A stretch of 38,733 nucleotides of DNA from Acidobacteriota bacterium. GTDB lineage: Bacteria > Acidobacteriota > Aminicenantia > S016-38. The DNA lies in the NCBI GenBank assembly GCA_015486055.1, contig WFSJ01000025.1, positions 65,189 through 103,921 on the forward strand. The letters are read 5' to 3'. The first letter of the stretch is position 1; each line of letters opens with the position of its first letter. Shown here one piece after another: positions 1 to 38,733 of the stretch. A program made the position numbers and the translations under genes. The notes under the pieces were generated by a model. It did not search any database and had not been told where the DNA came from. It saw nothing but the letters and a program-made list of their open reading frames with translations.

Positions 1-2
1 AT

Positions 3-710
3 CCTGAATTTTTAAAGAAACTTGCCATTGGAATTGGAGAGGGAAGCGGTGGGATAATAGGGCCAGTTTTATTCTTTCTTCCCTTTCTTTTGCTTATAAA
101 AATTGATTGGAGGCTCAAGTTCATTACCCTTTTCTCGTTGATTTTCCTTCTTATCTCCCCGCTTTTCACGCGAAATCTAAGGTTTTCCTATTTCGCCATA
201 GCTCTTCTGATGATTCCAACTGAAGCTGTTATAGAATATTTCCTGAAGGGAGGACTCAAGGGTGCTGTGCTTTTTATTTTAATACCCGTGCAGTTTTTTG
301 TTTCTTTTTCCCTTCTAACTTTGATAACAAATTCGGGAAAGTTTCTTTCATGGAAGGAATCCGAAGAAAATTATCTATCAAAAATGGTCCCCCCATACAC
401 AGCCTATCAGTATATAAACAAGGCAAAGGGTATTAAAAAGGTGCTTATAATCGGTGAACAGCGGAGTTACTACCTTAAAAAGCCCTTTGCAATTTCCTCG
501 ATTTTTACAACCCCATATACTAAGGGAAAAAATAAAATTGAGCTTAAAAAGGAAGGGTTCACCCATGTCCTTTTCTGCCCAGGGGAATTTCAAAGGCTTG
601 AAGGGATTTACAGAATATATGGAAATGACACAGGAAGAGTTCTCAAAATTATACAATCCCTGAAACTTAAAAAGCACCTTGGCCCCTGTGCGCTTTTCAG
701 CCTGAGGTGA
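3..710 (+). CDS. C-terminal part of a membrane glycosyltransferase-like protein (5' end outside window)
   Basis: The frame is open from the first complete codon at position 3 and ends in TGA at 710, so this is the last ~235 residues of a longer protein. It begins with four or so hydrophobic segments (around LFFLPFLLL, FSLIFLLIS, YFAIALLMI, and the stretch before SFSLLTLI). A soluble tail of roughly 110 residues follows, with a strand-rich stretch (VLIIGEQRSYYL) and an FTHVLFCPGEF segment. This layout, membrane helices then a small soluble domain with a 'GE-R-YYL' segment, is what I recall from GT-C (family 39/ArnT-like) glycosyltransferases. Their catalytic aspartates lie in the N-terminal part, which is not visible here. 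Naming is therefore by resemblance of the C-terminus only. The gene ends 23 nt before nadA and may share a transcript with it. Confidence 0.6.
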   Translation, partial: PEFLKKLAIGIGEGSGGIIGPVLFFLPFLLLIKIDWRLKFITLFSLIFLLISPLFTRNLRFSYFAIALLMIPTEAVIEYFLKGGLKGAVLFILIPVQFFVSFSLLTLITNSGKFLSWKESEENYLSKMVPPYTAYQYINKAKGIKKVLIIGEQRSYYLKKPFAISSIFTTPYTKGKNKIELKKEGFTHVLFCPGEFQRLEGIYRIYGNDTGRVLKIIQSLKLKKHLGPCALFSLR

Positions 711-716
711 TATAAT
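708..716 (+). promoter_or_regulatory. Extended -10 promoter element upstream of nadA
   Basis: TGATATAAT spans the stop codon of the preceding gene and lies 17 nt before the nadA ATG. It matches the extended -10 (TGnTATAAT), which can work without a good -35; I see none at the right distance. The expected start site falls at or just before the GGAGG of nadA. Confidence 0.45.
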
Positions 717-733
717 CCTCTCTGGAGGCAAAG

Positions 734-1633
734 ATGAGCATTGAAAATAGGATAAATGAACTTAAGAAAAACAAGAAAGCGGTCATATTAGCCCACAACT
801 ACCAGATTCTTGATGTCCAGAAGATTGCCGATTTTGTGGGCGACTCCTTAGAACTTGCAAGAAAATCCACAGGGGTCGATGCGGAAATCATAGTTTTTGC
901 AGGAGTATATTTTATGGCAGAAACAGCCAAGATCTTAAATCCAGAAAAGAAAGTCCTCATTCCTGAAATAGAAGCCCGATGTCCGATGGCAGACATGGTA
1001 ACTGCAAATGATATAAAAAGGCTCAGGGAAAAATATCCAGAAGCAGGCTTCGTCGCATATGTAAATACAAATGCCGATGTAAAGGCAGAAGTCGATGTTA
1101 TCTGCACTTCAGCAAACGCTGCTAAAATAGTAAACGCAATGCCTAACAAGGAAATAGTATTTGTTCCTGATATGAACCTCGGAAACTGGGTAAAAAAGAA
1201 TTCAGACAAAAAAGTTATCCTTTACAACGGTTACTGTTATGTCCATAGAGATTTCGAGCCTGAAAAGGTGAGAGGACTGAAGGAGAGGTATCCGGATGCT
1301 GTCCTCCTTGTTCATCCTGAAGCCCGTCCAGAGGTTGTTGATATGGCAGATGCAGTGGTTTCAACATCGGGAATGCTACGCTATGTGAAAGATTCTGATG
1401 CAAAAAGATTTATAGTAGTTACAGAAGAAGGTCTCCTTGACCGCCTCAGAATGCTCCACCCTGACAGGGAAATAATCTCCCCTGGGACGAAAGGAATATG
1501 TAAGGATATGAAGAAAATCACCCTCCAGTCTGTTCTCCACTCCCTTGAGGAAGAAAGATATGAAATAAAAATTCCTGACAAGACTTTGAACAGGGCAAAA
1601 GCTTCCATAGAAAGAATGCTTGAGATTAGCTAA
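734..1633 (+). CDS. nadA: Quinolinate synthase A (NadA)
   Basis: NadA condenses iminoaspartate with dihydroxyacetone phosphate to quinolinate in de novo NAD synthesis, in the cytoplasm, using a [4Fe-4S] cluster. The 299-residue product has the family's usual length for the short, three-cysteine type. The three expected cluster cysteines are visible: C83 (in EARCPMAD), C168 (in NGYCYVH) and C256 (in KGICKDM). C124 (DVICTSAN) is an additional cysteine. The N-terminal AHNYQ, the GDSLELA segment and the HPEARPEV segment are family hallmarks. The ATG at 734 follows a GGAGG at 724-728 with ideal spacing. Neighbours nadB and nadC are not in the window, so the pathway genes are dispersed. Identification is firm. 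Confidence 0.97.
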   Translation: MSIENRINELKKNKKAVILAHNYQILDVQKIADFVGDSLELARKSTGVDAEIIVFAGVYFMAETAKILNPEKKVLIPEIEARCPMADMVTANDIKRLREKYPEAGFVAYVNTNADVKAEVDVICTSANAAKIVNAMPNKEIVFVPDMNLGNWVKKNSDKKVILYNGYCYVHRDFEPEKVRGLKERYPDAVLLVHPEARPEVVDMADAVVSTSGMLRYVKDSDAKRFIVVTEEGLLDRLRMLHPDREIISPGTKGICKDMKKITLQSVLHSLEEERYEIKIPDKTLNRAKASIERMLEIS

Positions 1634-1636
1634 TCT
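1623..1636. repeat. Perfect 14-bp palindrome over the nadA stop codon
   Basis: AGATTAGCTAATCT is self-complementary and contains the nadA TAA. It has no loop and no following T-run, so it is not an intrinsic terminator. It could be a dimeric-protein site or chance. Confidence 0.4.
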
Positions 1637-1647
1637 GGAATTCCTCT

Positions 1648-1860
1648 CTATTGCGCCAGGCAAAACTGGCCTTGGATCTTCACAAGTTTATTAAGGTCAT
1701 CTTTGACACCAGCCAGAGTGCGAATTGGCTTATAAAGCTGTAGAGTGGGCATAGATTTCCCAAACGTGGCACGACCAATTTGAGAAATGGAGATGAAATA
1801 AATTGAAAATCCACATTGTGGAAAAAATAAGGTGGCTATACAAGAGGGGGATTCAGGGTA
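1648..1860 (-). pseudogene. Possible decayed reading frame in the nadA-MFS gap
   Basis: This is the main content of the 374-nt gene-free stretch 1634-2007. On the minus strand one frame stays open for 70 codons (stop TAG at 1648-1650, preceding in-frame TAA at 1861-1863). Its second half reads like ordinary protein (for example PIRTLAGVKDDLNKL and VKIQGQFCLAQ at the end). There is no start codon with a ribosome site, and the frame is closed just upstream. I do not recognise a family. It may be the 3' remnant of a lost gene or mobile element, or an accidental open frame. The rest of the gap is AT-rich, without a hairpin followed by a T-run. Confidence 0.25.
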
Positions 1861-2007
1861 TTAATCTATCACTATAAAGTTTTCCACACAGCTCTTTTCC
1901 CAGCCTGTCAAAGATCAGTTTAACCTATGCAAACTTGAGGTTGGCATGAAAGTTCCTCAAAAAATTATAAAATAGGATTGAAGCCAAACTGCAATTTAGA
2001 TTAGTAT

Positions 2008-3333
2008 CTATGCTTCCATTCCCGGACGTTCTAACTGCCCTCCCTCACGGGCATCGGCCCTTTTCAGGAAAATAGCGAAAATTAGACCCGCAATTCCAAG
2101 GCTTGCGAACATAACCATACTTGCAGTGTAATTATGAGTAAGGTCCCTCAATCTCCCATTAAGAAATGGAAAAAGCATAAGACCTATGTTCTGAACCATC
2201 GTCATTAAACCAAAGGCAGTACCCACTCGTTCCTCTTTTACAATCAGGGGGACAGCAGGCCACATTGCCGCAGGAACCAATGAGAAAGCAAGTCCCAAAA
2301 CTATCATAGGCCAGGCAGGATAAATGTGGGTGAATCCCATTAAAAGGTAAGTTGGGATCATCATAAGGGAACCTAAAATCATAATAGTTCCTCTTCTTCC
2401 TACTTTATCCACCATGCGACCAAAAATCGGGGCAAGCACTGCTGAGGCAATCATTATTATGCTGGTTATCCCCCCGGCAGTGGTAAAAATCCCCTTAAAG
2501 AAACTAAAAATGCCCCCTAAAGCACCTCCGGCTGCGGACAGAGTCATGGGAAGATTCCATTTTGTATGGAAAAAGTCAGTGGAAAGAGAAGTGAACGGGA
2601 ATATTGCGGAATAAAATGTCACACACAAAAGAACCACAAACCAGTAAGAAGGGCGGAAATCCTTTATATCCCTCAGGCGAATTTTCTCACCAGCTTCTTC
2701 CTCCCTGAGTTTCAGGTATCTCTCCCCATGTTTATCCATAATTACATAGACTAAATTACTCAGCAAGGAAAGAACAGTAAATATCACAGCGGCCCAGAGT
2801 GCTGCCCTAAAGCTGTGGAAGTAGCGGGCAATAGAGGCCTCTAAATTGAAGCTGAATATAGTGCCCAGCCTGCTGAGTGTAAGGGCTATTCCAAAGGCCA
2901 TTGCCAGCTCTTTACCCTTAAACCATCTGGCAAGAATGGCGCTCTGGCATACAACAAGGGATTCTGAGCCCATCCCGAAGACAATTCGACCCACATAAAT
3001 CATATAAATGTTGCCTGAAAGAGCTACAATTGCAGCTCCTATAACAACAAGAGAGGAAAACAGTAAGCTTGCTCTTCTTGTCCCGATCCCGTCAATTATA
3101 ATACCACCTATAAAAACAGTAAAAATGGCCGCCACACTGTAAGCGGAATAAGTCGCCCCAATCTGCTGTCTCCCTATATGTAGAGCCTTAATGAGTAAAG
3201 GTGCAATTGCCCCAAGACTGTCGTATGCAAAGTAACTTCCATAAGTCAAAAGGGCTACGAAAAACAAGACTGTAAAACGATAAAGCGGCCTTGTAGGATG
3301 AAACACTCCAACACGCTCCATTTCTTCTGTCAT
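2008..3333 (-). CDS. Major facilitator superfamily transporter, MFSD1-like
   Basis: A 441-residue MFS carrier with about 12 predicted membrane helices in two halves, joined by a charged central loop (around HGERYLKLREEEAGEKIRLRD). Distinctive segments match what I remember of the animal lysosomal carrier MFSD1: GRIVFGMGSESLVV followed by a WFKGKELAMAFG stretch after helix 4, and a DIKDF-W motif opening the second half. LAPIFGRMVDKVGRRG is the usual loop 8-9 signature. MFSD1 moves dipeptides, so a peptide or amino-acid-derived substrate is possible; this is inference. The start at 3333 follows GGAGG with good spacing, and a good promoter lies at 3363-3390. Its nearest codirectional neighbour (3430-4701) ends 96 nt upstream, so it is likely transcribed alone. 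Confidence 0.85.
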   Translation of the reverse strand: MTEEMERVGVFHPTRPLYRFTVLFFVALLTYGSYFAYDSLGAIAPLLIKALHIGRQQIGATYSAYSVAAIFTVFIGGIIIDGIGTRRASLLFSSLVVIGAAIVALSGNIYMIYVGRIVFGMGSESLVVCQSAILARWFKGKELAMAFGIALTLSRLGTIFSFNLEASIARYFHSFRAALWAAVIFTVLSLLSNLVYVIMDKHGERYLKLREEEAGEKIRLRDIKDFRPSYWFVVLLCVTFYSAIFPFTSLSTDFFHTKWNLPMTLSAAGGALGGIFSFFKGIFTTAGGITSIIMIASAVLAPIFGRMVDKVGRRGTIMILGSLMMIPTYLLMGFTHIYPAWPMIVLGLAFSLVPAAMWPAVPLIVKEERVGTAFGLMTMVQNIGLMLFPFLNGRLRDLTHNYTASMVMFASLGIAGLIFAIFLKRADAREGGQLERPGMEA

Positions 3334-3362
3334 CTCTTTTAACCTCCAATTTAAGAACGGAA

Positions 3363-3390
3363 ATTATAACATTTAGAAATTTCCCTGCAA
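3363..3390 (-). promoter_or_regulatory. Sigma70-type promoter of the MFS gene
   Basis: On the minus strand, TTGCAG (3385-3390) is followed after 16 nt by TATAAT (3363-3368), 29 nt before the start codon. A GGAGG ribosome site lies between. Confidence 0.65.
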
Positions 3391-3429
3391 ATTTTTTGAC
3401 ATATCATAATAAATTTAGCCTAAGTCCTT

Positions 3430-4701
3430 TCACTCTACAGGGGCTTCGGAGATTGCCTTCTCAAGGGAATATACCACAGCCATTTTGAAATTGTGGGGAA
3501 TTTTAGAAACAGCCCTTTGTGCTTTTTCTTTTGTCGGATAAACTCCATAGCAAATTCTGTAGCATATTCTATTCCCCATTCTGTATGGAATCGCGAAAAG
3601 CTCAGGCGCTTTTGAAGAGAAGGCTTCCACAATATTTTCCCTCTGGCAGTCAAGCTCAAGAAGAAGGGTAAAACCGCTTTTTCCTCTGAGTTTCTTTAAC
3701 CATATAATGCCTGCATCTCTTATCTTTCCCTTTCTTACCAAACTCAATGGGTCAGGTGAGAGAAGGGATTTTTTTTCAGACCTTTTTACCTCTGAAGGAG
3801 CTTGGCTCTCCTTTATTCTTTCGCGAGGGAAGGAGATTTTTTTTGCTGGTTTCGCAATAGGTTTCACTGCCCTAACAGGATTAAATCTCTTTTCAGCCTT
3901 TCCCCTAAAATAAAAAAATCCAAGGACTGCTAAAAATGCACAAGCAGCAATAATAAGAAAGATTAAAAAAACTTTGTCCCTTTTGCCTTTATTCTCTTTC
4001 TTTTCTTCCAATACCTCTATTTCCTCAAGCTCTTCTTCCTGCTCTGCTTCCCCTATTAATCCGAGAACATAAAGGAAAATTATGATCTTCAAAGCTTTAA
4101 ACTCTCCAAGAGGAAACTCTGAGATGGCTCTATTTATTTTTTTTGCGAATCTCAGGTCTTCAAGCATCATTACTTCTTCGGAAGTCAATCCCTCAGCTTT
4201 CCCTACTTTCGCTTTCATAATCTTATCAAGGGATGTTATGTATGGTCTGTAAAACTCCCTGTCTTCTACTTTGCTTACGGCATATCTTAAAGCCTCTATT
4301 ATATCAAGATTCACATCACCTTCAGGATATCCTTCCTCAAATGAATATTCCCCCTTTACCCAGGTAAAAGCATCCCTTACCATTTTGAGCAATCTTTGCC
4401 TCTCAAGTTCTTTTAAATTGCTCTGCGTGAGGAATCCCTTCTCAAGGATGAATGTCCTGAGGGACTCTCCTTCCTTGACCGACAGCTCAACAAAATCAGC
4501 AGGGACCTCGCCCTTCCATATCAAAAAGTCTTCCAGGCTTTCTCCTTTCTTATTTGAAAGACCCTCAACTATTTTTCCTTCGCTTATGAAAAATGCTTTC
4601 AATTTTCCTTCGCTTGAAATTTGTAATGTGCCAGAAGATTTTTCCTTCCAGATTTCGAAAAGCACAAATCCAATCGGTTTATCAAAAAGGCTCTCTATCA
4701 T
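3430..4701 (-). CDS. DUF4388/PATAN-like domain - transmembrane - SPOR domain protein
   Basis: A 423-residue protein with an unusual domain order. Residues ~12-70 resemble the DUF4388 (PATAN-like) fold, with SGTLQISSEGKLKAFFISEG and KIVEG in the characteristic 'GxLxI...G....IYF.xGxI' pattern. A helical region follows to ~215, then an acidic patch (222-236). One transmembrane helix spans ~243-266. A basic/proline-rich linker comes next, and ~343-412 looks like a SPOR domain (FTLLLEL at its start, YRICYGVYPTKEKA near its end). With the N-terminus inside, the SPOR domain would sit in the periplasm, where such domains bind denuded peptidoglycan. The start ATG overlaps the stop of the GH57 gene by 4 nt, making this the last gene of the nuoJ-N operon. 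A link between a cytoplasmic signalling-type domain and the cell wall is inference. Confidence 0.65.
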   Translation of the reverse strand: MIESLFDKPIGFVLFEIWKEKSSGTLQISSEGKLKAFFISEGKIVEGLSNKKGESLEDFLIWKGEVPADFVELSVKEGESLRTFILEKGFLTQSNLKELERQRLLKMVRDAFTWVKGEYSFEEGYPEGDVNLDIIEALRYAVSKVEDREFYRPYITSLDKIMKAKVGKAEGLTSEEVMMLEDLRFAKKINRAISEFPLGEFKALKIIIFLYVLGLIGEAEQEEELEEIEVLEEKKENKGKRDKVFLIFLIIAACAFLAVLGFFYFRGKAEKRFNPVRAVKPIAKPAKKISFPRERIKESQAPSEVKRSEKKSLLSPDPLSLVRKGKIRDAGIIWLKKLRGKSGFTLLLELDCQRENIVEAFSSKAPELFAIPYRMGNRICYRICYGVYPTKEKAQRAVSKIPHNFKMAVVYSLEKAISEAPVE

Positions 4702-6593
4702 TTCATTTTTATTCTAATTTCGGCTTTTTCCGCTGGAGTAAAGATGTAAAAGAGATTTCCCTGATTCACCTTTTCTATTCCATTCTCAGAACTTGATACT
4801 GTATAGAGCGGAGAATACCAGAGTTTCTTTGCACCTTCAATTTTAATTGCAATTTTGAAACCGAGTTTTGAATCAATCATCTTTAAATTTTCTGAAGAGT
4901 TAAATTCCCCTGGATTTCTAAGCTCATCAGAATTAACGAATAATGAAGAAAGTTCAGGGCTTGAGGTTCTCAAAACAAGCTCAACTCCTATTAGAGCTTT
5001 TTTGTTTATTTCTGTTTTAGAATTAAAAATTATTGAATCTCCGAATCTGAATTTGTTCTCAATTTTAATTTCATCACTGTTATATGAAAATTTTCTCCCT
5101 TTCCTCCGAATTTTTGAACCCTTGGATACCCAGATGGGAAAAACTTTCCCCTTTTCCCACGCGAAAAATTCAGTCCACTCGGGAAGGACGACTAAATTGA
5201 AATTCACCCTCCTGTAGGGATCGAAAACAAGATAATCGAGAGCATCTGGCTCCTTAAGCCTCAATGCCTCGTGGATAGATTTCGTCCCCTCAACATGAGC
5301 AACCGCCTTGGTAAGCTCATTATGATAGCCTTCTTTCCTCCTTGTCAAGACATCAGAAATACAGAAAGGCGGTTTCCTGAGAGATATTTCGGACAGGGTT
5401 CCGTCATCATCCAGAACTGCTGTAAATTTATCTGTATAAATTATACTTTCATCTTTCCCATCGCTGTCAAAATCGAAATTATATTCTCCTTTGAATTCCT
5501 TCTCCGCCTCAATTATGTTCCTCCATATTTCCGCCCTGAGATGAGGAAGATATAATCCTCCGAAAATTCCATGCCAGTAGGCATCGTTGCACTGAGCCAT
5601 TAGAACATTTTCCCTCTTTCCACCTTTGAGGGAAAGGAAAATTACCCTTTTATTCATGTGATTGGACTCGGGATATTTAGAAAAGAACCCGCGCCAGAAT
5701 CCCCCTTTGAGAAATTGGTTTTCGCCGAGTTTTTCCTTTGTTTCCTTATATTTCCTGTAGGTTTCAGCATCAAGGACCCATTCTGTAAGCTCCTCGTAGG
5801 AAGCAGTCGGTAGATATACTGGTCCAAGATATGGGGCTTTCTTATGTTCTTTAGTCTGAATAGTTTCTATCCACTGCTGGGTCTCGAGCCAGGAGAGGAA
5901 TCTTTCAAGCCACCCATTTTTATAGCACCAATCATAGGTTCCCGGCCAAATTCCAAATTTTTCCCCGTCATCCCCCATCGCAATAAAGGAGTTTTCAGGA
6001 AGATTCCTCAGATATTCTTCAGTCTGATTTATCTCCCTGAAGGGAATAAAATATCTCAGTTTTTTATCCCCGGGGATTATGTCTATAACATCTCCCCTAT
6101 CTTCTGTTGTGAAATATCCATAAGTATTCTCCTTACTCTTCCCTGCCCACAGAAAATGGGTATCATCCACAAGAGTGTATTTTAGCCCTGCCTTCTTCAG
6201 AAGTCCCGGGAGCTGCGGTTCCCATATCCTTTCAGGGAGCCATGCACCCTCAGGTTCATAGGAGAATTCTCTCTTTATAAGTGAAGTAAGTTTCCTTATC
6301 TGCTCTATCCCATCCCTTTCTGAAAAAACAGCCAATGGAGGTTCATAATATCCACCGCTTAGAAGCTCCGCTTGTCCCCTCTCAACCATTCCTCCGACCA
6401 GGTTATAGAATTTCTTCTTTTTGAGCAGGGTCTCAAGGAGAAAGCCAGAGAAATGGACTGAGAATTTGATTTTAGGATGTTCATAAAAGGCTTTTAAAAG
6501 GGGATAATAAGCTTTCTCGTATGCCCTTTCTATAATATAGTTAAAGTTTCCAATAGGCTGATGGTTATGAAGAAGAAGGGAGAAAAATATCAT
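4698..6593 (-). CDS. Glycoside hydrolase family 57 alpha-glucan enzyme (4-alpha-glucanotransferase/amylase type)
   Basis: A 631-residue GH57 enzyme, close in length to the ~660-residue Thermococcus 4-alpha-glucanotransferase. The five GH57 regions can be followed: HNHQP at residues 9-13, then SGGYYEP, then GAWLPERIWEP with the nucleophile Glu121. MGDDGEKFG follows with the acid/base Asp at 208/209, and then the DAEYW-like region around NDAYWHGIFGGLYLPHLR. The later parts match the DUF1925 and DUF1926 domains usual for the glucanotransferase subgroup. No signal peptide is visible, so it acts in the cytoplasm, on stored or imported alpha-glucan. Whether it transfers or hydrolyses cannot be told from sequence alone. 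It overlaps nuoN upstream and the SPOR gene downstream by 4 nt each, so it is translated from the complex I transcript, an odd place for a sugar enzyme. Confidence 0.9.
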   Translation of the reverse strand: MIFFSLLLHNHQPIGNFNYIIERAYEKAYYPLLKAFYEHPKIKFSVHFSGFLLETLLKKKKFYNLVGGMVERGQAELLSGGYYEPPLAVFSERDGIEQIRKLTSLIKREFSYEPEGAWLPERIWEPQLPGLLKKAGLKYTLVDDTHFLWAGKSKENTYGYFTTEDRGDVIDIIPGDKKLRYFIPFREINQTEEYLRNLPENSFIAMGDDGEKFGIWPGTYDWCYKNGWLERFLSWLETQQWIETIQTKEHKKAPYLGPVYLPTASYEELTEWVLDAETYRKYKETKEKLGENQFLKGGFWRGFFSKYPESNHMNKRVIFLSLKGGKRENVLMAQCNDAYWHGIFGGLYLPHLRAEIWRNIIEAEKEFKGEYNFDFDSDGKDESIIYTDKFTAVLDDDGTLSEISLRKPPFCISDVLTRRKEGYHNELTKAVAHVEGTKSIHEALRLKEPDALDYLVFDPYRRVNFNLVVLPEWTEFFAWEKGKVFPIWVSKGSKIRRKGRKFSYNSDEIKIENKFRFGDSIIFNSKTEINKKALIGVELVLRTSSPELSSLFVNSDELRNPGEFNSSENLKMIDSKLGFKIAIKIEGAKKLWYSPLYTVSSSENGIEKVNQGNLFYIFTPAEKAEIRIKMK

Positions 6594-7948
6594 ATAAAAA
6601 TCCTGAGAAAGTAAATCAGGGTTCTCGGGAAAATTCCAAGCTCAAGGATGAATAAGATGGAGGCAAACATTGCAAGAAGTGAAGATGGAAAATAGGCAAA
6701 AATGGGCTTTTCTACCCTGCCCTTCATATACATATAAACCACAACCCTCAAATAATAGTAAACGCTCAAAAGGCTGGCAAGTATTGCTATCACCACAAGC
6801 CACCAATAGCCTCCAGCTCCAACCTCTGAGAAAAGGAAGAATTTCGCAAGAAATCCCCCTGTTGGTGGAAAACCTGCAAGCGATATCATGAAAAATGCCA
6901 TCCCCGCAGCAAGAGAAGGTGCTGCTTTTGAAAGCCCTTTATAATCATCAAGAGAATTATTCTCTACGAGAGAGGAAATAACTGAAAACGAGCCAAGATT
7001 CATAAATCCATATACAGAAAGGTAAAACAGGAGTGCCCATCCTCCCTTTTCTCCAAGCAGTAAGGCCATTGCCATATAACCAGCATGGGAAATACTTGAA
7101 TAAGCCATAAGCCTCTTTATGTCTTTCTGTCTCAGGGCGACAAAGTTTCCATATATCACAGTGAGTATTATTGAACCAATAAGAAACCATCTCACTGCAG
7201 GATTTACAAGAAAACCTGATATGCGGAGGAAAGCAAGGAAAGCTGCGATTTTTGTCACTATGGAAAAGAATCCTGCAACAGGAGACGGGCTCCCCTGATA
7301 AACATCAGGGGTCCAGATGTGAAATGGGACAAGGGACGCCTTGAACATCAATCCTGCGAAAAGGAAAAGAGCAGCTGCTGTCATAAGTGGAGATGGGTTA
7401 GCCACAGCCTCAGGAGAAATGAATAGATTTCCTGTCTCTCCATAATAAAGCGCCATTCCGAAAACAAAGAAAACAGAGGAAAAAACGCCGAGAATTGCAT
7501 ATTTCACAGAAGCTTCCCTTGAAAGCTCATCTTTCCTCAGTCCTGCAAGGGCATAGCTCGCAACCGAAAGCACCTCCATTCCGACGAAAATCACAAGAAG
7601 ATGGCTTGTAGTTACCATTACCACTGCCCCTGCAGCAGCGAAAAGAAAGAGTATATATAATTCCCCTTCCACTATTCCAACTTTAAGGTCATACCCATCG
7701 GCAATGAGGAAAACAAGGAAAGTAAACACAAGGATGAGAAGGGAGGCGTAGATTCCCTTGGCATCAAATACAAGGAGTCCATTCAAGAATTTCCCTCTTT
7801 TTGAAAAAAGGAAGAAAAGGGAAATTGAAGCTGCAATGAGACCTGCATATCCAGAGAGTTTGGCCCACCATCTCAGTAAGAAAAGATCCAGAACAAGAGC
7901 GATTATCCCGAAACCAACAAGTATCAAAAGAGGAACAAGGGCAATCAT
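6590..7948 (-). CDS. nuoN: NADH-quinone oxidoreductase subunit N (antiporter-like)
   Basis: The innermost of the three antiporter-like proton-pumping subunits in the complex I membrane arm. The 452-residue product is almost entirely hydrophobic (about 14 helices). It keeps the key charged residues: Glu125 in VGMEVLSVASY, Lys203 in FKASLVPFH, and Lys233 in the helix after the IWTPDVYQGSPSPV motif. It is somewhat shorter than E. coli NuoN (~485), as is common outside Proteobacteria. It overlaps nuoM and the GH57 gene by 4 nt each. Confidence 0.95.
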   Translation of the reverse strand: MIALVPLLILVGFGIIALVLDLFLLRWWAKLSGYAGLIAASISLFFLFSKRGKFLNGLLVFDAKGIYASLLILVFTFLVFLIADGYDLKVGIVEGELYILFLFAAAGAVVMVTTSHLLVIFVGMEVLSVASYALAGLRKDELSREASVKYAILGVFSSVFFVFGMALYYGETGNLFISPEAVANPSPLMTAAALFLFAGLMFKASLVPFHIWTPDVYQGSPSPVAGFFSIVTKIAAFLAFLRISGFLVNPAVRWFLIGSIILTVIYGNFVALRQKDIKRLMAYSSISHAGYMAMALLLGEKGGWALLFYLSVYGFMNLGSFSVISSLVENNSLDDYKGLSKAAPSLAAGMAFFMISLAGFPPTGGFLAKFFLFSEVGAGGYWWLVVIAILASLLSVYYYLRVVVYMYMKGRVEKPIFAYFPSSLLAMFASILFILELGIFPRTLIYFLRIFI

Positions 7949-9435
7949 TTTCCACCCCCATCTATTACCTGCACAATCTCAGTTTTACTTGAGATTTCCA
8001 TCATGAACTTTGCCGATTTTTCAAACTTTGATATGAAGAATTTTGGATAAAGTCCCATCCAGAAATACAGAATAACAATGGGAACCATTATGAGAATTTC
8101 CCTCAGGTTCATTCGCGGAAGCTTCATATATGCTTCATTTTTGACCTTTCCCTGCATCACTTTCTGGAACATCCAGAGGAGATAAACTGCAGAGAGAATA
8201 ACCCCGAGGGCTGCAAAAATTCCCACAGTTTTGTTCGCTTCAAAGCTTCCCATAAACACAAGGAACTCACCCACAAACCCATTAAGCCCTGGCAGACCTA
8301 TGGATGAGAGAACTGTTATCATCAGAAAACCGGAAAGCAACGGAAGAGGCCTCGCAAGACCTCCAAGCCTCTCCATTTCCCTTGTATGGGTTCTTTCGTA
8401 AACCATCCCAACAAGAAGGAACAGGGCTCCTGTTGAAAGTCCGTGGTTCAACATCTGATAGATACCACCTGTATATGCCTTGAATGTGAAAATAAAAATC
8501 CCGAGCATTATAACCCCAAGATGACTTACGCTTGAGTAGGCTACAAGACGTTTTGCGTCCTTCTGAACAAAGGCCATCGCCGCCCCGTAGACTATGCTTA
8601 TAATTGCAAGAACAATTAGATAAGGGGAAAAAAGCCTGAATCCTTCAGGAAAAACAGGGATGGCGAGGCGGAGAAATCCATACCCTCCCATCTTAAGAAG
8701 AACAGCAGCAAGAAGAACGGAACCCGCTGTTGGAGCCTCTGTATGAGCATCAGGAAGCCATGTATGGAAGGGAAATATCGGAACCTTTATTGCGAAGGCA
8801 AGGGCAAAGGCAGCAAAAAGAAGAATCTGGGTAGAGTCTGAAATCTTGAGGGAATAAAGGTCATAGAAATAAAGGGAATGATTTGGCGAAACCTTCCACA
8901 GATAAAATATCCCGACCAGCATAAGGAGGCTTCCGAACATTGTATAAAGGACAAATTTCAATGTAGCGTAAACCCTCTTCTTTCCTCCCCATATACCAAT
9001 TATAAAATACATCGGTATGAGCATCGCTTCCCAGAATACATAAAACAGGAAAAGGTTCTGTGCAACAAAGACACCTAACATTCCTGTCTCAAGTAAAAGC
9101 ATCATTATGTAGTATTCCTTCTCTCTCTCCCTTATGTAATTCCAAGAAGAGGCTATGGCAAGGGGGGCAAGGAAAGTGGTAAGCAGAAGGAGCATGAGAC
9201 TTATCCCATCAGCACCTATCCTGTAATTAAGACCGAACCCTATCCAGTGACTGAATTCCTGAAACTGTGGAAGCGGGTTTGCAGCCTCGAACTTTATAAA
9301 TGGAACAATGGAAAGAAGGAAGACAAACCCGGATACTGCAAGGGAAGCGATTTTGAAAAATTTCACATTTTTTCCTGAGACGAAAATAAAAATAACCGCT
9401 GCAAAGAGCGGGATAAAAACTATAGCAGAAATCAC
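7945..9435 (-). CDS. nuoM: NADH-quinone oxidoreductase subunit M (antiporter-like)
   Basis: The middle antiporter-like proton-pumping subunit of complex I, in the inner membrane. I place the start at the GTG at 9435 rather than the ATG 54 nt upstream. The GTG overlaps the nuoL stop as GTGA, has AAGGAG about 8 nt before it, and gives the expected N-terminus (MISAIVFIPL). The upstream extension is hydrophilic and only reads through the end of nuoL. From this start the protein has 496 residues. Key residues are present: Glu136 (FYVFWEAMLIPM), Lys217 (IKVPIFPFHTWLPDAH) and Lys248 (LLKMGGYG). All neighbouring junctions are 4-nt overlaps, which also supports the chosen start. Confidence 0.94.
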   Translation of the reverse strand: MISAIVFIPLFAAVIFIFVSGKNVKFFKIASLAVSGFVFLLSIVPFIKFEAANPLPQFQEFSHWIGFGLNYRIGADGISLMLLLLTTFLAPLAIASSWNYIREREKEYYIMMLLLETGMLGVFVAQNLFLFYVFWEAMLIPMYFIIGIWGGKKRVYATLKFVLYTMFGSLLMLVGIFYLWKVSPNHSLYFYDLYSLKISDSTQILLFAAFALAFAIKVPIFPFHTWLPDAHTEAPTAGSVLLAAVLLKMGGYGFLRLAIPVFPEGFRLFSPYLIVLAIISIVYGAAMAFVQKDAKRLVAYSSVSHLGVIMLGIFIFTFKAYTGGIYQMLNHGLSTGALFLLVGMVYERTHTREMERLGGLARPLPLLSGFLMITVLSSIGLPGLNGFVGEFLVFMGSFEANKTVGIFAALGVILSAVYLLWMFQKVMQGKVKNEAYMKLPRMNLREILIMVPIVILYFWMGLYPKFFISKFEKSAKFMMEISSKTEIVQVIDGGGK

Positions 9436-11261
9436 AGCAAACTCCTTATTGCAAGGAAAAGTCCTATTATTATTCCAGTCGCCATCCACAGTCCATAATC
9501 CTTAAGAAGGCCTGTCTGGAGCTTTGAAAGAAGATTACCCCCTCCAAGAGCAGCCTCTCCGCTACCTTCAACTGTTCTGTCTATAACTCCTTTATCAAAA
9601 TATCTATTTATGAGTTCAGAACCCTTTCTGTAAGGGGTAACAAAAAGAAAATTGTAAAGCTCATCAACATAATATTTTCCATAAATCACCCTGTATACAA
9701 AACCGAAATTCCATCCTTTCCCCTTTCTTTTTACATAGACTAACCAGGCTATGTAAATTCCAATAATCGCAAGGATAAGACTTGCTCCCAGAAGATAAAT
9801 TTCAAGGGAATGCGAGGCTTCTATCACTTTTATATATCCTAATGGTGAGAGGTAATGGGCAAAACTCTTGGGGAACCAACCTCCGATTATGGAAAAAAGA
9901 GCAAGGATGGACATGGGTATTAACATAACCTTTGGTGCCTCGTGAGGATGGCCTTCTCCCCTGTATTCTCCATAAAATGTCATAAAAATAAGCCTGAATA
10001 TATAAAATGCAGTGAGCCCTGCGGTGATGACGCCGATTGCCCATATCCATTTATGTCCGCTGAGATACGCTTCTTTTAGTATTTCATCCTTGCTGAAAAA
10101 TGCTGAAAACCCTGGTATTCCCGAGATAGTAAGGGCAGCTATGAGAAAGGTCCAGAAGGTAACAGGCATTGCCTTTCTCAGCCCTCCCATCTTCCTCATA
10201 TCGTTTGTTCCAACGCCATGGATAACAGCACCCGCACAAAGGAAGAGGAGGCTCTTGAAAAAGGCATGAGTGAATAGGTGGAACATACCTGCAGCTACTG
10301 CTCCCACTCCAACACCTGCAAACATATATCCTATCTGACTTATTGTGGAATAGGCGAGAACCCTCTTTATATCGTTCTGGGCAAGAGCGATTGTTGCTGC
10401 AAAAATTGCAGTTATTATCCCGACCCATGCAACTAACTCAAGGGCAAAACCTGAATGTTGATAAAGCGGGAAAAGGCGGGAGACCATATAGACACCTGCT
10501 GTTACCATTGTTGCCGCGTGAATAAGGGCTGAGACAGGTGTTGGGCCTTCCATTGCATCCGGAAGCCAGATATAAAGGGGAAGCTGAGCTGATTTTCCAG
10601 TTGCACCAACAAAAAGAAGGAGGGCTGCTGCAGTCGCTATACCCGGGGAAACCGCAGAAACATGGGAATTTATGTAATTAAAACTTAAATTGCCAAAGAG
10701 AGTAAAAAGGAGGAATATCCCGAGAAGGAAACCGAAATCTCCTATACGGTTTACAATAAAAGCCTTCTTTCCAGCATCGGCTGCTGCATCCTTCTCAAAC
10801 CAGAAACCAATGAGAAGATAACTGCAAAGTCCAACTCCTTCCCATCCAATAAACATAAGGGGAAGATTTGCCGAAAGCACCAGGAGAAGCATTGAGAATG
10901 TGAAAAGATTCAGATATGCGAAATATCTGTTATATCCCCAGTCATTCGCCATATATCCAATTGAATATATATGAATAAGGAAAGAAACTCCCGAGACAGT
11001 CACTGCCATAATTGAGGATAAAGGGTCAAACTGAAGGGCAAATGGAATGCTCAGATTCCCTACCTTTATCCATGAGAAAAGCTCCTTTACCCATACCCCA
11101 TTAAGCTGGATATATGAAAGAAGGGAGAAAAGGAACGAAAGGCCCACAAGGGAAGGGGCAAGCCATGAGACAAGCTTCCTGCTTATTACCCTTCCGAATA
11201 AGATGAGAAATGCCGCACCAAAGGCGGGAAAGAGGGGAATAAGCCAGAACAGTTCTCTCAT
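9432..11261 (-). CDS. nuoL: NADH-quinone oxidoreductase subunit L (antiporter-like)
   Basis: The distal antiporter-like subunit of complex I, 609 residues, matching the E. coli length (~613). Glu141 (FIGWEGVGLCSY) and Lys223 (GATGKSAQLPLYIWLPDAM) are the conserved charged pair, followed by EGPTPVSALIHAATMVTAG. The C-terminus has the hydrophilic stretch and final hydrophobic anchor expected for the long lateral helix that clamps M and N. It overlaps nuoK and nuoM by 4 nt. Full length and intact key residues argue for a working subunit rather than a relic. Confidence 0.96.
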   Translation of the reverse strand: MRELFWLIPLFPAFGAAFLILFGRVISRKLVSWLAPSLVGLSFLFSLLSYIQLNGVWVKELFSWIKVGNLSIPFALQFDPLSSIMAVTVSGVSFLIHIYSIGYMANDWGYNRYFAYLNLFTFSMLLLVLSANLPLMFIGWEGVGLCSYLLIGFWFEKDAAADAGKKAFIVNRIGDFGFLLGIFLLFTLFGNLSFNYINSHVSAVSPGIATAAALLLFVGATGKSAQLPLYIWLPDAMEGPTPVSALIHAATMVTAGVYMVSRLFPLYQHSGFALELVAWVGIITAIFAATIALAQNDIKRVLAYSTISQIGYMFAGVGVGAVAAGMFHLFTHAFFKSLLFLCAGAVIHGVGTNDMRKMGGLRKAMPVTFWTFLIAALTISGIPGFSAFFSKDEILKEAYLSGHKWIWAIGVITAGLTAFYIFRLIFMTFYGEYRGEGHPHEAPKVMLIPMSILALFSIIGGWFPKSFAHYLSPLGYIKVIEASHSLEIYLLGASLILAIIGIYIAWLVYVKRKGKGWNFGFVYRVIYGKYYVDELYNFLFVTPYRKGSELINRYFDKGVIDRTVEGSGEAALGGGNLLSKLQTGLLKDYGLWMATGIIIGLFLAIRSLL

Positions 11262-11557
11262 CCTTTCATCTCCGAAACCGTTCTCTCCGTCGCCTCTTCC
11301 TTTCTCCTTACAACAACTGCTATGGCAGCAAGGGCAACTGCAACCTCAGCTGCGGCTACGGTCAGCACAATAAGAACAATTGCGTCGGCTTCAATGGAGT
11401 TTCTCATTGTGGCAAAAGTCAAAAGGGCAAGGTTAGCTCCTGCAAGCATAATCTCAGAGGAAAGAAGCATCGTGACAAGGTCCCTCCTTATAAAAAAACC
11501 TGCCATTCCCCCTGCAAAAAGCAGGGCAGAAAGAAGGAAAAGGGAAAATACGCTCAT
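11258..11557 (-). CDS. nuoK: NADH-quinone oxidoreductase subunit K
   Basis: A 99-residue, three-helix membrane subunit of complex I. The two buried glutamates essential in E. coli are here as Glu35 (LLSSEIMLAGANL) and Glu71 (VAAAEVAVALA). Length and helix layout are normal. It overlaps nuoJ and nuoL by 4 nt each. Confidence 0.96.
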   Translation of the reverse strand: MSVFSLFLLSALLFAGGMAGFFIRRDLVTMLLSSEIMLAGANLALLTFATMRNSIEADAIVLIVLTVAAAEVAVALAAIAVVVRRKEEATERTVSEMKG

Positions 11558-12021
11558 TTTCTCCTCCTTAAGATAACAAGTGAAGAAACAACCGCTGTAA
11601 GAATTAAAAGAGAGGTTAGCTCAAAAAGATAAAGGTAATCCTTCATAAAGAAAACGCCAAGCTCTGCCGTAGAGAAGCTTATGCTCTTAAATGGAGCCTT
11701 CTTCCAGGAGAGAAGGACTATCACCTCAAAGGCAACTGCAAGGAAAACAATAGAGGAAATTGTCACAAGGCTTTTTCCTTCCCCGCTTTTCCCAACAATC
11801 AGCCAGACAACAACTATGAATCCCACAATAACAGCACCAGCGTAGAGCATAACTAAAATCGTCCCAAGGAAAGCGTGCCCCATGAGAGCGAAAATCCCCC
11901 CAAGTGAGGCGAAGGTGAGGGCTAATGAAGCAACTGCTCTATCCTCCCTTCTGCAGAAAAGAAAGACCCCGAGGCCTGCCAGAGAAAGAACAAAAAGAAT
12001 CCAATATATAAAATTCCACAT
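11554..12021 (-). CDS. nuoJ: NADH-quinone oxidoreductase subunit J
   Basis: A 155-residue, five-helix membrane subunit of complex I and the first gene of the operon. The family region GHAFLGTILVMLYAGAVIVGFIVVVWL is present (quoted here as GHAFLG..LVMLYAGAV), containing the pi-bulge helix that takes part in coupling. No Shine-Dalgarno precedes the ATG. The TATAAT box of a good promoter ends only 9 nt upstream, so the message would be leaderless or nearly so. nuoA-I, which would supply the NADH and quinone modules, are not in front of it; the upstream gene is an AAA ATPase. Confidence 0.93.
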   Translation of the reverse strand: MWNFIYWILFVLSLAGLGVFLFCRREDRAVASLALTFASLGGIFALMGHAFLGTILVMLYAGAVIVGFIVVVWLIVGKSGEGKSLVTISSIVFLAVAFEVIVLLSWKKAPFKSISFSTAELGVFFMKDYLYLFELTSLLILTAVVSSLVILRRRK

Positions 12022-12030
12022 AACGGAGAG

Positions 12031-12059
12031 ATTATAGCAATTAAGAAAATCTCAATCAA
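12031..12059 (-). promoter_or_regulatory. Sigma70-type promoter of the nuoJ operon
   Basis: On the minus strand, TTGATT (12054-12059), a 17-nt spacer and TATAAT (12031-12036). Only 9 nt separate the -10 box from the nuoJ ATG, and they hold no ribosome site. Confidence 0.7.
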
Positions 12060-12122
12060 ACTTAAGAACTAAATAACTGAAAAATTAAATTAACTATGGA
12101 AGCTCAGGAGGAAAAATACTGC

Positions 12123-13601
12123 TCAGATCTCAGGCTTTTCAGAGGAAGCCCTCGCTGCTCTATCGTGGGCCCAGCTTCTTATTTTCTTTATCTGCTCCGC
12201 CATTGTTGTTGAAAGAGGAACAGAATTAGTAAATATCTTGAAAAGGTCGTCTTCACTCATCTCTCTCTCCTGGTTGAACGCTTCATACATAGCGGAAATT
12301 ATCGCCTGCTCTATCTCTGAGCCTGACCATCCCTTTGTTATCTGGGCAAGCTGAGGCAAATTAAATTTCGCCGTATCTATCTTTCTCTTTCTAAAGTGAA
12401 CTCTAAATACTTCCTCCCTTTCCTTTCTCCCAGGAAGATCAACGAAAAATATCTGGTCAAATCTTCCCCTTCTTAAAAGTTCTGCAGGAAGCATATCTAT
12501 CCTGTTTGCTGTTGCTCCAACGAATACTCCTCCCCTGTGTTCCTGCATCCAGGTGAGAAAGTATCCAAGAATCCTTGCTGTTGAATCTGCTGTGTATTTG
12601 TCAGTGATTCCGCTCTCAATCTCATCAAGCCAGAGAACAGCAGGGGACGCCGACTCCACAACCTTTAATGCTCTCACAAATGCCTCCTCTGGAGGCCCTG
12701 CTATTCCAGAATAAACAAGATTCATATCAAGACGAAAAAGGGGCAGTTCCCACAGGGTAGCCACAGACTTTATTGATATGCTCTTTCCACATCCGGTTAT
12801 TCCCATTATGAGCAGTCCCCTCGGCAGGTCAAGACCGTATTCTCTTGCCTCGGGAGAAAATGCCCTCTTCCTCTTTATGAGCCAATCCTTCAGGTTATCC
12901 AGACCTCCAATATCATCTATCGTGAGCTTATCGGTTATAAATTCAAGAACTCCCTCCTTCCTCATAATCTGCTTTTTCTCCTCCTTGAGCTGGTCCAGCA
13001 CAGAAGTATCTATAATTTCCTTCCTATGAAGCACCTTGCTCAGGGCAAAATTTGCCTCATCCATCGTGAATCCCTGAAGGGCTACTGCCATCTGGGAGAT
13101 ACCATCTTCTTTAAGCGAAACGACCGCTCCCCTCTTCGTTATCTCACTTAGATAAGAATTTACTAGTTCATAGAGCTCATCAAAGCTCGGAAGCTGATAA
13201 TCAATCACTGCAAAATATCTCTTCAGTTCTTCTGGAAGCTTGAGAAGAACTGACATAGCAAATACCCTAACGGGCTTGTTTTTAATATAAAAATAAGTGT
13301 CCTTGAACTTCCTTACCACAAGCGGGTCAGCGAGAAAGCTCTGGATATCCTTGAAAAGAAAAAATCCTTTTTCGGCGTTCGAAGCAAAAGAAAGAGCATC
13401 TAAGATGCCCTGGGTTCCATCCAATTTATCCTTCCCTTTTTTCATCCCTTCCGTGGCGCTCCAGACATAAAGATTGTCCTGGAAAGCAGAGCGGGAAAAT
13501 GATTCGAGTAGTTCCTCTACCCTCTTTTCCTCCCAGGACACGACATAAACCATTGGGTACTTGGCATATATTGCCTTTTTTATCTCATCAGTTGCACTCA
13601 T
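12123..13601 (-). CDS. Ycf46-like AAA ATPase
   Basis: A 492-residue cytoplasmic AAA protein with the Ycf46 layout: a degenerate RecA-like N-terminal half (YPMVYVVSWEEKRVEELL at ~15-32, FFLFKDIQSFL at ~80-90) followed by a complete AAA module. Walker A is GITGCGKS at 267-274, Walker B is VLWLDEIE at 322-329, and the sensor-1/arginine-finger region is ATANRIDMLPAELLRRGRFD. The lid ends with GWSGSEIEQAI. Ycf46 proteins of cyanobacteria have been tied to regulating inorganic carbon use; the substrate here is unknown. The start has a strong AAGGAGG. The gene stands 101 nt upstream of nuoJ, which has its own promoter, so shared function is not shown. Confidence 0.85.
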   Translation of the reverse strand: MSATDEIKKAIYAKYPMVYVVSWEEKRVEELLESFSRSAFQDNLYVWSATEGMKKGKDKLDGTQGILDALSFASNAEKGFFLFKDIQSFLADPLVVRKFKDTYFYIKNKPVRVFAMSVLLKLPEELKRYFAVIDYQLPSFDELYELVNSYLSEITKRGAVVSLKEDGISQMAVALQGFTMDEANFALSKVLHRKEIIDTSVLDQLKEEKKQIMRKEGVLEFITDKLTIDDIGGLDNLKDWLIKRKRAFSPEAREYGLDLPRGLLIMGITGCGKSISIKSVATLWELPLFRLDMNLVYSGIAGPPEEAFVRALKVVESASPAVLWLDEIESGITDKYTADSTARILGYFLTWMQEHRGGVFVGATANRIDMLPAELLRRGRFDQIFFVDLPGRKEREEVFRVHFRKRKIDTAKFNLPQLAQITKGWSGSEIEQAIISAMYEAFNQEREMSEDDLFKIFTNSVPLSTTMAEQIKKIRSWAHDRAARASSEKPEI

Positions 13602-13708
13602 CTTTTCCTCCTTTTCTATTTTAACACAGAGATTATCCCTTCAGCAGAAAAAGACTCTAAATTTTTAATTCTGAACCCTGTAAAATGTAATAAAGAAAAT
13701 TAAATTCG

Positions 13709-13823
13709 TTGTGAAAAATATGAATGGGAACAATCTTTCAAAGATAAACTATGGCATTTTTTCCATGCTTTTTGGTTTCACCTTTTATCCCGTGAAATAT
13801 AGTAAATTTCCAATTTTTCACAA
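13709..13823. promoter_or_regulatory. Widely spaced 11-bp inverted repeat upstream of the M24-like operon
   Basis: TTGTGAAAAAT at 13709-13719 and its exact complement ATTTTTCACAA at 13813-13823 flank 93 nt of AT-rich sequence in the 274-nt gap before the M24-like gene. The second arm ends 5 nt upstream of the TTGACA -35 box. Placement suggests paired operator half-sites with looping, but A/T-rich repeats of this size can also arise by chance. Confidence 0.35.
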
Positions 13824-13828
13824 TGCAT

Positions 13829-13857
13829 TTGACACATATTGGGAAACCTTGTTTACT
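13829..13857 (+). promoter_or_regulatory. Promoter of the M24-like/symporter operon
   Basis: A perfect TTGACA (13829-13834), a 17-nt spacer and TTTACT (13852-13857, 4 of 6 consensus). The predicted start site falls just before the GAGGT ribosome site at 13866-13870. Its position inside a longer open frame argues against a start upstream of 13873. Confidence 0.5.
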
Positions 13858-13875
13858 TTTATTCTGAGGTATATG

Positions 13876-15027
13876 ATGAAAAAGTTTATTTTGTTTCTTA
13901 TGATTTCAGGGCTCCTGATCGGAGGGGCAAAAGAGTTTGACCTAAAGGTCTCAAAGGTAAGGAAATTCATGAAAAGGGAAAGCCTCACAGGCATGCTCCT
14001 TTCCACACAGAGGAATTTTGCATGGCTCACTGATGGAGGAACAAGCACAGTTGTTATTGCTTCAGAGATTGGAACAGTTTCTCTCCTTGTTACTTTGAAA
14101 AAGGTTTATCTTCTTGCACCGAATGATGAGGTCCGCAGGTTTATGGACGAGGAATTAAAGGGCTTAAATGTTGAGCCTGTAGTCTTTAAATGGTATGAGG
14201 ATGTTGATTCCGGCAAGAAGCTATCCCTTGCAAAAAAGCTCGGTGGCCCAAGTTTGGGCTCTGACCTCAAGCTTCCAGGGATAATCTTCATCGAAAACAG
14301 ATTCAAAACCCTAAGATATGTTCTCACTCCTGAAGAGATAAAAAGATATAGGTTAGTAGCAAGAGAGGCGGCAGAGGCAGCAGAGGCTGTGGCAAGGGAG
14401 ATTAAAAGAGGGATGAGCGAAGGTGAGATAAGAGCTCTTACATCCTATGAACTTTACAAAAGAGGACTTGTTCCAACTGTATTGCTTATAGGGGTTGACA
14501 GCGGATTTATGAAATACAGGCATGTCATTCCAAAGGGGAGAAAGCTTAAAAAATACGCTCAGGTAAATATCTGTGCAAAGAAATGGGGACTTGTTGTTGC
14601 TGTGACAAGACTCGTTCATTTCGGTCCACTACCGAAAAAGATAAGGAAACGCCAGAATGTTGCGGAAAAGGTATATGCTGCCTTCATGTATGGTCTAAGG
14701 CCTGGCGCAAAGGTCTCAAAGGTTTTCAGAGAAGCTGTGGAGGTTTATAGTAAATATGGCTATCCCCATGAATGGGAAAATCACCATCAGGGAGGCGCAA
14801 TAGGTTACAATGAGCGGGAGTATATAGCAACTTTAAACAGCAAGGAAGTAGTTCATCTGAATCAGGCATTCGCCTTTAATCCAACCCTTGAAGGAGCAAA
14901 GGTGGAAGACACTGTTCTTGTTACTAAAAAAGGGATAGATGTTTTGAGTTATACCGGAAACTGGCCTTACAAGAAAGTTAAATATAAAGAGAAAACCTAT
15001 TTAGTCCCTGATATATTGATAAGATGA
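13876..15027 (+). CDS. Exported M24 (creatinase/aminopeptidase P fold) protein with most metal ligands lost
   Basis: A 383-residue protein with a hydrophobic signal sequence (MKKFILFLMISGLLIGG) and the two-domain creatinase/prolidase layout. The N-terminal domain (residues ~25-150) contains LLSTQRNFAWLTDGG. The pita-bread domain runs from ~152. In M24 enzymes two metals are held by Asp, Asp, His, Glu and Glu. Aligning by eye, the positions here are Asn231 (QVNICAKKWG), Ala242 (VVAVTRLVHFG), Gly307 (HHQGGAIGY), Asn335 (FAFNPT) and Glu344 (KVEDTVLVT), so only the last glutamate remains. Catalysis by the usual two-metal mechanism is unlikely; creatinase shows that metal-free chemistry is possible on this fold, and binding is another option. 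A longer in-frame extension to 13711 exists, but promoter, GAGGT and signal peptide all favour 13876. The stop overlaps the symporter start (ATGA). Confidence 0.75.
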   Translation: MKKFILFLMISGLLIGGAKEFDLKVSKVRKFMKRESLTGMLLSTQRNFAWLTDGGTSTVVIASEIGTVSLLVTLKKVYLLAPNDEVRRFMDEELKGLNVEPVVFKWYEDVDSGKKLSLAKKLGGPSLGSDLKLPGIIFIENRFKTLRYVLTPEEIKRYRLVAREAAEAAEAVAREIKRGMSEGEIRALTSYELYKRGLVPTVLLIGVDSGFMKYRHVIPKGRKLKKYAQVNICAKKWGLVVAVTRLVHFGPLPKKIRKRQNVAEKVYAAFMYGLRPGAKVSKVFREAVEVYSKYGYPHEWENHHQGGAIGYNEREYIATLNSKEVVHLNQAFAFNPTLEGAKVEDTVLVTKKGIDVLSYTGNWPYKKVKYKEKTYLVPDILIR

Positions 15028-16541
15028 AGGAACTGTTTGCCCAGCACATAGATGTTTTTCTTGTAGTAGTCTATCTCCTTTCAATATTCGCTTTCGGGCT
15101 TCTTTTTAAAAAATTTGTTGAAAACACAGAGGATTATTTTCTTGCAGGAAGGGCACTTCCCTGGTGGGTTATAGGCATGTCCATAATAGGGACAAACATC
15201 GGGGCTTACGACTATATAGGAGCAGCAGGAGGAGCTTATAGGTTCGGTATAGCTCAGGCAAACTATGAGTGGCTGGGCGCTATCCCTGCCATGATAATTT
15301 CGGCCCTTGTCATAGTCCCCTACTACTGGAAAAATAAGGTTTATACAGTTCCCGAGTTCCTTGGAAAAAGATACAAAGAAGGAGTGAGGGTAATAGAGGC
15401 AGCAATTTACGGAATTTTTCTCGTAATGCTCCTCGGGATTTTCTTCTGGGCCTCAGGGATAATGCTCCACACATACCTTGGATGGTCAATCAGTATGAGT
15501 ATAGTAATTACAGCAATTGTTGTTGGGGTCTATACAATAACAGGAGGACTTGCCGCGGTTGCAATAACAGATGTTGTCCAGCTCGGAATAATGTTCGTAG
15601 GGGGATTTGCAGTGGCTGCTGTCGGATTTATAAAGGCAGGTGGCGTGGGAAAATTCTTTGAAGTTTTAAGGGCAGCTCATCCACAACATTTGAAAATCTT
15701 TCTTCCTCTTAACAACCCAGCGTATCCATGGTTGGGAATGATATTGGGCCTTGGTCTCGTGCTCTCCCCTGCCTGGTGGTGTGCAAATCAATCAATAATT
15801 CAGAGGACTCTTGGAGCAAGAAGTGAATGGGATGCTAAGGCAGGAATGATGTTTGCTGCATTTCCAAAAACCCTGATTCCTGTGCTTGTAGTTCTTCCTG
15901 GATTCTTTGCTCTGACCTTTGCACCGACAGGAGCAATTCACAATCCGGACCAAGCACTGCCCTGGGTCGTAAAGAGCTTCCTCCCCCCTGGCCTCGGCGG
16001 ACTCGTATTTGTTGCCTTCATAGCTGCTCTACATTCAAGCGTTGACTCCACACTTAACTCTGCTGCCACTCTCTGGACAAAAGATATATACCAAAAATAC
16101 ATAAAAAAAGCCGCTTCTGATAAGCATTACCTCCTCTTTGGAAGAATTCTCACATTCGCATTTATAATCTTCGGGGTGATATTTGCCCCATTTACAGATA
16201 AATTTCCAGGAATATATGTGGCAATGCAAACTCTTCTTTCCTTTTTCCAAGGACCAACCCTTGCGACCCTTCTACTTGGAGTTCTATGGTGGAGATCAAC
16301 AGGATGGGGAGGATTATGGGGGCTTGTTGCTGGGGTCGCCTCAGCAGTGACCCTTTCAATTTTCAGGGTCAATTTTCTCTATGTTGCATGGTGGTCTTTT
16401 GTTATCTCTCTCATTATTAACTTTATTGTGAGTCTCGCAACTCCATCTGAGCCGCCAGAGAAACTAAGGGGCCTTGTCTATAAATATCTTGAGAAGGATT
16501 CCCAGTTTGCAGAAGCTGTAAAAAGGAGGCTGAATGGGTAA
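15024..16541 (+). CDS. Sodium:solute symporter (SSS family)
   Basis: A 505-residue inner-membrane carrier with about 13 hydrophobic helices, in the SSS/SLC5 family that includes PutP, PanF and SGLT. Family features are ENTEDYFLAGR after helix 1, GGLAAVAITDVVQ at about helix 5-6, the WWCANQSIIQRTLGAR segment, and ALHSSVDSTLNSAATL. In this last segment the Ser residues correspond to the Na2 sodium site. Solute identity cannot be read from the sequence. Coupling to the exported M24-like gene upstream (4-nt overlap) points to a peptide- or amino-acid-derived solute or an N-methyl compound; this is inference. The C-terminal tail is cytoplasmic and charged, and the next small membrane gene begins inside its last codons. 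Confidence 0.92.
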   Translation: MKELFAQHIDVFLVVVYLLSIFAFGLLFKKFVENTEDYFLAGRALPWWVIGMSIIGTNIGAYDYIGAAGGAYRFGIAQANYEWLGAIPAMIISALVIVPYYWKNKVYTVPEFLGKRYKEGVRVIEAAIYGIFLVMLLGIFFWASGIMLHTYLGWSISMSIVITAIVVGVYTITGGLAAVAITDVVQLGIMFVGGFAVAAVGFIKAGGVGKFFEVLRAAHPQHLKIFLPLNNPAYPWLGMILGLGLVLSPAWWCANQSIIQRTLGARSEWDAKAGMMFAAFPKTLIPVLVVLPGFFALTFAPTGAIHNPDQALPWVVKSFLPPGLGGLVFVAFIAALHSSVDSTLNSAATLWTKDIYQKYIKKAASDKHYLLFGRILTFAFIIFGVIFAPFTDKFPGIYVAMQTLLSFFQGPTLATLLLGVLWWRSTGWGGLWGLVAGVASAVTLSIFRVNFLYVAWWSFVISLIINFIVSLATPSEPPEKLRGLVYKYLEKDSQFAEAVKRRLNG

Positions 16542-16737
16542 TTTTTTAAGAAGCATTCCACTCTACTGGGCAAAGATAATTGCAGGAAGTTTATATGCTC
16601 TGCTTGCAATTTGGGTAATAACAAGGCCAAGGGAATACATCTACAGGGGAACCCCGGGGAAGGGTAAATGGAGAGACCTAAGAATATGGGCCATAATCTT
16701 AATTGGAATTCAGATTTTTCTATATATAATTTTTTGA
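16534..16737 (+). CDS. Small two-helix membrane protein, possible symporter accessory subunit
   Basis: A 67-residue protein with two predicted membrane helices (about residues 11-29 and 48-66) and a basic loop (RPREYIYRGTPGKGKWRD) between. It starts 8 nt inside the symporter gene behind a near-perfect AAAGGAGG (16522-16529), so it is clearly translated. No family is recognised. Its tight linkage and size are like the small accessory subunits of some sodium symporters, which is inference from position. Confidence 0.7.
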   Translation: MGNFLRSIPLYWAKIIAGSLYALLAIWVITRPREYIYRGTPGKGKWRDLRIWAIILIGIQIFLYIIF

Positions 16738-16744
16738 GGTGAAG

Positions 16745-16930
16745 ATGAAAAAAAAGCTGAGAGCATTCGGAATAATTGGAATCTTCTGGGGAATTTTTGG
16801 CTCAATAGTGGCGCTTTCCGCACTTATTGTTGAAGAAAAAATTTCAAAAATTATAAACCTTGCCTCTGGATTTACCTTAATTCTCATGGCACTCCTGTTT
16901 TTTTATCTTGACAGAAAACAGAGAAAATGA
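16745..16930 (+). CDS. Small two-helix membrane protein
   Basis: A 61-residue protein with two hydrophobic helices (roughly 8-25 and 34-54) and a basic C-terminus (DRKQRK). The ATG at 16745 sits behind GAGGTG at 16736-16741, which is better than the in-frame GTG at 16739 that lies within that site. It follows the preceding small membrane gene by 7 nt, and its stop overlaps the next start by 4 nt. No family is recognised. Confidence 0.6.
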   Translation: MKKKLRAFGIIGIFWGIFGSIVALSALIVEEKISKIINLASGFTLILMALLFFYLDRKQRK

Positions 16931-17394
16931 AAATTCTTAAGCCTGAGGTCATTGATGGGAAAAATATACCATCTTTATTTTTAAAGAGAGAAACAATATA
17001 CCTTCCTTTCTATATTTACAGGGCAAAGTATACGGGGGGAAGAGAAATTTATATGATGATAGACGGTATAAAAGGAAAATCTGTAAAAATAGACGAGAAA
17101 ATTTTAAAAAAGCCTGTTGATTCTACCGGAAAATTTGAAGCAAGTATTTCAAAAGAAAAAGCGGATGAAATAGCCCTTCAAGAAATGAGATTTCCTATTG
17201 GAATTTTCTTTAAAAAGAGGCTCGAAAGTCTGAAATTCATAGATAAGCTGTTGTATCCATTCCTTGTTTATTATAGAAAAAAGGGAGACGGTTTTGATAT
17301 AGAACTTTTTGATGGGCTGACAGGCAAGAAGGAAAATCTATTTGCGAAAGAAATGGTGATTTCCATTATTGTTAAATCAGGAAAGAGCAAATAG
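16927..17394 (+). CDS. Hypothetical protein, last gene of the symporter operon
   Basis: A 155-residue, mostly soluble protein with no signal peptide. It opens with a short strand-rich part (LPFYIYRAKYTGGREIYMMIDGIKG, beginning near residue 26) that looks like half of a small beta-meander. A central lysine-rich helix region follows (EASISKEKADEIALQEM), then a second strand-rich part (YPFLVYYRKKGDGFDIELFDGLTG), so the molecule may hold two similar halves. The YxVxY...DG-TG pattern also occurs in domains that process exported proteins, but I cannot name a family. It overlaps the preceding membrane gene by 4 nt and is followed by no clear terminator. Confidence 0.6.
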   Translation: MKILKPEVIDGKNIPSLFLKRETIYLPFYIYRAKYTGGREIYMMIDGIKGKSVKIDEKILKKPVDSTGKFEASISKEKADEIALQEMRFPIGIFFKKRLESLKFIDKLLYPFLVYYRKKGDGFDIELFDGLTGKKENLFAKEMVISIIVKSGKSK

Positions 17395-17447
17395 TCAGCG
17401 TAAACGAGAAGTGATATGAAAATCGTGCTCAGAACACTAAAAAAAAT

Positions 17448-17475
17448 TTGCCAGAAGAAAAATCTATGATATAAT
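17448..17475 (+). promoter_or_regulatory. Promoter of the first tandem paralogue
   Basis: TTGCCA (17448-17453), 16 nt, TATAAT (17470-17475), the latter also an extended -10 (TGATATAAT). An AGGAGG ribosome site and the ATG at 17504 follow. Confidence 0.7.
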
Positions 17476-17503
17476 AAAAACCTAAAAATGATAGGAGGAA
17501 AAA

Positions 17504-18124
17504 ATGAAGAATCTGGTTATTTTGGTCACAATATTGGCTTTTGTGGGGCTTCTCGCTTTTTGTGGAGGTAACAAGGCAGGGAAAGAAGCTGAAAAGCAGA
17601 CCCAAGAAGCTTCAAAGAAGCTTACCGAGGTCGCAAAGGGATTTCAGGAAATGGGGAAGCAAATTAAGAAATCGGCTGAGAAAGAAAAGAATATTGAGCT
17701 TGTTGACTACAAGGTTCTCAAGAGTATTCTTCCCGATTTTGAGGGATGGAAGAAGGGAAATGTCAAAGGTGAAAAAAGCTCAATTGGTGCCTTTTCATTA
17801 TCAAAGGCTGAGGCTACATATACCAGGGAAAATTCAAGTATAAATTTAGAGATAACAGATGCAGCAAAGGCAAAGATAATGATGGCTCCTGTATTTATGT
17901 TCAAGACAGTAAAGGTGGAAAAAGAATCTGACACTGGATATGAAAAGACTTTCCAGGAAAAAAATTACTTCGGACACGAGGAATGGGATAAGAAAGATAA
18001 AAGCGGGAAAATCGTGATGATTTACGGGGACAGGTTTGTGATCTCCGCCGATGGAAATGATATTGAGTCAATGGATGTGCTGAAAAGTCTGATTTCCAAA
18101 ATAGACTTATCAAAGCTGAAATAA
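17504..18124 (+). CDS. Exported putative lipoprotein, tandem paralogue A
   Basis: A 206-residue protein with a hydrophobic leader ending in LLAFC-GG. The cysteine at 20 could be lipidated, although Phe at -1 is atypical for a lipobox. Residues ~25-65 form a Lys/Glu-rich helical, probably coiled segment. The domain at ~68-206 is clearly homologous to that of the next gene: LPDFEGWKKG with AEATYTREN against FPALKGWLKSG with ADVTYTKGN, and NDIESMDVLKSLISK against NIESMEILKKLISK. I do not recognise the domain. It has its own promoter and is followed by an intrinsic terminator, so it is made as a single-gene message. Envelope location is inferred from the leader. Confidence 0.7.
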   Translation: MKNLVILVTILAFVGLLAFCGGNKAGKEAEKQTQEASKKLTEVAKGFQEMGKQIKKSAEKEKNIELVDYKVLKSILPDFEGWKKGNVKGEKSSIGAFSLSKAEATYTRENSSINLEITDAAKAKIMMAPVFMFKTVKVEKESDTGYEKTFQEKNYFGHEEWDKKDKSGKIVMIYGDRFVISADGNDIESMDVLKSLISKIDLSKLK

Positions 18125-18167
18125 ACATTGGTTGTTTATAAGCTTACAAGTTTCTAAAAAATACCTT

Positions 18168-18200
18168 GGAGGGATGAGAAATCTCTCCTTTTCTATTTTT
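18168..18200 (+). terminator. Intrinsic terminator between the tandem paralogues
   Basis: GGAGGGA (18168-18174) pairs with TCTCTCC (18182-18188) around a 7-nt loop, with one G-T wobble. The T-rich tract from 18189 follows. Confidence 0.65.
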
Positions 18201-18257
18201 CTCAGTTTTTATGCTAAGATATAACAAGCAATTTTACGGAATGGGACGGAAGAAAAA

Positions 18258-18842
18258 ATGAGATATTTGGTTATTTTGCTGATAATTATTGGAATTGGCG
18301 GGTTCATTTTTTACTATGGAAAGGGGGAAGTCTCCTCCAAGATAAATCACGAGCTTAGAAAGGTAGGAATTGACTCCTCAAAACTTGGGGAAAAGCTTCA
18401 AAAAACAGCAAAGAGCATAACAAAAGTAAAGCCTATCAAGCCACAAATGCTTAAAAATTCCTTTCCTGCTCTTAAAGGGTGGCTTAAATCCGGAGTTACG
18501 GTAGAAAAAGGTCCCTCATTTTCCAAAGCGGATGTTACCTATACTAAAGGAAACTCAAAAATATATCTGAAAATGATTAGTGCCGAGGATTTAAAGACAC
18601 TCGGCACCACTGAACTTATGGAATTCCAGGGAAAAATTGAAAGCGAATCAAAAAATGGCTACGAGAAAAGCAGCAAAGAAGATGAATTCTTTAAATATGA
18701 GAAATGGAACAAGAAAGAAAAATCAGGGGAAATAATGGAAGTTCACAAAAATAATCTTCTTGTTTCAGCAAAAGGCCTCAATATTGAGTCAATGGAAATA
18801 TTGAAGAAGCTTATCTCTAAGGTAAAGCTACCTCTCCATTGA
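18258..18842 (+). CDS. Membrane-anchored tandem paralogue B
   Basis: A 194-residue protein with an N-terminal hydrophobic helix (residues 3-20, ending FIFYYGKGE) and no lipobox cysteine, so it is probably a signal anchor rather than a lipoprotein. A short helical linker leads to a domain (~56-194) homologous to that of paralogue A upstream. Shared positions include GW near the start, (E/D)xTYTxxN(S), the GYEK segment, W(D/N)KK-KSG, and IESM(D/E)-LK-LISK at the end. One DNA block of about 16 nt (ATATTGAGTCAATGGA) is identical in both genes, consistent with a duplication that has since diverged. A TATAAC box lies 33 nt before the ATG. Function unknown. Confidence 0.7.
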   Translation: MRYLVILLIIIGIGGFIFYYGKGEVSSKINHELRKVGIDSSKLGEKLQKTAKSITKVKPIKPQMLKNSFPALKGWLKSGVTVEKGPSFSKADVTYTKGNSKIYLKMISAEDLKTLGTTELMEFQGKIESESKNGYEKSSKEDEFFKYEKWNKKEKSGEIMEVHKNNLLVSAKGLNIESMEILKKLISKVKLPLH

Positions 18843-18992
18843 TCATTGGGAAATTATCCCTCAATATCCAGTGGCACAGCCATCTTTTTCTAAATATGGT
18901 CAAAGGCAACACCTACCGCGATCATAAAAAATACTGGAATGAGATATAAGAAAGAGTTAGAATCTAATCTAAAATAATACAAGGAGGATGTT

Positions 18993-20396
18993 ATGAAAGG
19001 CTCTAAGAAAGGCTTGATAGCTTTGGCGATGTTTTTGCTTGGCTTTGGATACGCTTTCTCGGCGGATAAAGGGATAACTCCTGAAGTCCTAAAAATCCTC
19101 AAGAGTTCTATTGATGTTCATTCTCCTCAAACAAGGGCATTGATAAATGCTGTCTCAAAGAACGAAATGAGGAATCTCGCTGAAAACAAAGAGGTAAAGG
19201 ACAAACTCTTTGACAGAAATTTTTCTTTCAAGTTAAAAACAAAAGGAGTCACAAATCAAAAGAGCAGCGGAAGGTGCTGGCTTTTTGCAGGGTTGAACAT
19301 TCTCAGATATAAGGTTGCCCAGAGGCTAAACCTTGAAAAATTTGAGCTTTCCCAGAGCTATAGCTTCTTCTATGACAAGCTTGAAAAGGCAAATCTCTTC
19401 CTTGAAAAGATAATAGAAACAAGAAACAGGAAAATAACGGATCGGAAAGTTGTTTATCTTCTCAAACATCCCATTTCAGATGGGGGACAGTGGAACATGG
19501 TGGTAGATTTGCTTAACAAATATGGTGTTGTTCCAAAAGAAATTATGCCAGAGACTTACCACAGCTCAAACACAAGGGGTCTAAATCGTATTCTTTCAAC
19601 CCTTCTGAGGAAATACGCTGCAAAAATAAGGGAATCAAAGAAAAGCGATGAGGAACTCAGAAAAGATAAAGTTGAAATGCTCAAGAATGTGTATAAGATC
19701 CTTGTATATACCTTTGGAAATCCCCCTTCAGAGTTCAAATGGAGATATAAAGATAAGAAGGATAAGCTTTCCCCATGGAAGACATATAACCCAAAAAGTT
19801 TCCTTAAAGAGGTGGTAAAAACGGATCTGAACGATTATATTGTTATATATAATTGTCCTGCCAAGGATTACTATAAGCTCTACTCAATTTCCCTTGATAG
19901 AGACATGGCTGACAGACCTGACCTTACATTCCTGAATCTTCCAATCCAGGAGGTTAAGAAGCTTACAATTCAAACCCTTACTCAGGATAAGGAACCCGTC
20001 TGGTTCGGATGTGATGTAGGAAAGGAGCTCCTGAACAAGGATGGAATAATGGCTCCTGATGTTTATGATTACAAAGCATTGTTCGGAATAGACTTTTCCA
20101 TGACGAAAAAACAGATAATTCTCTACAGACACTCTATTCCAACCCATGCTATGGTATTTACAGGGGTTGACCTTAATACTCAGGGCAAACCTGTAAAATG
20201 GCTTGTGGAAAACAGCTGGGGCACAAAGGCCGGGAAGAACGGAATGTATACGATGTATGATAAATGGTTTGACTATTATCTGTATCAGGTAGTAGTGCCA
20301 AAGAAAAACTTGCCTCCCAAGCTCCAGAAACTTTTAAAGCAGAAACCCACAAGCGTTCCTCCCTGGGACCCTATGTATGATTTCTTCAGTCACTAA
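18993..20396 (+). CDS. Bleomycin-hydrolase/aminopeptidase C-type cysteine peptidase (C1B) with signal peptide
   Basis: A 467-residue papain-superfamily peptidase of the PepC/bleomycin hydrolase branch (C1B), which trims N-terminal residues from peptides. The catalytic set is intact: Gln89 (TNQKSSGRCW), Cys95 (GRCWLFAGLN), His385 (PTHAMVFTGVD) and Asn407 (VENSWG). The length agrees with PepC (~440-450) plus a leader. The leader is the odd part: residues 1-23 (MKGSKKG followed by a hydrophobic core ending GYAFSA) form a signal peptide, whereas classical PepC and bleomycin hydrolase are cytoplasmic hexamers. The enzyme would therefore work in the periplasm or outside. GGAGG precedes the ATG, and TAAAAT at 18970-18975 is a possible -10. 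The flanking genes are also exported proteins, which fits extracytoplasmic peptide breakdown. Confidence 0.9.
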   Translation: MKGSKKGLIALAMFLLGFGYAFSADKGITPEVLKILKSSIDVHSPQTRALINAVSKNEMRNLAENKEVKDKLFDRNFSFKLKTKGVTNQKSSGRCWLFAGLNILRYKVAQRLNLEKFELSQSYSFFYDKLEKANLFLEKIIETRNRKITDRKVVYLLKHPISDGGQWNMVVDLLNKYGVVPKEIMPETYHSSNTRGLNRILSTLLRKYAAKIRESKKSDEELRKDKVEMLKNVYKILVYTFGNPPSEFKWRYKDKKDKLSPWKTYNPKSFLKEVVKTDLNDYIVIYNCPAKDYYKLYSISLDRDMADRPDLTFLNLPIQEVKKLTIQTLTQDKEPVWFGCDVGKELLNKDGIMAPDVYDYKALFGIDFSMTKKQIILYRHSIPTHAMVFTGVDLNTQGKPVKWLVENSWGTKAGKNGMYTMYDKWFDYYLYQVVVPKKNLPPKLQKLLKQKPTSVPPWDPMYDFFSH

Positions 20397-20460
20397 AACC
20401 TTTTCATAGTAATGGAAGATTGGAGTAATGAAGTTCTGATTATCTCATTCATCAAAGAGG

Positions 20461-20512
20461 ATTGAGAAAAAGTAAGAAAATGTGTTATTGTAAGCACTCT
20501 TCTCAATTTTTT
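20461..20512 (+). terminator. Possible terminator after the cysteine peptidase gene
   Basis: ATTGAGAA (20461-20468) pairs perfectly with TTCTCAAT (20500-20507) across a 31-nt loop and runs into a T-tract. The large loop makes it weaker than a standard terminator. Its position between two separately promoted genes supports it. Confidence 0.45.
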
Positions 20513-20521
20513 AGAGAACTT

Positions 20522-20550
20522 TTGGATTGAAAGTCCGTATACACTTATAT
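20522..20550 (+). promoter_or_regulatory. Promoter of the DUF5916-like gene
   Basis: TTGGAT (20522-20527), 17 nt, TTATAT (20545-20550). A GGAGG at 20573-20577 and ATG at 20585 follow. Confidence 0.5.
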
Positions 20551-20584
20551 GAGAAAAATGAATAATGAATATGGAGGAAAGAGG

Positions 20585-23233
20585 ATGAGAAGGATTTTTT
20601 CAATATCTCTCATATTTCTCCTTTCCTTTTCCCTCCTGGCTAAATATGGAGACAATAAGAAAAAGAGGGAAATAAATGCTGTAAGGGCTGAAGGAAAAAT
20701 TAAGATTGATGGGATATTGAACGAAAAGGTCTGGCAAAGCCCGGGGATTGACGATTTTGTCCAGTCCGACCCCTTAGATGGGGAAAAGCCCACTGAAAAA
20801 ACAGTTGTCTGGGTTGCTTACGATGATAAGAACCTTTATGTCGCAGCCCGACTCTATGATTCAAAGCCCGATAAAATTGCTAAGAGACTGGGAAGACGTG
20901 ATGATAGGGTAGAGTCAGACTGGTTCACATTTGCAGTTGATCCCTATTTAGATAGACGTTCTGGCTTTTTATTTTCAGTAAATCCAGCAGGTTCAAGAAG
21001 GGACGCTGTTCTCTATAATGATGGCTGGAGAGATTATACCTGGGATGGCGTTTGGTACTGGGCAACAAGGGTTGACAACAAAGGATGGACAGTTGAGATT
21101 AAAGTTCCCTTCAATCAGCTTCGCTTTCAGAAAAAAGACAAATACATATGGGGAGTTAACTTTTCAAGGTTCATTATGAGAAAACACGAGCTCGACACCT
21201 TTGTCTGGATACCAAAAGAAGAAATGAATTTATATGTATCCCGCTTCGCAAAACTTACAGGAATCGAAGGAATTAAGCCTAAAATGCTTGCGGAAATTAC
21301 TCCTTATGTGGTAAGTGATGTAACTTTCTCCCCCAAGGAAGAAGGAAACCCCTTTGCAACCGGCCATTCCTTTTATAAAAATGCCGGATTGGATTTCAAA
21401 CTCGGCATTAAATCAAATCTCACTCTCACAGGAACTATAAATCCTGACTTTGGACAGGTAGAAGTTGACCCTGCGGTCATAAATCTTACTGCCTATGAGA
21501 CATATTATGAGGAAAAAAGACCATTTTTCATAGAGGGAGCGAGCATCTTTAGATTTGGAAGGGGTGGCTCTACAAACAATATGAACATAAACTGGTGGAA
21601 CCCTCAATTCTTTTATAGCCGCCGTATTGGAAGACCACCTCAGGGAGAAGTTTCAACAGACGGGTATGTGAAATATCCTGACAGAACAACAATTCTTGGA
21701 GCAGGAAAGATAACAGGTAAGATAGGTAACGGCTGGAACATAGGTTTTCTTGATGCTGTAACAGCAAGGGAATTTGCAGACATAGACTATAAAGGAGAAA
21801 GGTCTGCTCAAGAAGTTGAGCCCTTCTCTAACTACAGTGTTTTCAGGATCCAGAAAGAATTCAATCAGGGAAGACAGGCCTTAGGATTTATGACAACTTC
21901 TGTGTTAAGGAATCTCAAGACAGAGGAACTTCAATCAGTCTTAACAAAAAGGGCTAATGTTTTTGGAATAGATGGATGGAGCTTCTTAGACAAGAAAAAA
22001 ACATGGGTGCTTACAGGCTGGCTCGGAGGAAGTTATGTGGAAGGGAGTAAAGATGCCATATTAGACCTTCAACAGTCCCCGCAGCATTATTTTCAGCGGC
22101 CTGATGCCACACACCTAACCCTGAACGAAAACGCTACATCAATGTCAGGATGGGCTGGAAGCGTATATTTTAATAAAGAAAGGGGAAATACCCTTTTTAA
22201 TATTGCTCTGAGAGCCATTTCCCCTGGATTTGAGATAAATGACCTTGGATTTCAGGGAATGGGAGATAAGATAAATGCTCAAATAGTTACTGGCTATATC
22301 TGGTATCACCCAGGAAAAGTTTTCCGTAATAAAATTATAGGAGTGGGTAGTGCAAGAAACTACGATTTCGGCGGCAACAAAATTAATGATTTGTATCTTT
22401 TGATGGTACAGGGACAGCTTTTAAACTACTGGGGAGGACAAATTCTTGCAGGATATTCACCAAGAGCACTTGACAGGGACCTTACAAGGGGAGGTCCCCT
22501 TGCAATGAGCCCTTCAGGGGAAATTGTCAGCGCTCATTTCTATTCGGATAGCAGGAAACCATTCGTTTTGTTCCTGGGAGGAGAGTTAACACATGATGAA
22601 TACGGAAACAGGAGGTGGTCAGTAAATTCTCATCTGAGGTGGAAACCGCGAAGCAATATAAGCATATCCATCGGACCTGAATATAGCTATAGATTTGGCC
22701 TTGCCCAATGGGTAGATAAAATTAACGACCCACTTATGACAGTAACTTATGGGGCAAGATATATCTTTGGAGAAATTACCCAGCATACCCTCTCAAGTTC
22801 CATAAGGATAAACTGGACATTTACCCCAAAGTTAAGCCTCCAGGGATACATACAGCCGTTTATGGCGGTTGGCAAATACAATAGATTCAAGGAGCTGGCC
22901 GCTCCAAGAACCTATGACTTCAATGTTTACGGTGAAAATGGCTCCACAATATCCTATGAAGATGATGTTTACACGGTGGACCCTGATGGGGCAGGTCCTG
23001 CTTCTCCTTTTTCATTTGGCAATCCTGACTTTAATTATAAATCGCTGAGGGGAACAGTGGTTCTGAGGTGGGAATTCAAACCTGGCTCAACAATGTATTT
23101 GGTGTGGACGCAGGACAAACTTGATAGTACAAATCCCGGTGATTTTAACTTCAGACGCGATTTCTCAGACATGATTACCGCTCCAGGAGACAATATATTT
23201 CTGCTAAAGATAAGCTACAGGTGGGGAAGCTGA
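20585..23233 (+). CDS. DUF5916-like outer-membrane protein with N-terminal CBM9-like domain
   Basis: An 882-residue exported protein. The start is set at 20585, behind GGAGG, giving a clean leader (MRRIFSISLIFLLSFSLLAK); an ATG at 20549 has no ribosome site. Residues ~25-230 look like a carbohydrate-binding family 9-type beta-sandwich: IKIDGILNEKVWQ, WVAYDDKNLYVAARLYD, ESDWFTFAVDPY, and GWTVEIKVPFNQLRF are its usual blocks. The following ~640 residues, with alternating short strands, many aromatic and glycine residues and a final ISYRWGS, fit the DUF5916 beta-barrel, including NPDFGQVEVDPAVINLT and RPFFIEGASIF. Such proteins are common in Bacteroidota and Acidobacteriota-type genomes and are thought to sit in the outer membrane; no reaction is established. 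It has its own promoter, next to other secreted-protein genes. Confidence 0.85.
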   Translation: MRRIFSISLIFLLSFSLLAKYGDNKKKREINAVRAEGKIKIDGILNEKVWQSPGIDDFVQSDPLDGEKPTEKTVVWVAYDDKNLYVAARLYDSKPDKIAKRLGRRDDRVESDWFTFAVDPYLDRRSGFLFSVNPAGSRRDAVLYNDGWRDYTWDGVWYWATRVDNKGWTVEIKVPFNQLRFQKKDKYIWGVNFSRFIMRKHELDTFVWIPKEEMNLYVSRFAKLTGIEGIKPKMLAEITPYVVSDVTFSPKEEGNPFATGHSFYKNAGLDFKLGIKSNLTLTGTINPDFGQVEVDPAVINLTAYETYYEEKRPFFIEGASIFRFGRGGSTNNMNINWWNPQFFYSRRIGRPPQGEVSTDGYVKYPDRTTILGAGKITGKIGNGWNIGFLDAVTAREFADIDYKGERSAQEVEPFSNYSVFRIQKEFNQGRQALGFMTTSVLRNLKTEELQSVLTKRANVFGIDGWSFLDKKKTWVLTGWLGGSYVEGSKDAILDLQQSPQHYFQRPDATHLTLNENATSMSGWAGSVYFNKERGNTLFNIALRAISPGFEINDLGFQGMGDKINAQIVTGYIWYHPGKVFRNKIIGVGSARNYDFGGNKINDLYLLMVQGQLLNYWGGQILAGYSPRALDRDLTRGGPLAMSPSGEIVSAHFYSDSRKPFVLFLGGELTHDEYGNRRWSVNSHLRWKPRSNISISIGPEYSYRFGLAQWVDKINDPLMTVTYGARYIFGEITQHTLSSSIRINWTFTPKLSLQGYIQPFMAVGKYNRFKELAAPRTYDFNVYGENGSTISYEDDVYTVDPDGAGPASPFSFGNPDFNYKSLRGTVVLRWEFKPGSTMYLVWTQDKLDSTNPGDFNFRRDFSDMITAPGDNIFLLKISYRWGS

Positions 23234-23323
23234 TAGAGAGAATTAAACTGTATATTTCACAATGAGGCGGTTTCAACATTTAAAAGACGCAACGCATCAA
23301 ATTTTGTTAATGCTTATCTTTAG

Positions 23324-23352
23324 TTGCATCATCGCTGGAAAAATACTATAAT
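23324..23352 (+). promoter_or_regulatory. Promoter of the beta-propeller gene
   Basis: TTGCAT (23324-23329), 17 nt, TATAAT (23347-23352): the same boxes and spacing as the gyrB promoter. The ATG at 23381 follows behind AGGAGG. Confidence 0.75.
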
Positions 23353-23380
23353 GATTTGTAAAATAAAAAGGAGGCAAAGA

Positions 23381-25774
23381 ATGAGCTCAGAAAAAGGATT
23401 TTTCAAGTCAATGGCAAATGCATTTATTGGCTTTACTGTCCTGATATTAATAGCAGTTTTTTCGCCGCTCCAGGCCAAAACGCAAAAGATAATTTGCTGC
23501 ACAGACCCAGCTTTGAGAATAAGAGGATTTGAAAAATACATGGAGATGAAGAACCATTCTCCATTCAAAAATTTGAAGTGGCAATTCCTCGGTCCTAAAA
23601 ACATAAGTGGAAGAAGCACTGACATTGCAGTCGTAACTCCCAAGGGAAAAAACTATACGATTTATGTAGCCACCGCATCTGGTGGACTCTGGAAAACTGA
23701 CAATGAAGGAACAACATGGGAACCAGTTTTTGACCAATCTCCATCAACCACCATTGGTGATGTAACCATAGCTCCTTCAAACAGCAAAATAATCTGGATA
23801 GGAACAGGGGAAGCAAACATCTTCAGAAGTTCCCAGGCAGGAATAGGAGTTTATAAGTCAACAGATGGCGGAAAAACCTGGAAGCATATGGGTTTGGCAA
23901 ATACTTACACAATTTCAAGAATTGTTATTCACCCTAAAAATCCTGACATCGTCTATGTAGCCGCTTCCGGTCATGAATGGACCGACAACAAAGACCGTGG
24001 AGTTTACAAAACCACAGATGGGGGAAAGACCTGGAAGAAAATTCTCTATGTTAATGAAAGGACAGGAGCTATAGACCTTGTTATGGACCCATCGGACCCG
24101 AATACCCTTTATGCTACAACCTGGCAGAGAATAAGAGAAAAATGGAATGACCCGAGAAATAAGCCCAACTATACGGGAAGCGGAATATGGAAAACCACAG
24201 ATGGGGGAAAGACCTGGAAGCCTATAAATGAGGGACTTCCTGCTCCGAGATACAGGGGAAGAATCGGTATTGATGTTGCCCGTTCCAATCCCAATGTTCT
24301 TTATGCTTTAGTTGACAATTACGAAATAGCTCGCAAGCCCACTCCTGAAGAAAAGGCCAGTCCTTACGGGTTACCCTCCTGCGGTATAATAAAAGGAGCA
24401 ACAGTATATCGGTCCGACGATAAAGGTGAACACTGGAAGCAGGTGAGCGGACTTACTCCAAAGATGAAAAAGTACATGGAACATCACTCCGGTACCTATG
24501 GCTGGGTCTTTGGTCAAATCCGCATTGACCCCAACGATGAAAATACAGTTTACACAATGGGTCTTGCTTTGAATGTATCTAATGATGGTGGAAAAACATT
24601 CCATCGGCTGCGGGGTATGCATGGCGATCACCATGGTCTCTGGATAGACCCTGAAAACTCAAATTATCTCGTTGATGTTAATGATGGCGGTATAGCAATT
24701 TCATATGATGGAGGAAAGAACTGGAAAACTTTCACTCATAACCTTCCCGTGGCTCAGTTTTTCAATGTTGCCTATGATATGGCAAAGCCCTTCCATGTTT
24801 ATGGTTCTGTCCAGGACCATGGGAGCATGAGAGCTGTTGTGGACCTCAGCCATGGTCGGGACAAAATCCCTGCTGTGGATTTTGAACATGCTCCCGGTGG
24901 AGAAGGCAGCAGACACGCAATTGACCCAACGAATTCCAATATCGTTTACTCAGCAGGTTTTTATGGTTATTTCACAAGAACCGATCTCAGCAAACCAGGA
25001 AGGGAAGGAATAAAATTAATAAAACCAAGACAATATGAGAATGAGCCGAAACTTCGTGGTCAATGGTTAGCTCCAATTATTCTTTCCCCTCATAATCCAA
25101 ATATCCTTTACGTTGGTTTTCAGTATCTCTTTCGCTCAAGAGACAGAGGAGATACATGGGAAAGGATAAGCCCTGACCTTACTTACAATATAAAATCCGA
25201 AATGGGAGATATCCCTTATCAAACAATTTTTGCAATTTCCGAATCACCCCTCAAATTTGGTCTTATATATGTGGGAACCGACGACGGTAAAGTCTGGGTA
25301 ACTAAAAATGGAGGAAAAAGCTGGCAGCCGATAATGAAGGGCTTACCCTATAGAAAATGGGTTTCAAGTATAGAAGCTTCCCGCTATGATATGAGCACTG
25401 TTTACATGACTCAGAATGGAAAGCGCGATGATGATTTTACTCCCTATATATGGAAATCAACTGATTACGGGAAAACCTGGGTTGATATTTCCGGCAACAT
25501 CCCCCTGGGACCTGTGAATGTTATAAGAGAGGACCCTGTTGATAAAAATATTCTATATGTGGGAACAGACCTTGGAGTTTATGTTTCTAAGAATGGAGGA
25601 AAAACATGGAATGTTCTTGGCGGAAATCTGCCAACAACCTATGTGCATGACCTTATTATCCACCCAAGAGATAACATAATCGTGATTGCAACACACGGCC
25701 GTGGTATGTGGGTAATGGATGCCAACCCGATTAATGAGAAAAACAAAAAAAATAGAAGGTTTTCCGGATTTTAA
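23381..25774 (+). CDS. Secreted sortilin/VPS10-type Asp-box beta-propeller protein
   Basis: A 797-residue protein built almost wholly of Asp-box (BNR) repeats. A leader (hydrophobic core FIGFTVLILIAVFSPLQA) directs export. About ten copies of the (S/T)xDGGKTW motif are visible: NEGTTW, then STDGGKTW, TTDGGKTW twice, DDKGEHW, NDGGKTF, YDGGKNW, RDRGDTW, KNGGKSW, TDYGKTW and KNGGKTW. They are interleaved with (D/H)P(S/K)(N/D)P-x-(I/V)-(L/V)Y(V/A) strands, as in large ten-bladed sortilin/VPS10-like propellers and xyloglucanase-type folds. Related proteins are often labelled glycosyl hydrolases, but I see no assignable catalytic acids, so a binding or peptidase-associated role is equally open. The start at 23381 has AGGAGG; an in-frame TTG at 23324 lies in the promoter. 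It is monocistronic. Confidence 0.85.
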   Translation: MSSEKGFFKSMANAFIGFTVLILIAVFSPLQAKTQKIICCTDPALRIRGFEKYMEMKNHSPFKNLKWQFLGPKNISGRSTDIAVVTPKGKNYTIYVATASGGLWKTDNEGTTWEPVFDQSPSTTIGDVTIAPSNSKIIWIGTGEANIFRSSQAGIGVYKSTDGGKTWKHMGLANTYTISRIVIHPKNPDIVYVAASGHEWTDNKDRGVYKTTDGGKTWKKILYVNERTGAIDLVMDPSDPNTLYATTWQRIREKWNDPRNKPNYTGSGIWKTTDGGKTWKPINEGLPAPRYRGRIGIDVARSNPNVLYALVDNYEIARKPTPEEKASPYGLPSCGIIKGATVYRSDDKGEHWKQVSGLTPKMKKYMEHHSGTYGWVFGQIRIDPNDENTVYTMGLALNVSNDGGKTFHRLRGMHGDHHGLWIDPENSNYLVDVNDGGIAISYDGGKNWKTFTHNLPVAQFFNVAYDMAKPFHVYGSVQDHGSMRAVVDLSHGRDKIPAVDFEHAPGGEGSRHAIDPTNSNIVYSAGFYGYFTRTDLSKPGREGIKLIKPRQYENEPKLRGQWLAPIILSPHNPNILYVGFQYLFRSRDRGDTWERISPDLTYNIKSEMGDIPYQTIFAISESPLKFGLIYVGTDDGKVWVTKNGGKSWQPIMKGLPYRKWVSSIEASRYDMSTVYMTQNGKRDDDFTPYIWKSTDYGKTWVDISGNIPLGPVNVIREDPVDKNILYVGTDLGVYVSKNGGKTWNVLGGNLPTTYVHDLIIHPRDNIIVIATHGRGMWVMDANPINEKNKKNRRFSGF
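24008..24220 (+). repeat. Two identical 30-bp copies inside the propeller gene
   Basis: 24008-24037 and 24191-24220 are identical over 30 nt and encode the same Asp-box peptide, KTTDGGKTWK. They are in frame, 183 nt apart (61 codons, about one blade). Identity at third codon positions suggests recent blade duplication or gene conversion. Confidence 0.85.
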
Positions 25775-26148
25775 AAGTTTATCAACTTCGTATCAAAGTG
25801 ATCCAAAAGAAGGATTTATTATTCTGTCCAGGTACTGCGATAAAACAGAAAAGAGAATAGACTGCAAAAGTCAGAAAATATACGAGAAAATTGACATTCC
25901 TTTTCTATGACGGTATATGATAAATGATGAGTGGTTATGGAAATTTTATAAAAAATTGAGTTTCAAAACTGAAAAAGAACTCAGGAAGTAATTTTACAAG
26001 AAAAAGCAAAGGGAACCCCTGATTTAGAAACTGGCAAGAAATATGAAGTTACATTTTCCTTATAACTTTAAACTTTTCTTCTGTCTACTTTCTAAGGAGA
26101 GCAATATAATCGCTTGAATATTTTCTTTATAGAACATAAACTTCTATT
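25775..26148 (+). other. 374-nt gap with a possible decayed small gene
   Basis: No intact gene is seen. From 25918 an ATG-led frame of 24 codons ends at a TAA. A second frame then stays open from about 25973 to a TAA at 26065, ending in a protein-like stretch (TPDLETGKKYEVTFSL). A single frameshift would join them, which suggests the remnant of a small gene, but no family is recognised. The last 35 nt carry the promoter of the next gene. No clear terminator for the propeller gene was found. Confidence 0.25.
26114..26142 (+). promoter_or_regulatory. Promoter of the SLC12-like gene
   Basis: TTGAAT (26114-26119), 17 nt, TAAACT (26137-26142). Its predicted start site coincides with the GTG start codon at 26149. 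A second TATAAT at 26105-26110 lacks a good -35. Confidence 0.5.
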
Positions 26149-28311
26149 GTGAAAAATATAAGAAGGTTCGGCACCTTTGATGGAGTTTTTCTTCCCACCA
26201 TTCTGTCTTTATTTGGCGTTATTCTTTTCCTCAGGACTGGATGGGTAGTGGGAAATGCAGGGTTAATTAATGCTCTTATTATCCTATCAATTGCTGAGTT
26301 TATATCCTTTGCCACAGCGCTCTCTCTCTCAGCCATTTCTACAAACATTAAGGTAGGAACTGGTGGGGTTTATTACATCGTGTCCAGAAGCCTTGGAGTA
26401 AATACAGGGGGTGCTATTGGAATTCCACTTTATCTTTCCCAGGCCATTTCTATTTCCTTTTATATCATCGGTTTTCTTGAATCTGTGCAAATTCTCATAG
26501 GTAGCAACATTAATTTTAAGATATGGGGCACGGTTGTTCTTCTCCTATTTTCCTTTCTTGCCTATGAAGGTGCGGATTTCGCTGTGAAATTTCAATATTT
26601 AATCTTCTCCTTGCTTGTGCTTGGTATATTGTCATTCTTGATTACCCCCCATTGGATTCTCTTAAAGGTTAATTTTACAGCTCATTACAGCAATTCCTAC
26701 AACTTCTGGAAAGTTTTTGCAGTATTTTTCCCTGCTGTTACAGGAATAACAGCAGGAATTGGCCTTTCCGGGGAGCTTAAGGATCCAGAAAAGAACATTC
26801 CTATAGGCTCAATTACGGCAGTGGTAATTAGTTTTATAGTCTATGGCTTGGTTATGTGGAAAGCTGCATCTCTGGAACCCTCTCGAGTGCTCATAGAAAA
26901 TACAGGGGTCTTTGTAAAGGATGCAACCATCCCAATTCTAGTAATTTTAGGAGTCTGGGCTGCCACAATCTCCTCTGCTCTGACCTTTACCCTTGGGGCT
27001 CCCCGAACTCTAAAAGCCCTTGCCGACGATGGAGCGGTCCCTAAATTTATGGCTTCTACCCTGAATTCAAAAAAGCAGGAACCTCGTATGGGAGTCATCG
27101 TAAGTTTTTTTATAGCCGAAGCTTTCATATTGCTGGGTTCACTTAACCAGGTTGCTACAGTAATCACAATGTTCTTTCTCATTACTTATAGTGTTTCCAA
27201 CTATTCAGCAGGAATTCAAGGAATAATTGGCAATCCAAGCTATAGGCCAAGATTTAAAGTTCCATGGACAATCTCCTTTGCAGGTTTTGCTGGAACTCTT
27301 CTTGCTATGTTTCTCATAAGTCCTGAAGGTATGATAGTGGCTGCCTTAGCAATTTTAGTCGTATATTTTCTACTTAAAAGAAGAGGATTACATCAAACAT
27401 GGGGAGATGTAAGAGCTGGTTTCTGGATTTCTTTGGCAAGATTTGCACTTATAAAGCTTAAAGAAACTAAACTTGACCCTTTGAACTGGAGACCAAACCT
27501 AATGGTTTTTACCGGAAATCCAGAAACAAGACTTTATCTCTCAAAAATGGCAGATTGGCTTTCAAGGGGAAAAGGGATAATAACACTTTTCAATATTGTA
27601 GAGTGTTGTTCTGATAGAGCTTCTCTTGATAGAGAGAAAGAGCTTCAGAAACTGAAAGAGTTTATCTATAGAAACAAATTGACTGCATTTGCAGAAGTTG
27701 AGATGGTGAAAGACCCCTGGGAGTCTATTCCGTGTATAGCCCAAGCCCATGGAATAGGAAAGCTCTATTCTAATGTAGCTCTATTCGGATGGGGACAGCA
27801 TCCTCAAAAAGAGAATCACCTAATAAAAATCATAAAACGCCTTATATGGCTTAACAGAGATGTTCTTATCCTGAAATATGATAAATCAAGGGGCTTTGGA
27901 ACACAAAGGACCATAGATATATGGTGGGGTGGAAGAGGTGGAAATATTGAACTCATGCTGCTCCTTTCCTACATAATATTGATGAATGATGAATGGAAAG
28001 GTGGAAAAGTCAGGATTTTGAGGACAGTTTCCGACAAAACTAATATGGAAACGGTCAGGGAAATTACAGAAAAGAAACTTTACAGTGCAAGATTAGATGC
28101 CGATGTTAAAATTATCCTTAACGCAGAATATCGTCCGTTAAAAGAACTAATGGAAAAGTTCTCAAAAGAGGCTGACCTTACAATTGTAGGGCTTCCTGTG
28201 CCAAAAGAAGGAGAGGAAAAAACAATAAGTAAAAAGATAAATGACCTTATAAGTCCCCTTGGTTCTGTGCTTTTGGTAAGGAGCACATTTAAAAAAGAAG
28301 TTTTTCTATAA
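26149..28311 (+). CDS. SLC12-like cation-chloride cotransporter / APC-superfamily permease
   Basis: A 720-residue membrane protein of the amino acid-polyamine-cation superfamily, closest in my reading to bacterial relatives of the Na-K-Cl and K-Cl cotransporters. The opening FGTFDGVFLPTILSLFGVIL with RTGWVVGNAG is the typical first-helix signature of that family. GTGGVYYIVSRSLG follows, then FFPAVTGITAGIGLSGELKDPEKNIPIG, a hallmark of SLC12 proteins (quoted here in parts: FFPAVTGI, SGELKDPEKNIP). About 12 helices fill residues 10-410. The C-terminal ~300 residues are soluble, as in SLC12, and end in a nucleotide-binding-like region (ADLTIVGLPVP, then SVLLVRS). The only usable start is GTG at 26149, because an in-frame TAA lies 12 nt upstream. 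There is no ribosome site, so a leaderless message is likely. Ion specificity is unknown. Confidence 0.85.
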   Translation: MKNIRRFGTFDGVFLPTILSLFGVILFLRTGWVVGNAGLINALIILSIAEFISFATALSLSAISTNIKVGTGGVYYIVSRSLGVNTGGAIGIPLYLSQAISISFYIIGFLESVQILIGSNINFKIWGTVVLLLFSFLAYEGADFAVKFQYLIFSLLVLGILSFLITPHWILLKVNFTAHYSNSYNFWKVFAVFFPAVTGITAGIGLSGELKDPEKNIPIGSITAVVISFIVYGLVMWKAASLEPSRVLIENTGVFVKDATIPILVILGVWAATISSALTFTLGAPRTLKALADDGAVPKFMASTLNSKKQEPRMGVIVSFFIAEAFILLGSLNQVATVITMFFLITYSVSNYSAGIQGIIGNPSYRPRFKVPWTISFAGFAGTLLAMFLISPEGMIVAALAILVVYFLLKRRGLHQTWGDVRAGFWISLARFALIKLKETKLDPLNWRPNLMVFTGNPETRLYLSKMADWLSRGKGIITLFNIVECCSDRASLDREKELQKLKEFIYRNKLTAFAEVEMVKDPWESIPCIAQAHGIGKLYSNVALFGWGQHPQKENHLIKIIKRLIWLNRDVLILKYDKSRGFGTQRTIDIWWGGRGGNIELMLLLSYIILMNDEWKGGKVRILRTVSDKTNMETVREITEKKLYSARLDADVKIILNAEYRPLKELMEKFSKEADLTIVGLPVPKEGEEKTISKKINDLISPLGSVLLVRSTFKKEVFL

Positions 28312-28449
28312 AACATGATACTGATAATTCAGATTGCAATTCTCTTTAGCATTGGTCTTTCTGTAAGTTTACAAATACTATGTTTAGTTCTGGCAATAAC
28401 CTGAAGATAATTTTAGAGACTTTCTACCTGAAACCAAGCAACCTTTTTA

Positions 28450-29460
28450 TTAAAGAATGAGCATACAATCCCCATAAGAGTAAAAGCGATATCTCTGACG
28501 GATTGCCTCCTTGTAAGCTTTAAGGAGAAAATTTCTGCCCCCAAAGGCAGAAACAAGGAGAATAAGAGAGGAACGGGGAAGATGGAAATTTGTCAGCATT
28601 GCTTTCACTACTTTAAACTGGTAGCCTGGATATATGAAGAGGCTTGTTGAATGGAGACCCGGGGAAAAACGGTTGTTGTAGCTTGATTCAAGAGCCCTTA
28701 CAACAGTCGTTCCTATTGCTATGATTCTTTTTCTACCTTCTTCAGCTTTTCTGAGTTTCTCTGATGCGGACTCAGAAATGAAATAATCCTCTGGCGGAAG
28801 TTCATTTTTCTCCACCTCTTTTTTCCTTAGGGGCCTAAATGTAGCCTCTCCAACATTGTGGACGATTTCAATCATCTCTGCTTTTTTCCTTATTTTCTCA
28901 AGGATTTCCTCTGTAAAATGGAGTCCTGCTGTGGGCGCTGCAACTGATGTTCCCTGTTTTGCAAAAATTGTCTGGTATCTTTTCTCATCCTCCTTTTCTG
29001 GTTCTCTCCTTATATAGGGCGGAAGTGGGATTCTACCTATCTTTTCAAGTTCTCTCTCTATGGGAAAAAGAAAATGAATAAGCCTTTTTCCCATTTCTCC
29101 TTCTTCCTCTATTATGGCCTTTAAGTCAGGCATAAATTTTATCTCTTCACCCTTCTTAAGCCTTTTTGCCGGTCTTCCGAGGGCTTCCCATAGATTTTCT
29201 CCCTTTCTTCTAAGGAGGAGTATTTCCACTCTTCCGCCAGTTCTCCTCATTCCAATAAGCCTTGCTTTCATAACCCTTGTGGCATTTATAACAACGATGT
29301 CTCCCTCCATAAGATATTCTGGAAACTCTGAGAAATTTTTGTGCTCTATGCTCTTTGAGTCTCTCTTTAAAACCATCATCCTTGATGTCCCCCTTTCTTT
29401 TGGGGGTTTTTGAGCTATAAGTTCCTGAGGAAGTTCAAAATCAAAATCCGAGATTTCCAT
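28450..29460 (-). CDS. queA: S-adenosylmethionine:tRNA ribosyltransferase-isomerase (QueA)
   Basis: QueA moves the ribosyl part of SAM onto preQ1 in tRNA to form epoxyqueuosine, a late step of queuosine synthesis at the wobble base. The 336-residue length is normal. Family blocks are FDFELPQELIAQKPPKERG at the start, VVINATRVMKARL, the SVAAPTAGLHFT active-site region, VHNVGEATFRP and TNFHLPRSSLILLVSAF. The ATG has no Shine-Dalgarno. A TAGAAT box (29467-29472) ends 6 nt upstream, so a leaderless transcript is plausible. It is divergent from gyrB. The 138-nt convergent gap (28312-28449) below its 3' end shows no clear terminator. tgt and queG are not in the window. Confidence 0.97.
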   Translation of the reverse strand: MEISDFDFELPQELIAQKPPKERGTSRMMVLKRDSKSIEHKNFSEFPEYLMEGDIVVINATRVMKARLIGMRRTGGRVEILLLRRKGENLWEALGRPAKRLKKGEEIKFMPDLKAIIEEEGEMGKRLIHFLFPIERELEKIGRIPLPPYIRREPEKEDEKRYQTIFAKQGTSVAAPTAGLHFTEEILEKIRKKAEMIEIVHNVGEATFRPLRKKEVEKNELPPEDYFISESASEKLRKAEEGRKRIIAIGTTVVRALESSYNNRFSPGLHSTSLFIYPGYQFKVVKAMLTNFHLPRSSLILLVSAFGGRNFLLKAYKEAIRQRYRFYSYGDCMLIL

Positions 29461-29516
29461 AAAAGAATTCTACCCTATTATTGCACTACAAATCCCATAT
29501 AAAATCTCATTTTTTC

Positions 29517-31886
<2,370 letters not shown>

Positions 31887-31894
31887 GAGGAAAA

Positions 31895-34330
31895 ATGGAA
31901 GAAATAATACAGGTTGAAATCGAAGATGAGATGAGGAAAAGCTACCTTGATTATGCCATGAGCGTAATCATTGGTAGGGCTATTCCTGATGTAAGGGATG
32001 GCTTAAAACCTGTTCACAGGAGAATTCTTTATGCAATGTGGGAGGCAGGAAATAAGCATTCCTCATCTTATAAAAAATCCGCAAGGATAGTAGGTGAGGT
32101 CATTGGAAAGTTCCATCCTCACGGTGATGCTGCTGTTTATGATGCCCTTGTGAGGATGGCTCAGTCTTTTGCAATGCGTTACCCCCTTGTGGACGGTCAG
32201 GGAAACTTCGGCTCTATTGATGGGGATGAACCTGCGGCAATGAGATATACAGAAGTAAGAATGAGCCGTATTGCAGAGGAAATGCTTGTTGATATAGAGA
32301 AAGAGACCGTTGACTTTGTTCCGAATTACGACACAACTGTCCTTGAGCCTGTTGTCTTACCAGCAAAGGTGCCCAATCTTCTTATAAATGGAAGCTCGGG
32401 CATAGCCGTTGGGATGGCAACCAAAATTCCCCCTCATAATCTTTCGGAGGTGATAGACGGCTTAATTTACCTTATAGATAACCCTAATGCACCAATCCAG
32501 AATCTTATGGAATTCATAAAGGGACCTGACTTTCCAACCTCCGGCATGATAGCCGGAATTGATGGGATAAAATCTGCTTATGAGACAGGGAAGGGAACAG
32601 TTATAGTAAGAGGAAGGACTCATATTGAGGAAGAGAAGGGAAAACCCAAAATTGTTATAACAGAGCTTCCCTACGAAGTAAACAAAGCAAGACTCCTTTC
32701 AAAGATAGCAGTTCTCGCTCAGGAAAAGAAAATAGAGGGAATAACTGATATAAGAGATGAGTCTGATAGAAAAGGCATAAGAGTCGTTATAGAACTAAAG
32801 AGAGATGAAAATCCGGAAAGGGTAATTAAGCTTCTCTACAAGCATACTCAACTTCAAATAAGCTATGGGATAATTTTCCTCGCCATTGTTAACCTCCAGC
32901 CAAAGTTAATGAATCTCAAGGAAATCCTTAACCATTTCATCTCTCACAGGAGAGCTGTTGTAATAAGAAGAAGCAGGTACGAATTGAGAAAGGCAGAGGA
33001 AAGGCTCCACATACTTAAAGGTCTTCTTATAGCAATATCAAATATAGACGAGGTCGTCGCAATAATAAAAAGGTCAAAGAATATAGATATTGCAAGGGCT
33101 GCACTAATAAAAAAATTCTCGCTTACCCATATTCAGGCCCAGTCCATTCTTGAAATGCAGCTCCAGAAGCTAACCGGACTTGAGAGAGAAAAGCTTGAGG
33201 AAGAACAGGCAGAATTAATTGAAAAAGCAAAAGAACTCAAGGAAATATTATCATCAAGAAAAATATTAGACAGATTGATTAAAAAGGAGCTCGGGGAAGT
33301 AAAGAAGAAATACGGAGATGATAGGAAAACTGAAATAGCTCCTTTTGTTGCGGACATTGAAGATGAGGAGTTAATTCCCAGAAGGGATTATCTCGTTATA
33401 TTAACCAATAAAGGCTACCTCAAGAAAAAACCTGTAAGCTTTTTGAGGGTTCAAAAAAGGGGAGGGATAGGAAGAAACGAGACCGTAAAAAGTGAGGATA
33501 TTATTGAAAAGGTAATTTCCGCCAATTCACACGCACTTCTTTTATTTTTCACTGATAAGGGGAAAGTATACGGAATCAAAACCTACGAGATACCAGATAC
33601 TGGAGAAAGGGCAAGGGGAAAGCACATATCTAATCTACTTTCCCTTGAGGAGGGCGAAAAAATAAAGGAAATGCTTTCCCTGAAGCAAGTAGAACACAAA
33701 AATCTAATATTTATTACAAAAAGAGGCATAGGAAAACGGTCCGAAATATCCGAATTCACCAATGTAAAAAGGAATGGAAAGAGAGCCATTATTTTCAGAG
33801 GAGAAGATGAGGTCGTCTCCGTGTTTGCAGACACAGGAAATAATGTGTTCGTCTCCACGAAGAACGGAAATTCTATAGTATTTCCTGCTGATGACCTCAG
33901 GGTAATGGGAAGAGCAGCGAGGGGCGTAAGAGTAATAAGACTTAAAAAGCACGATGAAGTTGTAAGTGCAGATATAATAAAACCCCAATACAGAAACATC
34001 CTCGTTGTTACAAGCAACGGCTACGGCAAGAAAACCCCGATATCCAAATATAGGATTCAATCAAGGGGGGGATTCGGAATAAAAAATGTTAAGCTTACGG
34101 AAAAAACAGGACATGTAATTGCTTCGTTCCCGACAAACTCAGATCTTATTGTATTAATAACTAAACACGGAAAGATAATAAAAATTAAAACTCAGGAGCT
34201 AAGGGAAATGGGAAGAGCAACTCAGGGAGTAAGACTTCAGAAAATAAATGAAGGAGATGAAGTTGTAGATGCAGAAAGACTTAAAAAGGAAAAACAGGGA
34301 CCAACCCAGGAATCCTTACCCTACAGTTGA
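31895..34330 (+). CDS. gyrA: DNA gyrase subunit A
   Basis: The DNA-cleaving subunit of gyrase. I start it at the ATG at 31895, behind GAGAGG, giving [13 protein letters not shown]; an in-frame TTG at 31883 overlaps the gyrB stop and is less likely. The product is 811 residues. The active-site tyrosine is Tyr118 ([11 protein letters not shown]), within [19 protein letters not shown]. The C-terminal beta-pinwheel begins around residue 500 and has a near-canonical GyrA box (QKRGGIG), which marks it as gyrase rather than topoisomerase IV. In the quinolone region the residue matching E. coli Ser83 is Ala79 ([10 protein letters not shown]), while the Asp87 equivalent, Asp83, is kept. The last 62 nt overlap the Nudix gene in another frame. 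Confidence 0.98.
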
Positions 34331-34742
34331 CATAATAATTGAGGTGGGGAATAAAATAGTGCTGATTGAGAGGAAAAATCCTCCTTATGGATGGGCTCTC
34401 CCAGGAGGATTTGTTGAATATGGAGAAAGTTATGAGGAAGCAGCAATAAGGGAAGCAAAAGAGGAAACAGGACTCAATGTAGAACTTCTCTGCCAGATGC
34501 ATCTATATTCAGAACCCATAAGGGACCCGAGATTCCACACTGTTTCCCTTGTCTTTATAGGAAAATCCGAAGGAAAACCCAAAGGCGGAGACGATGCTAA
34601 AAAAGCCCTGCTTTTTTTACCCGAAAACCCTCCTGAGCTTGCCTTTGATCACGGTAAAATAGTTAAGGAATATTTAAAGTTCAGGAAATGGCTTAAGGAA
34701 AAGGGGACAAACTGTAAAGAATTTGCCTCTTCTTTTTCGTAA
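34269..34742 (+). CDS. Nudix hydrolase (ADP-ribose pyrophosphatase-like)
   Basis: A 157-residue cytoplasmic Nudix protein that would cleave a nucleoside-diphosphate-linked substrate using Mg2+. The Nudix box is complete: Gly47, Glu53, then REAKEETG at 61-68 with the metal-binding Glu62, Glu65 and Glu66. The leading [12 protein letters not shown] and [14 protein letters not shown] are typical of the small ADP-ribose/NUDT-like group, but the substrate cannot be fixed. The only ATG is at 34269, inside the end of gyrA, giving a 62-nt overlap. AAGGAG at 34250-34255 is a little far away. No alternative start codon lies between there and the conserved domain, so the overlap appears real. It probably depends on gyrBA transcription. 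Confidence 0.9.
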
Positions 34743-34755
34743 TAATATTTATTCG

Positions 34756-34778
34756 CTTTTCCCAAGAACTCGGAAAAG
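34756..34778. terminator. Stem-loop between convergent genes
   Basis: CTTTTCC (34756-34762) and GGAAAAG (34772-34778) form a 7-bp stem with a 9-nt loop in the 38-nt gap between the converging Nudix and rmlD genes. Neither strand has a strong T-run after it, so termination is only suggested by position. Confidence 0.35.
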
Positions 34779-34780
34779 GT

Positions 34781-35623
34781 TCACTCTCTCTGTCTTAGAT
34801 AACTCTCAAGTGCCTTGGCCCAATATGAAAAAGCATTTATACCAAGCTCCTTCAACTTTTTATTTTCAAGAACAGAATATTTCGGCCTTTTCGCCTTCTG
34901 AATGAATCTTTCAGATTCAACAGGCTCTAAAAAATCAGCATCCAGGCCTTTTATTTTCAGAATTTCCCTTGCAAATTGGAACCAGGAACATTCTCCTTCG
35001 CTTGTCGCATGATATATCCCATAAGGAGCTTTATTTTTAAGGATTAATTTTATCTGCCTTGCAAGTTCAACTGTATATGTTGGAGAAGAGAACCTGTCCA
35101 TTACAACTCTTGTTCTTTCTTGGTTGGCTGCCCTTTCAAGAATGAAGGATACAAAATTTTTTCCACCCTGACCGTAAAGTCCTGCAGTACGGAGTATATA
35201 ATATCTTTCCGAATTTGCTATAAGGAGGTTTTCCCCGATGAGCTTGGAATTTCCATATACAGAAATGGGGAAAGGACAGTCTTCCTCTACATAAGGAGAA
35301 TTTTTGTCCCCTCTAAAAACATAGTCAGTGCTAACGTGAACAACAATAAACCCGAATTTTCGGGAGAGCTCCCCAATCTTCTGGAGGGCAATTCCATTCG
35401 TTATAAAGGCTTGCTCAGGAATATCCTCGCACAGATCAACCTTTGTAAGGGCAGCAGAGTTTATTAATACATCGGGATAAAATTCCTCAGAAGCTTTTTC
35501 AAGAAGATTGAATTGAGTAATATCAAGATCGGTTCTCAGAGGTGCCCATAAATCGCTCCCCGAAAATTCCCTTTTTAAGGCATGAGCTAACTGTCCACCC
35601 CCCCCGGTAATGAGAACTCTCAC
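34781..35623 (-). CDS. rmlD: dTDP-4-dehydrorhamnose reductase (RmlD/RfbD)
   Basis: RmlD reduces dTDP-4-keto-L-rhamnose to dTDP-L-rhamnose, the donor for rhamnose in surface polysaccharides. The 280-residue product has the short-chain reductase/epimerase fold: nucleotide-binding GGGGQLA at 7-13, DLDIT at 33-37, HVSTDYVFRG with Thr99 and Asp100, and the catalytic Tyr123 and Lys127 (SVYGNSKLIGE). EECSW- and RP-type C-terminal family blocks are recognisable (GECSWFQFAREIL, AKRPKYSVL). The start ATG overlaps the stop of the small upstream gene by 4 nt. The other rhamnose genes (rmlA, B, C) are not here, so a different NDP-sugar reductase role cannot be excluded. Confidence 0.88.
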   Translation of the reverse strand: MRVLITGGGGQLAHALKREFSGSDLWAPLRTDLDITQFNLLEKASEEFYPDVLINSAALTKVDLCEDIPEQAFITNGIALQKIGELSRKFGFIVVHVSTDYVFRGDKNSPYVEEDCPFPISVYGNSKLIGENLLIANSERYYILRTAGLYGQGGKNFVSFILERAANQERTRVVMDRFSSPTYTVELARQIKLILKNKAPYGIYHATSEGECSWFQFAREILKIKGLDADFLEPVESERFIQKAKRPKYSVLENKKLKELGINAFSYWAKALESYLRQRE

Positions 35624-35904
35624 TTCATATGTTTATAAATAGCCCTTCTTATCGACATAGGTCTTTTGCACCTTGCCAGAGCATTTGCCAATTCTCTTTC
35701 CTCAAAGACTTCTTCTACCCATTTAGCGAAATCGTTTTTTTTCTCGTTTACATGAGAGGAAAAAGTCCGCTCATCAATTTTCTTAAGTGCTTCATACAGC
35801 TCTGCTATGTTCTTTATTACCCTTCCGTCCTTCATGTAGAAGTATTTTTCAGAGCTGATGGGCTTCCTATATGCCCTCTGTGAAAATTCCTTTCCCTTGC
35901 TCAT
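35620..35904 (-). CDS. Small DUF5752-like protein cotranscribed with rmlD
   Basis: A 94-residue soluble protein. The core FYMKDGRVIKNIAELYEALKKID followed by ERTFSSHVNEKKNDFAKWVEEVF resembles, from memory, a small domain annotated DUF5752 in many bacteria and archaea ('F.DG..i.nl.EL...L..m....F..Hv...kNDFa.Wv'). Its biochemical role is unknown to me. AAGGAGG lies 9 nt before the ATG, and TAGAAT or TATAAT boxes upstream could be its -10. The 4-nt overlap with rmlD implies joint translation. Confidence 0.6.
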   Translation of the reverse strand: MSKGKEFSQRAYRKPISSEKYFYMKDGRVIKNIAELYEALKKIDERTFSSHVNEKKNDFAKWVEEVFEERELANALARCKRPMSIRRAIYKHMK

Positions 35905-35946
35905 ATTATCCTTCCTCCTTATTCTAAGTTCCTAATTAAAATTATA

Positions 35947-36876
35947 TCATTTAAATAGCCTGAGAACAAGGAGAAAATAAACAACAAGAATCAATCCTGC
36001 AGTTATTTTAACTATCTTTATCCGAAGAAGAGAAAGAAGAAGGAGAAAGAGAAGCATTATCATATATATCGGGATAAAAAACTTCACAAAGAGAGAGTTT
36101 ACAGACAAAGGTTTTATAATTGCCACTCCTCCTGCTACGCCAAGGGTGTTGAATATATTTGAACCGATTACATTCCCGATTCCTATCCCACCTTCTTTCC
36201 TTATGGCCGCAACTACAGACACGAATATCTCGGGAAGAGAAGTTCCGATGGCCATTGCAGTCATTCCCATAGAAAGTTGCGATATTCCCATCCTCTTGCT
36301 TATCTCTATTCCGGATTCAACGGTATAATGCCCTGCTAAGCCTAAAATCGCTATACCTATAAGAATCATCGCAAGGGGATACCCTATGGGCCTTTCATCA
36401 ATTATTATATCCCCCTCCCTTTTTGAGGAAGCAAAAATATAAAAGCCCAGAACAATAAAGAGAAAGAGTCCATTCAGCCGACTGAGCTTCCCATTAAGAC
36501 TGAAGAAAAGAAAAATTAAGGTTATTACGTTCAGCAACAAAAGGTCCCACTTGACCTCAGATAGGTTCCCAACTTCTTTGCTTATTAAAACGGCTATTGC
36601 AAGGGCAAGCCCTAAATTAGCAAGGTTTGAACCTATAATATTCCCCACTGAAATATCCGAGCTCCCCTTTAATGCGCCAAAAAGACTAACGAAGAATTCG
36701 GGCATAGAAGTTCCCATAGCAACAACTGTAAGACCGATGACTACCTTTTTTATGCCTACTCTCTCTGAGACTGCAGCTCCTCCCCGAACGAGAACTTCAC
36801 TTGCCCCATAGAGACTGACAATGGAACCCAAGAGTATTAGCCAAAGAACCACTAAAGGTAAGCCTGACATGGCCAT
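35947..36876 (-). CDS. CaCA-family sodium/calcium antiporter-like protein (YrbG type)
   Basis: A 309-residue inner-membrane cation antiporter with about ten helices in two inverted halves. Both alpha repeats are plain: GLTVVAMGTSMPEFFVSLFG with GNIIGSNLANLGL in the first, and GMTAMAIGTSLPEIFVSVVA with GNVIGSNIFNTLGV in the second. The Glu residues of the two (S)PE motifs and the two GSN motifs bind the exchanged ions in this family. It probably exports Ca2+ (or a similar cation) against Na+ or H+. The ATG at 36876 is preceded directly by GATAAAAT without a ribosome site; a second in-frame ATG at 36870 would sit at the predicted transcript start. The stop is 42 nt before the small rmlD-operon gene. 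Confidence 0.92.
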   Translation of the reverse strand: MAMSGLPLVVLWLILLGSIVSLYGASEVLVRGGAAVSERVGIKKVVIGLTVVAMGTSMPEFFVSLFGALKGSSDISVGNIIGSNLANLGLALAIAVLISKEVGNLSEVKWDLLLLNVITLIFLFFSLNGKLSRLNGLFLFIVLGFYIFASSKREGDIIIDERPIGYPLAMILIGIAILGLAGHYTVESGIEISKRMGISQLSMGMTAMAIGTSLPEIFVSVVAAIRKEGGIGIGNVIGSNIFNTLGVAGGVAIIKPLSVNSLFVKFFIPIYMIMLLFLLLLSLLRIKIVKITAGLILVVYFLLVLRLFK

Positions 36877-37100
36877 ATTTTATCACATTCGCAGTTAAAG
36901 ACATTGAGAAAATCCAGAGATATAGAATCAGGACGGGAAAATGCCTCTTGGCCTACAGACAGATATCTAAACAGGATGGTTCACATAATAGCTGCCGGTG
37001 CCCTTTATGATATAATATTAAAGAAATGAAATGAACGTTCAGGCAATGAAACTTGTAAAAGCAGCTCTTATGCTTTAGAAGAATTTTCCTCAAGAGAAAT

Positions 37101-38039
37101 TTATTTCCTTAGAGTTTTTAAATAGAAGGTCTTACCTCTATAATTGACTTCTTTCAATTCTCCTTTTTTTAGAAGATCTTCCACAGTTTCCCATCCCTTA
37201 CTCGCTTTTTCAAGAAGCTCCTCTACAGAATCTTTCCTTAAAGGATGGACAGCAGAGGTTGCGAGTATATCCTCAACAATATCACCGCTGAACCCAAAAC
37301 TTCCCTGCTCTGCTCCGGTGAGAAGTTCAGGTGAAAGATTATGTTCCTTGAAAATCATATATGCTGCATTCAAGGCCTCCTCGGATGGGGCTTCCACCCA
37401 TTTCTCTGCAGGGGGTCTTATTGGAATCATTATATAGGAATGGGATAAATTCAAACTTGAAAGGAATTCGGCAACACCCTTCATTTCTTCCTCTCTGTCA
37501 TTAAGACCTTTTACCATCATTGTCTCGCTCGTAAGCTCGCCCTTAAACTCCATGGAAAATTTTCCAATCCCATCAAGGATTTTCTCAAGGGAGAGTTTCC
37601 CATAAGGTCTATCTATTCTCCTGTAAATCTCCTTATTAACAGAATCTACCTTTACACATATCCAATCTGCTTTTTGAATATCTTCTCTGACTTCCTTCAT
37701 CCATAAGAGCGAAGCATTAGTTATAACTGCTATCTTTATTCCCAGATCCTTCAAAAGTTCTATCTCCTTCCCGATATTCAAATCAAGGGTTGGTTCCCCA
37801 TCGGGAACAAAGCTCAGATAATCTATCTTTTCCCCCTTTCCAATTACCTCATTTACTCTTTCCTTTACCGCCTTATATACTTGAGCCGGTTTGTAAAACT
37901 CCTGTCTTGTTGTTTCCATTTTCAGAGTATTTCCTATCTGGCAGTAAACACAGGAATAGGAGCATATCTTTGGGGGGATGTTATTCATACCAAGGCTCAT
38001 TCCCAATCTTCTTGAGGGCACAGGTCCAAACGCTATCAT
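37101..38039 (-). CDS. Radical SAM Fe-S oxidoreductase (COG0731-like)
   Basis: A 312-residue radical SAM protein. The cluster motif CxxxCxxC is C26-SYS-C30-VY-C33, preceded by the GPVPSRRLGMSLG opening that is characteristic of the COG0731 group (wyosine-related and uncharacterised Fe-S oxidoreductases). FVPDGEPTLD is the GGEP-type SAM-binding motif, and the barrel continues through ITNAS and VKVDS. The C-terminal ~70 residues (from about DIVEDILATSAVHPLR) form a small helical domain that may bind a partner or substrate. The reaction is not known. AGGAGG gives the start, and TATAAT at 38059-38064 is a likely -10. The gap 36877-37100 downstream has no convincing gene. Confidence 0.85.
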   Translation of the reverse strand: MIAFGPVPSRRLGMSLGMNNIPPKICSYSCVYCQIGNTLKMETTRQEFYKPAQVYKAVKERVNEVIGKGEKIDYLSFVPDGEPTLDLNIGKEIELLKDLGIKIAVITNASLLWMKEVREDIQKADWICVKVDSVNKEIYRRIDRPYGKLSLEKILDGIGKFSMEFKGELTSETMMVKGLNDREEEMKGVAEFLSSLNLSHSYIMIPIRPPAEKWVEAPSEEALNAAYMIFKEHNLSPELLTGAEQGSFGFSGDIVEDILATSAVHPLRKDSVEELLEKASKGWETVEDLLKKGELKEVNYRGKTFYLKTLRK

Positions 38040-38058
38040 CTTTTCCTCCTGAGGATTA

Positions 38059-38064
38059 ATTATA
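38059..38064 (-). promoter_or_regulatory. -10 box of the radical SAM gene
   Basis: TATAAT on the minus strand, 19 nt before the ATG, with AGGAGG between. The -35 region is poor. Confidence 0.4.
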
Positions 38065-38133
38065 CCCCAGATCTGAAAAAGAATGGCATTTCATTTAGGA
38101 ACTTGTTATAAAATAGAAAAAGGAGGTAAATAA

Positions 38134-38733
38134 ATGAAAAAATTTTTGATAGTTTTTCTCGCAATTCCCATCATCGGGGCATCCCTCCCAAGAATAAAAA
38201 AAATTGACATCTATCCAGGAGGAGCTCGCTTATACATGCAGGGCTTAATACCTCAATCAGGCACTTTAGAGATCGGACCTCTTCCCAAGGATCTTACAGA
38301 CATTGTAATTTCCCTTCCTGACTATAAAGTAAATTACAGGGAAAATTCTGCCCTTCCAGAAAAGGTTCTAAAGATCAAAAGCGAGTATCAAAAGCTGAAG
38401 TCGGAGCTCAATAGTCTGAAAAGAAAGGACTTTTTGCTAAAACAAAAACGGGATTTTTACCTCAGTGCCATCATAAATTATGCAAAGAGATTTGCCAAAG
38501 GCAAAGTGATAAATTGGGAAAATATACTCTCTTCTCTCACTGCCAGGCTGGAAAATGCAGGAAAAGAGTCGTCAAAACTGAAGAAAGAAATAGAAGTTAC
38601 CCAAAAGAAGTTTAATGAGATAAAGGAAAAATGGGAAAAAATAAGGGAGAAAATAGGGAAAACAGCTTACATAACCATTAAGGGAAATCCAGGGGAAAAA
38701 TTCCCCTTTGAGTTTTCAACCTCTTCCCTGAGC
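38134..38733 (+). CDS. DUF4140/DUF4139-like secreted coiled-coil protein (3' end outside window)
   Basis: The first 200 codons of a gene that runs off the window. AGGAGG precedes the ATG, and the leader MKKFLIVFLAIPIIGAS is a signal peptide. Residues ~20-70 (KKIDIYPGGARLYMQG, then LEIGPLPKDLTD) match the opening DUF4140 domain of MuiA-like (mucoidy inhibitor A) proteins: a short beta-sheet domain with an 'A-v-r-G...l.....LP' rhythm. Residues ~75-175 are a long Lys/Glu-rich coiled coil, as in that family. The DUF4139 beta-domain expected next would begin at about TAYITIKGNPGEKFPFEFS, with most of it missing here. Function in the envelope is unknown. It is divergent from the radical SAM gene. 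Confidence 0.65.
   Translation, partial: MKKFLIVFLAIPIIGASLPRIKKIDIYPGGARLYMQGLIPQSGTLEIGPLPKDLTDIVISLPDYKVNYRENSALPEKVLKIKSEYQKLKSELNSLKRKDFLLKQKRDFYLSAIINYAKRFAKGKVINWENILSSLTARLENAGKESSKLKKEIEVTQKKFNEIKEKWEKIREKIGKTAYITIKGNPGEKFPFEFSTSSLS

Follow-up and report, generated by a model that had tools for sequence, protein, structure and literature searches.

A five-gene cluster around a predicted sodium/sugar symporter

The window analysed here, a 38,733-nucleotide stretch of an Acidobacteriota genome, carries five tightly packed genes between positions 13876 and 17394, all on the forward strand:

13876–15027, forward strand: P0001, 383 amino acids, a protein of a metal-free M24 branch, predicted to be exported (HHQGG at 303–307, H216, N335, K342, E344)
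15024–16541, forward strand: P0002, 505 amino acids, predicted SGLT-type sodium/sugar symporter, without the last transmembrane helix of its single-chain relatives
16534–16737, forward strand: P0003, 67 amino acids, two predicted membrane helices, the last resembling the symporter's missing C-terminal helix
16745–16930, forward strand: P0004, 61 amino acids, two predicted membrane helices, known so far only in the host family
16927–17394, forward strand: P0005, 155 amino acids, soluble, without a known domain, kept in the operon

An open-frame check gives overlaps of 4, 8 and 4 bases and a single 7-base gap, which bears out the overlapping or nearly touching genes described in a first-pass annotation. 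The gene order is identical in all seven host-family genomes examined (the host and six others), so that the neighbourhood is indeed conserved in related genomes, and the P0001 frame is intact in each of them. Scans of the locus for sigma-70 promoters and terminators stayed at chance level. A scan of genome contigs returned three loci, two of which are members, and the viral contigs scanned held no relatives.

An M24 fold with a conserved, metal-free site

P0001 matches Pfam Peptidase_M24 (PF00557) above cut-off at 3e-14 and aligns to Pyrococcus prolidases. The match is stronger as a full-length profile, reaching 1e-20 against prolidase/aminopeptidase P structures (1wy2, 1pv9, 5cdl), in line with the creatinase/aminopeptidase P fold proposed for this protein. 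Unlike these enzymes, P0001 has four metal ligands replaced, is probably exported in this clade and stands in a sugar context. None of the NCBIfam models scored above cut-off (20 bits against 575 for ectoine_DoeA_2), no creatinase chain was found among its solved relatives, and a Pfam search gave no PF01263 match. An AlphaFold model built from three sequences had a pLDDT of 41, too poor for a fold search.

Export across the inner membrane is predicted from a putative signal peptide, MKKFILFLMISGLLIGGA, judged by eye. The earlier call of a signal peptide is backed by an N-terminal extension that is not found in cytosolic relatives and by the grouping of all extended members in one branch of the tree (92/93).

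The Asp/Asp/His/Glu/Glu ligand set of family M24 is broken in P0001: the two Asp residues are replaced by N231 and A242, the His by G307 and the first Glu by Q330, and only the last Glu is retained, as E344. These assignments agree with the first-pass annotation except at the fourth ligand, which had been placed at Asn335. The ungapped HMMER alignment of P0001 with prolidase assigns Q330 instead, and N335 is a distinct residue five positions further on that is itself invariant. P0001 H216 aligns with H192 of Pyrococcus prolidase and is presumably the equivalent of creatinase His232.

The same pattern of lost ligands recurs in 34 bacterial and archaeal homologues. Position 231 is N, V, T, S or G, position 242 is A, S or N, position 307 is always G, position 330 is Q, M, I, A or T, and position 344 is always E. 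With these residues in the ligand columns, none of the metal ligands turns up at a shifted position. HHQGG, H216, N335, K342 and E344 are identical throughout, within a total of twenty-three invariant columns; H303 and H304 of the HHQGG motif, R245, R314, W50 and W106 are among them. An invariant motif set spanning bacteria and archaea supports the earlier view that these proteins form a conserved metal-free branch and not a decayed one.

The symporter and the small proteins beside it

P0002 matches Pfam SSF (PF00474) at 1e-62 and TIGR00813 at 5e-84, the latter above cut-off. Among solved structures it is closest to vSGLT and SGLT1/2 (E = 8e-68 for vSGLT/SGLT1). At what we take to be the vSGLT sugar site, N64, Y87, E88, W264, K294 and Q428 are retained; at the Na2 site, I65, A361, S364 and S365 are. 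Changes across the two sites fall at A62, Q69, M73, S91, N260, Y263 and F424, among them Q69 to Asp, N260 to Ser and Y263 to Trp. The match to the two vSGLT sites is partial, with most of the sugar-site residues kept. We read P0002 as an SGLT-type carrier that couples sugar uptake to Na+, with galactose probably its substrate. Its chain lacks the last helix of its single-chain relatives.

P0003 may supply that helix, as a detached piece of the carrier and not as a separate regulatory subunit. It scores 19.4 against the symporter tail, whereas 60 block-shuffled tails gave 11.8 ± 1.9 and at most 17.6. The HH probability, however, is only 8%, and joining P0002 and P0003 into one query brought no longer alignment to vSGLT. 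P0004 weakly resembles small proteins encoded after other M24-linked symporters, with an hhalign probability of 19% that is no more than suggestive of homology. Neither protein resembles the known small SSS subunits DUF485, DUF997 and DUF4212 in Pfam: P0003 has no Pfam match at all, and P0004 gave sub-threshold matches to unrelated families only. Small membrane proteins travel with the symporter, as the first reading of the locus had proposed. In genome G008, a symporter 72% identical to P0002 lies directly after a galactokinase gene and is followed by P0003 and P0005 orthologues.

Sugar genes around relatives

Linkage of the M24-like gene to the symporter was also part of the first reading, and it recurs in several lineages. 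In 9 of 23 genomes outside the host family, a homologous SSS gene lies no more than ∼6 kb from the M24 gene; 0.25 would be expected, and the maximum in 200,000 simulations was 4.

The wider neighbourhoods are rich in sugar genes. An operon of family f27 contains, in this order, an alpha-galactosidase, a glycosidase, the M24-like gene, a DUF5107-like gene, an SDF carrier, an SSS carrier, a small protein and a galactokinase, and in another genome (G228) galactokinase comes next after the M24-like gene. Thermus has xylA-xylB-M24 (xylose isomerase and xylulokinase), with adjacent Gfo/Idh/MocA and SDR genes. Haloarchaeal loci hold glycosidases, arabinofuranosidases and sugar ABC genes. Further loci contain beta-galactosidase, GH42, GH43, an L-fucose-isomerase-family protein with an FGGY kinase, and sugar-acid dehydratases. 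GMC and SDR oxidoreductases lie next to the gene in Pantoea, SDR and a galactarate/altronate-type dehydratase in family f29, and an ILVD/EDD dehydratase appears at one locus. Recurrent peptide or amino-acid genes were not seen in the surveyed loci. As exceptions, a peptidase M3 gene lies near the G008 copy, and there is one weak M14 match. That the substrate class is a sugar, and not a peptide or an amine, is well supported.

The distribution of the known aldose mutarotase family, PF01263, was also surveyed. It is absent from all 14 genomes of the host family and families f3, f27 and f25, the host genome included, and galactokinase was present in 9 of the 9 genomes searched from the same set. 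The host family thus has galactokinase, though the known aldose mutarotase was not found there. Mutual exclusion of the two families in the sampled genomes of the phylum was considered and rejected as not significant: PF01263 occurs in 14 of 35 M24-positive genomes and in 179 of 361 genomes without an M24-like gene.

What P0001 might do

We tentatively interpret the cluster as a hexose uptake operon, with galactose as the favoured substrate. The predicted exported protein P0001 would act on the free sugar without a metal, most likely as an anomerase (mutarotase), a proposal to which we give somewhat less than an even chance. Glycosidases would release one anomer of a sugar; P0001 would equilibrate the anomers with the help of invariant residues (His, Glu, Lys, Arg); and P0002, its chain completed C-terminally by P0003, would import the preferred anomer. 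Cytosolic branch members would carry out the same exchange for isomerases, kinases and dehydrogenases. An extracytoplasmic step feeding the carrier, as originally suggested, is plausible; the anomerase reaction itself is what we infer.

A proposed parallel is the NanM–NanT pair, in which the anomerase is exported and the carrier selects one anomer. NanM is a beta-propeller protein and NanT an MFS carrier, whereas the pair here would join an M24-fold predicted anomerase to an SGLT-type carrier. The periplasmic sialic acid anomerase NanM serves NanT, an inner-membrane carrier of the beta-anomer (PMC8141875), and a mutarotase has also been found in a sulfosugar operon (PMC5902678). GalM-type aldose 1-epimerases (PF01263) would have in common with P0001 the task proposed here, providing sugar operons with the anomer they need, but their sequences are unrelated to it.

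Several observations weigh against an anomerase. PF01263 and M24-like genes coexist in the 14 M24-positive genomes counted above; the DUF5107-like neighbour in f27 presumably has a mutarotase-like fold of its own; the M24 gene and symporter of G008 lie on different contigs; and the AlphaFold model is too poor to group the invariant residues into a pocket. The oxidoreductases and sugar-acid dehydratases at some loci (Pantoea, Thermus, f29 and the ILVD/EDD locus) would fit a lactonase equally well. The branch could hydrolyse, without a metal, a sugar derivative such as a lactone or a glycosyl ester or amide, and so free the sugar or sugar acid for the carrier or pathway, which we consider rather unlikely. 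Creatinase and ectoine hydrolase (EutD/DoeA) are non-peptidase, metal-free hydrolases of the M24 fold, and like P0001 they combine an altered or lost metallopeptidase site with a retained His (H216). DoeA chains match P0001 only marginally, however (3e-4), and the branch is set apart by its HHQGG and AWNP motifs and by the sugar genes around it. Moreover, the loci with galactokinase, xylA/xylB or fucose isomerase and FGGY kinase need no lactone step, and this reading accounts less easily for an exported copy next to a symporter for free sugars. The peptide form of the metal-free hydrolysis suggested in the first-pass annotation would make P0001 a metal-independent, creatinase-like amidase or peptidase that releases an amino acid or amine for an SSS amino-acid carrier. 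This would fit its fold, its Pfam assignment and the retained equivalent of prolidase H192, but P0002 is of the SGLT type and retains sugar-site residues, and the neighbours that recur and could be recognised in the surveyed loci are sugar genes, which makes this reading quite improbable.

A non-catalytic role is also conceivable, in which P0001 is a periplasmic binding protein capturing sugar for the symporter. Its predicted export, its translational coupling to the symporter and its lost metal site are all compatible with this, and the two invariant tryptophans could stack on sugars. Yet many branch members are cytosolic and sit among sugar enzymes and not solely carriers, binding proteins usually keep fewer such residues than the His/Glu/Lys/Arg set that is invariant here, and SSS carriers are not known to depend on them; we regard this role as improbable, slightly more so than the sugar-derivative hydrolase. 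Least credible by far is the idea that P0001 is an M24 paralogue in decay, kept in the operon by chance: four of five ligands are lost, but the invariant columns, the seven intact frames and the conserved operon order contradict decay. Returning to the anomerase, its extension to the whole branch is more doubtful than the proposal for this operon: HHQGG proteins may perhaps be unrecognised metal-free pita-bread anomerases that replace GalM-type enzymes in some bacteria and archaea, exported here and paired with a split symporter.

Implications

Literature on metal-free M24 enzymes, on M24 genes with xylose operons and on M24 with mutarotase yielded nothing on the HHQGG branch, whose proteins carry the public label ‘M24 family metallopeptidase’. 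In haloarchaea and several bacterial phyla, then, a family annotated as M24 has sugar genes for neighbours. Its usual metal binding is impossible, and the unusual metal site together with the sugar genes around relatives indicates that the peptidase label is probably wrong. Should the branch prove to consist of anomerases, it would supply the mutarotase step otherwise missing from galactokinase lineages that lack PF01263, and a well-studied fold would gain a new reaction. A symporter that is truly split would offer a simple natural test of the role of the last helix in an SGLT-type carrier.

Operon architecture and conservation

The M24-fold gene opens an operon of five genes on the + strand:

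13876-15027, + strand: P0001, M24-like protein, 383 residues

It is followed by an SSS/SGLT-type symporter (P0002, 505 residues), two small membrane proteins (P0003 and P0004, 67 and 61 residues) and a soluble protein of 155 residues (P0005) with no known domain. As the first-pass annotation had described, the genes overlap or nearly touch: all five were confirmed where it had placed them. Three of the junctions are stop/start overlaps (4, 8 and 4 bases) and the remaining one is a gap of 7 bases. The order is identical in all six other host-family genomes, and the operon is real and conserved. Among 23 genomes outside the host family, 9 have the homologous SSS gene no more than about 6 kb from their M24-like gene (0.25 expected; maximum 4 in 200,000 simulations), these nine being non-independent members of three families (f27, f25 and f16) whose surrounding genes differ. 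Linkage is frequent and not obligatory, because G008, a genome of the host's class, carries its M24-like and symporter genes on separate contigs.

In G003, G005 and G006, a gene for a protein of ∼1140 residues, absent from the window, overlaps the end of the P0005 gene (L042:9603-13019, L040:1305-4724); its sole family match is a sub-threshold one to M14. Other genes of the window include:

17504-18842: two similar tandem genes (206 and 194 residues), N-terminal hydrophobic segments, no Pfam family
18993-20396: 467-residue protein, by eye an exported C1/bleomycin-hydrolase-type cysteine peptidase
26149-28311: 720-residue permease, by eye like the SLC12 cation-chloride cotransporter group, long C-terminal domain

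A metal-free branch of the M24 fold

P0001 matches the M24 profile, and its alignment with Pyrococcus prolidases spans its length. Four of the five metal ligands are replaced (N231, A242, G307 and Q330) and E344 is kept. The first-pass annotation correctly spotted a metal-free branch and four of these positions, but took N335 for the fourth ligand; Q330 is preferred because the single-sequence alignment has no gap between the glutamate of the fourth ligand and the EDT motif. None of 34 homologues retains Asp, His or Glu at the replaced positions, and no ligands at shifted positions were found when P0001 was aligned with them. HHQGG, N335, K342 and E344 are invariant in these homologues. In alignment A1, 23 columns are invariant: W50, G54, R88, E92, W106, E182, L204, H216, G238, R245, G295, H303, H304, Q305, G306, G307, R314, N335, G340, K342, E344, T346 and P364. 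H216 occupies the position of Pyrococcus prolidase H192. The structure set searched includes no member of the branch; the nearest solved chains are metal prolidases, in which a His of the GLEVHE motif stands in place of R314. The invariant charged and aromatic residues argue for an active site in P0001, which we infer from sequence because the sole structural model is poor.

Full-length relatives occur in the host's phylum (35 of the 396 genomes sampled), in Armatimonadetes, and on Pantoea, Thermus and Nostoc plasmids as well as those of many haloarchaea. P0001 begins with MKKFILFLMISGLLIGGAKEF, read by eye as a signal peptide and missing from cytosolic relatives. The 14 aligned sequences whose N-terminal extension was taken for a signal all fall on one side of a single tree branch (support 92/93), so a single gain or a single loss of the exported form is most likely.

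Sugar genes and the proposed reaction

The closest solved relatives of P0002 are vSGLT, SGLT1 and SGLT2. At what we take to be the published vSGLT site positions, sugar-site residues N64, Y87, E88, W264, K294 and Q428 and sodium-site residues I65, A361, S364 and S365 are identical in P0002; A62, Q69, M73, S91, N260, Y263 and F424 are changed. The G008 symporter, 72% identical to P0002, begins right after a galactokinase stop codon in a cluster that stands apart from that genome's M24-like gene. Two loci read as follows:

L098:5835-8715 (G008): galactokinase, SGLT-type symporter and P0003 orthologue in direct succession; P0005 orthologue shortly after
L071:1751-14163 (G079, f27): melibiase-family glycosidase, GH63-like glycosidase, M24-like, DUF5107-like, SDF carrier, SSS, 75-residue membrane protein, galactokinase

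The second is apparently a complete galactoside operon. Galactokinase also comes after the M24-like gene in G228. In f25 the genes run glycosidase, M24-like, SSS, porin; f16 loci include a fucose-isomerase-family protein, FGGY kinase or GH42 beta-galactosidase, and f29 loci an SDR, MFS carrier, sugar-acid dehydratase and GH43. Thermus plasmids carry xylF, permease, ATPase, ROK, xylA, xylB, M24-like and Gfo/Idh/MocA genes; haloarchaeal plasmids, glycosidases and sugar ABC genes; those of Pantoea, a GMC oxidoreductase and MFS carrier; and those of Nostoc, malQ. In each of the nine annotated plasmid loci examined, a carbohydrate gene or plausible sugar oxidoreductase lies near the M24-like gene. 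A sugar role for the branch is highly probable, and this replaces a peptide reading of P0001.

More tentatively, P0001 may be an anomerase, a proposal we hold at somewhat short of even. Anomer interconversion would be useful alike to kinase, isomerase and dehydrogenase pathways, and on both sides of the membrane. Mutarotases raise flux where the next enzyme or carrier accepts one anomer (PMC5902678), and periplasmic NanM performs mutarotation for NanT, a transporter of the beta-anomer (PMC8141875); P0001 and P0002 could form a parallel pair. None of the 14 genomes from the host family and three others has the GalM-type aldose epimerase PF01263, and each of the nine searched for galactokinase has it. 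This pattern is consistent with an anomerase, with support limited because the phylum-wide difference is small (PF01263 in 14/35 M24-positive versus 179/361 M24-negative genomes) and because in f27 a DUF5107-like protein adjoins the M24-like gene. A lactonase or other sugar-derivative hydrolase would fit the dehydrogenase loci equally well.

Small proteins beside the symporter

The single-chain SSS relatives of f27, f25 and f16 have an extra helix at their C-terminus (YKNEW.W...LN.IFW). P0002 and its G008 orthologue are without it, their chains running about 20 residues past the segment that closes with GLVY, and P0003, whose gene comes next in both cases, has a similar helix at its own end. 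In hhalign, P0003 was placed on the single-chain terminal helix with both C-termini aligned, scoring above all 60 block-shuffled controls though with low HH probability. P0003 could be the detached last helix of the symporter. In f27, f25 and f16 the symporter gene is followed by another two-helix protein (67-75 residues), which P0004 weakly resembles; neither P0003 nor P0004 matches known SSS small-subunit families. Several families have a 67-72-residue two-helix protein with a WWG motif behind the SSS gene (L074:5800-6200, L077:5640-6110, L079:11740-12060, L099:5976-6182), and the f27 copy had no Pfam match.

The M24 fold and the SGLT symporter are of known kinds; the M24-like branch itself may represent an unrecognised enzyme class.
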